This document shows, piece by piece, positions 1-64,000 of a DNA stretch of 64,000 bases. Numbering within the stretch: the first letter of the stretch is position 1; each line of letters begins with the position of its first letter. The stretch comes from Fibrobacter sp. UWH4 (GTDB lineage Bacteria > Fibrobacterota > Fibrobacteria > Fibrobacterales > Fibrobacteraceae): contig NZ_FRAY01000004.1 of the NCBI RefSeq assembly GCF_900142475.1, positions 186,001-250,000 on the forward strand, given 5' to 3'. The notes below the pieces were generated by a model. The model did no database searches. It worked only from the letters and a program-made list of their open reading frames with translations, and was not told where the DNA came from. The position numbers and the translations under genes were made by a program.

Positions 1-16
1 CGAGTTCTCAAAAAAT

Positions 17-45
17 TTGGAAATAGATGCTCGTTTTATTATATT
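17..45 (+). promoter_or_regulatory. Promoter of the 6S-like RNA
   Basis: TTGGAA at 17-22 and TATATT at 40-45 are separated by exactly 17 bases, a sigma-70-like spacing. The TATATT box recurs upstream of many genes in this window. The predicted start of transcription is near 51-52, just before the folded RNA. Function is inferred from spacing and position only. Confidence 0.5.
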
Positions 46-51
46 TACATT

Positions 52-231
52 GACATAGTTTAGAGTTCGCTCTTATTCGGACAGCTGGAAAACGACCAAA
101 ATTTCATCGTCTAGGAATAAGGCCGATTACTCGCACCCCGTGGTGTGGGTCGTTTGTGCCTATTAGACGATAAGGTTTACTTGGTCGTTACCTCAGCTGT
201 TTAGGGCACCTGCGATTCCACACTTTTTTTT
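52..231 (+). ncRNA. ssrS: Structured small RNA, 6S-like candidate
   Basis: The segment folds into one long irregular rod. Closing stem 63-70 pairs with 212-218; 81-87 (ACAGCTG) with 194-200; 91-98 (AACGACCA) with 182-189; 106-113 (ATCGTCTA) with 164-171; 120-123 with 158-161; and an apical hairpin 132-137 with 142-147. It ends in a run of eight T at 224-231, giving a transcript of about 180 nt. A long hairpin interrupted by internal loops, of this size and with its own promoter and terminator, is the architecture of 6S RNA, which binds RNA polymerase holoenzyme. It does not look like SRP RNA, RNase P RNA or tmRNA. The 6S name is an inference from fold and length; a different structured sRNA remains possible. 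Confidence 0.5.
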
Positions 232-294
232 GTTTGGATTGCATCCTTGAACAAGACGAACTCCGCAGTAGAATTTTTCAAAAACGGAGATGAC

Positions 295-1659
295 ATGAAA
301 TCGAACCAAATCTTGGGCATTGCAAGCCTCCTCACCCTAGGAGTTCTTCCTTTCCTCGCCGCCTGCAGTAGCGACGAGAGCAGCACATCTTCACCCCATA
401 TTCCTGAATTCAGCGCAATAAGCAGTTCAAGCGCAAAAAAAACAAGCGTGAAAACAACCTTTGAGCTGGGTAGTTGCACATACGAAAATATGGACGAACG
501 AATCTATGTTTCTAATGAAAACGACTACTACACCTGTACTTACAGTTACACAAGCTATGACTACACCTGGGTCGGAGAAAAAGTTAAAAGCTCCAGCAGC
601 ATTACAGTTTCCTCGAGTAGCAGCGATATCTGCGATGTATTCTATTGCTGGGATGAAACGGAATCCAGCAGTTCCATCAAATCCAGTAGTTCTACCAAAT
701 CCTCCAGTAGTGTCAGCACATTCACAAATGTTTCTGATGTATGGAACGGCAAAATGGTTAAGCCTTCGACCGATTATATCGACGGCAAGACCTACATGCT
801 CATCTACACCGCCGAAGAACTCGCCTACTTCGCCGATCAGGTGACCAACAAGGGTGAAGAAAAACTCAACGCAAAGTTGATGAAGCACATCCGCCTCAAT
901 CCCGACAACATGGTCGACGAAAAAGGCAACCTCCTGATTTCGCAAAGCAAGCTTAACGAATGGACTCCCATTGGCGGCGGTACAAACAACGTTATATTTA
1001 AGGGAATTTTTGACGGCAACGGCTATACCATTTCGGGCATCTATGTCAACAAACCCGCCTTCGAACGCGCAGGCTTCATCGGCACCCTCGGCGGCACGAG
1101 CACCAGCGACAGCGGACATGTCATGTTCCTTGGAATCGAAAACTCTTACATTGTCGGTGGCGAACAGGTCGGTGGCATTGTCGGCAGAATGAACTACTCG
1201 GAAGTCCAACAAGTATTCAATAGAAAGTCCTACGTGAAGGGCACCAAGTATGCCGGCGGCATTGTCGGTTACAAAAATAACGGATGGCTCTACTATTCCT
1301 ATAATTCAGGTATGGTCGTTTCCTCGGAAGACCGCGCCTCGGGTATCGCCGGCTACAACGCCAATGCGTCTACATCAGTTATCGTCTCTTACAATGTGGG
1401 ATTCCTCATTGCACCGAACAAGGGTACTACGGCAGGCATTTCTACAACGGCAAACAGCTCTAAGGACTGTTTCTACATCGACCAAGATGACCGCGAAATC
1501 GTTGCCAACGGCGCTGCTGAAAAAACGGAATATTTCTTGTCAAGCGAAGAATTCGTGAGCACCTTGAACGGACTTTCGTTCAGCAACATCTGGACTACCG
1601 ATGATGACGAAGTAAATGACGACTACCCCGTATTCAAATGGGAAAAGATCCGATACTAA
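295..1659 (+). CDS. Ser-rich surface lipoprotein with GLUG-like repeats
   Basis: About 454 residues. The start at 295 is chosen because GGAG lies 5-6 bases upstream and the protein then begins with a lipoprotein signal ending in LAAC (Cys24); a TTG start at 247 would hide the signal. Residues about 25-155 hold poly-Ser linkers typical of Fibrobacter secreted proteins. The C-terminal half carries GLUG-type beta repeats (GFIGTLGG, GGIVGRMN, GGIVGYKN) seen in adhesin-like surface proteins. It is probably anchored in the outer membrane with its repeat domain exposed. The ligand is unknown. It is followed by its own stem-loop. Confidence 0.75.
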   Translation: MKSNQILGIASLLTLGVLPFLAACSSDESSTSSPHIPEFSAISSSSAKKTSVKTTFELGSCTYENMDERIYVSNENDYYTCTYSYTSYDYTWVGEKVKSSSSITVSSSSSDICDVFYCWDETESSSSIKSSSSTKSSSSVSTFTNVSDVWNGKMVKPSTDYIDGKTYMLIYTAEELAYFADQVTNKGEEKLNAKLMKHIRLNPDNMVDEKGNLLISQSKLNEWTPIGGGTNNVIFKGIFDGNGYTISGIYVNKPAFERAGFIGTLGGTSTSDSGHVMFLGIENSYIVGGEQVGGIVGRMNYSEVQQVFNRKSYVKGTKYAGGIVGYKNNGWLYYSYNSGMVVSSEDRASGIAGYNANASTSVIVSYNVGFLIAPNKGTTAGISTTANSSKDCFYIDQDDREIVANGAAEKTEYFLSSEEFVSTLNGLSFSNIWTTDDDEVNDDYPVFKWEKIRY

Positions 1660-1674
1660 AACAAACCTTATTTC

Positions 1675-1708
1675 AAGGGCTTCTGAATTAACAAGAAGCC
1701 TTTTGAAT
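1675..1708 (+). terminator. Intrinsic terminator after the GLUG lipoprotein
   Basis: AAGGGCTTCT (1675-1684) pairs with AGAAGCCTTT (1694-1703), with one G-T pair and a 9-base loop. Only a short T run follows, so it is of moderate strength. Confidence 0.55.
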
Positions 1709-1739
1709 TTATATTTACATTTAATCCTAGAGAGTTTAT

Positions 1740-3170
1740 ATGATCAAACACGCATCCAATTTTGTCATGGGAGGTCTTTTCCTCCTCGGAATTTCACTAA
1801 CCGCTTGCTCTGGTGAAAATGGAGCCGACGGTCGCGACGCAGATCCGGTGAACATTGACTCCCTGGCAACGGCTATCCGCAACGAGATTTCGGACAACCT
1901 CCGCGACACCCTCACCTCCATCCGCGAAGACGCAACCGGAACACTCTGGGACTCCCTCTACGCAGAACCCTACGTAGACACCGTATACAAGATTCTTTTC
2001 GACAACGCCTACGGCACCGCCTGGATGGATTCAACACGGCAATCCCTGCTAGACAGCCTCAATCAGGCTAATTACGATTCGCTCTATGCAGCTCTTTACG
2101 ATTCCGTCTATTATGACATTTACAGCCAAACCGTCACCAGGCAGCTTGATGCTTTCTCCTGGACATCCAAGGACGACATCTATTTAGCTTTCGCCAACCA
2201 ATATCCCCTGATGTATAATGGATTCGTCGGAGACAAGGGCGAACCACACCCCGTCCCCATCTCCATAAAAGTCAGAAACCAGTGCGCCGCAAGGTCGGAC
2301 AAATCCGTTCCCTGCAACTGGAAAAAGATCATGGTCAAGGCCTGGATCACCGACTGGACCGATACGGGAAGCGTCACCGGATTCGTAAATCCCGATACCG
2401 CGAACATTTTCGCCCCCGCACTAACATTTGACATGAGCAAGGCTGTCACACTGACCGCCCCTCAACAGGCCAATATCCAAATTCAGGCTTACGCCCTGGA
2501 GAACGACCACGAAATTCTGTTCTACTCCGCATCCGAGCCGACCACGCTTCACCCTGTACAAATTAACGGATGGGAACTTAAAGGCGTTCAAAATAAGAAC
2601 TGGTGGTATGGAGTTTGGGTCACCCCCAACATGGATTCCATCCCGAATATTCTGAATGACCTGAAGAAGAAACTCCCCGAAGGATCCGTAAAGATTTACC
2701 AAAAATACAGCGACGACGAAACCATCACCGAAAGTTCCAAGCGCGTTGTCAAGGCTGTCTACGAAGTCCTGCAAGCAAGAAAAATCACCTATCTCCAGAA
2801 CAATGGTGCAGGAAGTACCGGACAAAAAATAAACTACCCCATTGAAGTTCTCCGCAGCCGCGACGGTCTGTGCATCGAGACAGCCGCCCTGTTCGCCTCC
2901 GTCTTGGAAGCATTAGGAATGCAGGTTTTCATCGTTCACATTCCTGAACACGCTTTTGTTGGGTGGCGCACCGACAAAAACAGCAATACGTTGGATTTTG
3001 TCGAAACCACATTGATTGGCGGCGAATCAACGTTCTCTTACGCAAACAAGTCCGGCATAGACAAATTCAACGCACAGAAAGAAGCCGGAAACTTTGAATC
3101 CGGCGAAGCAGAACTCATCGACATCGAAGCCGTCCGCAAGTACGGCATCATGCCCAACGATATTCCGTAG
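1740..3170 (+). CDS. Lipoprotein with transglutaminase-like domain
   Basis: 476 residues. The lipoprotein signal ends in LTAC (Cys23), followed by a short collagen-like GENGADGRDA stretch and a helical region (about 40-140) rich in Asp and Ser. The C-terminal part has the transglutaminase/cysteine-protease-like core: Cys378 in RDGLCIETAA, His404 in PEHAFVGW and a downstream Asp in TLDFVETT, consistent with a Cys-His-Asp triad. Such domains hydrolyse or cross-link peptide amides; the substrate here is unknown. A TATATT box at 1710-1715 suggests a separate promoter with a leader of about 18 bases. It converges on trpCF across a shared terminator. Confidence 0.7.
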   Translation: MIKHASNFVMGGLFLLGISLTACSGENGADGRDADPVNIDSLATAIRNEISDNLRDTLTSIREDATGTLWDSLYAEPYVDTVYKILFDNAYGTAWMDSTRQSLLDSLNQANYDSLYAALYDSVYYDIYSQTVTRQLDAFSWTSKDDIYLAFANQYPLMYNGFVGDKGEPHPVPISIKVRNQCAARSDKSVPCNWKKIMVKAWITDWTDTGSVTGFVNPDTANIFAPALTFDMSKAVTLTAPQQANIQIQAYALENDHEILFYSASEPTTLHPVQINGWELKGVQNKNWWYGVWVTPNMDSIPNILNDLKKKLPEGSVKIYQKYSDDETITESSKRVVKAVYEVLQARKITYLQNNGAGSTGQKINYPIEVLRSRDGLCIETAALFASVLEALGMQVFIVHIPEHAFVGWRTDKNSNTLDFVETTLIGGESTFSYANKSGIDKFNAQKEAGNFESGEAELIDIEAVRKYGIMPNDIP

Positions 3171-3198
3171 TAAATTTTCTGTAGGTTTTCTAAAACAA

Positions 3199-3238
3199 AA
3201 ACCGCCGATTCAATCAAATCGACGGTTTCTTTTTTTTA
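3199..3238. terminator. Bidirectional terminator between lipoprotein and trpCF
   Basis: AAACCGCCGATT (3199-3210) pairs with AATCGACGGTTT (3217-3228) with a single mismatch and a 6-base loop, followed by eight T at 3230-3237. The A-rich left flank lets it also serve the minus-strand trp operon. Confidence 0.85.
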
Positions 3239-3247
3239 AGTTCGCAA

Positions 3248-4882
3248 CTAAAGAGAAGTCAACGCAGCGAATAGTGCTTTCAACTTTTCGCTATTTTTTA
3301 TTCCGGGAGCATCCTCGACACCGCTCGACACATCGATAAGTTCGGGGGAAAACTTGCCAACGAGTTCAGCGACATTCGTCGGGGTGATGCCACCAGCGAG
3401 CCAAAGAGGGATATCCCCCGCTTTTTCGCGGAGCAAGTTTTCGGGAATGGTCTTGCCCGTGCCGCCTGGGATTCCTTCGACTTTCGCATCCAGCAGGATG
3501 CGGGGTTCGCCGTTCTTGCGGAGGGCGGTCACCTTGTCGAAATCCGATTCTTCACCGATGCGGGCGGCGCAGTAGTAGGGAATTCCAATTTTATTTGTCC
3601 CTTCGACAAGCTCAGGGACCTTATCATCCGCCAGCTCTAGGCTCTTTGTCGGCTCGATTCCGTGAAGCTGCACCGCATCAAGCACACCTTCGCGGGCGAG
3701 CTTGATGGCGGTCTTGCCTTCGGGGGATTTCGGGTCGGTAATGACACCCACGAGAATCGGGGTTTCTGATTTGTCATTGCGAGCGGAGCGAAGCAATCTC
3801 TCCTTAAAACTGCGCACGAATTCTTCAGTGGTCAAGCGCTTCGTCGTACTGAAAACAAAACCGAGCATGTCCGCCCCGAGTTCAGCCGCAAGCATTCCGT
3901 CTTCGACACGGGTGATGCCGCAGATCTTTACGAGGGGACGGTTACGGTGCAACGGTTCTGCAAAAGGTTGGTGAGCTTGCCGAACCACACCGACCTTAAA
4001 TGGTCCTTGATTGGTACGCTGAGCCTGCCAAAGAGCTGCAAATTTTCTCCAGAAACCGCCACGAGCATTTTCGCGACCGCTTTCAAAAGCAGAAACAACA
4101 TCCTTTGCAAGCGCAGGATTTTTCGCAACCGCCTCCCCCACGAGAATTCCCGTAAAGCCAAGGCTACGCGCATAGTCGGCGTCGGCCGGCGTGTGGATAC
4201 CCGACTCAAACACAGCCTTCGCAGGAAGCTTGCTACGCACCGACGCGGGAATCAGCGGGTCGGTGTGGAACGTAGCCAGGTCGCGGGAGTTCACGCCTGC
4301 GACAATCGTTTTTGCGGCATCGGCCCCGAGCGCGCTCGTGACAACCGAAAGCTTGCGGAAGTCGTCTTTTTCACGAACTTCGACAAAAGCCTGCATATCA
4401 AACGATGCAGCACGCTTCGCCATGCGTACAAGCTGTTCGTCATCCAGAATACGGGCAATGAGGAGCACCGCGTCGGCGCCGCAACGGAATGCGACATCGA
4501 TTTCGTCTTCATAGAGCAAGAAATCCTTGCGGAGTACGGCGCAGGTATGCAACCCCTGCTTACGACGGAGTTCCATCAGGTCGGCCACCGCAATCAAGTC
4601 GCGGAGCGTTCCCTTAAAGAAATTGCCTTCGGTAAGCACCGACACCGCCTGCGCATGCGCTTCGGCATAAGTCGTCGCAAGCGCCACCGGATCCAAGTCC
4701 GGAGCGATGTCGCCTTTGGATGGCGATGCTCGCTTGACTTCGAGAATCGCACCGGCGTTCCCGAGGAATTCTGTATGACCTACGCGACGCTTTTCCGGAA
4801 TTTCGATACCGAAATTCAGACCCAGCCGCTCGATATCGGCCTTGCGCATGCGCACGATTTTTGCAAGAATATCTTCACTCAT
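3248..4882 (-). CDS. trpCF: Fused indole-3-glycerol-P synthase / PRA isomerase (TrpCF)
   Basis: About 544 residues, catalysing PRA isomerisation and then ring closure to indole-3-glycerol phosphate. The start at 4882 (MSEDIL) matches the usual TrpC N-terminus; the longer reading to 4945 only translates a repeat element. The TrpC half (1-260) has ILEVKRASPSKG, VLRKDFL and AGVNSRDL; the TrpF half begins at VKICGITR (about 315) with VQLHG and LAGGITP. Fusion of the two enzymes is common. Unusually, the linker and TrpF half carry three in-frame peptides (VRQAHQPF, LLRSARND, PELVEG) that are translations of REP-like DNA elements. It is the last gene of the trp operon in this window; trpB and trpA are not present here. 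Confidence 0.93.
   Translation of the reverse strand: MSEDILAKIVRMRKADIERLGLNFGIEIPEKRRVGHTEFLGNAGAILEVKRASPSKGDIAPDLDPVALATTYAEAHAQAVSVLTEGNFFKGTLRDLIAVADLMELRRKQGLHTCAVLRKDFLLYEDEIDVAFRCGADAVLLIARILDDEQLVRMAKRAASFDMQAFVEVREKDDFRKLSVVTSALGADAAKTIVAGVNSRDLATFHTDPLIPASVRSKLPAKAVFESGIHTPADADYARSLGFTGILVGEAVAKNPALAKDVVSAFESGRENARGGFWRKFAALWQAQRTNQGPFKVGVVRQAHQPFAEPLHRNRPLVKICGITRVEDGMLAAELGADMLGFVFSTTKRLTTEEFVRSFKERLLRSARNDKSETPILVGVITDPKSPEGKTAIKLAREGVLDAVQLHGIEPTKSLELADDKVPELVEGTNKIGIPYYCAARIGEESDFDKVTALRKNGEPRILLDAKVEGIPGGTGKTIPENLLREKAGDIPLWLAGGITPTNVAELVGKFSPELIDVSSGVEDAPGIKNSEKLKALFAALTSL
3598..3622. repeat. REP-like element inside trpCF (encodes PELVEG)
   Basis: The CTTCGACAAGCTCAGGG core is one arm of a REP-type palindrome. 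Read in frame on the minus strand it gives VPELVEG, between the third strand and helix of the TrpF barrel, near residue 420. The reading frame is intact. Confidence 0.6.
3773..3800. repeat. REP-like element inside trpCF (encodes LLRSARND)
   Basis: GTCATTGCGAG...GAAGCAATCT with a short hairpin centre, the same family as the intergenic copies at 18094 and 26967. Translated in frame as RLLRSARND near residue 362 of TrpCF, in the loop between the first helix and second strand of the TrpF barrel. Confidence 0.7.
3966..3990. repeat. REP-like element in the TrpC-TrpF linker (encodes VRQAHQPF)
   Basis: GTTGGTGAGCTTGCCGAACC is a REP-type arm. It is translated as VVRQAHQPF near residue 300, in the linker between the TrpC and TrpF domains, where an insertion would be tolerated. 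Confidence 0.55.
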
Positions 4883-4906
4883 TTTTTTGCCATTGTCATG
4901 ACCGGT

Positions 4907-4938
4907 GGATCCTATCGGCCTGCGGCCTCCAGGATGAC
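4907..4938. repeat. Intergenic REP-like palindrome, GGATCCT family
   Basis: Inner stem GGCC-TGC-GGCC within an outer ATCCT/AGGAT stem, located between trpGD and trpCF. The copy at 11757 has the same outer arms but an inner stem GGGGC-TAC-GCCCC, so the stem changes while pairing is kept. Confidence 0.75.
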
Positions 4939-4950
4939 AGGGCATCTCCT

Positions 4951-6546
4951 TTACGAATTCGTTGCAGCCTTGACTTCTTCAATCTTTTTCAGGACCGAGC
5001 CGTCTTCCATCGCCTTCATGGCCTTGTCGAAGCCTTCCTTGAGGCTGGCTGCCTTCTTGCTGATGTAAAGGGCGGCACCGGCGTTCAGGGCGCAGGCATA
5101 CTTGATGCCCGGGCGGCCCTTGCCGTTCAGCACGTCGAGAGCGAGGTTGAAGTTGTCGACACCCGTACCGCCGGCGAGGTCTTCGGGATCCACGGAGGGG
5201 ATGCCGAAGTCCTTGGGGTCGATGCGGTAAATCTTGTACTCGCCATCTTCCAAAATTTCGGCGATGGTCGTCGGCACGCAGGGTGAAATTTCGTCGTAGC
5301 CGTCGTCACTGATGGCGACCATCACGCGCTTCGCGCCGAGGGCCTTTGCCGCCTTGGTGAACGGTTCCAGCACGGTCGTGCTATAGACGCCGAGCATCAG
5401 GTACTTGGCTTCGGCCGGGTTCGTGAGGGGGCCGAGCAGGTTCATGATGGTCTTCACGCCGAGAACGCCGCGAACCGGGCCCGCAAAGCGCATGGCACTG
5501 TGGTAAACAGGCGCCATCAGGAACACGAAATTCGTCTTGTCGATGACGGAGGCAGCCTTTTCGGGAACCATGTCGAGCTTGAAGCCTGCAGCCGTGTAGA
5601 AGTCGGCAGCACCGGACTTGCTGGAAACCGCACGGTTGCCATGCTTTGCAATTTTTGCGCCACAGCTGGCGGCAATCAGGCCGGAAAGCGAACTCACGTT
5701 AAAGCTGCCCTTGCCGTCGCCACCGGTACCCACAATATCGGTGAGTTCGTCGCCGCTGTAGGGGAACTTGCGCTTCTTGCTGCTGAGTACCTTCGCGCAT
5801 CCGGCGATTTCGTCGGCAACAGGGCCCTTGCTGGAAAGTGCGGTAAGGATTGCAGCCATCTGGCGTTCGTCCATGATGCCGTCGGTCAAGTCTTCCATGA
5901 ACATTTCGGCGGTTTCGCGGCTCAAGTCCTTACCTTCGGTAAGCGTGTTCAAGATTCCGCGCACGTCAAGCGGTTCGCGACGGTAGTTGAGGAACGCCTT
6001 GAAGAATTCGTCGGCGCGGCCGCTGGCGATAGATTCCGGGTGGAACTGCACGCCTTCAATCGGGAGCGTCTTGTGGCGAATGCCCATGATGTCGCCGTCG
6101 GTAGCGCGGGCGGTCACTTCGAAGTCAGAAGAGAGCGTCGATTCGTTGATGACCAAGCTGTGGTAACGCGTGAAGATGTTCTTCTTGCCGATGGTGCGGA
6201 AGAGGCCCTTGCCGTCGAGGTCGATTTCTTCGGCGATGCCGTGCTTGATAAACTTGGCCTGCACAATCTTTGCACCAAAGGCGTAACCGATGGCCTGGTG
6301 ACCGAGGCACACGCCGAGAATCGGGAGCTTGCCAGCAAAGTGCTTGATGGCTTCGACAGAGACGCCAGCATCTTCGGGGCGACCCGGACCCGGGCTCACA
6401 ATGAGACGGCTCGGATTCAGTTTTTCGATGTCTGCAATGGTGCATTCGCGGCTACGGAGCACGCGGATTTCTTCGTTAGTGATTTTTGCCAACGCCTGAT
6501 AGACGTTGTAAGTAAAGGAATCGTAGTTGTCGATGATGATGATCAT
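4951..6546 (-). CDS. trpGD: Fused anthranilate synthase glutaminase / anthranilate PRTase (TrpGD)
   Basis: 531 residues. The N-terminal class I glutamine amidotransferase (about 1-190) supplies ammonia to TrpE: Cys80 in LGVCLGHQ, and His169 and Glu171 in GVQFHPES, form its triad, with PGPGRPEDAG before them. The rest is anthranilate phosphoribosyltransferase with the glycine loop GTGGDGKGSFNVSS and GNRAVSSKSG. The TrpG-TrpD fusion is known from enteric bacteria and others. GGAT lies before the ATG at 6546. It sits 162 bases downstream of trpE in the same direction, with a repeat cassette in the gap. Confidence 0.95.
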   Translation of the reverse strand: MIIIIDNYDSFTYNVYQALAKITNEEIRVLRSRECTIADIEKLNPSRLIVSPGPGRPEDAGVSVEAIKHFAGKLPILGVCLGHQAIGYAFGAKIVQAKFIKHGIAEEIDLDGKGLFRTIGKKNIFTRYHSLVINESTLSSDFEVTARATDGDIMGIRHKTLPIEGVQFHPESIASGRADEFFKAFLNYRREPLDVRGILNTLTEGKDLSRETAEMFMEDLTDGIMDERQMAAILTALSSKGPVADEIAGCAKVLSSKKRKFPYSGDELTDIVGTGGDGKGSFNVSSLSGLIAASCGAKIAKHGNRAVSSKSGAADFYTAAGFKLDMVPEKAASVIDKTNFVFLMAPVYHSAMRFAGPVRGVLGVKTIMNLLGPLTNPAEAKYLMLGVYSTTVLEPFTKAAKALGAKRVMVAISDDGYDEISPCVPTTIAEILEDGEYKIYRIDPKDFGIPSVDPEDLAGGTGVDNFNLALDVLNGKGRPGIKYACALNAGAALYISKKAASLKEGFDKAMKAMEDGSVLKKIEEVKAATNS

Positions 6547-6565
6547 AGTGAAAATCCTTTGTTCA

Positions 6566-6708
6566 ATATGTGGAGAGTGAGGTGTGAGGTATGGGGTCGC
6601 TCGCGTTGCTCGCTTTGAGGTCTTTATAATCGCAGCTTTGCCTCCTAACTATAACGCTCATAGCTCAGAGCGAAGCGCGCTCAAACCTCAGAGGGCCGCA
6701 GGTCCGAC
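6566..6708. repeat. 7-bp tandem repeat cassette (TGAGGTN) between trpE and trpGD
   Basis: Degenerate heptads TGAGGTG-TGAGGTA-TGGGGTC on the left and complementary ACCTCA units on the right enclose GCTCGC/GCGAGC-type palindromes, so the whole gap can fold as a long hairpin. The trpE stop codon lies at its right edge. Confidence 0.6.
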
Positions 6709-8157
6709 CTAGTTCTCCCCCTCCAGCACAGCTCTGATTGCTCCGAGCTTTTCATTCGTTTCTTCAAATTCGCGGTCAGCATTCGAGGCCGCGACAATGC
6801 CACCACCGGCCTGCAGGCTGATGGTCTTGCCCTGCTTGAGGCAGCAACGGATAGCGATACAGAAATCCAAATCACCGTCAGATTCCATATAGCCTACCGC
6901 ACCCGCATAGAAACGACGCTTGACTTTTTCGAGGCCGGAGAGAATTTCAATCGCACTGATTTTCGGAGCACCGCTCACCGTACCAGCCGGGAAGCTAGAG
7001 CGCAGCACTTCGATGGCCTTCTTGTTCTTTGCCACACGGCCCTGCACGTCAGAGACCAGGTGAATCACGTGGCTGAACTTTTCGCATTCCATGTACTTGG
7101 TCGTTTCCACTGTACCGGCTTCGCAGACGCGGCCGAGGTCGTTACGGGCTAGGTCCACGAGCATCAGGTGTTCGGCGCGTTCCTTCGGGTCGCCCTTCAG
7201 GTTCTTCATCAGGGCTTCGTCTTCCGCGTCGTCCTTGCCGCGGCGGCGGGTACCTGCAATCGGGTGAATCGTTGCAATGCCTTCGCGCACGCGCACGAGG
7301 CTTTCGGGCGAGGCCCCGATAAACTGATGCGTGCCGTAATCGAGGAAGAACATGTACGGAGACGGGTTTACCGTGCGGAGGCGGCGGTAAATGTCAAGTG
7401 CTTCGATATCGCTTGCAAACTGGATGCGGCGGGACGGTACGGCCTGCACGATGTTGCCTGCGACAATATGCTTCTGCAAGGCTTCGACCTTTTCTACGTA
7501 TTCCTTGCGGGACTGTTCCAGGTCGGTCATGGTAATGCCCTTGCCATACTGCTGTTCCGGGGCGAGGTAGCTGAAGTCGAGGTCAGCGAGGCGGGCCTTC
7601 ACCTTTTCGATGGCAACCTTCAAGTCAATCTGGTGCTCCTCGTAGTTCAAGGCGAACAAGTGAAGCTTTTCGGTAAAATGGTCAAACACGATGTAGATGT
7701 GACCCACCAAAAATTCCGCTTCGGGGATGTTAAGTTCGTCCACCTGCGGGGCAAGGCGAATGGTATCGCAGCGGGCGCAGAATTCGTAACCGAGGTAGCC
7801 CACACCCGAAGAAGGAATAGGAATCTGGTTAGGCGGCACCGTATTTTCGGCAGAAATCAGCGTGAGGGCATCGAGAATGTCCCCTTCGCCTTCCTTGAGG
7901 AACACGCTTTCCTTGCCGTCGACAACGATGCTCACGTCCTTGTCGTTCTGGCGCAGACGGAAGCCTTCGTCTACCATCAGGGTCGAATAGCGGCTGCGAC
8001 CGTGGGAGAAACTTGCGGATTCGAAAATAGCCTTCGCACCGAGCTTCTTGCCCAGCGAAAACGGAGTGTAACGTTCACCAGGCAGTGCCACGTAGATACT
8101 GTCGGTACGGGGTTCGAAGTTAGGGCTTTCAGTGATGTGCCTTATGTTCGTTGTCAT
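6709..8157 (-). CDS. trpE: Anthranilate synthase component I (TrpE)
   Basis: 482 residues, the chorismate-using subunit, forming anthranilate with ammonia from TrpG. Family motifs are in place: FIGASPESLVRV, IAGTRRRGKDD, DLARNDLGRVC, FPAGTVSGAPKISA and QAGGGIVAASNADREFEETNEKL-type C-terminus. The start at 8157 (MTTNIRH) has AGAGGATC upstream. First structural gene of the operon; expression is probably set by the attenuator at 8339-8473. Confidence 0.95.
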   Translation of the reverse strand: MTTNIRHITESPNFEPRTDSIYVALPGERYTPFSLGKKLGAKAIFESASFSHGRSRYSTLMVDEGFRLRQNDKDVSIVVDGKESVFLKEGEGDILDALTLISAENTVPPNQIPIPSSGVGYLGYEFCARCDTIRLAPQVDELNIPEAEFLVGHIYIVFDHFTEKLHLFALNYEEHQIDLKVAIEKVKARLADLDFSYLAPEQQYGKGITMTDLEQSRKEYVEKVEALQKHIVAGNIVQAVPSRRIQFASDIEALDIYRRLRTVNPSPYMFFLDYGTHQFIGASPESLVRVREGIATIHPIAGTRRRGKDDAEDEALMKNLKGDPKERAEHLMLVDLARNDLGRVCEAGTVETTKYMECEKFSHVIHLVSDVQGRVAKNKKAIEVLRSSFPAGTVSGAPKISAIEILSGLEKVKRRFYAGAVGYMESDGDLDFCIAIRCCLKQGKTISLQAGGGIVAASNADREFEETNEKLGAIRAVLEGEN

Positions 8158-8183
8158 TTTGATCCTCTGGTTTTAAAAAGGTT

Positions 8184-8217
8184 TGGGGTATGAGGTCGCT
8201 CGCAAGCTCGCTTTGAG
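8184..8217. repeat. Short TGAGGT heptad cassette upstream of trpE
   Basis: GGGGTATGAGGTCGCTCGC-AAGC-TCGCTTTGAGGT. It belongs to the same repeat class as 6566, 10046, 11812, 22071 and 56528 and lies in the mRNA between the attenuator and trpE. Confidence 0.5.
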
Positions 8218-8338
8218 GTTTGATGAATTGACATCTCAAGAGCAACGAGGGCTATATCCATTCTGTTTAAACTTTTGCGTTCCTTGGTTTAGGGTTTCGC
8301 AAAGGCTTAGGTCCCGGAGGATTTCAATGATTTTGGTA

Positions 8339-8425
8339 AAAGAGAAAGGCCTCCGTGAGTCCGGAAGCCTTTGCTTTAAAATCTTGGGTGATTTGCGACA
8401 AATACCGGGCTCTATGTCAGAGTCC
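8339..8425 (-). promoter_or_regulatory. trp attenuator: alternative RNA hairpins
   Basis: Four segments on the minus strand follow the classical logic. Segment 1 (8425-8419, GGACTCT) overlaps the end of the leader ORF and pairs with segment 2 (8413-8407, AGAGCCC). Segment 2 (8412-8405, GAGCCCGG) can instead pair with segment 3 (8364-8357, CCGGACTC) as antiterminator. Segment 3 also forms the terminator with segment 4. Each of the first two pairings has one mismatch. A ribosome stalled at the Trp codons would cover segment 1 and free segment 2 for the antiterminator. Confidence 0.85.
8345..8372 (-). terminator. Attenuator terminator of the trp operon
   Basis: AAAGGCTTCCG (8372-8362) pairs over 11 bases with CGGAGGCCTTT (8355-8345), with one G-U pair and a 6-base loop, then a pyrimidine-rich CTCTTT tail. 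It lies after the Trp leader ORF and about 190 bases before trpE. Confidence 0.85.
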
Positions 8426-8473
8426 GCGCCACCAACGACGGTTAAGGGTTGCACATGTCACAAAATTCATCAT
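8417..8473 (-). CDS. trpL: trp leader peptide (TrpL)
   Basis: An 18-residue ORF, MMNFVTCATLNRRWWRGL, with two adjacent TGG codons (8434-8429) three codons before the last sense codon and the stop TGA at 8419-8417 inside hairpin segment 1. Two ATG codons lie in tandem at 8473 and 8470. There is no Shine-Dalgarno sequence; a TATTTT box ends seven bases upstream, so the leader may be translated from the very 5' end of the mRNA. Tandem Trp codons are the sensor of charged tRNA-Trp in known trp attenuators. It is too short to be found by length-based gene calling. Confidence 0.85.
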   Translation of the reverse strand: MMNFVTCATLNRRWWRGL

Positions 8474-8480
8474 GGCACCA

Positions 8481-8509
8481 AAAATATCAAACGAAAATTC
8501 CCTTGGCAA
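8481..8509 (-). promoter_or_regulatory. Probable trp operon promoter
   Basis: On the minus strand TTGCCA (8509-8504) and TATTTT (8486-8481) are 17 bases apart. The predicted transcription start is at or next to the leader ATG at 8473. Confidence 0.5.
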
Positions 8510-8566
8510 GGGGTTACTCAAAAAAATTTTCATTTTTTTAAGAGCCACTCTTTAAGTCCATCCAGA

Positions 8567-9376
8567 TTACGCCTTTGAAAACCTGCTCAGGAACTGAGCC
8601 AGGCGCTCGTTGCCCGATTCGCGGAACACGTGGTCGGGAGTTCCCTGCTCCACGATGACACCGCCATCCATAAAGATGACCTTGTCGGCCACATCGCGGG
8701 CAAAAGCCATCTCGTGAGTCACGATGACCATGGTCATCTTGTCTTCGGCAAGCTTCTTGATAATCTTGAGCACTTCGCCGGTCAGTTCCGGGTCCAGCGC
8801 AGAGGTCGGCTCGTCGAAGAAAAGAATCTTCGGGTTCATCGCGAGGGCGCGGGCAATGGACACGCGCTGCTGCTGACCACCGCTGAGCTCGCAGGGGTAA
8901 GCCTTTTCCTTACCCTCAAGGCCCATGCGTTTGAGCAAGAATTGACCCTTCGCACGGGCATCTTTGCGTTCGTCTCCCAACACGCGCACCGGAGCGAGGC
9001 AAAGGTTCTGCAGCACCGTCAGGTGCGGGAACAAATTGAAGTTCTGGAACACGAGCCCCGTAGAAAGGCGAATTTCGCGAAGCGTTTTCACCGGAGCGTA
9101 CTTGACCGGAGCACCAGAGCCTAAAGGTCCCTTCGCCGAATCATTCGGCACCACCATGTCCTTGCCATTGACCTGCACAAAGCCGCCGTCAACCGTTTCG
9201 AGCTGGGTAAGGCAGCGCAACAGCGTACTCTTGCCGGAGCCGCTAGGCCCAATAATCGAGAGCACCTCGCCCGCCTTCAGGTCAAACGAGATATCCTTGA
9301 GCACATGCAAGTCGCCAAAGGACTTCTTGACGTGTTCTACCTTGAGGATCGGCGCAGATTCATTCACGTTTTCCAT
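8567..9376 (-). CDS. Polar amino-acid ABC transporter ATPase (GlnQ/HisP-like)
   Basis: About 269 residues. The ATG at 9376 is preferred because GAGG lies just upstream; a GTG at 9388 is the alternative. Walker A is GPSGSGKST, the Q-loop is VFQNFNLFPH, the signature is LSGGQQQR, Walker B is ILFFDEPTSALD and the switch His is VTHEM, all typical of amino-acid importers. An insertion of about 15 residues (PNDSAKGPLGSGAPVKYAPV) lies between Walker A and the Q-loop. Last gene of the binding protein-permease-ATPase operon; it powers uptake from the cytoplasmic face. Confidence 0.92.
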   Translation of the reverse strand: MENVNESAPILKVEHVKKSFGDLHVLKDISFDLKAGEVLSIIGPSGSGKSTLLRCLTQLETVDGGFVQVNGKDMVVPNDSAKGPLGSGAPVKYAPVKTLREIRLSTGLVFQNFNLFPHLTVLQNLCLAPVRVLGDERKDARAKGQFLLKRMGLEGKEKAYPCELSGGQQQRVSIARALAMNPKILFFDEPTSALDPELTGEVLKIIKKLAEDKMTMVIVTHEMAFARDVADKVIFMDGGVIVEQGTPDHVFRESGNERLAQFLSRFSKA

Positions 9377-9384
9377 TCCACGCC

Positions 9385-10044
9385 TCACTTATAGTAATTG
9401 AGCTTGCGTTCCACGTAGGCAAAAAGCACACTCAGCAAAAGGTTCGCCACATAGTAGAATACGCCCGCCACGAACAGCGGATAAATGCTCGCGTAGGCGG
9501 CCTGCTGTTTCTTGGCCAGCGCAAAAAGTTCCGTCACCGCAATCACCTGCGCAAGGGAAGTATCCTTCACCAGCGTGATGACTTCGTTCGCGCTCGCGGG
9601 TACCACGCGCTTGACCACCTGCGGGAGGATAATACGGAAGAACGTCTGCGTGCGGGTCATGCCCAGCATGTAGGCCGCCTCGTACTGCCCCTTGGGTATG
9701 GACTGGATGCCGCCGCGGAAAATTTCGGCAAAGTAGGCCGCATAGTTTATCGAAAACGCCACGATTACCGCCGGGAAGCGGTCAAACGAAAAATCCACGC
9801 CCGCATATTCGCTCAGGTAGTAGGAGCCAAAGTAAATCGCCACAATCTGGAGCAGCAAAGGGGTGCCGCGCATCACCGAGATGTAGAACGACACCGGGTA
9901 ACGCACCACGCGCCACTTGCTCATCTTGAGGACCGCAATGAGCAGACCCAGCGGAATCGAGAACAGGAGCGTAAGCCCGAAAATGGCGAGCGTCGTGCAG
10001 AAGCCGCCCCAAAGGATAGGCAAAAGCGTTGACAATTCCGACAT
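9385..10044 (-). CDS. Amino-acid ABC transporter permease (HisM/GlnP-like)
   Basis: 219 residues with about five membrane helices, and the coupling motif region SIPKGQYEAAYMLGMTRTQTF that contacts the ATPase. The periplasmic entry and pore helices resemble the His/Glu/Gln family (YISVMRGTPLLLQ). The Shine-Dalgarno GAGG of this gene is formed by the TGAGGT repeat that fills the upstream gap. It ends 8 bases before the ATPase start. Substrate specificity cannot be read from sequence. Confidence 0.92.
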   Translation of the reverse strand: MSELSTLLPILWGGFCTTLAIFGLTLLFSIPLGLLIAVLKMSKWRVVRYPVSFYISVMRGTPLLLQIVAIYFGSYYLSEYAGVDFSFDRFPAVIVAFSINYAAYFAEIFRGGIQSIPKGQYEAAYMLGMTRTQTFFRIILPQVVKRVVPASANEVITLVKDTSLAQVIAVTELFALAKKQQAAYASIYPLFVAGVFYYVANLLLSVLFAYVERKLNYYK

Positions 10045-10045
10045 G

Positions 10046-10110
10046 AATAACCTCAGAGGCGCACTGCGCCGAGCTCATACCTCAAAGCTCCCGTAGGGAG
10101 CGACCTCACA
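10046..10110. repeat. TGAGGT heptad cassette between binding protein and permease
   Basis: ACCTCA/ATACCTCA/GACCTCACACCT units with small palindromes (GGCGCACTGCGCC, GCTCCCGTAGGGAGC). On the minus strand it provides the GAGG ribosome-binding sequence for the permease. Confidence 0.55.
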
Positions 10111-10111
10111 C

Positions 10112-10903
10112 CTATTTGCCGAACCACTTGGCAGAGATTTCGTCAAACTTGCCGTCGGCCTTCATGGCAGCCAGGGTGGAATTCACGGCATCTCGCAGGG
10201 CCTGGTCCTTCTTGCGGAAACCCACGGCGTAGACTTCGTCGGAGAGGCCTTCCTCGAGCACCGTGTAGTCCTTCGCGTTCGTCACAATCCAGTACTTGGC
10301 CACAATTTCGTCCAGGAACACGGCGTCGACACCGCCCTTGTCCAAATCCATGAGCGCCGTCTGGTTGTCATCAAACGGGACGATTTCCTTGGCGGCCTTG
10401 CCCGCCTCGGAGGCATCCAGGAGCTTCTGGGCAGTAGAGCCGTTCTGCACGGCGATCTTCTTGCCGGCGAGGGCAGCGAGATTTGCAAGAGCCTTGTCCT
10501 TCACCGTGAAAATCATGCGGTTCTTGAGGTACGGGTCGCTCAAGTTCATCGCTTTCGCGCGGGCACTGTCCACGCTCATGCCGTTCCAGATGCAGTCAAT
10601 CTTGCCGGTGTTCAGTTCCTGTTCCTTCGCGTCCCAAGAAATCGGCTGCGTCTTGAGTTTCACGCCCAGGCGCGCACAAACTTCGGTGGCGAGGTCGATA
10701 TCGAAACCCACGATGTTGTTGTCCTTGTCGCGGAAACCCATCGGCGGGAAGGAATCGTCGAGACCGAGCACAAACTCGCCCGCCGCCTTCACCTTGTTCA
10801 GGGATTCATCGGCTTGAGCCTTGGATTCCGCCTTCTGGTCGTTACAGGCAGAAAGAACCGCGGCACACGCAACCGCCGCAAACATCGCTAAAAGTTTTTT
10901 CAT
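10112..10903 (-). CDS. Amino-acid-binding lipoprotein of an ABC importer
   Basis: 263 residues. The start at 10903 has GAGGA upstream and gives a lipoprotein signal ending LSAC (Cys20). The body is a family 3 solute-binding protein: GEFVLGLDDSFPPMGFRD, FDIDLATEVCARLGV, DCIWNGMSVDSARA and DAVFLDEIVAKY, which form the two lobes around an amino acid. It captures substrate outside the inner membrane and passes it to the permease. First gene of the operon, with a TATATT box at 10939-10934. Confidence 0.93.
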   Translation of the reverse strand: MKKLLAMFAAVACAAVLSACNDQKAESKAQADESLNKVKAAGEFVLGLDDSFPPMGFRDKDNNIVGFDIDLATEVCARLGVKLKTQPISWDAKEQELNTGKIDCIWNGMSVDSARAKAMNLSDPYLKNRMIFTVKDKALANLAALAGKKIAVQNGSTAQKLLDASEAGKAAKEIVPFDDNQTALMDLDKGGVDAVFLDEIVAKYWIVTNAKDYTVLEEGLSDEVYAVGFRKKDQALRDAVNSTLAAMKADGKFDEISAKWFGK

Positions 10904-10940
10904 CTTGAAGTCCTCTTTTTGATTTACAAGAGAAATATAG

Positions 10941-10988
10941 AAAAAGGGCCGCATTTCAATGAATACGGATAATCAAGCAGCCCTTTTA
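10941..10988 (-). terminator. Terminator of the PIN toxin-antitoxin unit
   Basis: GCAGCCCTTTT (10977-10987) pairs with AAAAGGGCCGC (10942-10952) with one mismatch and a loop of about 24 bases. On the minus strand a T run follows, which leads directly into the TATATT box of the binding-protein gene. Confidence 0.55.
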
Positions 10989-11015
10989 TTTAACGCCTGT
11001 ATGATTCAACCTTTC

Positions 11016-11420
11016 TTATTGCATCATATTGCGGAAGTCCGCTAACTTGATAATTTTTGTCTGTTTATGATGCTGAAGTTCTAGCAAATCCTTATCCCCA
11101 GATACAATATACGCCGCATCGATTGCTTCTGCAAGAGTGAGCAGGTAAAGGTCCTTGGGGTCACGAATTGGGGTTTGCGTATTCTCTCCGATAATAGCAA
11201 ATTGACAATAGTCATAGATGATGCCAAGCAAATCAGCGACATCATCCATTCGGATATACTTCTTTATTTTTTCACGGCTACAAACATCCTGAATTTCTTC
11301 AAGCAACCGCTCACAAGCATACACTTGAAACCGTTCGTCATTCAACAATTGACGAACAAAAGCAATCTGATGCCCAATCAGGAACGAAATCCAGATATTG
11401 CAGTCTAGGACTACCTTCAT
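11016..11420 (-). CDS. PIN-domain toxin (putative ribonuclease)
   Basis: 134 residues. The PIN fold is recognised by the N-terminal VLDCNIWIS (Asp6), a central Glu/Asp (LLEEIQDV) and the C-terminal IVSGDKDLL, giving the acidic cluster that holds Mg2+ or Mn2+ in RNA-cleaving toxins. The start ATG overlaps the stop of the upstream antitoxin by four bases (ATGA), the usual arrangement of toxin-antitoxin pairs. It would cut RNA in the cytoplasm when free of its antitoxin; the target is unknown. Confidence 0.8.
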   Translation of the reverse strand: MKVVLDCNIWISFLIGHQIAFVRQLLNDERFQVYACERLLEEIQDVCSREKIKKYIRMDDVADLLGIIYDYCQFAIIGENTQTPIRDPKDLYLLTLAEAIDAAYIVSGDKDLLELQHHKQTKIIKLADFRNMMQ

Positions 11421-11626
11421 TTTGCGTATCGGACAGCGCTTACTTCCGCCATAATTTCCTCTTCGCTAAGGAGAGGTTCCTTAGGGCGAGTGGCGATAAA
11501 GCGTTCGAGCATCTGCTCTTTGGTTCTTGTCCGCCATCCAAACTTTCGGATAAGTTCACTAAACAGAGTCCAGTCCTTTTCAGGGACATCCAGATAAATT
11601 CCTTTTGTCGCTTGCTCCGCTAGCAT
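11417..11626 (-). CDS. Antitoxin partner of the PIN toxin
   Basis: 69 residues, first gene of the pair. Residues 1-40 (GIYLDVPEKDWTLFSELIRKFGW) look like a small strand-helix-helix DNA-binding module and the C-terminal part (LLSEEEIMAEVSAVRYAK) matches the toxin-binding tail common to this partner family. AAAGG six bases before the ATG supports the start. It is expected to neutralise the toxin and repress its own operon. The family assignment rests mainly on linkage. Confidence 0.7.
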   Translation of the reverse strand: MLAEQATKGIYLDVPEKDWTLFSELIRKFGWRTRTKEQMLERFIATRPKEPLLSEEEIMAEVSAVRYAK

Positions 11627-11716
11627 ATTATACCTTTGTGTTAAAACCTACAATCAATATATATTTTCCTCAGAAGAAATGCAAGTTGCCCATATGGAAA
11701 AGAGCCCTGTATTAAG

Positions 11717-11749
11717 CAAAAAGGGCCGCATCGCTGCGGTCCCTTTTTA
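11717..11749. terminator. Bidirectional terminator after the fumarate reductase operon
   Basis: AAAAAGGGCCGCA (11718-11730) pairs with TGCGGTCCCTTTTT (11735-11748), a near-perfect 13-bp stem with A and T runs on either side. Confidence 0.85.
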
Positions 11750-11756
11750 ATGCTTT

Positions 11757-11790
11757 GGATCCTATCGGGGCTACGCCCCTCCAGGATGAC
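11757..11790. repeat. REP-like palindrome, GGATCCT family
   Basis: GGATCCTATCGG, inner stem GGGGC-TAC-GCCCC, then TCCAGGATGAC. A second copy of the element at 4907 with compensatory changes in the stem. Confidence 0.75.
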
Positions 11791-11811
11791 ATGCTCAAAG
11801 GCCTGAAGCCC

Positions 11812-11849
11812 CACACCTCAAAGGGAGCGAAGCGACCGACCTCACACCT
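11812..11849. repeat. TGAGGT heptad cassette after frdB
   Basis: CACACCTCAAAGGGAGCGAAGCGACCGACCTCACACCTC, in the complementary orientation to the copies at 8184 and 22071, ending next to the frdB stop codon. Confidence 0.5.
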
Positions 11850-11850
11850 C

Positions 11851-12627
11851 TTAGTCCTTTCCGTACACCTTTTCGGCATACGTGACTGTTGCACCGAGGT
11901 ATTCGCGGTTCATCTTGGCGATGTAATCCACGGTGATACCCTTCGGGCATGCGGCCTGGCATTCGTAAAGGTTCGTGCAGTTGCCGAAGCCTTCCTTGTC
12001 CATCTGGGCGACCATGGCCAAGACGCGCTTCTTCGCCTCGACCTTGCCCTGCGGCAGGAAGCTGAGGTGAGAGACCTTCGCAGATACGAACAACATAGCG
12101 GACGCGTTCTTACAGGCAGCCACGCAGGCACCGCAACCGATACAGGCGGCAGCGTCAAAGGCGCGGTCGGCATCAGCCTTGGGAACCGGAATGGTGGAAG
12201 CTTCAGGAGCGGCACCGGTATTCACAGAAACGAAGCCACCGGCAGCGATGATGCGGTCGAAAGCGGTACGGTCAACAGCGCAGTCACGGATAACCGGGAA
12301 TGCGGCGGCGCGCCACGGTTCGATCACGATGGTGTCGCCATCCTTGAACTTGCGCATGTGAAGCTGGCAGGTAGTCGTTGCATGGTCAGGACCGTGCGGC
12401 ATACCGTTGATGACGAGAGAGCACATACCACAGATACCTTCGCGGCAGTCGTGGTCGAAAGCGAAGCCTTCCTTGCCCTGCTTCATCTGTTCTTCGTTCA
12501 CGATGTCGAGCATTTCCAGGAAGGACATGTCCGGAGAAACATCGTTGATCTTGACAGTTTCGAACTGTCCCTTGGTCTTGGCATCCTTCTGACGCCAAAT
12601 CTTCAAAGTCAAATTCAGTCCGCTCAT
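11851..12627 (-). CDS. frdB: Fumarate reductase/succinate dehydrogenase iron-sulfur subunit
   Basis: 258 residues. The N-terminal plant-type ferredoxin domain has the 2Fe-2S cysteines in CREGICGMC, and the C-terminal domain has [11 protein letters not shown] and CQAACPKG for the 4Fe-4S and 3Fe-4S clusters. It carries electrons from the membrane cytochrome to the flavoprotein. The start codon overlaps the frdA stop by one base (TAATG). In a fermenting, succinate-producing organism the complex would run mostly as fumarate reductase; that direction is inferred from the probable host. Confidence 0.93.
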
Positions 12628-14540
12628 TATTTGTAGCTCCTAGTAGCGAGGTGGACGTTATCAAAGGTAAGAGGTTCCTTGGAAAGTTCCGGTGCGACAC
12701 CGTCGCCCTTGTACTCCCAGGCACCCACGTAGCAGAAGTTTTCGTCGTCGCGCTTGGCTTCGCCTTCCGGAGTCTGGCTTTCTTCGCGGAAGTGGCCGCC
12801 GCAAGATTCCTTGCGGTGCAGGGCGTCGAGAGTGAGGACTTCGGCGAACTCGAGGAAGTCAGCCACGCGGCCGGCGCGTTCGAGGTTCTGGTTGAAGGAA
12901 CCTTCGGAACCGAGCACGTTGACGTTTTCCCAGAATTCGGCACGGAGGGCCGGAATCTTCTCGAGGGCGGTCTTGAGGCCGGCTTCGTTACGAGCCATGC
13001 CCACGTATTCCCACATGATGTTACCGAGTTCACGATGGATATCGTTAACAGTGCGGTGACCCTTGATGGAGAGGAGCTTGTGGATGCGTTCTTCGGTCTG
13101 CTTCTTGCAGTCTTCGAACGCGGCATCGGATTCGGAGACCTTCTCGAGCTTGGTGCCCGCGAAGTAACCGCCGATGGTGAACGGAATGACGAAGTAACCG
13201 TCGGAGAGGCCCTGCATAAGAGCAGAAGCACCGAGGCGGTTTGCACCGTGGTCGGAGAAGTTGGCTTCACCGAGAACGAAGCAGCCCGGAATCGTGGACA
13301 TCAGATCGTAGTCCACCCAGAGGCCGCCCATGGTATAGTGGATGGCCGGGAAGATACGCATCGGAACCTTGTACGGGTCTTCGTCGGTAATCTTTTCGTA
13401 CATCTGGAAGAGGTTGCCGTACTTGGCAGAGACACCGGCAACGCCCATGCGCTGGATAGCGTCGGCGAAGTCGAGGTACACGGCCTGCTTGGTGTTACCC
13501 ACGCCGAGGCCTGCGTCGCAAACCTGCTTGGCGTTACGGGATGCCACGTCACGGGGCACGAGGTTACCGAAGCTCGGATACTTTTCTTCGAGATAGTAGT
13601 AACGATCTTCTTCGGGGATCTGGTCCGGAGAACGGGTGTCGCCAGCCTTGCGCGGAACCCAAATACGGCCGTCGTTACGGAGAGATTCGCTCATCAAGGT
13701 GAGCTTCGACTGCAGGTCGCCGTGGCGAGGAATGCAAGTCGGGTGAATCTGCGTGTAGCAGGGGTTAGCGAACAGGGCGCCGCGCTTGTAGGCACGGAAA
13801 GCGGCCGTCACGTTGGAACCCTGGGCGTTTGTAGAAAGGTAGTAGACGTTACCATAACCGCCGGTGCAAAGGCAGACAGCGTCACCCACGTGGCTTTCGA
13901 GTTCGCCAGTGATGAGGTTACGGACGATGATACCGCGGGCCTTGCCGTCGATCACGACGAGGTCCATCATTTCGCGACGGGGGAACATCTTCACCTTACC
14001 GGCGGCAACCTGGCGCATAAGTGCCTGGTAGGCACCGAGCAAGAGCTGCTGACCCGTCTGACCGCGGGCGTAGAACGTACGGGAAACCTGCGTACCACCG
14101 AAGGAACGGTTGTCGAGGAGGCCACCGTATTCACGACCGAACGGAACACCCTGGGCGACGCACTGGTCGATGATGAGGTTCGAGTTTTCGGCCAAGCGGT
14201 GCACGTTAGCTTCGCGAGCGCGGAAGTCACCGCCCTTCACGGTATCGTAGAACAGACGGTAAACGGAGTCGCCGTCGTTCTTGTAGTTCTTGGCAGCGTT
14301 GATACCACCCTGGGCAGCAATGGAGTGTGCGCGGCGGGGGCTATCCTGGATGCAGAAAGACTTGACATTGTAACCAAGTTCGGCGAGGGATGCGGCGGCA
14401 GAAGCACCGGCAAGGCCAGTACCCACCACAATCACGGTGAACTTACGCTTGTTGGCGGGGTTCACGAGCTTGAGTTCGAACTTGTGCTTGGTCCACTTTT
14501 CTTCGATGGAACCACCGGGGATTTTAGAATCAAGAATCAT
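12627..14540 (-). CDS. frdA: Fumarate reductase/succinate dehydrogenase flavoprotein
   Basis: 637 residues, the catalytic subunit. The dinucleotide fold is [13 protein letters not shown] (about 38-50); His72 in [10 protein letters not shown] is the residue that binds FAD covalently; [13 protein letters not shown] and [14 protein letters not shown] are active-site segments. The size and the neighbouring single large cytochrome b place it with the Bacteroides/epsilonproteobacterial type B enzymes. It reduces fumarate to succinate as terminal step of anaerobic electron transfer. It starts 17 bases after the frdC stop. Confidence 0.94.
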
Positions 14541-14557
14541 TAGTGGGCTCCTTAAAA

Positions 14558-15403
14558 TTAAGCGTTAAAAGAAACTTCGACGGTGCCGACAGAAGGAATC
14601 ACGAAAGAAGTCTTGGCGGCTTCCTTGTCCTTCTTCATCTGTTCGTACTGCGGCTGGAGGCTGCGGGACTTTTCGATGAGGGCCTGGGTACCCGGCTGGT
14701 TAGCGAGGTAGAAGGCTGCAACGGCGGTGATACCGAAACCGAGGGCAACGATAATGCTGTAAGCGATACCAGCGATGTCGATAATCGGGGTCCACTTCTG
14801 GTGAGCAATGCCCATGGTCTGGAAGGCCGAAGAAATAGCGTGGAACAGGTGCATACCGATCACGAACATGCTGACCACGTAGAATGCAGCCCAAGCCGGG
14901 TTAGCAAACATTTCGATGGTGGTGAGCCACATGTCGCGGACGATTTCGCCCTTGTCGTTCAGGTACAGGTAGTGTTCACCGAACTTGAGCATCATGAGGT
15001 GCTGCACGAGGAAGCCGAGAATGAAGAGACCGGACCAGATCATGGTGAAGGTTGCGAAAGTCTTCTTGCCCTTGCGAGCGTTGACTTCGTAGTCGATGCC
15101 ACCGCGAGCCTTCTTGTTCTCGATCTTCAGCTTGATAGCAAGGAAGATGTGAAGAGCGAAAGCAGCCACCAGCACCAGTTCGACGAGATAAATCATCTTG
15201 ATCGGGAAGTGGAGCGGGTTGAATCCGGTCAGGAATTCGGTGTAGGCATTGTAAGATGCCTGAGCCGCGGCCTGATCGAAATTCAGAAGCTGGAAGTTAC
15301 CACACATGTGGCCGAAGATGAACAGGGCGAGGAACGCGCCAGTGCATCCCATGATCTGCTTCTTACCGATAGAGGAGGTAAGATACTTGACGATCCATTG
15401 CAT
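14558..15403 (-). CDS. frdC: Fumarate reductase/succinate dehydrogenase cytochrome b subunit
   Basis: 281 residues with about five membrane helices (about 15-35, 70-90, 118-138, 170-195, 205-230) and several helix-borne histidines ([31 protein letters not shown]) that could bind two haems, as in type B quinol:fumarate reductases. It anchors FrdAB and takes electrons from menaquinol. AAGGAG is eight bases before the ATG. First gene of the frdCAB operon. Confidence 0.88.
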
Positions 15404-15430
15404 TGAGTTGTGTCTCCTTGAGGGGGGTTA

Positions 15431-15489
15431 AAAAAATTTGGTCGCCGCAAAACCAGTTTGCGGCTGGCCGCGCCTACCAGTAGGCGCGG
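15431..15489 (-). terminator. Tandem terminators after ndk
   Basis: Two perfect hairpins in a row on the minus strand: CCGCGCCTAC/GTAGGCGCGG (15468-15489) and GCCGCAAA/TTTGCGGC (15444-15464), the second followed by a run of T. They isolate ndk from frdC. Confidence 0.75.
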
Positions 15490-15500
15490 TTTAAAATCGC

Positions 15501-15953
15501 TTAGAGGACGCAGCAAGCCTTGAGGCTCGGCATTTCGTAAGCGTAGCGTTCGTCTTCCTTGAACCAGAAGTCCAGTTCGCGCTTGGCGGATTCAGGACTG
15601 TCGGAGCTGTGCACGACGTTTTCGGTCATGGAAGGGGCAAAATCGTAGCGGAGGGTACCGGGTTCCGCCTTAGCCGGATTGGTGGCACCGTTGATGGCGC
15701 GAACCTTGGCAATGGCATTTTCGCCGCCGAGGGCGAGCATCACGGACGGGCCCTTGGTCATGTAGGCTTCAAGTTCGCCGAAGAACGGCTTTTCCACGTG
15801 TTCGGCGTAGAAACCGCGAGCATCGGCAGAGGTCATCTGGTGCATCTTCACGGCGCAGACGGAGAGGCCTGCAGCGATGTAACGGTCGATAATGCGTCCG
15901 ATGAGGCCAGACTTGACCGCATTGGGCTTGATCATTGCAAATGTCATTTCCAT
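15501..15953 (-). CDS. ndk: Nucleoside diphosphate kinase
   Basis: 150 residues, the usual length when started at 15953 (MEMTFAMIKPNAV), with AAGG upstream; a longer reading to 16037 only translates repeat DNA. The phospho-histidine is His115 in NVVHSSDSP, and MIKPNAVKSGLIGRII is the nucleotide-binding N-terminus. It transfers the gamma-phosphate of ATP to other nucleoside diphosphates in the cytoplasm. Monocistronic, with a TATATT box before it and tandem terminators after it. Confidence 0.95.
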   Translation of the reverse strand: MEMTFAMIKPNAVKSGLIGRIIDRYIAAGLSVCAVKMHQMTSADARGFYAEHVEKPFFGELEAYMTKGPSVMLALGGENAIAKVRAINGATNPAKAEPGTLRYDFAPSMTENVVHSSDSPESAKRELDFWFKEDERYAYEMPSLKACCVL

Positions 15954-15987
15954 AGTAGGTACCTTTTGTTTTAAGATGTGGGAAATA

Positions 15988-16090
15988 TAGATATAATTCG
16001 GATTTCGGAATTCAGATTTCAGAATTATAAACGTCATTGCGGACGCAGCCGAAGTAATTCACTCCGAATTCCGAATTCTGAATTCAGAAT
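15988..16090. repeat. TCAGAAT heptad cassette around a REP-like core
   Basis: GGAATTCAGATTTCAGAATT on the left and AATTCCGAATTCTGAATTCAGAATT on the right form an inverted pair of degenerate heptads. Between them, at 16033-16060, sits a diverged GTCATTGCG...GAAGTAATT REP-like element. Confidence 0.55.
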
Positions 16091-18061
16091 TTACTCTTCC
16101 GCCTCGATTTTCTTCATCAAATCATCGGCAAGTTTGCCGTTGCTCTTGATGTTGTCGACGAGCCACTGGGCAGATTCCTTGAGTTCGCTATTCGGATACT
16201 TCTGGAGGAACTCTTCGAGCACGACCTGCGCACGCGTATTCATTCCAAGATTTTCATTCAGAATGAACCCGCGGCTGAACATAGCCTTTTCGGCATTCGG
16301 GCTTTCGGGCCAAATGCTATAGAAAGCATAATACCCCGCTTCCGCCTGCTTGAAATCCTCGTTTTCGCTCTGGGCAAGCGCCATTTCGTAAGTAGCCTTT
16401 TCCAGGAGCGAATCAACATCGGCGAAAGCCATCTGCAACTTGCGGTAAGTTTCGATAGCCGCAGAACGGTTGTTCGCCTTGAAAAGCGAATCCGCTTTCT
16501 TTAGCAACACATCCGCCACCATTTCAGGCTTATACTCGGGAGTGTCCATGTTGTAGATGTGAACCGTCGCCGCCTCGTAAGCTTCAGCAGACTTACGACC
16601 GATCCAGTTCTTTTTGTATTCCGAACGGATTCGAGAGTACGTTTCAGGAATGCTCTGTTCCAGGGATTTTCCGAAAGTCATCAGGCGGTAACCCGTGTAG
16701 TATTCGTACTTGTAGAGGTTCTCGGGGATATCGGATTCCGAGAGCGCATTCCCTGCCTTCTGCGAATAATTCTTTATAATGTAATCCCAGCGGGTATCAC
16801 GGGCAATAGCGCGGGATTCCCAGCTATGATTCAGACGATCCTTCTCGGCCAAATCCTCGTAAGCGAAGAATTCTGTCCACATGCGGACCATCCGATCGTG
16901 AGAGAACTTGTTCAAGCGAGTTCTTGCATACTCTTCATTAAAGCGCAGTAAATCCTTTTCGGTAAGCAGCGGCTTTCCGTTTTTGGAAATGAGCACGAAT
17001 GCGGAATCTACTTCGAAAAGTTCACCCGACTTGATTCCGGCTTCAATTCCGGCCTGGACGCGCTCAAAGGGTTTCAGCGTAGACGGAACTCGAGATGCTA
17101 GATAGAACACGTGGAACAAGCCCTTGTTGTCCTGCAAAGCCGGAGTTACATAGCCCGCTTCATGGTCCTTGAGTTCCTCGGACAGATTCGGGACCATACC
17201 GATATCGTAAGGCATGGCATAATCCTGCTTCACGCCCCCCACATATCCACTGTCCTTAGAGGTCAAAGCATTCTGACTGACAGCGGCAGCCTTCTGCTTA
17301 AATGCGTCCAAGGAAGGAGTCGTTTCAAACAAACTAGCAAGAGAATCCTTGTTCGTTCCCTGAATATGATACAGTTCATAGCCAGGAACCGTCATGAAAG
17401 AATCCTTGTGACTGTCGTAATAAGCTCTCGGCTCCGGCTTGGGAATTTCATGAACGACAATATTCTTGTTTTCCTTCACAAGAGTCGAAATGGAATCACG
17501 AAGGTGTTCCCTGTATTCTCCTACAAAGCGCTTCTGCAAGACGAGCGTATCCTTGGAACCCTTGGACAAATTTTCGGCCAAATAAGCCAGCCATTTTTCC
17601 TGATTCTTCGACACGTAATACGATTCAGCAACACTTCCACGAACACTATAGAAACCGGCGGTTGAATCACTATCGAAAAGCGCACGGTTCATGTCATAAT
17701 GCTGCCGCAAGGTTTCGTCATCGTACTTCAGGCATTCCATCACGTAGAAGCGCTGGTACACCATCGTCAAAATACGAGGCTTAAGATCCTTGTAGGCACT
17801 CTCCCACTCCTGTTCCAATTCCGGATATTCCGAAACGGCCCTAGACACCAGTGCCGCTCTGGAATACAGATTATCGTACAAGAATTTACCCTTGTCTTCC
17901 TTGGGAAAGCCTTCATTCTTTAGAAGCAACTGATAGTCTTCCTGATAGACTTTTTCTTTATCGATACGAGCAAGGATTGTATCCTTGTCGCCGATACAGT
18001 TACAGCCGTTCAGAAAAAACAGCGATGCCAATGAAGCGAGAGCCAGAAGTTTTGCCTTCAT
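16091..18061 (-). CDS. Lipoprotein with SurA/PPIase-like region and TPR-like C-terminus
   Basis: About 656 residues. The start at 18061 has AGAGGA upstream and gives a signal ending LNGC (Cys20). The opening DTILARIDKEKVYQEDY is like the start of periplasmic peptidyl-prolyl isomerases (SurA/PrsA), and the middle (about 220-380) has parvulin-like traits (DSGYVGGVK, PALQDNKGLFHVFYL). The last 120 residues form TPR-like helices of the YbgF/BamD kind (AAIETYRKLQMAF, VVLEEFLQKYPNSELKESA). It could be an envelope chaperone that combines both functions; this is inferred from sequence impression, without a database match. Confidence 0.6.
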   Translation of the reverse strand: MKAKLLALASLASLFFLNGCNCIGDKDTILARIDKEKVYQEDYQLLLKNEGFPKEDKGKFLYDNLYSRAALVSRAVSEYPELEQEWESAYKDLKPRILTMVYQRFYVMECLKYDDETLRQHYDMNRALFDSDSTAGFYSVRGSVAESYYVSKNQEKWLAYLAENLSKGSKDTLVLQKRFVGEYREHLRDSISTLVKENKNIVVHEIPKPEPRAYYDSHKDSFMTVPGYELYHIQGTNKDSLASLFETTPSLDAFKQKAAAVSQNALTSKDSGYVGGVKQDYAMPYDIGMVPNLSEELKDHEAGYVTPALQDNKGLFHVFYLASRVPSTLKPFERVQAGIEAGIKSGELFEVDSAFVLISKNGKPLLTEKDLLRFNEEYARTRLNKFSHDRMVRMWTEFFAYEDLAEKDRLNHSWESRAIARDTRWDYIIKNYSQKAGNALSESDIPENLYKYEYYTGYRLMTFGKSLEQSIPETYSRIRSEYKKNWIGRKSAEAYEAATVHIYNMDTPEYKPEMVADVLLKKADSLFKANNRSAAIETYRKLQMAFADVDSLLEKATYEMALAQSENEDFKQAEAGYYAFYSIWPESPNAEKAMFSRGFILNENLGMNTRAQVVLEEFLQKYPNSELKESAQWLVDNIKSNGKLADDLMKKIEAEE

Positions 18062-18093
18062 AAATCCTCTTAATTCAAATAAACTCACGAATT

Positions 18094-18130
18094 GTCATTG
18101 CGAGGCCCCGCAGGGGGCGCGGCAAACTCT
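18094..18130. repeat. REP-like element, GTCATTGCGAG family
   Basis: GTCATTGCGAGGCCCCGCAG followed by GGGGCGCGGCAA, with a GCCCCcgcaGGGGGC hairpin. It lies between purL and the PPIase-like lipoprotein and may act as the purL terminator, since no other stem-loop is seen there. Confidence 0.6.
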
Positions 18131-18156
18131 CAACGACAAAAACAACTTACAAAAAA

Positions 18157-21100
18157 TTAGCCTACAAAGATACGGCCATTGCGGAACAGCTGCATCCACG
18201 GGCCGTCTTCACCCCATTCTGCCGGGTGCCAGGAGTACTGGCAGGTACGGAACACGCGTTCGGGGTGCGGCATCATCACAAGGGCGCGACCGTCTTCGGA
18301 GCAGAGGCCGTTGATGCCAAACGGAGAACCGTTGGGGTTCAGCGGGTAGCGTTCGGTGTATTCGTGCTTGCCGTCCACGTAACGCAGCGCCACGAGACCA
18401 GTTTTTAAGCATTCCTCGGCGGCGACCCGGCTAGCGAACTCCGCGCGGCCTTCGCCGTGTGCAACCGCAATCGGGAGCACGGAGCCTGCCATACCCTTGA
18501 GGAGCACGGCCGGAGTGTCTTCGACCTTGAGCGTGCAGAAGCGAGCCTCGAAGCGTTCGGAGAGGTTTTGCACAAAGCGTGGCCAGTGCTTGGCGCCCGG
18601 AATCAAATCCTTGAGGTTAGAAACCATCTGGCAGCCGTTGCAAACACCGAGCGTGAAGGTATCCTTGCGGTTGAAGTAAGCTTCGAATTCGGCGCGGGCC
18701 TTCGGGTTGAAGAGAATGCTCTTGGCCCAGCCTTCACCGGCACCGAGAACGTCACCGTAGCTGAAGCCACCGCAAGCAGCGAGACCGTTGAAATCCTTGA
18801 GGCTTACGCGACCTTCGAGAATGTCGGTCATGTGAACGTCGATGGATTCGAAACCAGCCTTCTGGAAAGCGGCAGCCATTTCGAGTTCGCCGTTGACGCC
18901 CTGTTCGCGCAGGATCGCCATCTTCGGACGGCTTGCGAAATCCTTCACAATCTTGGCGGACGCCGCCACGTCGAAGGTGACCTTCGGCGTGATACCCGGA
19001 TTGTCCTGTTCCAGCTTGAGTTTGTATTCGCTTTCGGCACAATCCGGGTTATCGCGGAGGGCCGCGATGCGGCGGGTCGTGTCGCTCCAGATGGCGCGGA
19101 GGTCCGAGAGGCCTTCAGCGTAGTCGCCGATGACCAGGTTGTAAGTATCGTTGAGCGTTGCAATTTCAGAAACAGTGTCGCCGAGGCCAGCGGCGGCAAA
19201 TGCGTCGCGCACAGCCGCGAGGTCGGCATTCTTCACCTGGAGCACGGCACCGAGTTCTTCGTTGAAGAGGGCGTCGATGAGATTACCCTTGAGGGCATCG
19301 GCCTTCACCGTCACACCCACGTGGCCGGCGAACGCCATTTCGGCGAGCGTCGTGTAGAGGCCGCCATCGCTCTTGTCGTGGTAGGCCATAATCTTGCCAG
19401 CCGCATTGAGCTTCTGGATGTTTTCGAAGAAGGCGCGGAGTTCCTTAGCGCTGTCCACATCCGGAGCCTTGTCGCCGAGGTTGTTGTAAACCTGAGCGGC
19501 AATGGAGGCGCCCATGCGGTTCTTACCGCGAGCGAGATCCACGAGCACAAGGGTCGTATCCTTCTTCTGCAAGAGTTGCGGCGTGAGCGTCTTGCGCACG
19601 TCAGCACACGGAGCAAACGCACTAATCACGAGCGAAATCGGAGCGGTCACGCGGTGGCTACCCTTGTCATCCTGCCACACGGTGCTCATGCTCATGGAGT
19701 CCTTACCCACCGGAATCGTGATGCCAAGTTCCGGGCAGAGTTCCATACCGATAGACTTCACGGCTTCGTACAAGTCGGCACCATCGCCTTCGTAGTTCGG
19801 CGTGGCCATCCAGTTTGCGGACAAGTTCACGCGGCCCATATCAGGCACGCAAGCGGCAGCCATATTCGTGAGGGATTCAGCCACCGTCATGCGGGCAGCG
19901 GCCGCCGGAGAAATCAAGGCAACCGGGGCGCGTTCGCCCATGCTCATCACTTCACCTTCGTAAGTATCAAGAGTTGCAGATGTCACGGCGCAGTCAGCGA
20001 CCGGCACCTGCCACGGACCAACCATCTGGTCGCGGCAAATCATACCCGTCACGGAACGGTCACCGATAGAAATGAGGAACGTCTTGTCGGCGACGGTCGG
20101 GTTTGCAAGCACGCGGTGAGCCACGTCCTTGATAGTTGCATCGGCCGGAACCACCGTGGAATTGAGCGGGCGCTTCTGGCTCTTTTCGTTGCGGATCATG
20201 CGGGGCGGCTTACCGAGGAGCACACCCAGCGGCATGTCAATCGGAGTCGTACCGAAGTACTTATCGGTCAGAGTCAAGTGCTTTTCAGGGATTGCCTCGC
20301 CCACCACAGCATACGGGCAGCGTTCACGCTTACAGATAGCGTCGAACACATCCAACTTATCGCCAGCAATAGCGATCACATAACGTTCCTGGGATTCGTT
20401 ACTCCAGATTTCGAACGGGCTCATACCCGGTTCGTCGTTGGGGACGTTACGCAATTCAAACTTACCGCCGAGACCGCCATCGTTCACCAGTTCCGGGAAG
20501 GCGTTAGAAAGTCCACCTGCACCCACGTCGTGAATAAAGGTAATCGGGTTTTCTTCGTCCATCGCCCAGCAGCGGTCGATGACTTCCTGGCAGCGGCGTT
20601 CCATTTCGGGGTTTTCACGCTGCACAGAAGCAAAGTCGAGAGATTCGTTACCGGCTCCGTTAGCCACAGAGCTAGCAGCACCACCACCAAGACCAATGAG
20701 CATGGCCGGACCACCGAGCACGATCAGGTGGTCACCCGGATCGATGTGGCCCTTTTCGATATGTTCATGCTTGATGTTACCGAGACCACCAGCCAGCATA
20801 ATCGGCTTGTGGTAACCGCGGACTTCCTTGCCGTTCTGGGCATCGACTTCCTGTTCGAAAGTACGGAAGTAACCGAGGATGTTCGGACGGCCGTATTCGT
20901 TGTTGAACGCAGCGCCACCCAGCGGGCCTTCGATCATGATGTCGAGGGCAGACGCAATGCGGGACGGGCTTCCAAAGTCCTTTTCCCAAGGTTGGACTGC
21001 ACCCGGCAGTTTCAAGTTCGAAACACTGAAGCCCGTGAGGCCGGCCTTCGGCTTACTGCCCTTACCCGTGGCACCTTCGTCACGGATTTCGCCACCACTA

Positions 21101-22032
21101 CCGGTAGCGGCACCCGGGAACGGAGAAATGGCAGTCGGGTGGTTGTGGGTTTCGACCTTCATGAGGATGTCGACTTCTTCGTTGTGGAAGTCATACTTGT
21201 TGTTGCGCGGGTCGGCATAGTAGCGGCCAGCGACAGCGCCCTTCATCACGGCGGCGTTGTCCTTGTAGGCGCTAAAGATATTGGAGTTGTGGAGCTGGTA
21301 GGTGTTCTTGATCATCTGGAACAGGGACTTGTCCTGCTTGACACCATCAATCGTCCATTCGGCACCGAACACCTTGTGGCGGCAGTGCTCCGAGTTGGCC
21401 TGCGCGAACATGTAGAGTTCCACGTCGGTGGGGTTGCGCTTGAGTTCGGTGAAGTTCTTCACCAAGTAGTCGATTTCATCCGGAGAGAGCGCGAGGCCCA
21501 TTTCCTTGTCAGCCTTCACGAGGGCGTCGCGACCCTGGTCGAGCACCGGAATCACGTTCAGCGGACGCGGTTCTTCCTTGCTAAAGAGGACTTCCAAGGA
21601 GGCGGTGTCGGCAAACACGGCCTGGGTCATGCGGTCGTGAATCTTGGCGGAGATTTTTTCACGGGCACCAGCCGGTGCAGCACCTTCAAACTTTACATAG
21701 TATGCAATAGCGCGTTCGATGCGCTTGATGGCCGGGAGGCCGCAGATGTGAGCGATATCGGTAGCCTTCGAGCTCCACGGGCTAATAGTACCCGGACGCG
21801 GGCACACCACAAAGAGTTCGCCTTCGAGAGCCTTGGGTTCGCGGGCCGGACCGTAGTGCAGCACCTTCTTCAAGGTTTCGGTTTCCGCATCGGTCAAGTT
21901 GGCGGACAGATCCACCACGTGCAGGAATTCGGCATAGACGGAAGCGACAGAGAGCCCCGCAGCCTTGAAATCGGAAGAAAGTTTCTGGAGACGGAAATCC
22001 GACAAAGCCGGCGTACCACGAAGAATGAGCAT
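18157..22032 (-). CDS. purL: Phosphoribosylformylglycinamidine synthase, large single-chain PurL
   Basis: 1291 residues, the single-chain form found in Proteobacteria and eukaryotes, in contrast to the three-part PurSQL. It converts FGAR to FGAM with glutamine and ATP in purine synthesis. Domains in order: PurS-like N-terminus, linker, two AIR-synthase-like halves ([33 protein letters not shown]) and a C-terminal glutaminase with LGVCNGCQM as nucleophile loop and PHPERVFR near the end. GAGGT precedes the ATG at 22032. Monocistronic, with repeat cassettes upstream. Confidence 0.96.
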
Positions 22033-22047
22033 TATAAACCTCGGTTT

Positions 22048-22067
22048 AAATTTTACGCCGTAAATTT
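22048..22067. promoter_or_regulatory. Possible operator upstream of purL
   Basis: TTTACG-C-CGTAAA (22052-22064) is a 6-1-6 inverted repeat within A/T-rich flanks, 20-32 bases before the purL start. It might bind a repressor or be chance; no other copy was noticed in the window. Confidence 0.22.
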
Positions 22068-22070
22068 AGA

Positions 22071-22196
22071 AATTAGGTATGAGGTATGAGGTCGCTTCGC
22101 TTTGAGCTATGAGCTTTTATAATCGCGCCTTCGGCGCCATGCTTTAACTCAATACTCAGACCTCAAAGCCTTCCTAAGCAAGGCGCGCTCATAACT
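22071..22196. repeat. TGAGGTA heptad cassette between purL and the downstream-of-22259 gene
   Basis: TTAGGTATGAGGTATGAGGTCGCTTCGC on the left and CTCAGACCTCAAAGCC...GGCGCGCTCATAACTAAG on the right, with a GGCGCC-type core. It fills the gap between the minus-strand gene ending at 22259 and purL. Confidence 0.55.
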
Positions 22197-22227
22197 AAGA
22201 AACGGCCCGCAGAGCAGGTCGTTTCTT
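22197..22227 (-). terminator. Terminator after the small membrane protein pair
   Basis: AAGAAACGGCCCGC (22197-22210) pairs over all 14 positions with GCAGGTCGTTTCTT (22214-22227), two of them G-U, with a 3-base loop. The T tail on the minus strand is short. Confidence 0.6.
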
Positions 22228-22258
22228 ACGATTTTCTAACTCGTTGAGAGTCAAGCGA

Positions 22259-22819
22259 TTAGCGCTTTTTGCCCTTTTTGCCTTTCTTACCCTTGGCGGC
22301 CTTGGCGGGCTTCTTCGGTGCCGGAGCTTCTTCAACAGCCTCTTCACCTTCTTCGCCTTCCGCTTCCTCGATTTCTTCGCCCGGATTGCCGACGAGAGCG
22401 TTCACGTTCACAGAGACGAGGCCAGCCAGAGACTTGACTTCGGTCTTCTTGTCGACTTCGACCTTGGCAAACTTGGAAACGATGTAGTAGGCACCCGTAG
22501 CTTCAAAGCGGCGAGTCATGTTCACAATGCTCATGGAGCCCTTGGTAGACGGGAAATACTTGGCTTCGAGGCGAGCTTGGTCTTGCGAAGTCTTGACAGA
22601 CTGTACCGCTTCGCATGCAAGCGCCCAAACGCCCTTGTTCGTCTCGATGGAATTGTTCACATATTCCACAATCTGGGACGCTCCCTTGTACGACTTGGTC
22701 GTGGTCTTTTCATAATGTTCCGTAGCCTGAGAAACATAACCACTCTTCTGCATCAAGATCGTCGCAAGGAGGGCCACCACCAGAACCGTGAGTGCAATCG
22801 AAATAGTCTTTACGTTCAT
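22259..22819 (-). CDS. Single-pass membrane protein with Lys/Gly-rich tail, unknown function
   Basis: 186 residues. One N-terminal membrane helix (about 5-23), then a soluble helical/strand region (25-140), an acidic stretch (EEIEEAEGEEGEEAVEE) and a very basic C-terminal tail (PAPKKPAKAAKGKKGKKGKK). No family was recognised. It starts 12 bases after the neighbouring gene of the same build and is probably co-transcribed with it. The adjacent acid and base blocks suggest binding to a charged surface or polymer; this is a guess. Confidence 0.6.
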   Translation of the reverse strand: MNVKTISIALTVLVVALLATILMQKSGYVSQATEHYEKTTTKSYKGASQIVEYVNNSIETNKGVWALACEAVQSVKTSQDQARLEAKYFPSTKGSMSIVNMTRRFEATGAYYIVSKFAKVEVDKKTEVKSLAGLVSVNVNALVGNPGEEIEEAEGEEGEEAVEEAPAPKKPAKAAKGKKGKKGKKR

Positions 22820-22831
22820 TGGTACAACTCC

Positions 22832-23389
22832 TTATTCAAAGTGGAATGCCGCAGGGGCTTCGAGCTTAAAGTTTTCAGCCATGTTGTAGCCAGCAAGAGC
22901 CTTGTAGTCGCTGGACTTCAGCTTGCCCTTCGCGAAAGTGAAGGTAATCACGCAGTTCTTTCCGCAAGCGACTTCCTTGACGCCACCTTCGTTCTTCAGC
23001 AGGAACTTGTCAGCAAGGCCAGCCTTTTCGTAAATGGAATTCTGAGCCTGGGCAGGAATACCGGCTGCTTCGTACATGTAAGAAAGCTGCTTGAAACGGG
23101 CATCCTTGTCTTCTTCGATAGCCTTAACAGCGGCATCGAAGGCGGCTTCGGTCTTTACAGTGGTCAAAGTCGCATAAACGAGGCGCCATGCCATGCCATA
23201 CTGGTCCACCGACTTCCACTGATCCTGGACGACTCCGTTGGACTGTTCAAGATAGGCACCCACCTGTTCATTCACCGACTTCTGAGCCTGGTCGTTATAC
23301 TGGCCCTTGAGAACCATCATCAAGGCAAAAATGCCGATAATGAGCACAATATCGACAATCATCAAAATTTTGAATTTCTTTTTGTCCAT
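22832..23389 (-). CDS. Single-pass membrane protein, unknown function
   Basis: 185 residues from the ATG at 23389, which has AAAGGAA upstream; the longer reading to 23617 runs into the divergent gene's promoter and is rejected. One membrane helix (about 8-28, LMIVDIVLIIGIFALMMVL) is followed by a mostly helical domain with a single CGKNC motif near residue 150. No family was recognised. It is the first gene of a two-gene unit with 22259-22819, whose product has the same helix-plus-soluble-domain layout. Confidence 0.6.
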   Translation of the reverse strand: MDKKKFKILMIVDIVLIIGIFALMMVLKGQYNDQAQKSVNEQVGAYLEQSNGVVQDQWKSVDQYGMAWRLVYATLTTVKTEAAFDAAVKAIEEDKDARFKQLSYMYEAAGIPAQAQNSIYEKAGLADKFLLKNEGGVKEVACGKNCVITFTFAKGKLKSSDYKALAGYNMAENFKLEAPAAFHFE

Positions 23390-23500
23390 AAGTTTCCTTT
23401 TTGCATGTTTTTGCAAGTAGAATTTACTTCCTAATTTACAAAAAACAAACAAAGTTTTGAAAATTTTTTCTTTTTTTACAGAGATATGCCCCTTTTTTAG

Positions 23501-23506
23501 TATATT
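23501..23506 (+). promoter_or_regulatory. TATATT box placed for a leaderless transcript
   Basis: TATATT ends seven bases before the ATG at 23514, with no purine-rich Shine-Dalgarno sequence between. The transcript would start at or one base from the start codon. Confidence 0.5.
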
Positions 23507-23513
23507 GCAGCCC

Positions 23514-24029
23514 ATGAGCGAACAAGATTGCAAAGATATGCTCCCCTCCCAGGTCATTTTCGAGAACCTCAAGGAACTGATAAGGGCAAAAAACACGGCC
23601 CACGAATCCATGTTCAAATTCCATTGGAAAAAGATGTGGCCGTTCAGCCTGTTCTGGCCGCAAGTGGATTACGAGCGCATTGTTCGCCTGATGAGTGAAA
23701 TCCGCAAGAACGCCATCAACCAGAACAACCTCGTCCTGCAAGCAAAGTCCAAGGCAAAGCCATTCGAAAAGACTTTCCTTGATGCGGTTCCCGCCTACCT
23801 AGAAGCCCTCGACGTCTCTTGCCAGAAGCTTTCCGCAGCGGCGCAATGGAAACAGGACATGCTCCTCCGTCGCATCAACAAGGACGTCAAACTCCGCCGC
23901 GACGTAGCGGAATGGAGCCAAATCCTTAAAGAGTACGAAGATGCCCAAGGGAACCTTGTCCGCGCAGGAGCGATTGTCCAGATGGGCTGGGGCGAAGTCG
24001 CCCAAGCCGTCGCACAAGCCACTAAATAA
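23514..24029 (+). CDS. Hypothetical cytoplasmic protein, helical
   Basis: 171 residues from the ATG at 23514; the upstream reading from 23457 covers the promoter and is unlikely. The protein has no signal or membrane helix and is rich in helices with many Lys, Gln and Ala, including a WPFSLFWPQVDYERIVRLM segment near residue 40. No family was recognised. Probably leaderless. Its stop codon overlaps the stop of the convergent glycosyltransferase by 8 bases. Confidence 0.55.
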   Translation: MSEQDCKDMLPSQVIFENLKELIRAKNTAHESMFKFHWKKMWPFSLFWPQVDYERIVRLMSEIRKNAINQNNLVLQAKSKAKPFEKTFLDAVPAYLEALDVSCQKLSAAAQWKQDMLLRRINKDVKLRRDVAEWSQILKEYEDAQGNLVRAGAIVQMGWGEVAQAVAQATK

Positions 24030-24720
24030 TCGCTTTCAGCAAGTCCACTCGCCACTTAATTTTTTGAAGAACTCCTGCAGGTGATTTTTCGATATGCGTT
24101 GCATTGGAAGAATGTTGGCGATATTCCACCAACGGTTCATTGACATAGCTGACCTTGAAATATTTCTCGGCAACAAGCCCTAACCATTGGTCATGCATCG
24201 GAAGATTCTTAGGGAACGGAAGAGCCTTGTCCAAGACGTTACGACGGAACGCCATGCAGCATCCCGTAAATGAATTCTTCCACCAGTTGGCAACTACCCC
24301 ACTCCTGTAGGTGCGAATATCACTCAATTTTCCAGTGCGAGTCCAAGTGAAATCTGACGCACCGGAAGGGCTGAGCATCCATGCATCGTGAGTCACGAGG
24401 TCGGCATCATTCAGCGCCGCAAGAACTTTCTCCACTTTTCCCGGAAGCCAAACATCATCTTGGTCTGCAAGGAAAATAATTTCTCCCTTGGATGCCTGCA
24501 GGGTGCGTTCATAATTGTAGATAACACCAAAGTGTTTTTCAGCAGGCAACACACGAATGCGAGAGTCCCCGAGCGATGCCACAACAGAAAGCGTATCGTC
24601 TGTCGAGCCATCATCGGCGACGACGATTTCGGCATCAGACGACAACTGCGAAAGAATGCTTTCCAGCTGTTCGCGGATAAACTTGCCGCCGTTGTATGTC
24701 GCCATGCAGACTGAAATCAT
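24022..24720 (-). CDS. Family 2 glycosyltransferase
   Basis: 232 residues. GT-A fold: N-terminal ISVCMATYNGGKFIREQLESIL, VVADDGSTDDT, the metal-binding ADQDDVW and the acceptor-side DQWLGLVAEKY. This resembles rhamnosyl- and galactosyltransferases of surface polysaccharide clusters. It adds a sugar to a lipid-linked glycan at the inner face of the membrane. It starts 7 bases after the next GT2 gene. Donor and acceptor are not predictable. Confidence 0.85.
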   Translation of the reverse strand: MISVCMATYNGGKFIREQLESILSQLSSDAEIVVADDGSTDDTLSVVASLGDSRIRVLPAEKHFGVIYNYERTLQASKGEIIFLADQDDVWLPGKVEKVLAALNDADLVTHDAWMLSPSGASDFTWTRTGKLSDIRTYRSGVVANWWKNSFTGCCMAFRRNVLDKALPFPKNLPMHDQWLGLVAEKYFKVSYVNEPLVEYRQHSSNATHIEKSPAGVLQKIKWRVDLLKAII

Positions 24721-24727
24721 TTTTGCC

Positions 24728-25696
24728 CTACCGTTTTAACAGAGACCTCGGAATGAACAATTTCGGCAAACGCTTCAGGAATGCAGAACTGAACGACGCT
24801 AGTTGCGGCAATCGTTTGAGCGCCTCGCCCTTTTGCGAATAGGCCAGCGACGAGAACCAGTTCGCCTTCCAGTTCCGAACCGCCTGCGAGTAAAGCTTAT
24901 GATCCTTGTACAGTTCTACAATCCGCAAAATCTCGGAATACATACGATTGTGATTGGCGTGCATATTGTCCCCGTGCTCACGGTAATGGCAACACACCAC
25001 ATCAGGGAGCACCGGCTGAGGGCCGCACTCATAAAGCACCTTCAGGTACAGCGGATAATCTTCAAAAAAGAAGCGCGAATCGTAACCGCCCAAGCGACGC
25101 ACCACATCGGTCACGAACATTTCAGCGCAGCCGTGCAAAGGTTTCAGCCCCAAGAAGAATTCATCAAAGCTGATTTCAGGAACAGACTTCAAAAACGCAG
25201 GGTCCAAATTTTCCGAAGCAATTCCGTCTTCGCTCATAGGCTTAACCTGCCCAAAACAGGCAACCGCATTCGGATGCGAAAGCAGATAATCAGACTGTTT
25301 CTTTAAGCGGTCCGGCGGCATGATATCGTCGGAAGAAAAGGTGCAGAAGTACTTTCCGCGAGCCAACTCAAGCATTTCGTTCAAGGTCGCGATGACGCCC
25401 TTGTTTTCGCGATGAATGTAGCGGAACTTGAATTCTTCAGCGAGTTTTTCAAGTATTTCGGGAGACTTATCTTTACTACCGTCGTCAAGGACAATCAGTT
25501 CAAAGGCAACACCCTTCTGCGACAAGACCGAACGCACCGCCGCTTCCACGTACTTTTCATGATTGTAGCTAGCCAGGAGCACCGATACGACCGGCGGAAG
25601 TTCCCGTTGCTCCATCTCTTCACCTTGGGCAAAAGCTTTCACATAGACATTTTCGGTCATTTTCTGTGCAAACATGTTCGTTACGGAGTATTCCAT
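24728..25696 (-). CDS. Family 2 glycosyltransferase
   Basis: 322 residues. AGGAGG seven bases before the ATG at 25696 fixes the start, leaving a 16-base overlap with the upstream flippase gene. Motifs: VSVLLASYNHEKYVEAAVRS, LIVLDDGSKDKSPEIL, YFCTFSSDDIMPPDRL (a DxD-like SDD) and FFEDYPLYLKVL. The last 60 residues are basic and aromatic and may touch the membrane. Part of the surface-glycan cluster. Confidence 0.85.
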   Translation of the reverse strand: MEYSVTNMFAQKMTENVYVKAFAQGEEMEQRELPPVVSVLLASYNHEKYVEAAVRSVLSQKGVAFELIVLDDGSKDKSPEILEKLAEEFKFRYIHRENKGVIATLNEMLELARGKYFCTFSSDDIMPPDRLKKQSDYLLSHPNAVACFGQVKPMSEDGIASENLDPAFLKSVPEISFDEFFLGLKPLHGCAEMFVTDVVRRLGGYDSRFFFEDYPLYLKVLYECGPQPVLPDVVCCHYREHGDNMHANHNRMYSEILRIVELYKDHKLYSQAVRNWKANWFSSLAYSQKGEALKRLPQLASFSSAFLKRLPKLFIPRSLLKR

Positions 25697-26952
25697 TTAA
25701 GCCTCCTCACCAATATGTACAACACCACGAAATAGACGAAGTTCTCGAAGGCATAAGAGGCCATCGGACCGTTAAATTCAACAAACCTTATGCCGACAAA
25801 AGTCCCTACCGCAAGCAACAATTCAGAACAAACTTCGACAGCGAGAAAAGTCTTCGTTTCGGTGCGGGCAATCAACACTAGCGCAAGCGCAAAACCGCCG
25901 GCTCTAAAGAAATCCCCCACGAGTTGCAAAGGCAAGTAATCGACAGCACCCATGTACGCCTGCGAAAACAGCACCTGTACCAAGATGCTGCGGCCAAAAT
26001 ACAGAGCCGCAACCATCGCGAGCGAGATTCCCATAATTCGGAACAGCAACGGATGGAACATTCTGAAAAAGTCCCCGCGGCTCATCTTGGACGAAACCCG
26101 CGGCAAGATAATGACCGTCAAAACGGCTGACATCGCCATGAACAAAAAATCAGAAACTTTCCAGACACTCTGCCAAATCCCCGCTGCGTCGTTTCCGAAA
26201 TTAGAAGCAACGGTCATTCGCATCACCGTAAGTACCAGCGGCGAAAGAACCATCGGTACAAGGCCCATGAGCGCATAAGAAAGCCACGGGCCTCGCGTAT
26301 CAAGAGCCGTTTTCCAAATCTGCTTGACGCTAAAACCGGCTCGGCTAGAAATCTGGATTGCAAAAATAGCGGCTACGATAGACTGGGTCGCGATAATCGA
26401 AAGCACCGAGAGTCGCCCCGTATAAAGGAAGAAAGCCACCCAAAGCACTTGCCACACCGAAGTCACGATATTAATCAACGCCCACTTGCGATTTTCGCCA
26501 AGGCCGTTCATGACCGCCGCAGAAATCGTGATGATGTTTGTTGCGAAAACACCTGGCAAGGCAAAGAGAATGGCGGCCTGCGCAAGACGCGTCGGGACTC
26601 CGGGCAAAAGCGAATCGAGAGGCGCCATAAAACAGAACAAAAGTGCAACGACAAAGGTCAACAGGCTCGCAAAAGTCGTCAAGCGAAGTCCGCCGCGCCA
26701 AATGCCAAGAAGCTTTTCGCGATTACCCTTATTCTGGGCAGTCAGTGCAGTCCAACCGTTCTGTAACGCCAGCGAAGACGTCGCCGAACCGATGCTCATC
26801 AAATTCAAGAACTGCCCCACGCAAGCAAATGCCGCCGGCGGCAGGAATATAGCGAGCAACTTGTTAATCGCAAACGCACGAAGCGCATTGAACAACGTGA
26901 CGACACCGGAGCCGGCAAAGAGTTTCGCAAATTTCAAATCTGAGGGCATCAT
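25681..26952 (-). CDS. Wzx-type polysaccharide flippase
   Basis: 423 residues with about 12 membrane helices, MOP superfamily. The N-terminus (SDLKFAKLFAGSGVVTLFNALRAFAINKLLAI) and the overall plan resemble WzxE-like flippases that move undecaprenyl-PP-linked sugars across the inner membrane. Its clustering with two GT2 enzymes, an FdtA-like isomerase and a DegT aminotransferase fits export of an amino-sugar repeat unit. No polymerase or ligase gene is visible in the window. Confidence 0.82.
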   Translation of the reverse strand: MMPSDLKFAKLFAGSGVVTLFNALRAFAINKLLAIFLPPAAFACVGQFLNLMSIGSATSSLALQNGWTALTAQNKGNREKLLGIWRGGLRLTTFASLLTFVVALLFCFMAPLDSLLPGVPTRLAQAAILFALPGVFATNIITISAAVMNGLGENRKWALINIVTSVWQVLWVAFFLYTGRLSVLSIIATQSIVAAIFAIQISSRAGFSVKQIWKTALDTRGPWLSYALMGLVPMVLSPLVLTVMRMTVASNFGNDAAGIWQSVWKVSDFLFMAMSAVLTVIILPRVSSKMSRGDFFRMFHPLLFRIMGISLAMVAALYFGRSILVQVLFSQAYMGAVDYLPLQLVGDFFRAGGFALALVLIARTETKTFLAVEVCSELLLAVGTFVGIRFVEFNGPMASYAFENFVYFVVLYILVRRLKWNTP

Positions 26953-26966
26953 TAAACTTCTTCTAT

Positions 26967-27044
26967 AGATTGCTTCTCCACAAAGAGGATAACTCTACTA
27001 AGGCAACAAGTTGCCAAGTATCGTATAGCTACGCTCGCAATGAC
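26967..27044. repeat. Extended REP-like element, GTCATTGCGAG family
   Basis: AGATTGCTTC (26967-26976) and GCTCGCAATGAC (27033-27044) are the outer arms of the family; between them are two extra hairpins (AGAGGATAACTCT, GGCAACAAGTTGCC). It fills the gap between the aminotransferase and flippase genes. Confidence 0.6.
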
Positions 27045-27045
27045 A

Positions 27046-28209
27046 TTAGGCAAAAATGTTAATGGATTCGACAACATACGCGACCTGTTCATCGGTCATA
27101 CCAGGGCCCATGGGAATGCTGAGTTCCGTCTTCGCCAGCTTTTCGGCTATCGGGAGTGGCCCGTAGCGGAGTTCCCCACGAGAAAGAGCCCCGTCAAAGG
27201 CTTCTTGCAAGTGCGGCGGAATCGGATAATGAATCAGCGTTTCTACACCGCGCTCTTTCAAGAACCTTTGCAATTCGTCGCGAGTTTCACAAAATACCGG
27301 GAACACATGCCACACATGGGACTTGGGATTTTCAGGAACAGGCGTTACACGTACCAGCGGGTTCTTGATTTCGGCACAATAATGGGCCGCAATTTCTTGA
27401 CGACGGGCATTCCAAGAATCCAAATGCGGAAGTTTCGCAAGCAGCACCGCCGCCTGGACTTCATCCAATCGGGAATTTACGCCCACATACTTGTTCACAT
27501 ACTTTTCGACAGAGCCGTAATTGCCGAGAGACTTTACCACTTGGGCAAGCTCCAGATCGTCAGTCACCACCGCTCCCCCGTCGCCCATGGCGCCGAGGTT
27601 TTTTGTCGGATAAAAGCTGTAGGCTGCTGCATTAGATTGCTTCGCAGAGTTTACCCTGAGCTCGTCGAATGGGCTCGCAATGACGTTTCTATCGTCTAAA
27701 GCAGCCCCGTGAGATTGAGCAGCATCTTCGAACACCAGCAGGTTATGCGCCTTTGCAAATTCACAAATCGCGGGCATATCCGCCAGGCGACCGTACAGAT
27801 GTACCACCAAAATGGCACGGGTCTTTTCAGAGCAGGCTTCCGCCAATCGAGAAGTATCCAGCACGCAAGTGTCGCGATTCGGTTCCACAAGTACCGGCAC
27901 AAGTCCCGCAGCACGTACCGCGAGAACGGTCGCCACGAATGTATTCGCCGGAACAATCACCTCATCGCCCAGTTGCAAGCGCCCCAGTTGAATAGACGCC
28001 TTCAGCATCAGGGTCAGCGCATCGAGCCCATTACCGACTCCGACGCAAGCCTTTTTACCACAATAGGCTGCAAAAGCCTCTTCGAACGCAGCACAACGCG
28101 AACCGCGAATAAACCACTTAGAATCAAGGACATCAGAAAAAGATTCGCGCAGGGCATCGCCCAAAGCGCGATTCACATAATCCAGCGAATAAAACGGGAC
28201 ATTCATCAT
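27046..28209 (-). CDS. DegT/DnrJ/EryC1 sugar aminotransferase (FdtB/WecE-like)
   Basis: 387 residues, PLP-dependent. Motifs: GVGNGLDALTLMLKA, DEVIVPANTFVATV, VFEDAAQSHGA and FYPTKNLGAMGDGGAV, where the Lys of PTKNLG forms the PLP Schiff base. It would aminate a keto-sugar nucleotide, most simply the 3-keto product of the FdtA-like isomerase nearby. Residues about 176-192 (VIASPFDELRVNSAKQS) are the in-frame translation of a REP-like palindrome in the loop just before the PLP-Lys strand. The start at 28209 has no Shine-Dalgarno sequence but has TATTTT eight bases upstream. Confidence 0.87.
   Translation of the reverse strand: MMNVPFYSLDYVNRALGDALRESFSDVLDSKWFIRGSRCAAFEEAFAAYCGKKACVGVGNGLDALTLMLKASIQLGRLQLGDEVIVPANTFVATVLAVRAAGLVPVLVEPNRDTCVLDTSRLAEACSEKTRAILVVHLYGRLADMPAICEFAKAHNLLVFEDAAQSHGAALDDRNVIASPFDELRVNSAKQSNAAAYSFYPTKNLGAMGDGGAVVTDDLELAQVVKSLGNYGSVEKYVNKYVGVNSRLDEVQAAVLLAKLPHLDSWNARRQEIAAHYCAEIKNPLVRVTPVPENPKSHVWHVFPVFCETRDELQRFLKERGVETLIHYPIPPHLQEAFDGALSRGELRYGPLPIAEKLAKTELSIPMGPGMTDEQVAYVVESINIFA
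27634..27684. repeat. REP-like palindrome inside the aminotransferase gene
   Basis: AGATTGCTTCGC...GCTCGCAATGAC, 51 bases (17 codons), enclosing a second palindrome (GAGTTTACCCTGAGCTCGTCGAATGGGCTC). It is read without stop or frameshift. The outer arms match the intergenic copies at 26967 and 18094. Confidence 0.75.
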
Positions 28210-28228
28210 TATTCATGAAAATAGCAAA

Positions 28229-28275
28229 TTAGTAGGAAGTAGGAAGTAGAAAGTAGACAGTGATTAGTGGTTAGG
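28229..28275. repeat. AGTAGGA / GTGATTA heptad repeats
   Basis: TTAGTAGGAAGTAGGAAGTAGAAAGTAG then ACAGTGATTAGTGGTTAGG: two heptad families side by side, just upstream of the FemAB-like gene. The second family recurs at 37680. Confidence 0.6.
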
Positions 28276-28295
28276 AATTTACTATTTTAGGAAAT

Positions 28296-29258
28296 ATGTA
28301 CGAAATTTTGCCCTACAGCCCCGAACTAGACAAGCGACTGGATCACTTTGTGGAATGCGAATCTGTCAACGGGACGTTCTTGCAAACCAGACGGTTCTTG
28401 AACTACCACCCGACAGGCCGCTTTACCGACGCCAGTTTTGCGCTAGAAAAAAGCGGTACCATTGTCGCCTATTTCCCGGGCGTGGCAAAGGAGCAAACCT
28501 TCATCTCCCATGCGGGTACTACCTTTGGCGGACCCATTATCGCAAAATCGTTCTACAGCGGTTCCAGGCTCCTTGAAATCTTGAAAGAAGCAGACCAGCA
28601 CCTTACAAGCCGATTCAAAAACATTCGTTTCAAGATTACTCCAGCCATTTTCGCCGAAGAAAGTCCAGACCTTCTGGAATATATGCTGGAACACATGGGA
28701 TACACACGCCATACGGAACTCAGTTCCTATTGCACGCTGCAATCCGGCGTAGACCCGCTCGAGAACTGCGACAAGGAATGCCGCCGCATTTTCAAGAAAT
28801 CCGAAATCGAAAGCATCCGGTTCGGAAACCTGGAAAAGACCGAAGACTTCGAAACCTTCTACCATTTTCTGGAAATTTCAAAATCCAAGCACAACGTCCA
28901 TCCGGTCCATACCTTGCAGGAACTCTACGACCTGAAGGACAACCGCATCCCAGACCACATCCGATTCCGCGGAATCTGGGACAAAGACACGCTAGTTGCC
29001 GCCATGATGCTGTTCAGATTCGAAAAGACCAAGACCATTCACGCCCAATACATCGCCCCCAATCCCGACTACGAGAAGTTCCAACCCACCATAGCCCTAT
29101 ATGTGCGCGTCATGCGAGAAGCCGCCCTCGAAGGGTTCCAGAAAATCTCCTGGGGTATTTCTACCGAAAACGGGGGTGAATTTTTGAACGAAAACCTGCA
29201 CCGATTCAAGGAATCCCTCGGCGCCAAAGCCAGCGTCAACGCATTTTATACAAAGTAA
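28296..29258 (+). CDS. FemAB/GNAT-like acyl- or aminoacyl-transferase
   Basis: 320 residues. The layout, with an N-terminal half giving FLQTRRFLNYHPTGRF and GGPIIAKSFYSG and a second half with RGIWDKDTLVAAMMLFRF and YVRVMREAALEGFQKISWG, resembles the double GNAT fold of FemAB and peptidoglycan-bridge-like transferases. In this cluster, it may acylate the amino group made by the DegT enzyme in place of the usual left-handed-helix FdtC acetyltransferase. The acyl donor is unknown. It is transcribed against its neighbours; TATTTT lies 7 bases before the ATG, with AGGA in between. Confidence 0.65.
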   Translation: MYEILPYSPELDKRLDHFVECESVNGTFLQTRRFLNYHPTGRFTDASFALEKSGTIVAYFPGVAKEQTFISHAGTTFGGPIIAKSFYSGSRLLEILKEADQHLTSRFKNIRFKITPAIFAEESPDLLEYMLEHMGYTRHTELSSYCTLQSGVDPLENCDKECRRIFKKSEIESIRFGNLEKTEDFETFYHFLEISKSKHNVHPVHTLQELYDLKDNRIPDHIRFRGIWDKDTLVAAMMLFRFEKTKTIHAQYIAPNPDYEKFQPTIALYVRVMREAALEGFQKISWGISTENGGEFLNENLHRFKESLGAKASVNAFYTK

Positions 29259-29261
29259 AAA

Positions 29262-29687
29262 TTAGCGAGTAGAAGCTTCTTTCACAAAAGCATCGTATTC
29301 GTAGATATAGTCGGATTCATCGTAATGCTCCGACGCAAGCACCATACACACCGCACCCGACGAGAAGTTCTCGATTTCACGCCAATGCATGGTGGGAATA
29401 TAGAGTCCGTGGTAGGAACGGTTCAGCGAATATTTGGTACGGGTTTTGCCGTCATCCAGAATCACATCGAAACTACCGCTGGCGGCAATAATCAGCTGGC
29501 GTAGGTTCCTGTGAGCATGACCTCCACGGGTCGTTCCACCGGGAACATCGTACAGATAATACACTCGCTTGATATCGAAGGGCACCAGTTCGCCCCCTTC
29601 CACCACACTCAGGTTACCCCGCTGGTCGTGAGCAATAGGGATATCAATTAATTGCGGCTCGTTGAGATTCGATTCGTTCCAAATCAT
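29262..29687 (-). CDS. fdtA: FdtA/WxcM-like sugar 3,4-ketoisomerase
   Basis: 141 residues, cupin fold. HDQRGNLSVVEGG, YYLYDVPGGTTRGGHAH and LIIAASGSFDVILDDG are characteristic of dTDP-4-keto-6-deoxyglucose 3,4-ketoisomerases; the His pair in RGGHAHR lies in the active site. Its product is the substrate of FdtB-type aminotransferases, present at 27046. It has no Shine-Dalgarno sequence; TATATT lies 6 bases before the ATG at 29687. It converges on the FemAB-like gene with a 3-base gap. Confidence 0.87.
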   Translation of the reverse strand: MIWNESNLNEPQLIDIPIAHDQRGNLSVVEGGELVPFDIKRVYYLYDVPGGTTRGGHAHRNLRQLIIAASGSFDVILDDGKTRTKYSLNRSYHGLYIPTMHWREIENFSSGAVCMVLASEHYDESDYIYEYDAFVKEASTR

Positions 29688-29701
29688 GGCACTAATATAA
29701 T

Positions 29702-29869
29702 AATAGTTGGTAGAGCTTAGTTGGTAGAACTTAGTTAGTAGAGCTTAGCCAAGAGAGATCATTCTAAGTTCCCACCTAAAGGTGGCCATGTCCACCTAAG
29801 TGCTAAAGCACTAAGTGGCCAAAGGTAAGCTCTAAGCTCTAAGTTCTAAGCTCTAAAAATCTGTCCTCT
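29702..29869. repeat. Large TTAGAGC/TTAGAAC heptad hairpin cassette
   Basis: Left: AGTTGGTAGAGCTTAGTTGG and further AACTTAG/AGCTTAG units; right: AAGCTCTAAGCTCTAAGTTC and similar units. A nested core of short palindromes (CCACCTAAAGGTGG, CTTAGTGC.../GCACTAAG-type) lies in the middle. The two sides are complementary, so the whole 168-base gap can form a branched hairpin. It separates fdtA from rpsD, which are divergently transcribed. Confidence 0.65.
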
Positions 29870-29948
29870 AGGGGTGGTTCGGGGCATTTTTGGGGGTGGC
29901 TCGGTTGAAAACCGGCCAATTTATTTCTATATATGTCACACCAATGAG

Positions 29949-29996
29949 TGCATGTCGCGCCAAGCTCTGCCAACATGCATGTTAACCAAAGAGCTT
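29949..29996 (+). promoter_or_regulatory. Folded leader of rpsD, possible S4 autoregulation site
   Basis: AAGCTCT (29962-29968) pairs with AGAGCTT (29990-29996) and encloses the palindrome AACATGCATGTT (29972-29983). GCATGT (29950-29955) can pair instead with ACATGC (29973-29978), so two folds exclude each other. S4 is known to repress its own mRNA through a leader structure in other bacteria; a role here is an inference. Confidence 0.35.
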
Positions 29997-30013
29997 CCTT
30001 TAACGAGGTAAAA

Positions 30014-30619
30014 ATGTCCTCTTTCCGTGGACCAAAAGGTAAGGTAGCCCGTTCTCTCGGACTCGCCGTCTCTCAGAAGACTCAGAAGGCTCTCGATCGC
30101 CGTAACTTTGCACCCGGCCAGCATGGCCAGACCCGCAAGAAGTCTTCTTCTGTGTACAAGCAGCAGCTCGTTGAAAAGCAGCGTCTGCGTTTCACCTACA
30201 ACATTTCCGAAGCTCAGTTGGCCAAGGCTTATGACGAAGCCAACCGTCGCGCCGGTTCTGCTGGTGACAACCTGATGATCTTGCTCGAAACCCGTCTGGA
30301 CGCCCTCGTCTACCGCATGGGCTTTGCTCGCACGATTTTCGCTGCTCGTCAGTATGTCGCTCACGGCCACTTCACCGTGAACGGTGTTCGCAGCTACTCT
30401 CCCGCTCGCCAGATCAAGGCCGGCGACGTGATTGCAGTTCGCGAAGGTTCTAAGGAACACGTGCAGATCAAGGAAGCCATTGCTAACGCTCCGGCTGCCC
30501 CTGAATACGTGACTGTTGACGCAGGCAAGATGGAAGGCTCTCTCGTGAAGCTCCCGCTCCGCGATCAGATTCCGGTCAAGCTCGAAGAACAGCTCGTCGT
30601 GGAATACTACTCCAGGTAG
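30014..30619 (+). CDS. rpsD: 30S ribosomal protein S4
   Basis: 201 residues from the ATG at 30014, preceded by GAGGTAAAA. RNA-binding S4 motif at about 90-155 (LETRLDALVYRMGFARTIFAARQYVAHGHFTVNG is split over two strands and helices) and an N-terminal 16S-binding region (RRNFAPGQHGQ). It lacks the zinc-binding cysteines of the C+ form. Here it stands alone, outside the alpha operon with rpsM, rpsK and rpoA, and has its own leader and terminator. Confidence 0.95.
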   Translation: MSSFRGPKGKVARSLGLAVSQKTQKALDRRNFAPGQHGQTRKKSSSVYKQQLVEKQRLRFTYNISEAQLAKAYDEANRRAGSAGDNLMILLETRLDALVYRMGFARTIFAARQYVAHGHFTVNGVRSYSPARQIKAGDVIAVREGSKEHVQIKEAIANAPAAPEYVTVDAGKMEGSLVKLPLRDQIPVKLEEQLVVEYYSR

Positions 30620-30643
30620 TTTCTACACAAACGAAACGTTTGG

Positions 30644-30674
30644 GAAGCTCGGCTCTGCCGGGCTTCTTTTTTTT
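30644..30674 (+). terminator. Terminator after rpsD
   Basis: GAAGCTCGG (30644-30652) pairs with CCGGGCTTC (30658-30666), nine base pairs with one G-U, then eight T. Confidence 0.9.
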
Positions 30675-30687
30675 GTATCTTGTGGTT

Positions 30688-30882
30688 ATGAAAGATTTGA
30701 TTTTCAAGATGACCGCCAACCTGAAGGGATATCTAAAATCCCTGAACTGGATTTTTTTGCTCGGGCTTGCCGCATTCAGCATAGCGCTTGCCATCATCAA
30801 CAACATCCGCGTCGAAGACTCGCATTCCGTTGAGTGGATCGGCAGCCAGGAAATTCTAGAGAAACCGGACGAGGTGCTGTAA
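30688..30882 (+). CDS. Small membrane protein preceding a MauE-like gene
   Basis: 64 residues from the ATG at 30688. One central membrane helix (about 17-38, NWIFLLGLAAFSIALAII) and a short acidic C-terminal tail. TATCTT lies 6 bases before the ATG and no Shine-Dalgarno sequence is seen. Its stop overlaps the next start by one base (TAATG), so the two are translationally coupled. It may be a partner subunit of the MauE-like protein; no family was recognised. Confidence 0.6.
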   Translation: MKDLIFKMTANLKGYLKSLNWIFLLGLAAFSIALAIINNIRVEDSHSVEWIGSQEILEKPDEVL

Positions 30883-31568
30883 TGAAAAAGACAATCTTTT
30901 CTGCTGCACTCCTTGCCGTAGCCTCGATTCTTGTCGCAATCGGAGTTGCCGAGATTTCGTTCCCGGAATCGTTCTTGACTTTTACCGACCAAGACTGGTT
31001 GATGGAAATTTGGCCCAAGGCATACCGCTATAACATCCATGTGGGACTTGCCGCCATTATTATTGCCACGGGCATCTGCGTTCCCGCCTACCGCCTACAA
31101 AAGGACTTTGCCATCCGCGCGCTAGAAACACTGTTCCGCGTGGGAATCGGAGGCATGTTCATCTTTGCAAGCGTCTACAAGATTCAGGATCCGCACCAGT
31201 TTGCCGTTCTCGTGGCCCAGTACCAGTTCTTCCCTGCTCTGCACCTGGAAAACCTGAACAACTTCTTTGCGCTCGTCTATCCGCAGTTTGAATTCTGGTT
31301 TGGCCTCGCCATGATTGTAACGCCGTTCGTGCGCGAATCTGCGTTCGCTATTTTCTGGATGTTCATCAGTTTCATCATCGCTCTCAGCTGGGCGCTCGGC
31401 AACGATCTAGGCATCACCTGCGGATGTTTCGAACTTGAAGACGGCGCCGCTCACGACAAGGCCGAAGCCTGGACTAGCCTCATCCGCGACCTCATTCTTA
31501 TTTGGCCGACACTCTGGCTCGCCACCCGCAAGCACCGCAGCCTAATCAAAGTCTGGCGAGAAAAATAA
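30882..31568 (+). CDS. MauE/DoxX-like redox membrane protein
   Basis: About 228 residues, six or so membrane helices. The central GMFIFASVYKIQDPHQFAVLV and YQFFPALHLENLNNFFAL are typical of the MauE branch of the DoxX family, and ITCGCFE supplies a Cys-Gly-Cys pair that could take part in thiol redox exchange at the membrane. It is coupled to the 64-residue gene before it. A role in maturation of envelope proteins is possible but not shown by the sequence. Confidence 0.72.
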   Translation: MKKTIFSAALLAVASILVAIGVAEISFPESFLTFTDQDWLMEIWPKAYRYNIHVGLAAIIIATGICVPAYRLQKDFAIRALETLFRVGIGGMFIFASVYKIQDPHQFAVLVAQYQFFPALHLENLNNFFALVYPQFEFWFGLAMIVTPFVRESAFAIFWMFISFIIALSWALGNDLGITCGCFELEDGAAHDKAEAWTSLIRDLILIWPTLWLATRKHRSLIKVWREK

Positions 31569-31630
31569 ACCGAGACCATTTGAGCGAAACGATAATCCAA
31601 ACGAGTATTTAGTTTCAAAATAAATAGAGA

Positions 31631-31656
31631 TCCACCCGCACCAGCGGGTGGTTTTC
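31631..31656 (+). terminator. Terminator after the MauE-like gene
   Basis: CCACCCGC (31632-31639) pairs with GCGGGTGG (31644-31651), a perfect 8-bp stem with a 4-base loop, followed by TTTTC. Confidence 0.85.
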
Positions 31657-31710
31657 TTGATATAATTAAACCGCGAGCAAATGCCTGCGGCTTTTTATAT
31701 GCAAATAAAG

Positions 31711-31772
31711 AAAACACCCCGGCTTATTGCCGAGGCGTTTTCATAGGAGGATTCCGGCTGTTAAGCCGGAAT
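31711..31772 (-). terminator. Hairpins ending the GH51 transcript
   Basis: On the minus strand a perfect hairpin (ATTCCGGCT/AGCCGGAAT, 31751-31772) directly follows the gene, then a second stem-loop (31711-31740, with AAAAC and GTTTT ends) with a T-rich tail completes a tandem terminator. Confidence 0.8.
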
Positions 31773-31780
31773 GATAATCC

Positions 31781-34700
31781 TTATTCCACCGTGATGAGGG
31801 TGACGGTGCGCTTGCCGACCTTGATCGGCTTGCTGACGTCAACACCCTTCTTGGCCTTCTTGGACGGATCGTTTGCCCAGCCTTCCTTCAGCTTTTCGGT
31901 GCTGCGGTCGAGCGTCTGGACAGTGGCCTTGCCCTTGAAGCCCGGAATGTTCAACTTGAGTTCGTAGTCGCTGTACGGGCTCTTGTTGATCACGAGCAGG
32001 CTCTTCTTCTTGCCGTTTTCGGTGTAGTAGGTCGTGATGAGCGATTCCTTGTCACCGGTGATTTCGGTCTTGAGGAGCTTGCCGCGGAGAGCGTCAGAAG
32101 CCATCTGGAATGCCCAGTAGCTCGGACGTGGGCAGTTCATGCATTCTTCTGCAGAACGAGTCAGGTAACCGTAGTCACCGCCTTCCGGAGTGATATCGTT
32201 GTGGATATCCCAGTACTGTGCGTTGTCCACGTTTTCAGTGGCGAGCATAGCGAGGTAGTCAGCAACGAACAGACCGTTTTCGAGAGAAATGGTCTGCGGA
32301 CCCGGGTTGAAGTCCACGGAGTTCCATTCGGTGAGCCAGAGTTCAATCTTCTTGTCCTTCTTGAAGTGGCTGGTCCACTTGTCCACCACCTTGTGGAGAC
32401 GGCTGTAGATAGGAACGAGGTCCTGCGGAGCAGAGAGCATGGCGAAGTCATTTTCTTCACCGAAGTGCTGCGGATAGTGGTGAACAATGAGACCGTCGGC
32501 AATGTCGCCGGTTTCCTTGAGCACGTTGTCGTTCCACTGGCCATCGAGCACGCCGAGAACAGCGACCTTGATAGTCGGGTCAACCTTCTTCATGGCTTCG
32601 ATGAACTTACGGGCGCGCTTACCATAAATGGTACCGCCGTCCTTACCATACTTTTCATAGTACGGGTGCCAGTTACCATAGACTTCGTTACCGATTTCCC
32701 AGTAAACGATTCCGGCCTTCTTGTCGATGTTGGTGTGCTTCACCCAAGCGGCTGCTTCCTGTTCGGTGCCAGAACCGAAGTTCACGGTGAACATAGCGTT
32801 AGAACCGGTCTTCTTCAACCAGGCGAGGAATTCGTCGGTATCGACCATCCAGTCATGGTTGTCGAGGATTTCCTTCCAGTGGTCGTCATCGGCACGGAGA
32901 CCACCCGGATAACGGATGATGCCGTGGTTGATGCGCTTGGCGTATTCGGCAGTCTGAACCTTGAACTTCGGATTGTCAAGCATATCGCCATCCCAAAGGG
33001 CAGCGTTGATACCGAAGAGGCCACCCGAGATGTTCGGGTTGAGCACGTCGCCGGTACCCTTGACTTCAACCTTCACGAGAGCCGGACGTTCAGCAGCCTT
33101 GACTTCCTTCTGGTTGGTGAGCTTGATGTTATCGATTTCGAAGCTACCGTTAGAGCCTTCTCCACCCGGTTTGAAGTCGAGGGATACAACACCCTTGAGG
33201 TCAAACTGGCCATTTTCCTTGGCTTCAGGCGGCTGGTAGTACGGGAACTTGGAGAATGCACGGAACGGCACGATTACCGTGGTGCGACCGCGAGGTACAC
33301 CCGTGTTGGCAACGAAGAGTTCCTTGCCAGCATCACCGACCTGCACCGTAATGGACTGCCATGCGCGTTCGGAGTAGACGTCGAACATGATGCCCCAGTG
33401 GTTGGTCCAGTCACGCTGCTTGTTATCGTGGTTGGCTGTATTCTTGGAGAAGTCGAGCACAACGTCAACCCAGTCGGACATTTCGAAGTGCTTCACGTTG
33501 AGGGAGTTGCCATCAAGCTTGGAGCTCTTGAACGGCATTTCCACTTCGACCTTGGACTTCGGACCCTTGGACGGTTCCCAGTTGTCCTTGGCGAACTTGC
33601 CTTCGAAGTCGGAAATCACGACATCCGGAGCCTTGGACTTCCAGTTGTCCCACTTGATATCCGGGTCAACCCAGTCGATGGTTTCGGTGAAGGTAATCTG
33701 GTCCACAAAGATGGTCACAGGAGCCGGCTTGCCCGGTTCACCAGCGTTTTCACCCTTGCCCACGGAGAAACGGATTTCCTGAATCTTGTTCCACTGCACG
33801 TCCTTGGCAACTTCGGCCTGCTTGTTAGCGTCCCAAGCCTTACCCTTGTCGTTGAACTTCTTCAGAGGAATCTTCACGAGCTTCCAGTCGGTGCCGACCT
33901 TGGAGCCTTCGATCCAGTCGTTCAGGCTGATCTTGGTCTGGCTCTTGATGTCGTTGCCCTGGTTGTCGAGGATACCCACGTAGACCTTTTCGCCGCCGAG
34001 CTTACCCTTGATCCAGAAGTAGAGACCGCCCTTGTTGCGAACCTTGGAGAGGTCAATGTACTTGCCTTCGCCAAGAGAGTACGTCACACCGGACCAGTCG
34101 TTGTTATCGATGTAGAGAGCAAGCACGTTCTTGTTGCCAGCCGTCTTGGAGTCAGCTTCGCGCTGAGCAGAAAGACCACCGTAGCTGTAGCTGAAGCCCT
34201 TCAAACCATCGGAGTAGAACACGCCATTAGCAACCGGCTTGACCTTGCCGTCGAGCTTTTCGGGGTTCTTGGGTCCGTTGATTACGTCGTTGTTTTCGTC
34301 CCAGTAGACGATCTTGGCCTTGGGCTTGGCCTTCTTGTTGCCCTTCACGATTTCGATATTGTCGACCCAGACTTCGAAATCCTTCGCACCGCTCTTGTCA
34401 ATGGAGAAACGGACTTCAGCAATCTTGTCCCAGTCGATACGGGCCGGGAATTCGGACTTGCGGGTGTTGTCCCAGTAGAGACCGCGATCCGGGAAATCGA
34501 TAAGAGGAATAGAAACCTTCTTCCATTCCGTCGTCACGGCGCCGCCTTCGATATACTTGTTCATCGGGAGAACGACCTGGGTCTTCTTGCCATCGGAAAT
34601 TTCTTCATCCAAGAGGCCGACCTTGACAGACTCGCCACCCTTCTTGCCCTTGATCATGAATTCGAGCTTGGAATCCAAGAGGAACTTGTTCAAGTCGAAA

Positions 34701-34969
34701 GTTTCGTTGTAAAGGCAAACGGAAGCACCCGAATATTCACTCGGGTCGAGCTTGATGTTGAGGGCAGCCTTGGACTTGTAGCCGCCGTCCTTAGTGATAG
34801 TGATACCCTTGCTCTTGCCGCCGTAAGCGTAGTCGAAGCCACCCTGACGATATTGATCGTCAAAGAACTTGTAAGGAACTACGCGCGGAGCTTTCGGCTG
34901 AGCCATTGTAGCCGTCACGCCGAAGCCGAGGAGGGCGACGGTAGCGGCAGTCAATGTACGCTTCATCAT
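31781..34969 (-). CDS. Secreted GH51 endoglucanase with N-terminal CBM-like modules
   Basis: 1062 residues. A signal peptide (to about residue 23, TATMAQ) is followed by two or three related beta-sandwich modules (about 30-205, 230-420, 455-620) with repeated features such as KVRNKGGLYFWIKGKLGGEK and VRFSIDKSG, like CBM11/CBM30-type domains. The catalytic domain (about 640-1062) has Glu762 in WEIGNEVYGNW as acid/base and Glu881 in LWLTEWNSVDF as nucleophile; their separation of 119 residues equals that of known GH51 enzymes. It resembles endoglucanase F (Cel51A) of Fibrobacter succinogenes in size and plan. AAAGGA precedes the start. It cleaves beta-glucan chains outside the cell. Confidence 0.85.
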   Translation of the reverse strand: MMKRTLTAATVALLGFGVTATMAQPKAPRVVPYKFFDDQYRQGGFDYAYGGKSKGITITKDGGYKSKAALNIKLDPSEYSGASVCLYNETFDLNKFLLDSKLEFMIKGKKGGESVKVGLLDEEISDGKKTQVVLPMNKYIEGGAVTTEWKKVSIPLIDFPDRGLYWDNTRKSEFPARIDWDKIAEVRFSIDKSGAKDFEVWVDNIEIVKGNKKAKPKAKIVYWDENNDVINGPKNPEKLDGKVKPVANGVFYSDGLKGFSYSYGGLSAQREADSKTAGNKNVLALYIDNNDWSGVTYSLGEGKYIDLSKVRNKGGLYFWIKGKLGGEKVYVGILDNQGNDIKSQTKISLNDWIEGSKVGTDWKLVKIPLKKFNDKGKAWDANKQAEVAKDVQWNKIQEIRFSVGKGENAGEPGKPAPVTIFVDQITFTETIDWVDPDIKWDNWKSKAPDVVISDFEGKFAKDNWEPSKGPKSKVEVEMPFKSSKLDGNSLNVKHFEMSDWVDVVLDFSKNTANHDNKQRDWTNHWGIMFDVYSERAWQSITVQVGDAGKELFVANTGVPRGRTTVIVPFRAFSKFPYYQPPEAKENGQFDLKGVVSLDFKPGGEGSNGSFEIDNIKLTNQKEVKAAERPALVKVEVKGTGDVLNPNISGGLFGINAALWDGDMLDNPKFKVQTAEYAKRINHGIIRYPGGLRADDDHWKEILDNHDWMVDTDEFLAWLKKTGSNAMFTVNFGSGTEQEAAAWVKHTNIDKKAGIVYWEIGNEVYGNWHPYYEKYGKDGGTIYGKRARKFIEAMKKVDPTIKVAVLGVLDGQWNDNVLKETGDIADGLIVHHYPQHFGEENDFAMLSAPQDLVPIYSRLHKVVDKWTSHFKKDKKIELWLTEWNSVDFNPGPQTISLENGLFVADYLAMLATENVDNAQYWDIHNDITPEGGDYGYLTRSAEECMNCPRPSYWAFQMASDALRGKLLKTEITGDKESLITTYYTENGKKKSLLVINKSPYSDYELKLNIPGFKGKATVQTLDRSTEKLKEGWANDPSKKAKKGVDVSKPIKVGKRTVTLITVE

Positions 34970-35024
34970 ATATCGTATCCTTTTGGTTGTGTTTAGTTTG
35001 GTTTGAAATTAAAAAAATTGAGTA

Positions 35025-35056
35025 AAAAAAGGAAGCACGCGACTTTAAGTCGCGTT
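35025..35056 (-). terminator. Terminator after the DsbA-like gene
   Basis: CGCGACTTTAAGTCGCG (35038-35054) is an almost perfect palindrome; on the minus strand a run of T follows after a few bases. Confidence 0.7.
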
Positions 35057-35079
35057 TACAGATTGAACCGCCAATGCGA

Positions 35080-35814
35080 TTACTTGGCTTCCTTCAGGAG
35101 TTTTTCGACGAGGTCCGGGCTGAAACGGTCCTGACGCTTGCCGTTGATGTAGAAGTTCGGGGTACCCTGCACGCCGACTTCGGCACCGAGCTGGAAATCC
35201 TTGTCGATGCGGGCGTTCATAGCGGAGTCAAGCACCATGTCCTTCTTGAACTGTTCAATGTTCAGGCCAACTTCCTTGGCGACGGCGAGATAAACGGAAT
35301 CGCCGAGTTCGCGGCTATGCGGAGCGAGCGCGTAGCGGTATTCCCAGAACTTGCCCTGCTTGTGTGCTGCGATAGAAGAGGCTGCTGCAGAGCGGGCGTT
35401 CGCATGGAAGCTGAGCGGGAAGTGCTTGTACACGAACTTGATCTGGTCGGGATACTTCTTGTTGAGTTCCTGCATCACAGGAGCGATACGGGAGCAGTAC
35501 GGGCACTGGAACTCGGTAAATTCAACAATCGTGAGCTTCGGGTTCTTGGTGTTGCCAAAGACCGGGCTGTCTTCGTCGGGAATGTCCCAGACCTTGTTGT
35601 CCGCTTCCATTTCGGCACGGGCCTGTTCCAGGGAAATGCCGCGCTTGTCGAGAGCGTACTTGATGATCTCGAATTCTTCCTTGACCTGCTTGAATTCCTT
35701 TTCCAGGTTGTCGAGCCTGGCCTGCTGGTTGAACGAACCGCCGGCGGAAGCCTGATTACAGGCGACGAGACCAGCGAAGCATACTGCGATAGCAACAATG
35801 GGGAGACGTTTCAT
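35080..35814 (-). CDS. DsbA-like thioredoxin-fold lipoprotein
   Basis: 244 residues from the ATG at 35814, with AAAGGAAA upstream. Lipobox GLVAC (Cys19), then a coiled-coil-like helical stretch (about 30-70) and a thioredoxin fold with the redox pair Cys104-Pro-Tyr-Cys107 and the cis-proline GVQGTPNFYING. It should form or exchange disulfides in the periplasm or on the cell surface while anchored by lipid. Its position beside the secreted GH51 gene suggests, but does not prove, a role in folding secreted enzymes. Confidence 0.85.
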   Translation of the reverse strand: MKRLPIVAIAVCFAGLVACNQASAGGSFNQQARLDNLEKEFKQVKEEFEIIKYALDKRGISLEQARAEMEADNKVWDIPDEDSPVFGNTKNPKLTIVEFTEFQCPYCSRIAPVMQELNKKYPDQIKFVYKHFPLSFHANARSAAASSIAAHKQGKFWEYRYALAPHSRELGDSVYLAVAKEVGLNIEQFKKDMVLDSAMNARIDKDFQLGAEVGVQGTPNFYINGKRQDRFSPDLVEKLLKEAK

Positions 35815-35879
35815 GTTTTTCCTTTTGATGTTAAAAAATCTGGGCAAGCACAATACTCGCCTGTGTAAGGGAAATATAT

Positions 35880-36103
35880 AAAAAGTTATTAGTTACTAGT
35901 TGGCAGTTAGCAGAACTTAGAGCTTAGAACTTAGATAAGTTACTAGAAACTTTAAGTTAAATCGTCAACGGGAAATGTAAAGAAAAATCAACCCTAAGAT
36001 CTGAGAACTTAGAGCTTAAAACTTAGAATTTAGAGCTTAGTGTTATTCTACTAAGCTCTAAGAGCGAAGCGGTCTAAGTTCTACCAACTGTCGCGAAGCG
36101 ACC
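35880..36103. repeat. Large TTAGAGC/TTAGAAC heptad cassette before prfC
   Basis: Repeated units AACTTAG, AGCTTAG and AATTTAG in two blocks (35905-35935, 36000-36040), then the complement CTAAGCTCTAAGAGCG...TCTAAGTTCTACCAACT (36050-36090). The ends again carry AGTTGG/CCAACT and GCGAAGCG motifs as in the cassette at 29702. Confidence 0.65.
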
Positions 36104-37669
36104 CTACCCCTGCGAGGTAGCCGCGAAGGTCAGCTTTTCGTAGTTCTTGATAGCAAGGTTCAGACGGTATTCGTTGGGGAACAGGCAAACGAGGTTGCGT
36201 TCCTTGTCCATCATGCAGTCCATGGCGTATTCTTCGGCGAACTTGGCCACATCGGCTTCGGGGCCGGACACCCAGCGGATTCCGTGAGCGGGCACGCGGT
36301 CCAGCGACACATCGGCGCCGTATTCGCTCTGCAGGCGGAACTTGAGCACGTCAAACTGCAACTCGCCCACCACGCCAATCACAGGAATAGCGGACTTGAG
36401 CGGTTCGTACAGCTGAGTCGCACCTTCTTCGCTAAGTTCGGCAAGGCCCTTCGCCATCTGCTTACTCTTAAGCGGGTTCAGCAAAGTCACTCGGGCAAAA
36501 TGTTCCGGAGCAAAATCCGGAATGCCGGTAAAGTTGATTTTTTCGCCGTCAGTCAACGTATCGCCGATGCGGAACAGTCCCGGGTCGTTAATACCCACGA
36601 TATCGCCCGCCCAGGCGTGGTCGATAACTTCCTTGTCTTTCGCGAGGAACGCCGTCGGGGCGGCGAGGCGGATTTCGCGACCCGTGCGCACGTGGTAAAC
36701 CTTTTCGCCACGGGTAAAGCTGCCCGAGCAAATGCGCAGGAATGCAGTGCGGTCACGGTGCTTGGGGTCCATGTTCGCTTGAATCTTGAACACAAACGCA
36801 CTAAAGTCGTTTTCGTCGGGGCTCACCGGACGCTTATCGGTTTCGCGCACCATCGGCGGCGGCGCAAGCTTTGCAAAAGCGTTCAAGAGCTGACGCACGC
36901 CGAAGTTGTTCACCGCAGAACCGAAGAACACGGGGCACATTTCGCCCTTCAGGAACTTTTCGTGATCGAACGGATCCATGGCACCGGTCACCATTTCGTA
37001 TTCTTCCTTGAACTGAGCAACCCAGTTTTCGCCGCACATTTCTACAAGGCGCGGATCGTCGGGGCCTTCCATCTGGATGATTTCCTGATGGCCTTCTTCT
37101 TTATTGAAGGTGTGGAAGGTGTTTTCGGCAATGGAATACACGCCCTTGAAGAGCTTACCCACGCCAATCGGGAGTGTAAAGGGGGCGACCTTGATTTTCA
37201 AGATGCTTTCGATTTCGTCGAGCAGGTCGAGTACGTGGCGACCATCCAAGTCCATCTTGTTGATGAACGTGATGATGGGCGTATGACGCATGCGGCACAC
37301 GTCCATGAGCTTGATGGTCTGCTTTTCAACACCGTTCACGCTATCGATAAGCACGAGGGCAGCATCCACGGCGGTGAGTGCGCGGTAGGTATCTTCGCAG
37401 AAGTCCTGGTGCCCCGGGGTATCGACCAGATTGAACATGCAACCTTCGAAGGGGAAATTCAGCACGGAACTCGAAACCGAAATACCACGCTGCTGTTCAA
37501 TCTTCATCCAGTCACTCACGGTGTAGCTGCGGTTTGCCTTGGCGCGCACGTGGCCCGCTTCGCGGATGACATTTCCGTACCAGAGGAACTTTTCGGTGAT
37601 AGTGGTTTTACCCGCGTCAGGGTGGCTGACAATAGCAAAAGTGCGGCGTTTTTCGATTTCTGCGTTCAT
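36104..37669 (-). CDS. prfC: Peptide chain release factor 3
   Basis: 521 residues. GTPase motifs: G1 SHPDAGKTT, G2 region around RGISVSSSVL, G3 DTPGHQDF, G4 NKMD. The rest matches RF3 domains II-III (LQFDVLKFRLQSEYGADV). It removes RF1/RF2 from the ribosome after termination. The start at 37669 has no Shine-Dalgarno sequence; TATTTA ends seven bases upstream. Flanked on both sides by heptad repeats, and the stop codon lies at the edge of one. Confidence 0.95.
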   Translation of the reverse strand: MNAEIEKRRTFAIVSHPDAGKTTITEKFLWYGNVIREAGHVRAKANRSYTVSDWMKIEQQRGISVSSSVLNFPFEGCMFNLVDTPGHQDFCEDTYRALTAVDAALVLIDSVNGVEKQTIKLMDVCRMRHTPIITFINKMDLDGRHVLDLLDEIESILKIKVAPFTLPIGVGKLFKGVYSIAENTFHTFNKEEGHQEIIQMEGPDDPRLVEMCGENWVAQFKEEYEMVTGAMDPFDHEKFLKGEMCPVFFGSAVNNFGVRQLLNAFAKLAPPPMVRETDKRPVSPDENDFSAFVFKIQANMDPKHRDRTAFLRICSGSFTRGEKVYHVRTGREIRLAAPTAFLAKDKEVIDHAWAGDIVGINDPGLFRIGDTLTDGEKINFTGIPDFAPEHFARVTLLNPLKSKQMAKGLAELSEEGATQLYEPLKSAIPVIGVVGELQFDVLKFRLQSEYGADVSLDRVPAHGIRWVSGPEADVAKFAEEYAMDCMMDKERNLVCLFPNEYRLNLAIKNYEKLTFAATSQG

Positions 37670-37679
37670 AGAACCGTAA

Positions 37680-37706
37680 ATAGTGGTTAGTGATTAGTGA
37701 TTAGGA
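37680..37706. repeat. GTGATTA heptad repeats between prfC and thiC
   Basis: TAGTGGTTAGTGATTAGTGATTAGG: three and a half copies of a 7-base unit, the same family as 28229. Confidence 0.65.
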
Positions 37707-37759
37707 CACAATCATTTTCGAGTGCAAATATAGCAATTCGTGTTCTTTTCTATATTTAG

Positions 37760-39496
<1,737 letters not shown>

Positions 39497-39512
39497 AGCT
39501 TTCGAAAAGCGG

Positions 39513-39541
39513 AAACAGGGATTCTCAATCCCTGTTTTTCT
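39513..39541 (+). terminator. Terminator after thiC
   Basis: AAACAGGGATT (39513-39523) pairs perfectly with AATCCCTGTTT (39527-39537), 3-base loop, then T run. Confidence 0.9.
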
Positions 39542-39581
39542 ATAATTACCCCTGTAAAACATTCCAAGACAGGTTACCCTT

Positions 39582-40352
39582 ATGGAAATCAACAAGGACA
39601 TTGCCGACATCCGAGCAGCCGAAGCCATTCTTCACAAAAAGAAGAAGTACCTGCTGTGCTATCATAATTTTAACGTGAAAAACTGCAAGAAATCCGCCGA
39701 AGAAATTCGAAAGATTGCCGCTGCCGCCGGTTCACCCATCTCGATTGCCGTCGTTCCCTCTATCGGGGGCGTTCCCGAATCCGAAGCCGACGCCTTCCGT
39801 GAAGAAATCGGCAAGTTCGTGCAGGAAGGCTACGAAATCTTGCTCCACGGAGTGCGCCACAACGCAGACCTGTTCATCAAGCGTAATCCCATCGGCAAGC
39901 TCGCGCTCGCCATTTCGCACAACGGGGCCGAATTTGCAGGCCTGAACAAGAAACTTTCGCAAATGCTCCTGAACCGAAGCATCGCCCTCTGGAAGGCACA
40001 CGGCTTTGGCCGCCCATCCGGATTCATTGCCCCGGTCTGGCTCGACAACAAGCACCTCAAGAAACAGGTGCTCGAAGAATTCAACTTTTACGAAGACATG
40101 CTCTACATTTACCGTAAAGTCGGTAAGAAAGTAAAGCAGTCTTTCTCGCAGATTTTGACCTTCTCAATTTTCCCTCAGGCCCTCCTCGGAGCCATGCAGG
40201 TCTTCTCGCGCCTCGCCCTCCTCATTTACAGGGGTACACCTCGCCTGGTGATCCACGCCGGTGATATGAAGGCCATGGGCGAACAAAACCTTCTCTCGCT
40301 CGTCAAATTCGCCTCGAACCACCGTGAAAAGATCATGTACCAGGATCTATAA
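39582..40352 (+). CDS. Polysaccharide deacetylase-like protein (DUF2334-like)
   Basis: 256 residues. The order LLCYHNF, an acidic segment (GVPESEAD), ILLHGVRHNADL and a later LVIHAGDM resembles the DUF2334 branch of carbohydrate deacetylases, in which Asp and His residues bind a metal; the first Asp is replaced by Asn (YHNF). No signal peptide is seen; a hydrophobic stretch (about 200-215) might associate with membrane. It lies 18 bases before the acyl-CoA synthetase and is probably co-transcribed, which hints at envelope lipid or glycan metabolism. Confidence 0.62.
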   Translation: MEINKDIADIRAAEAILHKKKKYLLCYHNFNVKNCKKSAEEIRKIAAAAGSPISIAVVPSIGGVPESEADAFREEIGKFVQEGYEILLHGVRHNADLFIKRNPIGKLALAISHNGAEFAGLNKKLSQMLLNRSIALWKAHGFGRPSGFIAPVWLDNKHLKKQVLEEFNFYEDMLYIYRKVGKKVKQSFSQILTFSIFPQALLGAMQVFSRLALLIYRGTPRLVIHAGDMKAMGEQNLLSLVKFASNHREKIMYQDL

Positions 40353-40370
40353 GAGACCGGAGAGACACAA

Positions 40371-42104
40371 ATGATACTCAATAGATTCCTAACACGAACC
40401 GAGTACTCCTCTTACGAGGATCTCTACGAAAACTTTAAGCTCAATATTCCCGATGACTTTAACTTCGCCTACGACGTGGTCGACGAATACGCGAAGACCG
40501 AACCCAAGCGTGAAGCTTTAGTCTGGTGCGATGACAACGACGAAAGCCATATTTTTACCTTCAAGGACCTTTCGATCGCCTCGCAGCGTACCGCGAACTT
40601 TTTGATAGAAAAGGGAATCAAGAAAGGCGACCGCGTGATGCTGATTTTGCGCCGTCGCTACGAATTCTGGTTCTTCCTCTTGGCGCTCCACCGCATTGGT
40701 GCCATTGCCATTCCGGCAACGAACATGCTCGCCGCCGAAGACCTGGAATACCGCTTTAAGGCCGCCGACATCAAGATGGTCGTCTCTTATGACGATCCGG
40801 CACTCCAAAAGGAAATCGACACCGCCTGCGAACACACGCACATTGTCGAAACGCTCGTGACCATCGGACAGTCCCGTCAGAACTGGATTAGCTTCTACGA
40901 CGACTACGAAATCTGCCCGCCGAGTTTCCCGCGCCCCACAGGCGATGCCGCCACGCACAACGACGACATCATGATCGTCTACTTTACCAGCGGCACCAGC
41001 AGCAACCCGAAAATGGTCGCCCACACCTTCAGCTACCCACTCGGCCACATTGTGACCGCCAAGTACTGGCAGAACGTGATTGACGGAGGCCGCCACCTGA
41101 CCGTTGCCGAAACCGGCTGGGCCAAGGCGCTCTGGGGCAAAATTTACGGCCAGTGGATTGCAGGCTCTGCCGTATTCACCTACGACATGAACGTGTTCAT
41201 TCCTGGCAAGCTGCTCGAAAAGATGCAGGAATACAAGGTGACCACCTTCTGTGCGCCGCCGACCGTTTACCGCTACATACTGCAGCACGGCGTCGAAAAG
41301 TACGACCTTTCTAGCCTCAAGTACTGCACCACCGCAGGCGAGGCTTTGAACCTCGACATTTACAAGAAGTTCTTCGAAAAGACGGGGCTCCGCCTGCACG
41401 AAGGCTACGGCCAGACCGAACTGACGCTTACGGCGGGCAACTTCGAATGGATGGAACCGCGCCCGGGTTCTATGGGCAAGCCCTCCCCCGGCTACCGTAT
41501 GGATGTCGTAGATGCCGACGGCAAGAGCTGCGGTCCCGACGAAGTCGGCGAAATCATCATCAAGATTGACGAAGGCAAGCCCTTCGGCATGTTCGGCGGC
41601 TACTACCGCGACGAAGAACGCACCCAGAAAGTATTCGAGGGCGGCGTTTACCATACCGGTGACACCGCTACCCGCGACAAGGACGGTTTCTTCTGGTTCG
41701 TGGGCCGTACCGACGACTTGATCAAGAGTTCCGGCTACCGCATCAGCCCCTTCGAAGTCGAAGAAGTGCTCCACAAGCACCCGGCCGTCTTGGAAGTAGC
41801 TGTGACTGGCGTCGAAGACAAGTCCCGCGGACAGGCCGTGAAGGCAACCGTCGTGCTCCAGAAGGGCTACGAAGCCTCCAAGGAACTCGCGAAGGAAATC
41901 CAGCTGTTCGCAAAGAACGTGGCCGCCTCTTACAAGAGCCCGCGTATCATCGACTTTGTGTCGGAGCTGCCGAAGACCATCAGCGGAAAAATCCGCCGCG
42001 CCTCAATCCGCGACAAGGATAAGGAAGACGCTAACGCTGCTAACGCCGCCAAGGACACCGCCAACACGGAACAGTCCAAGACCGACGAAAGCGCGTCCTC
42101 CTGA
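40371..42104 (+). CDS. Acyl-CoA synthetase, AMP-forming (medium-chain type)
   Basis: 577 residues. ANL superfamily motifs: YFTSGTSSNPKMVAH (P-loop), CTTAGEALN, EGYGQTELT, HTGDTATRDKDGFFWFVGRTDDLIKSSGYRISPFEVE split over the A4-A8 regions, and the catalytic Lys in KTISGKIRR. It matches the medium-chain/acetyl-like ACSM group. It joins a carboxylic acid to CoA at the cost of ATP. GGAGA precedes the ATG. The C-terminal 25 residues (DANAANAAKDTANTEQS) are a low-complexity tail absent from typical members. Confidence 0.88.
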   Translation: MILNRFLTRTEYSSYEDLYENFKLNIPDDFNFAYDVVDEYAKTEPKREALVWCDDNDESHIFTFKDLSIASQRTANFLIEKGIKKGDRVMLILRRRYEFWFFLLALHRIGAIAIPATNMLAAEDLEYRFKAADIKMVVSYDDPALQKEIDTACEHTHIVETLVTIGQSRQNWISFYDDYEICPPSFPRPTGDAATHNDDIMIVYFTSGTSSNPKMVAHTFSYPLGHIVTAKYWQNVIDGGRHLTVAETGWAKALWGKIYGQWIAGSAVFTYDMNVFIPGKLLEKMQEYKVTTFCAPPTVYRYILQHGVEKYDLSSLKYCTTAGEALNLDIYKKFFEKTGLRLHEGYGQTELTLTAGNFEWMEPRPGSMGKPSPGYRMDVVDADGKSCGPDEVGEIIIKIDEGKPFGMFGGYYRDEERTQKVFEGGVYHTGDTATRDKDGFFWFVGRTDDLIKSSGYRISPFEVEEVLHKHPAVLEVAVTGVEDKSRGQAVKATVVLQKGYEASKELAKEIQLFAKNVAASYKSPRIIDFVSELPKTISGKIRRASIRDKDKEDANAANAAKDTANTEQSKTDESASS

Positions 42105-42149
42105 ATGACTCGCAAAACAGTCCGAAACTAGCCGAAAGGTCTATAATGA

Positions 42150-42179
42150 AAAGTCCCCAGCATAAAAGCTGGGGGCTTT
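42150..42179. terminator. Bidirectional terminator
   Basis: AAAGTCCCCAGC (42150-42161) pairs over 12 positions with GCTGGGGGCTTT (42168-42179), serving both the acyl-CoA synthetase and the convergent lipoprotein. Confidence 0.85.
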
Positions 42180-42192
42180 CAATTTCATACAG

Positions 42193-43140
42193 CTACTGTT
42201 CTGCCGGATTCTCGACCGGAGTATCCTCTGAAGCTTCTTTCGGTACTTCAGCCGAAACCTCATTTGGGACCCTTGTCAAGTCTAGCGATGTCGCATACAG
42301 AGAGCCATCCTCATTCAAGCGAAGAGCGGCCCATTTCATCGCATCATCCTTGATTTCGATATCCCAACATTCAGAATCGCCACCCGTGGAATCGGCCCAG
42401 CGAGAGCAAAGCAGTTTTCCATAGACAAAATACTCCGAAACCGCATTCGACGTAAGCTCCCAATTTTCGCCGGTTTTCAGGTAATGGGCAAAAGTACCAT
42501 CGGTATTGTACTGCCAACGATGCAGTTCTTCGATATTAACCGGTTGCACATCTTCAACAATCTTGTCCTTTTTGCCCTTTCTGGCTTTTTTGTTCTCGGC
42601 AGCTTTTTCCATTTCGGCCGGTTCATCTTGTTCTACAATCAACTTACCTTCCCATGTTCCGATAATTTCTTTGGCAAAATCATCCGTCACACGAGTGAAC
42701 CGCGTTCTGATGGGTCCAACATTTTTGATTGTATCGCCATTGTCGATAACGATGGCATGAGATGTCGCGTCCAATTCGTTGTCATTGACAAAATTGATTG
42801 CATGTCTGTGGAAACTCTGCACATTTTCGTTGGGTTGTACGCTCCAGAAGAGAACATTTTCTTCTATTTCGAGTTTAAATTCAGCCTTGTTCAGCCATAT
42901 CTTATTGCCAAAGGCTGCGCTCTGAAAACCCTTCTGGGCCGAATAAATGGTGAACGCCTCCTTACCATTTGTCGGCAAAGCCTTCCCATCTATATCAGTC
43001 ATCACCCAACGACCGATTACCTTTTTGTCAATTTTATCTGTCGGAAAATCGAAATCCGATTTCTTTTTTTCGGAACACGACATCAGCATCCCGACACCGA
43101 CAATCACCGCTCCAACGAGCAATTTTTGCATCGTTTTCAT
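42193..43140 (-). CDS. Lipoprotein, unknown function
   Basis: About 315 residues from the ATG at 43140, preceded by AAGGAGGG. The signal ends LMSC (Cys22). The body has two similar stretches, VIGRWVMTDIDGKAL (about 40) and IIGTWEGKLIVEQ (about 155), the typical opening of lipocalin-like beta barrels, so it may contain two lipocalin-like domains. A Lys-rich loop (AAENKKARKGKKDK) lies between strands. Probably faces the periplasm. No firm family. Confidence 0.6.
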   Translation of the reverse strand: MKTMQKLLVGAVIVGVGMLMSCSEKKKSDFDFPTDKIDKKVIGRWVMTDIDGKALPTNGKEAFTIYSAQKGFQSAAFGNKIWLNKAEFKLEIEENVLFWSVQPNENVQSFHRHAINFVNDNELDATSHAIVIDNGDTIKNVGPIRTRFTRVTDDFAKEIIGTWEGKLIVEQDEPAEMEKAAENKKARKGKKDKIVEDVQPVNIEELHRWQYNTDGTFAHYLKTGENWELTSNAVSEYFVYGKLLCSRWADSTGGDSECWDIEIKDDAMKWAALRLNEDGSLYATSLDLTRVPNEVSAEVPKEASEDTPVENPAEQ

Positions 43141-43461
43141 AATTCCCTCCTTTCTTAGGTTAATTTTACTTAACATTTATAAAATAACCTTTTTTTTTCA
43201 AATAAGCTAAAAAAAATGATTTTTCCGATGTTTTTTTCGACTTTATCTAAAAAATCATCCCCAAAAAGGCCTAATCCCCTTAAATTTGTTACTTAAATGC
43301 AATTTGTCGATTTCGTCTCTCGGCACAAACCTGGAAATTGTCAGGACGGGGCAAGACAACAAAAAACATAATTAAAATCGCAGCAAAACTATACAAGTAA
43401 GTATAAATAAAACAAGAAACCATCTTTTGTGCGGCAGTGATTTTTTTCTATATTCCCAGCC
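43141..43461. other. AT-rich gap, only promoter seen
   Basis: A divergent intergenic region with A and T runs and no ORF, stable hairpin or repeat of the classes described elsewhere. The only supported element is TATATT at 43449-43454, seven bases before fabF. The left half should contain the lipoprotein promoter, but none could be singled out. Confidence 0.5.
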
Positions 43462-44709
43462 ATGACTAAAAGACGCGTAGTAATCACAGGTATGGGAGCC
43501 GTGACTCCCATTGGCAAGAACATTAACGATTTTTGGGCTGCCATTCGCGAAGGCAAGTGCGGAGTCGGCCCCATCACCCTTTTTGACGCAAGCAGCTGTC
43601 CGGTAAAGATTGCGGCCGAGGTCAAGGACTTTAAGCCCGAAGAACACGATATCGACCCCAAGGAAGCCCGCCGCATGGCCCGCTTCACGCAATTCCTGCT
43701 CGCCGCCTCCAAAGAAGCGGTCAAAGACGCAAGCCTTACGCCCGAAGACTTAGCCCAGGATACCACGGGTATTGTCGCTGGTACGGGCCTCGGCGGTATG
43801 GACATTATCGATTCCACCTACACGCAGTATATGAATGGCGGCAAGCGCAAGGTTTCGCCCCTCGCCATGCCGCAGCTGATTCCGAACGAAGCAGGCGCAA
43901 ATGTGTCTATCGCCCTCGGCATCACGGGTCAGGCCCACACGGTCTGCACCGCCTGTGCCTCGGGCACCGACGCCATCGGTGTCGCCCTCGACGCCATCCG
44001 CTCGGGTCGCCTGGACATCTGCCTTGCCGGTGGTTCCGAAAGCGGCATTACCGACTACAGCATCAAGAGCTTTGCCGGCATGCACGCCCTTACAGACAAA
44101 TTCAACGATTGTCCCGAAAAGGCCAGCCGCCCGTTCGACTTGAACCGCTCCGGTTTTGTGATGGGTGAAGGCGGTGCAGTGATGATTCTCGAAGAATTGG
44201 AACATGCCAAAGCCCGCGGCGCTAAGATTTACGCCGAGCTCGCCGGCTACGGTGCTTCTGCCGACGCTTACCACATCACAAGCCCGCGCCCGGGTGGAGA
44301 AACCTGCGCGAAGGCTCTCACCCGCGCCATCAAGGATGCAGGCATTGCCCCGACCGACATCGACTACTACAATGCCCATGGAACCTCGACGCACTTGAAC
44401 GACGCCACCGAAACCGCTATGCTCAAGGTCGCCCTCGGTGATCACGCCTACAAGATCAAGGTGTCCAGCACCAAAAGCATGACAGGCCACTGCGTCGGTG
44501 CCGCCGGTGTGTGCGAGGCCATCGTCTCGACTCTTGCGATTCGCGACTCGTTCTACCCCGCCACCATCAACTACGAGACTCCGGATCCGGAATGCGACCT
44601 CGATTACGTTCCGAACAAAGGCGTCGAAGGCAACATCGACGTCGCCGCGTCCGCCTCACTTGGGTTCGGCGGCCATAACGGCGTCGTGATTATCAAGAAA
44701 TACAAATAG
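43462..44709 (+). CDS. fabF: 3-oxoacyl-ACP synthase II
   Basis: 415 residues. Condensing enzyme of fatty-acid elongation. Cys165 in CTACASGTD is the acyl acceptor, and the two His lie in NAHGTSTHLND and STKSMTGHCVGAAG. The N-terminus RVVITGMGAVTPIG and the C-terminus LGFGGHNG are diagnostic. It stands alone, without acpP or fabD nearby. There is no Shine-Dalgarno sequence; the TATATT box lies 7 bases before the ATG, so the mRNA is probably leaderless. Confidence 0.95.
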   Translation: MTKRRVVITGMGAVTPIGKNINDFWAAIREGKCGVGPITLFDASSCPVKIAAEVKDFKPEEHDIDPKEARRMARFTQFLLAASKEAVKDASLTPEDLAQDTTGIVAGTGLGGMDIIDSTYTQYMNGGKRKVSPLAMPQLIPNEAGANVSIALGITGQAHTVCTACASGTDAIGVALDAIRSGRLDICLAGGSESGITDYSIKSFAGMHALTDKFNDCPEKASRPFDLNRSGFVMGEGGAVMILEELEHAKARGAKIYAELAGYGASADAYHITSPRPGGETCAKALTRAIKDAGIAPTDIDYYNAHGTSTHLNDATETAMLKVALGDHAYKIKVSSTKSMTGHCVGAAGVCEAIVSTLAIRDSFYPATINYETPDPECDLDYVPNKGVEGNIDVAASASLGFGGHNGVVIIKKYK

Positions 44710-44753
44710 AACTTAGTTGGAAGAACTTAGAGCTTAGAGAAATCTCTAAGCTT
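44710..44753. repeat. Short TTAGAGC heptad hairpin
   Basis: ACTTAGTTGGAAGAACTTAGAGCTTAGAGA followed by TCTCTAAGC: a reduced form of the cassettes at 29702 and 35880. It overlaps the end of ruvX, whose stop codon lies in the right arm. Confidence 0.55.
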
Positions 44754-45159
44754 GTTCATCAAGCCATCGTTGTAAAATAATCGCAGCGGCCAACTGGTCA
44801 ATGACCGCCTTATTCTTTTGCTTTTTCTTCTTGCTAAAGTAAGAGGTTTTTTCTTGCGCCTGCACGCTGGAATACGATTCGTCCTGCGTGTACACAGGCA
44901 TGCCCGGAAAACGCGTTTTCAAGTCTTCGATGAACTTCTCCACCACCACGTTCTTGCCGTCTTTACGGCCATCGGGGTGATACGGCATTCCCACCACAAA
45001 AGCGTCAACCTTATTGATTTTCACCAACTCATCCAGGCGAACAAACAGGTTTGTCGTCTTCTGGTCAATCGTTTCTCGCGAAAAAGCCATACGGAACTCG
45101 GAATCGGCAAAAGCGACCCCGACGCGGTGTTCACCATAATCAAGCGCAAGGTAGTTCAT
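44746..45159 (-). CDS. ruvX: Holliday junction resolvase-like RuvX (YqgF)
   Basis: 137 residues, RNase H-like fold. N-terminal LALDYGEHRVGVAFAD carries the first catalytic Asp (Asp7), VVGMPYHPDGRKDG the middle strand, and YTQDESYSSVQAQ the further acidic residue. The family processes pre-16S rRNA 5' ends in E. coli and was earlier proposed as a junction resolvase. The last codons run into a heptad repeat. It follows the V-ATPase terminator and has its own AT-rich promoter region. Confidence 0.88.
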   Translation of the reverse strand: MNYLALDYGEHRVGVAFADSEFRMAFSRETIDQKTTNLFVRLDELVKINKVDAFVVGMPYHPDGRKDGKNVVVEKFIEDLKTRFPGMPVYTQDESYSSVQAQEKTSYFSKKKKQKNKAVIDQLAAAIILQRWLDEQA

Positions 45160-45173
45160 AATTAGATATAATT

Positions 45174-45208
45174 ATAAAAAAATAACGGGGCATAGCCCCG
45201 CTATTTTC
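45174..45208 (-). terminator. Terminator of the V-ATPase operon
   Basis: AATAACGGGGC (45181-45191) pairs with GCCCCGCTATT (45195-45205) with one mismatch; on the minus strand the stem is followed by seven T. Confidence 0.85.
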
Positions 45209-45219
45209 ATTGTTTAGGA

Positions 45220-45268
45220 GATCCTTCGACTGAGTTTACCCCGGACTTGTTCCGGGGCTCAGGATGAC
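45220..45268. repeat. REP-like palindrome, GGATCCT family
   Basis: ATCCTTCGACTGAGTTTACC, a CCCCGGA-CTTGT-TCCGGGG hairpin (45239-45257), then CTCAGGATGACA. Outer ATCCT/AGGAT arms as at 4907 and 61829. It lies between the last V-ATPase gene and its terminator. Confidence 0.7.
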
Positions 45269-45276
45269 ACTTTGTC

Positions 45277-45732
45277 CTACGACACGAGCATCATGGAGAA
45301 CACCATGACGAACAGTGCGACGGTTTCGCCGACGCCGAGCACCATGAGGTAGTTCACCAGGCCCTTGCCGGTTTCGCCGAGGGCGTTGCAGGCGTCCGCA
45401 GCGGACTTGCCCACGTACCAGGCAGAGGCCATCATGCCGATGCCACCGAAGATACCGACACCCAGGTATGCCGCCCAGTTGGCCGGAGCCGCCTGGGACT
45501 TGTTCAGGATGTACATCATCAGGAGCATTCCGTAGATTGTCTGCGCAATCGGCGCGCCCACGAAGATGAGCAGCGTAAACAGCGCGTTCTTACCCTTGAG
45601 ATACGCCTTCTTCCAGGCCCCGATGGCCGCCATGCCGGCAGTCCCGCAGCCCAGCGCAGAACCCACCGCGGCAAGGCCCAGGGCCGCCACCGCGCCGAGT
45701 TTCGCGAGCGTTAAAAGTTGAGCTTGATCCAT
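45277..45732 (-). CDS. V-type ATPase proteolipid K, copy with altered ion site
   Basis: 151 residues, four membrane helices as two hairpins. The ion-binding Glu is Glu136 (LGVGETVALF) and Gln64 is in APIAQTIYG. Compared with sodium-pumping NtpK of Enterococcus hirae (Thr64, Gln65, Gln110, Glu139), this copy has Ala63 for Thr and Val107 for Gln110 (WYVGKSAA). It is the second of two tandem K genes (18 bases apart) and is about two-thirds identical to its neighbour by eye. It could share one rotor ring with it. Last gene of the operon. Confidence 0.88.
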   Translation of the reverse strand: MDQAQLLTLAKLGAVAALGLAAVGSALGCGTAGMAAIGAWKKAYLKGKNALFTLLIFVGAPIAQTIYGMLLMMYILNKSQAAPANWAAYLGVGIFGGIGMMASAWYVGKSAADACNALGETGKGLVNYLMVLGVGETVALFVMVFSMMLVS

Positions 45733-45750
45733 ACGTGTTACCTCGCTGGA

Positions 45751-46206
45751 TTAAAGCACCATCATGGAGAACACGAGAACGAACAGGGCCACGGTTTCCA
45801 CGATACCGAGCACCATCAGGTAGTTCACCATGCCCTTGCCGGTTTCACCGAGGGCGTCGCAGGCCACGGCCGCGGACTTGCCCTGGTACCAGGCAGAAGC
45901 CATCATGCCGAGACCGCCGAAGATACCGGCGCCGAGGCAGCCGCCCCAGTTGGTAAAGCCGGATTCAGCAGCCTTGCTCAGGATGAAGTTCATCAAGAGC
46001 ATGCCGTAAATCGTCTGGGAAATCGGGGCACCCACGAACACCAAGAGTGTGAAGAGAGCAGACTTGCCCTGGGCATAAGCCTTCTTCCACATGGTGATGG
46101 CGGACATACCAGCCGTTCCGCAACCAAGGGCGGAGCCCATTGCCGAAATGCCGAGAGCGGCAGCAGCACCCATTTTAGCGAGAGTAACCATTGTATTCGG
46201 TTCCAT
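45751..46206 (-). CDS. V-type ATPase proteolipid K, copy with sodium-like ion site
   Basis: 151 residues, four membrane helices. Glu137 (GIVETVALF), Gln64 and Ser63 (APISQTIYG) and Gln108 (WYQGKSAA) align with all side-chain ligands of the NtpK sodium site, with Ser for Thr. So this copy looks able to bind sodium, unlike the tandem copy downstream. It forms the rotor ring in the membrane with AtpI as stator partner. Confidence 0.9.
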   Translation of the reverse strand: MEPNTMVTLAKMGAAAALGISAMGSALGCGTAGMSAITMWKKAYAQGKSALFTLLVFVGAPISQTIYGMLLMNFILSKAAESGFTNWGGCLGAGIFGGLGMMASAWYQGKSAAVACDALGETGKGMVNYLMVLGIVETVALFVLVFSMMVL

Positions 46207-46245
46207 TGTTTTTTCCTCATTAAGTAGCGGGAATCATCCCTTGGT

Positions 46246-48174
46246 TTAATTTTTCTGCTTGGCGAAGGGCGCGAACGCGAATCCGCTCCATTCCTGGCCA
46301 AGTCCATTTGAAAATTCGAGTGTGTTAAGACGTACGGCGTGGACGGCGACGCCCATGACCGCAAGTGCGATGTTCAGGCCATGCACAAACAGCAGCAGGA
46401 AGGCAGCCCCGGCGATACCGACAGCGGAGCCGAACAGCGGCGAAAGCATGTCGTTGAACGCCTCGGCGATGGCCGCACCGGACATGCCCACGGCAAACAG
46501 ACGGATGTAACTGATCACGTCGGTAAAGCTGTTCACCACGTCGAGCACGAGCATCGGGATGCTGATGAAGTCCTGCTTGAGCCTCTTGGGCGGCACCGTA
46601 AAGAGCACCAGGAGTACCGCTTCCACGATGAACATCGGGATGACGAACTTCGGCATGTCGATACCGAGCACCATCTGGCAGGCCAGGAAGAACATCACCC
46701 AGCAGCCGATGAGCCAGCCCACCTGCGCCATGAACGTGGAGTCCTTGCGCTTGATGCGCACGCACACGTTCCAGATATGGGCAATACTCAGGTGGACCAC
46801 GGCGATGCAGAAGCAGAACAGCTGGATATGCTGCATCTGGGAGGCACCCGCTGCCTTCGGCACGAAGCTTTCGGGCAGAATCGTAATCGACTGGGCGAAA
46901 GCCTTGTAGGCTTCGAACTTCGCCGGGTCAGTCGGGGCGCTGGTGCGGATCCAGAGCATCGCGTTCTTCAGCGGTTCAGGCAACCAGCCGTAGTTGGTGA
47001 TGTCCAGGTAATACGTCCACCCCGCAAGCGCTGGGCTAAGCCCCAAGAAGCTTGCGTTGATGACACCCCACACGATGGTGGCGATGCTCATGAGGTAGAT
47101 AAAGTGGAAACCAGCAGGGTTCGCTTTCGGCATCTTGGAGCGGGCAAAGAGTGCCAGACCGAGGAACAACAGGCCGTAAGCCGAGTCGCCCACGATCATC
47201 GCAAAGAAGATGCTGAAGAAGCAAAGGAACACGGCCGACACGTCCACTTCCTTGTACCCCGGCGAAATGCCGATGATATCGTACAGAAACTGCATGGGAC
47301 GGCTGAGCTTGCTGTAGGTAAGCAGCGTCGGAATATCGTCGCCGTCGGCTGGGTCGTCCACCAGGAGGCCCCAGCCGTGCTCGCGGGCGGCCTTCTCGAG
47401 TTCGCCCACGCGAGGCGCAGGGCAGAAGCCCTGCACGGCGGCGACGTTCTTGTCGCCCACCATCGAGGCTTCGGCTTCGACCATGCGGTAGTCGTCACCC
47501 ACTTCGAGAAGCTTGTCCTCGATAGATTCGCGGGCACCCGAAAGTTCACCCAGGCGTTTCTCGACGCGGGCAAGCGTTTCCTTGGCTTTCGCTTCCATTT
47601 CGCGGTATTCGGCAAGGGATTTGGGCGGCATCGAGAGTTCCGTGAAGTTTCCCTTCACGGCCACAGGGGCATCTCCCCTGCTCACCACAGCTACATACTT
47701 GCCGTTTTCATCCTGGCCGAATTCCTCGATAGAACCTTCGCCATCGAGTTCGAACGGGATTTTACCGTCATGGAGCTGGTACAGTTTGACATAGATACCC
47801 TTCGCCGCGAGTGCTGCTGCCGTTGCGGGGTCCAGGTTCTTGAACATGGAAAGTTTGGTGAGTTCCTCTTCGGCCTGTTCCTTGTCGATTTCCGCCTGCT
47901 TGCTTTCGGCAACCAGTTGCTGGATTTCATCGATAAGGCTTGCAGCCGGAGCGGCTTCCTTCACAGGAGTCACACCCTTCGGGGCCTTCTCGGGCACCAC
48001 TTCCAAGGCCTTCTGCACGCGGTTTACTTCACCGCGGGCATGGTTCAGCTTGGCGCCTGCAGCCGCCTTGAGGGGCGTGAGGTGCAAAATTTCAAGCGTA
48101 CGGAGCGCCTGGAGCGTCTCTTCAACCGCACCTGCAACCGTCAGCACCGTCACTTTCTTCATAGGAGTAATCAT
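46246..48174 (-). CDS. atpI: V-type ATPase subunit I (a-subunit)
   Basis: 642 residues. N-terminal half (about 1-330) is the cytoplasmic dumbbell with long coiled-coil helices; the C-terminal half has seven or eight membrane helices (GDSAYGLLFLGLALFA, IGCWVMFFLACQMVLG, ISYIRLFAVGMSGAAIAEAFND) with the conserved Arg in SYIRLFAVGMS that works with the proteolipid Glu. It forms the ion path. The start overlaps the atpD stop by four bases. Confidence 0.92.
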   Translation of the reverse strand: MITPMKKVTVLTVAGAVEETLQALRTLEILHLTPLKAAAGAKLNHARGEVNRVQKALEVVPEKAPKGVTPVKEAAPAASLIDEIQQLVAESKQAEIDKEQAEEELTKLSMFKNLDPATAAALAAKGIYVKLYQLHDGKIPFELDGEGSIEEFGQDENGKYVAVVSRGDAPVAVKGNFTELSMPPKSLAEYREMEAKAKETLARVEKRLGELSGARESIEDKLLEVGDDYRMVEAEASMVGDKNVAAVQGFCPAPRVGELEKAAREHGWGLLVDDPADGDDIPTLLTYSKLSRPMQFLYDIIGISPGYKEVDVSAVFLCFFSIFFAMIVGDSAYGLLFLGLALFARSKMPKANPAGFHFIYLMSIATIVWGVINASFLGLSPALAGWTYYLDITNYGWLPEPLKNAMLWIRTSAPTDPAKFEAYKAFAQSITILPESFVPKAAGASQMQHIQLFCFCIAVVHLSIAHIWNVCVRIKRKDSTFMAQVGWLIGCWVMFFLACQMVLGIDMPKFVIPMFIVEAVLLVLFTVPPKRLKQDFISIPMLVLDVVNSFTDVISYIRLFAVGMSGAAIAEAFNDMLSPLFGSAVGIAGAAFLLLFVHGLNIALAVMGVAVHAVRLNTLEFSNGLGQEWSGFAFAPFAKQKN

Positions 48175-48803
48175 GCGGCGGCCTCCTTCGCGAGTGCATC
48201 CTGGGCAGCGGTACGGGCGGTAGCCTTACCCTTGGCAAGCTTGCTGCGGGCAACGCCGCTGGTCTGCTGGTCGCCCAGGAAGATGTTGATGACGCGGATA
48301 TTTTCCTTCGCCTCGGGAATCTTCACCTTTTCGAACAGGTTCACGCGCTGGCTCGTGGTACGCAGTTCCTTCGAGAGGAGTTCGTATTGACGCTCGAGCA
48401 CGCGGCGTTCGAGACGCAGCGAAATCAGGCCCTGGAGGCTTCTGATACCGTCGTCCAGCCACACGGGCGTGGTAAAGAAATCCGGAATCGAGATATTAAA
48501 ATCTACCCCGTCGTATGTCGGAATCTTCACGCCGGCGATGTTTCCTTCACCCTGGCGCACTTCCTTCACCGACAGGTACTTTGACCATTCGATGGGTTCG
48601 GCAAACAGCGAAATCCAGGAAGCCATGCTCTTGCGGAGCTTGTCCTCCTCTTCTCGCTTAGCCATCACCCTCTCCTGGATCGTGCGCATTTCCATCTGCA
48701 GCTGCTGCTTTTTCAACAGCAACGTGGGCAGATAGCGCTGGAAGCGCTTCAACGCGTCACGTTCCGCCTTGAGGGCGTTCTTTGTTAACTTGACCTTCGC
48801 CAT
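48171..48803 (-). CDS. atpD: V-type ATPase subunit D (central stalk)
   Basis: 210 residues, rich in long helices: the N-terminal KVKLTKNALKAERDALKRFQRYLPTLLLKKQQL-type coiled coil (split here only by description) and the C-terminal ERRVLERQYELLSKELRTTSQRVNLFE. This is the rotating shaft within A3B3. It follows atpB at once. The last residues (KGKATARTAAQDALAKEAAA) are a variable Ala-rich tail. Confidence 0.9.
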   Translation of the reverse strand: MAKVKLTKNALKAERDALKRFQRYLPTLLLKKQQLQMEMRTIQERVMAKREEEDKLRKSMASWISLFAEPIEWSKYLSVKEVRQGEGNIAGVKIPTYDGVDFNISIPDFFTTPVWLDDGIRSLQGLISLRLERRVLERQYELLSKELRTTSQRVNLFEKVKIPEAKENIRVINIFLGDQQTSGVARSKLAKGKATARTAAQDALAKEAAA

Positions 48804-48804
48804 A

Positions 48805-50106
48805 TTACCCCTTCTTGGGCCAATATTCGTTGATCATCTTGGTCGGAATACCGGTTTCTTCAGGAGCGAAGCAGTCGGCAAGGATTTCCCAGCCAAGGTC
48901 CAATGCCTTTTCAAGAGGAATGTTCACGGAGAGGTCCATCATTTCCTTCTCGAAACGGGCACCGTATTTCAGCAGTTTCTGGTCCCAGTTACTCATGTTG
49001 AAGCCCATGGACTGCTTTTCCAAAGTTTCCTTGTAGCTTGCGTACAGCTGGATCATGGTGTTCATGATGGTACGGTGGTCGCTACGGGTCTTGCCGTTCA
49101 CCTGCTGCTTCAAACGGCTCAAAGAACCGAACGGTTCAATACGGCCCTTACGCAGGTAGAACTGACCTTCGGTAATGTAACCGGTGTTATCCGGAACCGG
49201 GTGGGTCACGTCGTCGCCAGGCATGGTGGTCACGGCGAGAATGGTAATGGAACCGGCATCGCTGAAGTCCACGGCCTTTTCGTAACGGCTGGCCAGCTGA
49301 GAGTAAAGGTCGCCAGGGTAACCGCGGTTCGACGGAATCTGTTCCATCGTAATGGCGATTTCCTTCATGGCGTCGGCAAAGTTCGTCATGTCGGTAAGGA
49401 GCACGAGCACGTTCTTGCCTTCGGTAGCAAACTTTTCAGCCACGGCAAGGGATGCATCCGGCACGAGCAAGCATTCCACAATCGGGTCAGAGGCGGTGTG
49501 CATGAACATCACCGTACGGCTCAAAGCACCGTTCTTTTCGAGGAAGTCCTTCAGGTACAGGTAGTCATCGTGCTTCAGGCCCATACCGCCGAGGATAATC
49601 ACGTCCACTTCGGCCTGCAAGGCGATGCGGGCCAAGAGTTCGTTATACGGTTCACCGGCGATAGAGAAAATCGGGAGCTTCTGGGAAACGACGAGCGTGT
49701 TGAACACGTCGATCATCGGGATACCCGTACGCACCATCGTCTTCGGGATGATACGCTTGGCGGGGTTCACGGAAGGACCGCCGATAGTAATGCGTTCGCC
49801 ATCCACTTCGGGACCGTTGTCGCGGGGCTTGCCGGCACCGTTAAACACGCGGCCAAGCAAGGCTTCGCTGTACGGAACCTTCATCGGTTCGCCCAAGAAG
49901 CGAACTTCGGAGTCGGTGGAAATACCGCGGGCACCTGCGAACACCTGCAAGTCCACCATGTCGCCGTCAATACGGATCACGCGGGCAAGGGATGTTCCGA
50001 ACGAGCTTGTCACCTGGGCAAGTTCCTGGTTTGCTACACCTTCGGCACGGAGCGTAATCACGGAACCGGCGATGCGTTCAATACGATGGTATGCCACATT
50101 ATGCAT
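48805..50106 (-). CDS. atpB: V-type ATPase subunit B
   Basis: 433 residues, non-catalytic subunit. It lacks a Walker A loop and has the family segments [36 protein letters not shown] and [16 protein letters not shown]. Its start overlaps the end of atpA by 8 bases, and GGAGG within atpA serves as ribosome-binding site. It alternates with subunit A in the catalytic hexamer. Confidence 0.94.
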
Positions 50107-51856
50107 TAGCGGAAACCTCCTTCACGGAAGCGAAAATACTTTGTTCAAGGTCCTTGAATTCCTGGGAATCGAACTTGACGCGGTTCCAGTCCTTCGTCGA
50201 CTGAGTGAGCTTGAGGAAGAACGTACGGGCGACGTCCTTTTCGCTGAACTTCATCGGGGTCTTGAGGATGGTGTAAACCTTGTCGAACACGTACTTCTGA
50301 CGTTCAGCGGAGCAGGCGGCGTCGATTTCGTTGTAGGCGTCCTGCTGCAGGTAAACGGCATCGAGGTATTCGGACTTCAGGTAAATCACGAAGTCGTCGA
50401 TCGAGGTACCTTCTTCGCCCACCACCTTCATCATGTTGTTCACGTCCACGCCGTTTGCGAGGATGTGACGGGCTTCGGCAACCTTCTTGCTGTCGATGAT
50501 GCCTTCGTACTTGGACCAGGAATCCAGCGGGTGGATTGCCGGGAAGCGGCGCTGGTCGGAACGTTCACGGCTAAGGCCGAGGAATGCGCCCACCACCTTC
50601 AGGGTTGCCTGGGTCACCGGTTCTTCGAAGTTACCACCTGCAGGCGACACGGAACCGCAAATCGTCACGGAACCGGTAGAGCCGTCCTTGAGGCGAACCA
50701 CGCCACCGCGTTCATAGAAGGCGGCAATCACGGATTCGAGGTAGGCCGGGAAGGCTTCTTCGCCCGGAATTTCTTCCAAGCGGCCGCTCATTTCACGCAA
50801 GGCCTGTGCCCAACGGGAAGTCGAGTCAGCCAAGAGGAGCACGTTCAGGCCCATTTGGCGGTAGTATTCGGCGAGAGTCACGCCCGTATAAACGGAAGCT
50901 TCACGGGCAGCCACCGGCATCGAAGACGTGTTACAAATAATCAGCGTACGTTCCATCAGGGACTTGCCGGTACGCGGGTCAATCAGTTCAGGGAATTCGC
51001 GGAGGGTTTCCACCACTTCACCTGCACGTTCACCGCAAGCGGCCAAGATCACGATATCCACGTCGGCGTAGCGGCTCATGAGCTGCTGAAGCACGGTCTT
51101 ACCGGCACCGAAGGGGCCCGGCGTACAGAACGTACCGCCCTGCATCACGGGGAAGAACGTATCGATAATGCGCTGCTGCATGGTCAGAGGCTTGCTCGGG
51201 CGCAGGCGTTCTTCGTAGGCCTTGATCGGCATCTTCACCGGCCAGGTCTGCACCATGGTCACGTCCTGGGTTTCGCCCTTGTCGTTCTTGAGCTTGGCGA
51301 CCACATCTTCAACCACATGTTCGCCAGCGGCAGAGACCGATTCCACGGTCCACTTGCCGAGCAGGCGGAACGGCACCATGATGCGGTGCGTGAACACGCC
51401 TTCGGGCACGGTGCCGAGCGTATCGCCCGCGACCACCACATCGCCCGCCTTCGCGACCGGGGTAAACGCCCACTTCTTGTCGCGGGGGAGCGCCTTCAAG
51501 TACTTACCGCGCTGCAGGAAGAAGCCGCATTCTTCGGCAAGCTTCGGGAGCGGGTTCTGCAGACCGTCAAACACCTGGGTCAAAAGGCCGGGGCCAAGTT
51601 CTACGGACAAAAGTTCGCCGGTGAATTCCACCTCGTCACCCGTCTTTAAACCCGTGGTGTCTTCGAACACCTGGAGTTCGGCGTAGTCACCGCGGATACG
51701 GATGACTTCGCTCTTGAGGGGGATAACTTCGGACTTGCCGTCCTTGTTTTTCTGAGTAAGCTTGGCATACGCCACTTCGTTCTGGGACACGGCGCTTTCG
51801 AACTTGACGCGAATCAGGTTACCGTTGACGCCGATGATTTTTCCGATACTAGCCAT
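50099..51856 (-). CDS. atpA: V-type ATPase catalytic subunit A
   Basis: 585 residues from the ATG at 51856, which has GGAGGT about 10 bases upstream; a further ATG at 51877 overlaps the upstream gene and is less likely. Walker A is [12 protein letters not shown], followed by [17 protein letters not shown] and [17 protein letters not shown]; the bulge domain typical of V-type A is at about 115-185. It hydrolyses or makes ATP. In fermenters with V-type enzymes this usually runs as an ion pump. Confidence 0.95.
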
Positions 51857-51873
51857 TGAAAATGGACCTCCGG

Positions 51874-52431
51874 TCATTCCTGTGCCGCCGCAGGGGCGTA
51901 CGCAGGATCGTTTGCATTAATAACATTCAACACGGCAGCGTCGCCCGCTTGTTCGGAGAGGCGCGCCCAACGTTCACAAATCTTCAGTTTGATCGCATAA
52001 GCGTAAACATGCTTGACGGTACCCTCGCCCACACCTGCAAGCGAGTCCACAAGCCAGAAACGGGCCTTGTCGATATCCTGCTCTTTTTCCATAGGATTCG
52101 ACTTGGCAAACGCATCTTGAATCATCTTGGCAAAGGCGACATCGTAACCCGGGAAGGACTTTTCCGTAAAACGGATATCGGGCCCCCATGCGCTTGCACG
52201 GAGCCTGCCCGAAACGTTCTTCATCTGGATTTCGTGGGCCTTGTAGGCGCGCACGAACTCGTCGTCGCACTCTTCGCATTCACCGTCATCCAGAAGCGCG
52301 TCCAGAGCCGCAAGTTCCGGCTCGGACAGCACGCCGATGCAGCGGTGGCGAAAATCTTCCATACTGAGCGGGGCTGGATCGCCGAACTCAATCATCGGAA
52401 GAGATGCCATCAAGTAAGAAGGACTGCTCAT
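51874..52431 (-). CDS. DUF2764-like V-ATPase-associated protein
   Basis: 185 residues from the ATG at 52431. Soluble, mostly helical, opening with SYLMASLPMIEFGDPAPLS, a pattern of DUF2764 proteins that sit between subunits E and A in V-type operons of Bacteroidota, Chlamydiae and spirochaetes. These operons lack a recognisable subunit C, so it may fill that role at the stalk-rotor junction. The function is inferred from position. Confidence 0.75.
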   Translation of the reverse strand: MSSPSYLMASLPMIEFGDPAPLSMEDFRHRCIGVLSEPELAALDALLDDGECEECDDEFVRAYKAHEIQMKNVSGRLRASAWGPDIRFTEKSFPGYDVAFAKMIQDAFAKSNPMEKEQDIDKARFWLVDSLAGVGEGTVKHVYAYAIKLKICERWARLSEQAGDAAVLNVINANDPAYAPAAAQE

Positions 52432-52443
52432 CAAGTACCCGCG

Positions 52444-53046
52444 TTACTTCGCCTGTGCGGCAGCGTTTACCACTCTGGCAAGTTGCGGACGGAGCAGGGC
52501 CGAAAGAGCGTCGGCCATTGCAGCTTCTGTAAATTCGTGGGTGACCTTGCCGCCATCGAGCTTGATGCGGAAGCCGAACTTGACACCCTTGTCGCTTTCG
52601 ACCTTCACGCCGGCGGAAAGCTGCTTGGCAAACTCGCCCATCACAAAGGATGTAAGCTTCTTGGCATCGGCTTCGGAGAAATCCACCTCGATGTCGGAGG
52701 TATAGGACTTAGCTACCGTGAGGAGCATGCTCTTGACAGTGGATTCGTCCAGGGACTTTTCCACCTGGAGGTTCAAAAGGTCCATAATCATCTTTTCGAG
52801 ATTCTTGCCTACCGAAAGCAAAAGGTCGCGGGCGGACTGTTCCAGGGTGCGTTCGCTACGTTCCGTGAACGCTTCGGCGTCCTTGTCGGCCTTTTCCAGA
52901 CGGGCGGACGCTTCGGCCTCGGCAGCCTTCACGATATCGGCCGCCTTTTCCTTGGCCTTGGCAATGATCGCCGCCGCCTCGTTTTCTGCTTTATCGACAG
53001 CATCTTTCTGGATGCGTTCCATAAGGTATTGCAAGTCTTCTGCCAT
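52444..53046 (-). CDS. atpE: V-type ATPase subunit E (peripheral stalk)
   Basis: 200 residues from the ATG at 53046, with GGAG seven bases upstream. The first 90 residues are a charged helix (ENEAAAIIAKAKEKAADIVK) of the kind that forms the peripheral stalk; the C-terminal half is the globular domain that caps A3B3. First gene of the eight-gene unit E-DUF2764-A-B-D-I-K-K. Subunits C, F and G are not recognisable. Confidence 0.85.
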   Translation of the reverse strand: MAEDLQYLMERIQKDAVDKAENEAAAIIAKAKEKAADIVKAAEAEASARLEKADKDAEAFTERSERTLEQSARDLLLSVGKNLEKMIMDLLNLQVEKSLDESTVKSMLLTVAKSYTSDIEVDFSEADAKKLTSFVMGEFAKQLSAGVKVESDKGVKFGFRIKLDGGKVTHEFTEAAMADALSALLRPQLARVVNAAAQAK

Positions 53047-53255
53047 ATATATCTCCAATAACAGATTTAGGGGTCAAAAGACCCCTTTCGGATTTTTTGA
53101 TACTAATATACAAGTAATTTTGGCAAAAAGTTCAAAAAAAACGCAAATTTTTCAAAAAAAACGACGAATTTTCATTTTTTGCCGATGAATGCGTAAGATT
53201 AATGTAAAAAAGTGAAAACCTTTGAACAAAGAAAGCGAAAAGTGTAAAAGCATCG

Positions 53256-55313
53256 TCAAACACGCCATCTCTGCATTTCGTAGTCGCGGAGAAACTCTAG
53301 CGCTTTACGGATTATTTTTCGACGGTTCGGGGTAGATTTCGAGGAATCCTGTGGAGCGTCAAGTTTCGCAATTTCAGCATCGAGTTGCCGCAGAAAACAG
53401 CCAACGGTTTCGCCTGTTTCACGACGGAACCCCACCTTGGCAAGTTCCTTTTCGCACCGGTCAAGGCGCTTGACCCAGAGGACGGCCCGCGGCGAAACAA
53501 AGCTCCGTTTTTTTTCGCTTTGTCTATATAATATATAGAGTTTCCTGCCAACAAAGGCAGCGACTAGTACAACAAGCACCGCATACAGAATCGGGCTTTC
53601 CAAGAGAGCGGTCGACTGATTCTGCCAACTATCGACGACTCGACGCCACTCGCCTTCTTTAAGGGCATGCATCACGCGGGCTAGGCGCCCGCGCACGCCC
53701 TCCCATTTGACGCTCCACCAGCTGGGTGCATCCGCAAACTGCGGCAAAATGGGAGGCGTCGGGTCGAAGATCACCCAGCGGTTATCCACAAAAGCTTCGA
53801 CCCATGCATGCGAATGCTTGCGCCGGAAAATACTATAAGGCAGCCCCTCGACCACTTCAGGATTTGCAAAGCCCGTCACATACCGCGAGGGAATTCCCAG
53901 GCGGCGAAGCACCAGCGTCGAAAGCGTCGCATAGTATTCGCAGAAGCCCTGCTTTTCACGCCAGAAAACAGCTAACGGCTCATTCTTCGCCCCATTCCAG
54001 CGCGTAATTCCCGGCACCGAGAGCGAGTAGGTGAAATTTGCGAGGTAATAAGCCAACATTTTCTGCAACACCAGCGCGTCCGGCATCGATTTTGCAAGTG
54101 CTGCAGAATCCACCGCCGCAGAGTCGCGCAATCCCATCGCCGCAATCACGGTATCAATCAGCGGCAAGTACCGCTCGCCCACCAGCAAATCACCTTCACT
54201 CGGTGCCATCAGAGAATCCGGCAACGAGCATGCCTCCGGCACAATTTCGGCCGAGACAGGCTTGCACTTGAAATAATGCCAGTCAGAACGTTTTCCGTTT
54301 CCGTCCAAGCCCTGCACCATGCCGCCCGCGTAATAGGTCAGCGAATCCACATCTTTCGCCGCAAAGCCCACGGCACCGTACGGCGCAAACACAAAGCCAA
54401 AGTTATTGAGCGTCGATTGCACCCAGATTTGTTCTACATCGCGCAATGAATCGGCCTTCGTCAGCGAATCCGCGGTTTCAAATACCGCATAGTCCACCTG
54501 GTAATAAGCCGGATAAAGGCGTTTCGCAAATTTTGTCGGCAACTTCCAAATGCCCGCCACATACTTTTCGTAGCTGGCCGCCTTAAAGTAACGCGACGGT
54601 TGCTTATCCCACACGCGCAATACCACCTGGCTATTGTAGCGGGAATTGTAATTGCTCCCGAAGCTTCCCAACGCCGCGACCGGATCAAAGCCCATCATTC
54701 GTTCGCGCTGGTAATAGTTTTCGGCCATCTGCGCGCCATAACGGTAACGCTGCGTTTTCCAGTATTGCCAACCACCGTAGGAGATGGCGCCAAGGGCCGC
54801 TATCACGAGCAAAAAGAGCCCGTACTTGTAGGGCGCTGTACCGCGGCGGCTATAGGCGCAAAGAGCCAGCAAGAATCCGACAAACCCCACAAAGCCCCAG
54901 CCGTGCGGCACCATGTACATTCCAAAGAGTAACGCGCCCACGCCATCGAAGGCGACAAAAACCTCAAAGCCGCCGTTTCCGCGGCTCCGTTCCTGCAAAG
55001 CCGCCAAATACAGCAAGTAAATTCCCGGCAAGAATATCAGATATGGCGACACGCCGTTTTCAACGGACGGAGTCATCACCCAGAAAAGCGCTAGCGGTAC
55101 AATCGCGCCGTAAGCGAGAATCTTATTGTAACGCGGGCGCTTCGCAAATTCGCGGCGGCGCGTCGCATTCAACACGCCAACGACCGCAAAGTAAATTGCA
55201 AATAAAAGTCCAAGCCACAAAAAGTCAAACGTATGCCCCAGATTCACCGAGGCAAGGCAAAGGAATAACACCTTGAAGGCGTAGCGGATGTCAACTTTTT
55301 CGCTAGCCATCAT
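53256..55313 (-). CDS. TgpA-type membrane transglutaminase-like protein
   Basis: 685 residues. Five or six N-terminal membrane helices (about 10-185), a large extracytoplasmic domain with the triad Cys in QGFCEYYATLSTLVLRRLG, His in RKHSHAWVEAF and Asp in WVIFDPTP, then one membrane helix (about 560-580) and a cytoplasmic tail. It matches the DUF3488/TgpA family that accompanies MoxR and DUF58 genes. The start overlaps the DUF58 stop (ATGA). Substrate unknown; cross-linking or proteolysis of envelope proteins is likely for the family. Confidence 0.85.
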   Translation of the reverse strand: MMASEKVDIRYAFKVLFLCLASVNLGHTFDFLWLGLLFAIYFAVVGVLNATRRREFAKRPRYNKILAYGAIVPLALFWVMTPSVENGVSPYLIFLPGIYLLYLAALQERSRGNGGFEVFVAFDGVGALLFGMYMVPHGWGFVGFVGFLLALCAYSRRGTAPYKYGLFLLVIAALGAISYGGWQYWKTQRYRYGAQMAENYYQRERMMGFDPVAALGSFGSNYNSRYNSQVVLRVWDKQPSRYFKAASYEKYVAGIWKLPTKFAKRLYPAYYQVDYAVFETADSLTKADSLRDVEQIWVQSTLNNFGFVFAPYGAVGFAAKDVDSLTYYAGGMVQGLDGNGKRSDWHYFKCKPVSAEIVPEACSLPDSLMAPSEGDLLVGERYLPLIDTVIAAMGLRDSAAVDSAALAKSMPDALVLQKMLAYYLANFTYSLSVPGITRWNGAKNEPLAVFWREKQGFCEYYATLSTLVLRRLGIPSRYVTGFANPEVVEGLPYSIFRRKHSHAWVEAFVDNRWVIFDPTPPILPQFADAPSWWSVKWEGVRGRLARVMHALKEGEWRRVVDSWQNQSTALLESPILYAVLVVLVAAFVGRKLYILYRQSEKKRSFVSPRAVLWVKRLDRCEKELAKVGFRRETGETVGCFLRQLDAEIAKLDAPQDSSKSTPNRRKIIRKALEFLRDYEMQRWRV

Positions 55314-56515
55314 AAAGTCACCACCCCGCGTTCAAGGCCATCCAATTCTTCAGGCGATACCACCAGCAATTTATCTTCCGTCGAAGCCGGATATTTTCCG
55401 ACCACGATATGCTTATTCACAAGCGGTTCTTCGTTTTCGTAAAGTCCGATGCGAAGTACCGGATCCATCGGGCGCGCCGCAGGTGCCCAAGGTACCGGCA
55501 GTTTTGCATGCGCAAGCGATGCCGGCGGAATTCTCGCCAAGGCATCCAGCAAATTCTTGCGGCTTTCGCTACCGCCATCCAGCGCAATTTCTTCGCTGTC
55601 AATAAAAAATCTTCCGAGAATTTCGCGATCCAAAAGCCACTCGCCCACCGCCGCCGTCATGCGAATCGCCTGCTCCAAGTATTGCCGCGACTTGAAATTC
55701 GGTGTCGCCGTATCCAACAGCAGAATCACACCCGCACCGCGTTCGACCTCGAATTCCTTGGTGAAAGGCTTTCCGTAGCGGGCAAAAGCCTTATGGTGCA
55801 AGTCGCGCAGGGAATCGCCTTCGCGGTAAGGCCGCACGCCTATAAAATTCATGCCGCGGGTAAGACTCGGCATCAAAAACGGCGCAAACGCCATGCCCGA
55901 AGCGCCTTGAGTGAGGAACGGGAAATCTTGCACCTTGAGTGCACGCGGGTACACCAGCAATTCCACCGAGCCGTTAAAGCCATAAGGCCAGCGCAAAAGT
56001 CCCATGATTTCGGGCACATTCGCCGAGACCTTATTCAGCATAAAGGAGCCGCGGCGCGTTGTACGCACTTGGCATTCCATCTTGCGCGGCGGCTCGCCCT
56101 TCTTAATCTTTGCGCGGTCCGATTCAAAGCCTGTAAGCGAGGGCGGCAAACGGTTCGCTCCCAAAGTCACGCAGTCAATCGTCGAGCGCACCGCCACAAA
56201 AGCCGTTACCGTAGCTGTTTCGCCTTCGCGCACACGATTCACCGAAACGCTTTCAATCCAGATCTTGCTCCGCTTCGCCGTCACGAACAGGCTAAAGACA
56301 AGCCCCAGGAACAGCAGAAAAACAATTCCTGCAAAAATCCACGCCGCCCAGAATCCAGGCACTGCGCCTGCAAACATCGCCAGCAAAAAAAGCGAGGCAA
56401 AGGCGCGACCTGCCGGAGTAAAATAGTCAAGCCACCAGAAGTATACCGCCATCAGGAGTCCCGATTTTTTCGGGGCCCGCGGAATAGAACGAATAAACCA
56501 GTGGAAGAAGGACAT
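55310..56515 (-). CDS. DUF58 protein (MoxR-associated)
   Basis: 401 residues. Two N-terminal membrane helices (about 30-75), a beta-rich middle (VNRVREGETATVTAFVAVRS) and the DUF58 core with VRPYREGDSLRDLHHKAFARYG and the vWA-like strand GVILLLDTATPNF. DUF58 proteins are thought to bind a metal and act with MoxR ATPases in assembling or activating envelope complexes. Second gene of the MoxR-DUF58-TgpA unit. Confidence 0.88.
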   Translation of the reverse strand: MSFFHWFIRSIPRAPKKSGLLMAVYFWWLDYFTPAGRAFASLFLLAMFAGAVPGFWAAWIFAGIVFLLFLGLVFSLFVTAKRSKIWIESVSVNRVREGETATVTAFVAVRSTIDCVTLGANRLPPSLTGFESDRAKIKKGEPPRKMECQVRTTRRGSFMLNKVSANVPEIMGLLRWPYGFNGSVELLVYPRALKVQDFPFLTQGASGMAFAPFLMPSLTRGMNFIGVRPYREGDSLRDLHHKAFARYGKPFTKEFEVERGAGVILLLDTATPNFKSRQYLEQAIRMTAAVGEWLLDREILGRFFIDSEEIALDGGSESRKNLLDALARIPPASLAHAKLPVPWAPAARPMDPVLRIGLYENEEPLVNKHIVVGKYPASTEDKLLVVSPEELDGLERGVVTL

Positions 56516-56527
56516 TGTTGGAAGTAG

Positions 56528-56630
56528 GGATGTGAGGTACGAGGTATGAGGTTTGAGGTCGGCGCAATGCGCCTTTGAGATGTAAGGTGTGGGATGTGAA
56601 ATGATTAGTCATTACACACCACACATTACA
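56528..56630. repeat. TGAGGTN heptad cassette between moxR and DUF58
   Basis: GATGTGAGGTACGAGGTATGAGGTTTGAGGTCGGCGCAATGCGCC: four and a half clean 7-base units, then a GGCGCAATGCGCC hairpin and complementary ACACACCACACATTACACA units. Confidence 0.65.
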
Positions 56631-56638
56631 CATTGTTT

Positions 56639-57550
56639 TTATTTGGGTACGTTCACCTGCTTTAATATTCCCTGCAAAATCTTTTTGCTGGCGTCGGGGT
56701 CGCCGCTGTCCTTGGCGAACACGCGGTGCTCCATCACCGGGAAAAACACACGCTGAATGTCATCGGAATTCACAAAGTCGCGGTCATTCACATACGCACA
56801 CGCCTGCGCCATACGCACCAGATTCAATCCAGCACGCGGGCTAGCCGCCAGACGTACGCTGCCGTCGTTACGCGTCGCCTGCACCAGTGAAATCACATAG
56901 CGCTCCAACGATTCATCAATATGAATGCCGCGCACCGTGGCACGGGCCTTCAAAATTTCTTCGGGATTCGTTACCGCCTTCAAAGTATCAATCGGGCGAC
57001 TTGTACGATGCGCTCGCAAAATTTCAAGTTCCGTCTCCGCACTCGGATAACCCACGGAAATACGCACCATAAAGCGGTCCATCTGCGCTTCGGGCAGCGG
57101 GAACACGCCGTGGAATTCCACCGGGTTCTCTGTCGCAAGCACCATAAAAAGTTCCGGCAACTTGTACCGTTCGCCTTCCAGCGACACCTGGCGCTCTTCC
57201 ATCGCTTCCAAGAGCGCACTCTGCGTACGCGGCGAGGCTCGGTTGATTTCGTCGGCCAAAAGCACCTGCGTAAACACAGGGCCCTTCTTGATTTCAAATT
57301 CGCCCGTATTCGCCTTGAATACCGCACCGCCCGTCACATCGGCAGGCAATAAATCCGGCGTAAACTGGATTCGCGCAAAGTCCGCGCCAATCGCCGCGGC
57401 AAGCGCCTTCGAAAGCGTCGTCTTACCTGTGCCGGGAACATCTTCTACCAGCACGTGGCCGTCCGCCAACAGCGCCATCACCAAAAGCTCCACCGTCTCG
57501 GACTTTCCGAGCAGCACCCCATTCAAAGCATGAATTAAATCTTTAACCAT
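56639..57550 (-). CDS. MoxR-family AAA+ ATPase
   Basis: 303 residues. Walker A VEDVPGTGKTTLSKALA, Walker B VLLADEINRASPRTQSALLEAMEERQV (two motifs in one stretch), sensor 1 VLATENPVEF and the arginine region of MoxR proteins. It is the ATP-driven chaperone of the three-gene unit and probably works on the DUF58 partner. There is no Shine-Dalgarno sequence; TATATT lies 6 bases before the ATG, so the mRNA is probably leaderless. Confidence 0.93.
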   Translation of the reverse strand: MVKDLIHALNGVLLGKSETVELLVMALLADGHVLVEDVPGTGKTTLSKALAAAIGADFARIQFTPDLLPADVTGGAVFKANTGEFEIKKGPVFTQVLLADEINRASPRTQSALLEAMEERQVSLEGERYKLPELFMVLATENPVEFHGVFPLPEAQMDRFMVRISVGYPSAETELEILRAHRTSRPIDTLKAVTNPEEILKARATVRGIHIDESLERYVISLVQATRNDGSVRLAASPRAGLNLVRMAQACAYVNDRDFVNSDDIQRVFFPVMEHRVFAKDSGDPDASKKILQGILKQVNVPK

Positions 57551-57582
57551 GCTTTAAATATATATTAAAAATAGGGAAAAAA

Positions 57583-58353
57583 TCAAGCAACAATACGGCG
57601 GACAACCTGTCGTAAAACGCGTAAGCCGTAAGTAACCACGTTCAGATTAGACTTTTCACCGGCATAACGAGTTGGAATCGGGAGTTCCGCAAGTTTAAAG
57701 CCTCGTGCATCGGCAATCGAAATCATTTCGAGATCAATATCAAAACTCGGGCTCAGTTTTGCAAGATTGAGGGTCTTCAAGAATTCCGAGGAATAAACGA
57801 TAAATCCACTGTGACGATCCGTCAACTTCTGTTTGAAGGCAAGATTTTCAACTGCGGTCAGGATTTTTCCGCCCATTCGCTTGTACAGGGGCATTTTACC
57901 CGCCTTGGCTCCGCCTCGAATCAGATGGCGCGATCCCTGCACCAACGCAAGTTTTTTCGTTGACTCTGTTGCCATTTTCTCTTGCGATTCCATATACTTA
58001 AAGAACTCATCCAACTGTTCGGCCGGATACTGGCCATCGCCATGCAAGCAGGCAACACATTTTGCACCGGAACGGAGCCCTTCGGAAATTCCTTTCTTGA
58101 CCACAGCACCGTAGCCGTTATTTTGTTCAAACCGCATATAGCGAAGGTGCTTTTTTTTCTGGACGCCAGCGGATTCGCCGTTGAGAGCCTCCACAAAATT
58201 TTCAAAGGAACCGCGCGTATCGTCGGCGGAACCGTCGTCAATGACCAAAACAATCGAACGGTTCCAAACTTCGTCTGAAATCTTTTGCAGGACAAGCGCA
58301 AGGGTCGTCGCAACGTTATAGGCGGGAATGAAAATAAAATAATCAAAGGGCAT
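57583..58353 (-). CDS. Family 2 glycosyltransferase, polyprenyl-phosphate type
   Basis: 256 residues from the ATG at 58353, which overlaps the epimerase end by 11 bases; a TTG at 58386 would extend it into that gene. Motifs: FIFIPAYNVATTL, VIDDGSADDT, CLHGDGQYP (DxD-like metal site) and DRHSGFIVYSSEFL. It resembles dolichol-P-mannose synthases and ArnC without the C-terminal membrane helices. With the adjacent ArnA-like enzyme it may load a modified sugar onto a polyprenyl phosphate. Confidence 0.8.
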   Translation of the reverse strand: MPFDYFIFIPAYNVATTLALVLQKISDEVWNRSIVLVIDDGSADDTRGSFENFVEALNGESAGVQKKKHLRYMRFEQNNGYGAVVKKGISEGLRSGAKCVACLHGDGQYPAEQLDEFFKYMESQEKMATESTKKLALVQGSRHLIRGGAKAGKMPLYKRMGGKILTAVENLAFKQKLTDRHSGFIVYSSEFLKTLNLAKLSPSFDIDLEMISIADARGFKLAELPIPTRYAGEKSNLNVVTYGLRVLRQVVRRIVA

Positions 58354-59404
58354 AATGACCAATGAACCACCGGAGCGACTCTTCAAGAGCTTCTTTCAGC
58401 GGAATTTTTGCCTTAAAGCCAACAAGGCGTTCTGCTTTTTCGACAGAAGGCAGGCGACGCAAGGAATCATCGTAACCCTTGCCGTAATAATCTTCGCCCG
58501 AGACCGTTTCGACTCCAGGCACAGCACTTTCGGGAATTCCCTTAAGATTGGCATACACCGAACGCATCAGCTGCGCAAGTTCTTCAACGGTTACTTCGTT
58601 CGTCGCATTACCGACATTGAAAGCCTGCGAAAGAACTCTTTCGCAACGTTCTGAATCGCAACCCGCCGCAAACACGCAGAACATAAAGTCCACCGCATCG
58701 TGCACCGAGGTAAAGCAACGTTTCGCGACCCCGCCATTTACAAGCTTAAGTGTTTCGCCGCGTACAAGCTCCGTCGAGAAATTCGCGAGCACCCGCGGAA
58801 TTCCCTCGCCATCGACCCCCGGCATAAAATCCATGAAAGGCCCCACGAAATTGAACGGGCGAACTACCGTCCAACTCAAGTCGGCAAGCCCCGCCAAGTA
58901 GCGTTCGGTCAAGAGTTTTGCAGTCGCATAACTCCATCGGCTAGCGGTAACAGGTCCAAGCACAATTTCGGATTCATCTTCTACGAGCGCACCGGAATTC
59001 GCAGCCGTCTTACCGTAAATTTCAGAAGTGGAAAAATGAATCAGCCAGCTTCCGCTCTTGGCACAAGCATCAGCCAAGGCACGCGGATGGTCATAATTGC
59101 TACGAATCACCTCAGCCGCTTCGGCCATATATCGCCCTGGTGTACAGATAGCCGCCAAATTCACCACTACCGGATACTGCGCAATACGCTTCACCACCTC
59201 GGGATCCGCAAGGTCTGCACATAAAAATTCAAACCTTGGATTAGCCAAATGCTCCTGAATGCGGTACGAATCCAGGTCTACGCCGAAAACACGCCAGCGG
59301 GTTCGTTCAAAGATTGCCCGCAACAGGTGGCTACCAATAAAACCACCGCAACCCACAAGGGCTACGGTGATTGAAGAATCTTCAAATTCAAGAGTCGCGT
59401 TCAA
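58343..59404 (-). CDS. NAD-dependent epimerase/decarboxylase (ArnA C-domain-like)
   Basis: 353 residues, extended SDR family. Nucleotide site ALVGCGGFIGSHLL, active site Ser/Thr in HFSTSEIYGK and Tyr-Lys in SYATAKLLTERY. RPFNFVGPFMDFMPG and KRCFTSVHDAVDFMF closely follow the UDP-glucuronate decarboxylase domain of ArnA and UXS enzymes. Expected product is a UDP-4-keto-pentose or UDP-xylose. It sits directly upstream of a GT2 gene. Confidence 0.85.
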   Translation of the reverse strand: MNATLEFEDSSITVALVGCGGFIGSHLLRAIFERTRWRVFGVDLDSYRIQEHLANPRFEFLCADLADPEVVKRIAQYPVVVNLAAICTPGRYMAEAAEVIRSNYDHPRALADACAKSGSWLIHFSTSEIYGKTAANSGALVEDESEIVLGPVTASRWSYATAKLLTERYLAGLADLSWTVVRPFNFVGPFMDFMPGVDGEGIPRVLANFSTELVRGETLKLVNGGVAKRCFTSVHDAVDFMFCVFAAGCDSERCERVLSQAFNVGNATNEVTVEELAQLMRSVYANLKGIPESAVPGVETVSGEDYYGKGYDDSLRRLPSVEKAERLVGFKAKIPLKEALEESLRWFIGHYAL

Positions 59405-59857
59405 TTACTCGGTCAACTTGAAGGAACCGGAGTTTGCACCCTTGGCAGTCTTGTTATAAGGAGAGACGCGAATCAAAGCCTTCAAGAGAGGCAATTCGAC
59501 GCTATCTGGCAGAAAATCCATTTTCACAACGACTTTCTGTTCGTTGCAAGTTTTTCCATCCAGATGGGCAGGATCAAGAGACTCATCCAGCATATCCATA
59601 CCGGCATCATCTTCATCCGTCTTAAGAAGGATACGGTATCCCGAATCTTCAACGTCAGCACCATAAACAACAGTAACAGTGTCACCAATCTTAAAAGTTT
59701 CGCCACCCTTCGGATAAGCGACCTTTACGCCATCCTTGACAGAGCAATCATAAGAGCCCTTGCCTTCATCGGATGCCGAAGAAGAATCATCACAAGCGGT
59801 AAAAGAAACAGCGGCGGCCAGAGCGCACACAGATGCAGTCAACTTAAAAAGCTTCAT
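59405..59857 (-). CDS. Small lipoprotein, unknown function
   Basis: 150 residues from the ATG at 59857, with GGAGG upstream. The signal ends FTAC (Cys22), followed by a short acidic Ser linker and one domain with VAYPKGGETFKIGDTVTVVYG, the opening of Kre9/Knh1-type Ig-like domains of cell-surface proteins. Its stop directly abuts the epimerase start. Probably displayed on the outer membrane; may bind carbohydrate. Confidence 0.65.
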   Translation of the reverse strand: MKLFKLTASVCALAAAVSFTACDDSSSASDEGKGSYDCSVKDGVKVAYPKGGETFKIGDTVTVVYGADVEDSGYRILLKTDEDDAGMDMLDESLDPAHLDGKTCNEQKVVVKMDFLPDSVELPLLKALIRVSPYNKTAKGANSGSFKLTE

Positions 59858-59871
59858 AAAGCCTCCATTTT

Positions 59872-61752
59872 TCACTTAATATACAAAAAAGAAGACATTA
59901 CGACTCGACCATCCAGTTGCACCCGCACAAAATAGCGTCCATTCGGCATCCTTGCGTCTTTTTGCAGCAGGGAAACCGTTCCCGGAGCAACCTGACGCAT
60001 CTCCTGGGCAACCATCTTTCCCAAGGCATCCGTTATTTGAACCTTGAGCAAGCCTCCAGAAGTCGTCACGGTCTTGTGAGTCGCATCAAAAAGGAATCCT
60101 GCAACAGTGCGATTGTCGAAAGCGATCGTTTCGCCACTTTCCGAAGAAGATGATTCCACACCGCCTTTTACCTTTGCAGGACTGCAACCGGTACGGTAAA
60201 CGCCCTTGATATCGAAGGCAATCATGTCGATATTCGGGCCGCCGTCTGCCGAAGCAGAAGCCAGTTTCACCTTAAAGTCAAGAGCATCCACCCACACGTC
60301 CTCGACGTAAGCGGTATCCCACTTGTCCCAGCTTCCGGTAGACTTGAATGTCACATCGTACTCACCATTATCGACAGTCAGCTTCATATCGCGATCCGTA
60401 TTTCCCTGGAACGAATAACGGATCATCACGCGGGCGTTCGATGCAGACTGGTCCGAAGTCACATTGTAAGTAGCCGTGCTGTAGGCGGAGTTGTCAAAGT
60501 TAAAGAAGCCCTGGCCCGTAAAGCCTTCATGATTCGCCTCGGTCCAACCATCCCCCGCTTCGGGGCTAGCCATGTCTATCGGAGAAGGCCAGGCTTCGTC
60601 GGCAACACCCGCAAAACAGAGCGCCGTGTCAATAGAGGCCGAAGATTCCGGTCCCTCGGAACTAGAAGAAGTCGGATTGTCACCGGAGCCTTCTTCACCG
60701 TGCGAAGTCGGCTGACAGGCGGGACCACCGTCAAAGACAGCCGTATAGGTTGCCGCGCGGTAGAGGGTCTTTTTGCCGTAATAGTTCGAATCGGCCGAAA
60801 GCTTATTGCAGTCGTCATCGTACCAGCCAACGAACTTTTTGCCAAAGCTGCCGGGGCTTACATGCAAAGTAAGCGGAGCGCCGCCGGGGAGTTGCTGGTT
60901 ATGCGTAATGAGCCCCTTGCTGTTCGAAACATTCGCCTTAACCGTAAAGGCATAACGCGGCTTGAGGGCAGACACAAGCTGTGTCAAATTCGCCTTGTTA
61001 TCGGCAGAAATGTACGATTCATTTTTCAGGGCGCTTTCAAGTTCCTCGGCAATCCACTGGCAATGCGCAATGGAACCCGATTCCTGGAAGTGCGTCGTCC
61101 CATCGTTGGTGACACCATCCTTGTAATTCGGGTATTCTCCAGCCAGGAACATCTTGAACTGGTAACGGGAAACATACGCCGGGTCCCAGCTTTTGCTGTA
61201 GGCATTGTAGGATTTTGCGTTCAGATTCACGTAGACGGCGCCGTTTTTCTTGGCAAGTTCCTCCATTTTGCCGACAACATTGTATTCCGTAAACACATTG
61301 CGGCCATTCACCCCCATGTTCATGTTCATCGGGGTCACGTACACCAAAGTAACGCCCGCACCTTTAGCCACATCAGCATATTGCTGCAGCCAGTAGCCAA
61401 GCGAATCAAAGGGAACCTCGCGAGCCTTGCTCCCAAAATAGCGATCATTATGTCCAAACTGGACCATCATGACATCGCCCTTCTGGAGATTCTTCTTCAC
61501 TTCGTCTAGGCGACCTTCCTGCACGAACGTCTTGGAGCTGCGACCACCGATAGCGTAGTTCACCACCTGGACGCGGGAACCGTCAAAGAAACTCCCCAGA
61601 ATCTGTCCCCAACCTGTTTGCGGGTAAGCATTGTCCTTGTAGTTACAGACCGTAGAGTCGCCAATCACGTGAACCTTGAAACTCGTGGAATCGCTCACGG
61701 CGACGCCCGCGAACACGGCAGCAGCGATGAGAAGTTTGAACAACGATTTCAT
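59872..61752 (-). CDS. Secreted SGNH acetylesterase, multidomain
   Basis: 626 residues from the ATG at 61752. Signal peptide to about residue 20. SGNH hydrolase (about 25-250) with IGDSTVCNY (Ser nucleophile), YAIGGRSSK, VQFGHNDR and DGTTHF (Asp-His), like rhamnogalacturonan acetylesterases. Next an InlB-like repeat (KFVGWYDDD), a short Ser linker, a CBM6/35-like sandwich (about 395-540, GQGFFNFDNSAY, SADGGPNIDMIAFDIKG) and a C-terminal sorting-type beta domain (LLKVQITDALGKMVAQ, NGRYFVRVQLDG). It would remove acetyl groups from pectin or hemicellulose outside the cell. Confidence 0.82.
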   Translation of the reverse strand: MKSLFKLLIAAAVFAGVAVSDSTSFKVHVIGDSTVCNYKDNAYPQTGWGQILGSFFDGSRVQVVNYAIGGRSSKTFVQEGRLDEVKKNLQKGDVMMVQFGHNDRYFGSKAREVPFDSLGYWLQQYADVAKGAGVTLVYVTPMNMNMGVNGRNVFTEYNVVGKMEELAKKNGAVYVNLNAKSYNAYSKSWDPAYVSRYQFKMFLAGEYPNYKDGVTNDGTTHFQESGSIAHCQWIAEELESALKNESYISADNKANLTQLVSALKPRYAFTVKANVSNSKGLITHNQQLPGGAPLTLHVSPGSFGKKFVGWYDDDCNKLSADSNYYGKKTLYRAATYTAVFDGGPACQPTSHGEEGSGDNPTSSSSEGPESSASIDTALCFAGVADEAWPSPIDMASPEAGDGWTEANHEGFTGQGFFNFDNSAYSTATYNVTSDQSASNARVMIRYSFQGNTDRDMKLTVDNGEYDVTFKSTGSWDKWDTAYVEDVWVDALDFKVKLASASADGGPNIDMIAFDIKGVYRTGCSPAKVKGGVESSSSESGETIAFDNRTVAGFLFDATHKTVTTSGGLLKVQITDALGKMVAQEMRQVAPGTVSLLQKDARMPNGRYFVRVQLDGRVVMSSFLYIK

Positions 61753-61771
61753 TTTTCCAGCCACTCCTTGC

Positions 61772-61809
61772 GTCATCTTGAGCGAAGCTTTAGCGAAGTC
61801 GAAAGATCT
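61772..61809. repeat. REP-like element, GTCATCTTGAGC family
   Basis: GTCATCTTGAGCGAAGCTTTAGCGAAGTC then GAAAGATCT: outer ATCTT/AAGAT arms with GCGAAG repeats inside. A third palindrome family in the gap upstream of the esterase gene. Confidence 0.55.
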
Positions 61810-61828
61810 CATAAAAAGAGTTCCTTAG

Positions 61829-61870
61829 ATCCTTCGACTACGAACCTTCGGTTCTGCGCTCAGGATGACA
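61829..61870. repeat. REP-like palindrome, GGATCCT family
   Basis: ATCCTTCGACTAC, a GAACC-TTC-GGTTC hairpin, then GCGCTCAGGATGACA. It has the same outer arms as 45220 and lies just after the stop of the second esterase gene. Confidence 0.7.
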
Positions 61871-61879
61871 CTTTGTATC

Positions 61880-63754
61880 CTATTTAACCTTGACCCAGTT
61901 TGCGTTAAACTTTTCACTACCCTGGCGCACCACAACGCGGTAGAGTCCGGCAGACTTCACCATAGTCGTAAGCGAAACTTCAGAAGCGTTTTCGACGATT
62001 CGCTTTGCCACCAAACGGCCACGCAAGTCGAACACATTCACATGGGCGCGTTCCGTACCGGACAGGCGCAAGGTTTCTCCCTGCAAGCCGAAACGACCCA
62101 AACAGATTTCGTTCTTAATAGCCGTTTTCGAAGTATCGGTCGAGTCATTAACTTCGGGGCACTCTTCTCCAACACGGCAAACGCCATTGATGCTAAAGCC
62201 AAAGGCATCAATATTAGGACCTCCATCATTCGACATCGAAATAAACTGAAGCGTATTTTCACCACTCAGCAAATCAATATCAACATAGGCTGTATCCCAT
62301 TCATCCCAGCTACCCGTCGGTTCAAAGAACACATAGTAATCATGATCCAAATAAACATTCACCATCCTATCCGCATTTCCTGCAAAAGAATAGCGAATCG
62401 CCATCGTCACTCGTGAGGCCTTCGGGAAAACCATTTTATAATTGGCATAGGAATTCATCTCGTTTGCAAAGTTGAAAAAACCTTCACCCGTATAATTTTC
62501 ATGGTTATTTTCTGAAAAGCCTACACCTTCATCAGGTGCATGAGCATCAAAATATCTCTTAATGTCGAGACTTACGTGAGACGACGAACTTTCGTCATCG
62601 AAAGAACTTGACGAAGTCGGTGTTATCGAAGAACTGGATACATTCCCCGAGCAACCTCCAATACACTTTGGAACATCCGTCGGGAAAGTCTTCCGCGCAG
62701 AACCATCGCCCGTGTATTTAATAGCGGATCCGCCTTCATACACAGCCGTATATTGCGTAGATTTATTTCCCATCGCAAAGGAATACATGTAATTGGAGCG
62801 GATCTGGGTTACCGCATTGCCGCTCACCTTGTTTCCATTGCCATCAAACCACCCCACGAACTTTTTCCCTGCCTTGGGAATCGTCTTGAGAGTAACCTTC
62901 ATGCCCTGCGGATAATAAGCACTCAACGTAGTCGCAGAATCGCTTCCCGCCGGGCTAACCTTGACATCAACCTGATACATGGGCGCCAAATAGTTCGCCA
63001 AAGCTTTGACATCCGCATCAGTATGAATACGCATCTGCTCTGTCACCATACGCGCCATGTCATTTGCGCCCATCTGCTGCAAATGCTGGTTATCTGTCTG
63101 CGCGCCACTCGTTGAATACTCGCCATCATTGATGAACATATTGACAAAACGATGGGCATAAAGTTCACCCGTAGAGATTAGATAATTCCTAGAAAGGGTA
63201 TCCAAATCAATCAAGGGGACCTTCAAGGAATCCGCTACCTGCCGCATATAGATTGGGTATGCATGGTAGGATTCATATATAGAATCCTTGTTGGTAAAGC
63301 TAGAACGGCGAATCGGAGCGAGTAGAATCGGGATTGCGCCCTTGGCCCTCGATTCCGTAACCATTCCACCTATGCTCTTCTTGAAATTTGCCTCCCCCGT
63401 TTTGTATCCATTGTCATTTGCACCAAACATGATGAACACATAGTCCCCTTTCCGGACTAGGCCAGACACAGCAGGATATGTCACACCATTCTTCTTGAAA
63501 TCAACTTTCCAATGGCCATCGTAATAAGTTTGCGAGGTTGTGCCTCCGCGGCCAGCGTTGTAGACCGAAATTGCATTGGCATCAAAGAAATAGCCAAAAT
63601 CCTGGCCCATTCCCTGCTTGGGATAGTAGCCCTCGTTCCAATCCTGCATGGTGGAGTCGCCACACATATAAATGGTCACCGCCGACCATGTGAGCGGAGC
63701 CACGACCATCGAGGCGATTACGGCAGACTGCCAAATTTTATTAAACATCTTCAT
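61880..63754 (-). CDS. Secreted SGNH acetylesterase, multidomain
   Basis: 624 residues from the ATG at 63754. Signal peptide to about residue 24 (TWSA). SGNH core with MCGDSTMQDW, YNAGRGGTTS, IMFGANDNG and TDNQHLQ. Then an InlB-like repeat (KKFVGWFDGNG), a Ser-rich linker (SSSSITPTSSSSFDDESSSS), a CBM-like domain (GEGFFNFANEMNSYA, SNDGGPNIDAFGFSING) and a C-terminal sorting-type domain (HVNVFDLRGRLVAKR). Same architecture as its neighbour but clearly diverged, so an old tandem duplication or two related recruits. Likely acts on acetylated pectin or xylan. Confidence 0.82.
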   Translation of the reverse strand: MKMFNKIWQSAVIASMVVAPLTWSAVTIYMCGDSTMQDWNEGYYPKQGMGQDFGYFFDANAISVYNAGRGGTTSQTYYDGHWKVDFKKNGVTYPAVSGLVRKGDYVFIMFGANDNGYKTGEANFKKSIGGMVTESRAKGAIPILLAPIRRSSFTNKDSIYESYHAYPIYMRQVADSLKVPLIDLDTLSRNYLISTGELYAHRFVNMFINDGEYSTSGAQTDNQHLQQMGANDMARMVTEQMRIHTDADVKALANYLAPMYQVDVKVSPAGSDSATTLSAYYPQGMKVTLKTIPKAGKKFVGWFDGNGNKVSGNAVTQIRSNYMYSFAMGNKSTQYTAVYEGGSAIKYTGDGSARKTFPTDVPKCIGGCSGNVSSSSITPTSSSSFDDESSSSHVSLDIKRYFDAHAPDEGVGFSENNHENYTGEGFFNFANEMNSYANYKMVFPKASRVTMAIRYSFAGNADRMVNVYLDHDYYVFFEPTGSWDEWDTAYVDIDLLSGENTLQFISMSNDGGPNIDAFGFSINGVCRVGEECPEVNDSTDTSKTAIKNEICLGRFGLQGETLRLSGTERAHVNVFDLRGRLVAKRIVENASEVSLTTMVKSAGLYRVVVRQGSEKFNANWVKVK

Positions 63755-63770
63755 AACCAAGACCCTAAAT

Positions 63771-63812
63771 TGCCTAGCCCCAGTTCAACACTCGAAAGAC
63801 CAGGGCTAGGCA
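63771..63812. terminator. Hairpin between secreted-protein genes
   Basis: TGCCTAGCCC (63771-63780) pairs perfectly with GGGCTAGGCA (63803-63812) around a 22-base loop. No T run follows, so it may be a weak terminator or an mRNA-stabilising hairpin. Confidence 0.4.
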
Positions 63813-63822
63813 GTGAGGTGTT

Positions 63823-64000
63823 TTATTGCTTCGCAAATTTCTTTGCGAAAACAGCCTTTCCGTTAAGTTTAACCTTCACCAAGTACATTCCCTTCGGGAG
63901 CTGTTCTTGGTCGAGTGCCATCGCTGTCGATCCCGCAGAAACATTCTTCGAGATACCCAGGCGCATCGCACCGGACATGTCGTAGAAGTAAATTTCAGCA
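63823..64000 (-). CDS. C-terminal end of a secreted protein (partial)
   Basis: Open at the window edge; 58 residues are visible. They read as a C-terminal sorting-type beta domain: IYFYDMSGAMRLGISKN, LPKGMYLVKVKLNGK and a final KKFAKQ. This matches the ends of the two esterases beside it and of other secreted Fibrobacter enzymes. The catalytic part lies outside the window; by context it is probably another plant-wall enzyme. Confidence 0.7.
   Translation of the reverse strand, partial: AEIYFYDMSGAMRLGISKNVSAGSTAMALDQEQLPKGMYLVKVKLNGKAVFAKKFAKQ

Follow-up and report, generated by a model that had tools for sequence, protein, structure and literature searches.

In Escherichia coli and Salmonella, the trp operon is preceded by trpL, a short open reading frame (ORF) with tandem UGG codons and a stop codon at region 1, which is followed by mutually exclusive 2:3 and 3:4 helices and by a terminator before trpE. 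A leaderless form has been described in Sinorhizobium meliloti, where the attenuated RNA (trpL/rnTrpL) begins with the trpL ATG, transcription attenuation takes place before trpE(G) and one of the three trp operons is attenuated (PMC7298713). RNA-seq of Streptomyces lividans mapped leaderless leaders for Trp, Leu and others (trpL1, leuL, alaL), among which the one for Ala, located ahead of alaS, was described as a new kind (PMC8079986). Work on trp attenuators of Corynebacterium and Streptomyces predicted attenuators before both trp operons of C. diphtheriae (PMC1262725). According to a survey from 2010, leader-peptide attenuators had been known only in Proteobacteria and Actinobacteria, to which Firmicutes were then added (PMC2965389). 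No earlier report of leader-peptide attenuation in Fibrobacterota was found in the open-access literature.

The trp locus of Fibrobacter sp. UWH4

The window, i.e., the whole stretch of 64,000 nucleotides that was analyzed, contains a trpE-trpGD-trpCF operon with the following genes:

6709-8157, minus strand: trpE, anthranilate synthase component I (TIGR00564, 477 bits, under the curated cut-off of 517.7)
4951-6546, minus strand: trpGD, bifunctional (NF011201, 787 bits, above the cut-off)
3248-4945, minus strand: trpC-trpF fusion with IGPS and PRAI domains

Two genes on the opposite (plus) strand separate trpCF from trpB. One of them (1740-3170) partially matches the NCBIfam family "anti-phage protein ProA" and, below threshold, a transglutaminase-like family, and the other (247-1659) matched no Pfam or NCBIfam family.

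Upstream of trpE, the minus-strand region 8339-8509 holds a promoter, a leader ORF, a 1:2 hairpin, a 2:3 antiterminator and a terminator, the latter lying 190 nt before trpE. With a probability of roughly 0.92, this region appears to be a ribosome-mediated trp operon attenuator of the E. coli trpL type on a leaderless transcript. Its elements, as read from the sequence, are:

8504-8509, minus strand: -35 hexamer TTGCCA, identical and in the matching place in most Fibrobacter leaders
8481-8486, minus strand: -10 hexamer TATTTT, with 7 nt between its end and the leader ATG
8417-8473, minus strand: leader ORF trpL, MMNFVTCATLNRRWWRGL and stop, probably leaderless
8451-8461, minus strand: segment 0, first part of the leader ORF, potential pairing partner of 8405-8395
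8429-8434, minus strand: tandem Trp codons TGG TGG
8419-8425, minus strand: region 1, GGACTCT, sharing one base, the first, with the leader stop codon
8405-8413, minus strand: region 2, AGAGCCCGG, partner of region 1 or region 3
8395-8405, minus strand: segment 2′, GTATTTGTCGC, partner of segment 0
8357-8372, minus strand: region 3, terminator 5′ arm together with the loop, of which 8364-8357 (CCGGACTC) pairs with region 2
8345-8355, minus strand: region 4, forming the 3′ arm of the terminator hairpin, with CTCTTTT (8344-8338) next to it downstream

Leader ORF and switch helices

The leader ORF comprises 18 codons, with a first ATG at 8473-8471, a second ATG at 8470-8468 and the stop codon at 8419-8417. 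As in trpL-type attenuators, a short ORF with tandem Trp codons precedes a trp structural gene. When the intergenic region was shuffled 20,000 times with its dinucleotides preserved, an ATG-initiated ORF with two adjacent Trp codons followed by a comparable terminator arose only twice. The initial annotation had listed this 18-codon leader with its TGG codons at 8434-8429, a stop codon inside the first hairpin arm and an 11-bp 3:4 terminator, all of which were found again: region 1 (8425-8419) overlaps the stop codon by one base, and the terminator (8372-8345) has 11 bp, including one G.U pair. This intrinsic terminator with its U tract (CTCTTTT) lies ahead of the first structural gene. The listed 1:2 and 2:3 pairings are likewise present, yet one mismatch in each had been omitted. 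The 1:2 helix (8425-8419 with 8413-8407) forms six of seven pairs with one A.C mismatch, and the 2:3 helix (8412-8405 with 8364-8357) forms seven of eight with one C.A mismatch, both mismatches being due to a single shared C in region 2 (GAGCCCGG). The first arm of the 1:2 hairpin would be reached by a ribosome at the leader stop, and this hairpin, found in the window, can also fold in most representatives. The 2:3 antiterminator excludes the 3:4 terminator, as is typical for trpL.

Because of these A.C mismatches, which are fixed throughout the F. succinogenes group, the switch of the window is weaker than that of its relatives. Its own 2:3 duplex energy is unexceptional compared with shuffled sequences (z -0.6). 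A further helix, 0:2′ (8461-8451 with 8405-8395), which was absent from the initial annotation, encloses the 1:2 hairpin in the predicted fold. Among 20 leaders with several different N-termini, 88.6% of its cells were paired, compared with 20-60% when the segments were slid against each other; covariation was weak. It is suggested that this 5′ helix may be part of the device; if real, it would hold region 2 off region 3 while the leader is untranslated.

From this arrangement we infer the transcription start site, translation of the leader, stalling, termination and a response to tryptophan, as well as control of the operon by charged tRNA-Trp. RNA polymerase would start at the leader AUG or within a base or two of it, so that the ribosome could initiate directly at the 5′ end and would need no Shine-Dalgarno site. 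With plentiful tryptophanyl-tRNA, the ribosome would pass UGG UGG, reach the stop at the end of region 1 and cover region 2, upon which regions 3 and 4 would pair and transcription would stop near 8340, some 180 nt ahead of trpE. With scarce tryptophanyl-tRNA, the ribosome would stall on UGG UGG and mask region 1, upon which regions 2 and 3 would pair, no terminator would form and trpE-trpGD-trpCF would be transcribed. The trpBA genes of the same genome would be controlled by a second, related attenuator.

Conservation within Fibrobacterota

Searches with TrpE in 151 related genomes and a genome collection yielded about 70 Fibrobacter-type locus records, with some genomes represented in both. 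A TGGTGG leader was found upstream of trpE in all of them except three (L021; L025 and L045), although this count alone is partly circular as the leaders were gathered by their TGGTGG. The three exceptional records stem from two genomes in which trpBA lies directly upstream of trpE, with trpA adjoining, and the trpE attenuator is absent; all Fibrobacter trpE loci lacking the Trp pair have trpA upstream. In L045, the only such locus with enough sequence, the trpB attenuator stands at the head of the united genes, of which trpB comes first. A check for conserved TGG-TGG across Fibrobacter genomes, proposed in the initial annotation, thus turned out positive, apart from the two genomes with trpA directly upstream of trpE.

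Taking trpE and trpB loci together, 83 distinct leaders were obtained, each with tandem UGG codons and a terminator past the leader stop. Versions with three consecutive Trp codons occur in other genera of the family, such as MIRFTLSNRWWWRTSISEYAC (F. intestinalis, L100), MQNTISIQSFGWWWMTP (L114) and MQVQYIVNGFWWWSLS (L120), and the attenuator is also found in two members of other families of the phylum (L146, L147). A covariance model built from the Fibrobacter leaders gave two strong sites in the genome of the window, those of trpE and trpB, with no further convincing match. In the phylum, it matched in at least 80 of 168 genomes, all within the order, more distant leaders being beyond the reach of the model. 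One related genome that is 99% complete (G063) contained no trpE match, one distant trpB-like match and no attenuator; it is perhaps a tryptophan auxotroph within the genus.

The Rfam scan of the window yielded no family at gathering score, the trp leader included, and no T-box was seen in a relaxed scan. Rfam scans of the trpE and trpB leaders and of the Treponema loci described below gave no curated RNA. These results bear on the idea of a protein- or tRNA-binding device without a translated leader, TRAP and the T-box being the further RNA-based ways in which trp genes are known to be controlled. Since conservation is centered on the in-frame UGG codons and the switch segments, such a device is extremely improbable here.

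Covariation of the stems

In a group of leaders from horse feces, region 2 has changed from GAGTCCGG to GAGTCTGG, region 3 from CCGGACTC to CCAGACTC and the opposite terminator arm from C to T, which means that the three segments move together. In the 71 leaders whose core is comparable, region 2 GAGTCCGG occurs together with CTTCCGG...CGG, GAGTCTGG accompanies CTTCCAG...TGG, and the trpB type of region 2 is found with CTTTCGG...CCGAAG. These matched combinations indicate that changes in regions 2, 3 and 4 track each other. For the 2:3 helix, 98.9% of the cells were paired in 12 sequences, compared with 21-57% when slid. Four cells carry a double change from C-G to U-A, which was equalled by one of 500 shuffles, and this compensatory change is matched in the opposite terminator arm. 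More distant leaders rebuild the 2:3 helix with unrelated sequence (ATCGGAGTCT with AGGCTCCGAT in L061; TTTGGAGCGGG with CCCGCTTCAAA in L146). The 1:2 hairpin folds in most distant leaders, but its register slips between groups, so that no covariation column by column emerges from a single alignment across them. Of the covarying stems that were to be looked for according to the initial annotation, region 2 and both terminator arms bear out the expectation.

Promoter and probable leaderless start

The hexamers TTGCCA and TATTTT are separated by a spacer of 17 nt. When the best sigma-70-like promoter was taken for each of the 83 distinct leaders, the distance from the -10 box to the in-frame start codon was 6-8 nt in nearly all of them; the few exceptions arose where the automatic scan had settled on other hexamers or on another start codon. 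The geometry is also kept outside the order, in L146 (TTGACA-17-TATATT-7-ATG) and, with a GTG start, in L147. As background, seven of the 1,896 ATGs in the window exhibit it. The strict pattern TTGCCA-N16-18-TAWWTT-N5-8-ATG had only two matches in the 3.7-Mb genome, one ahead of each trp leader (trpE and trpB); the reversed genome, used as a control, had none.

As the -10 box is placed 6-8 nt from the start codon in nearly all 83 leaders, the trpE leader ORF is very likely translated from a leaderless mRNA. The initial annotation had arrived at this idea from the TATTTT box ending 7 bases before the leader ATG. This spacing (8486-8481 and 8473-8471, respectively) is correct, and the idea itself gained strong support from the gap kept across the phylum versus the low background among window ATGs. 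However, the novelty of a leaderless trp leader is smaller than was supposed there, given the precedents in S. meliloti (PMC7298713) and S. lividans (PMC8079986). A more general notion, according to which all genes here are leaderless, was rejected: one of 35 long genes in the window has such a promoter geometry, and many window genes have Shine-Dalgarno-like sites.

It might be argued that the box beside the ATG is not the true start and that an ordinary attenuator is carried on a longer 5′ UTR made from an upstream promoter. A second ATG three nt after the first and a weak GGTG before the first would indeed permit a short 5′ UTR. However, the -35/-10 pair is the sole sigma-70-like site within 5 kb, no consistent Shine-Dalgarno sequence was found before the leader ATG in the 83 leaders, and the promoter pair with its 6-8 nt gap is kept even in leaders that differ everywhere between promoter and Trp codons. 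A longer 5′ UTR therefore appears unlikely, and a leaderless attenuator remains the preferred reading.

A second attenuator before trpB and a probably related RNA

A second attenuator, with the leader MKMNSAIRFNRWWWGSTK and stop, the related terminator AAAGGCTTTCGGACTCCCGAAGGCCTTT and the same promoter geometry as for trpE, precedes trpB about 9 kb away. Two elements are located there, just outside the window in the case of the attenuator:

G000:C4:185489-185641, minus strand: trpB attenuator (L152)
G000:C4:185753-185840, minus strand: conserved RNA with a three-way junction, preceding the trpB attenuator and having a promoter and a terminator of its own

Each trp transcription unit of the genome (trpE-trpGD-trpCF and trpBA) is thus preceded by one copy of the attenuator. 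The trpB copy was seen wherever the record of a trpB locus reaches far enough upstream (L155-L183), with the exception of L021, whose record is cut elsewhere. The three-way-junction RNA is conserved in L045, L155-L158, L160, L163, L164, L168, L177, L179-L181 and L183, and had no Rfam match. A model of this RNA picks up the trpB leader as well (E about 1e-11), so the RNA probably arose as a duplicate of the attenuator and lost its Trp codons.

TrpE history and the Treponema loci

The TrpE of the window groups with TrpE from rumen Treponema (57-66% identity), separately from the versions found elsewhere in the phylum and in three genomes of its own family (34-39% identity). In the tree, the Treponema TrpE lie inside the Fibrobacteraceae part with moderate support (84/82). 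Within Fibrobacterota, attenuators accompany both TrpE types (L120, L121, L146 and L147 versus the rest), and no tandem-Trp leader was seen in the regions upstream of Treponema trpE, which suggests that the switch was not simply inherited together with one version of the gene. Instead, the Treponema regions (L069-L111) exhibit repeated GTTTCTATTGACAGAAAC/GTTACTATnnATAGTAAC palindromes over the -35 box, which are probably a repressor operator replacing the attenuator.

Palindromes over the promoter without an attenuator in these homologues could be taken to mean that trpE of the window, too, is controlled otherwise, e.g., by a repressor, in which case the hairpin would simply terminate the ABC-transporter operon upstream and the ORF with its two Trp codons would be fortuitous. 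The transporter gene ends at 8567, just about 195 nt before the terminator. Nevertheless, the ORF, region 2 and the terminator covary and are rebuilt jointly in distant genera, and a second copy precedes trpB, which makes a plain terminator very improbable.

Leucine- and alanine-rich leaders

A looser genome scan for the leaderless geometry gave 17 matches versus four in the reversed control, including two more short ORFs with terminators:

G000:C4:313393-313430, minus strand: Leu-rich leader, MMIKNLRLINLLGRALGANAGF and stop, with CTA/CTT codons and a terminator, before the 2-isopropylmalate synthase gene leuA (L275/L314)
G000:C2:40523-40562, plus strand: Ala-rich leader, MNKIFGQNIAAAAIVAMAASPAAARAIVGLSRETKICKA and stop, with mostly GCA codons, an antiterminator and a terminator, before a PLP-dependent aminotransferase gene (L269/L285)

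The gene after the Leu-rich leader matches NF042434 above the cut-off, and this leader was found in 29 of 30 loci by automatic search and in the remaining one by eye. The gene after the Ala-rich leader matches NF005334, most of 30 loci have Ala-rich leaders of like type, and GGGGCTGTCC can pair with the terminator arm GGGCAGCCCC. Both are probable leader-peptide attenuators. Sensing of alanine by the second is a proposal, as its Ala-rich N-terminus also resembles a signal peptide. A his leader upstream of hisG was not seen; hisG follows directly behind another coding sequence. The chances appear about even that leaderless leader-peptide attenuation is general in Fibrobacter, with at least four leaders in one genome that would sense Trp (twice), Leu and Ala. 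The aminotransferase gene would then have an alanine-sensing attenuator, and the trpB leader a tandem duplicate without Trp codons that would have turned into a stand-alone structured RNA.

Comparison with known systems

As a conserved and probably leaderless case, the Fibrobacterota attenuator illustrates the breadth of attenuator design, and the related TrpE of rumen Treponema, behind a quite different palindrome-bearing promoter region, offers a natural comparison. The leaders may also serve as ready reporters of amino-acid starvation in a cellulose-degrading rumen genus. The mechanism would be classical and its leaderless form has precedents; what appears new, and is well supported by the comparisons above, is its occurrence in Fibrobacterota.

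With trpL of E. coli and Salmonella, the Fibrobacter leader shares the tandem-UGG ORF, the stop at region 1, the alternative of 2:3 and 3:4 and the terminator before trpE. Unlike these, it has no detectable Rfam match and is probably leaderless. In contrast to E. coli trpL, the partner of its region 2 is that half of the terminator 5′ arm which adjoins the loop, and a second copy serves a separate trpBA unit. S. meliloti likewise has a leaderless trp leader, but phylum and sequence differ, and one of its three trp operons is attenuated, whereas both trp units are preceded by attenuators in the Fibrobacter genome. Streptomyces and Fibrobacter have in common tandem-UGG leaders that are leaderless, in Fibrobacter probably so, as well as Leu- and Ala-rich leaders within one organism; however, AlaL of the actinobacterium Streptomyces precedes alaS, while the Ala-rich leader of Fibrobacter precedes a PLP-dependent aminotransferase gene.
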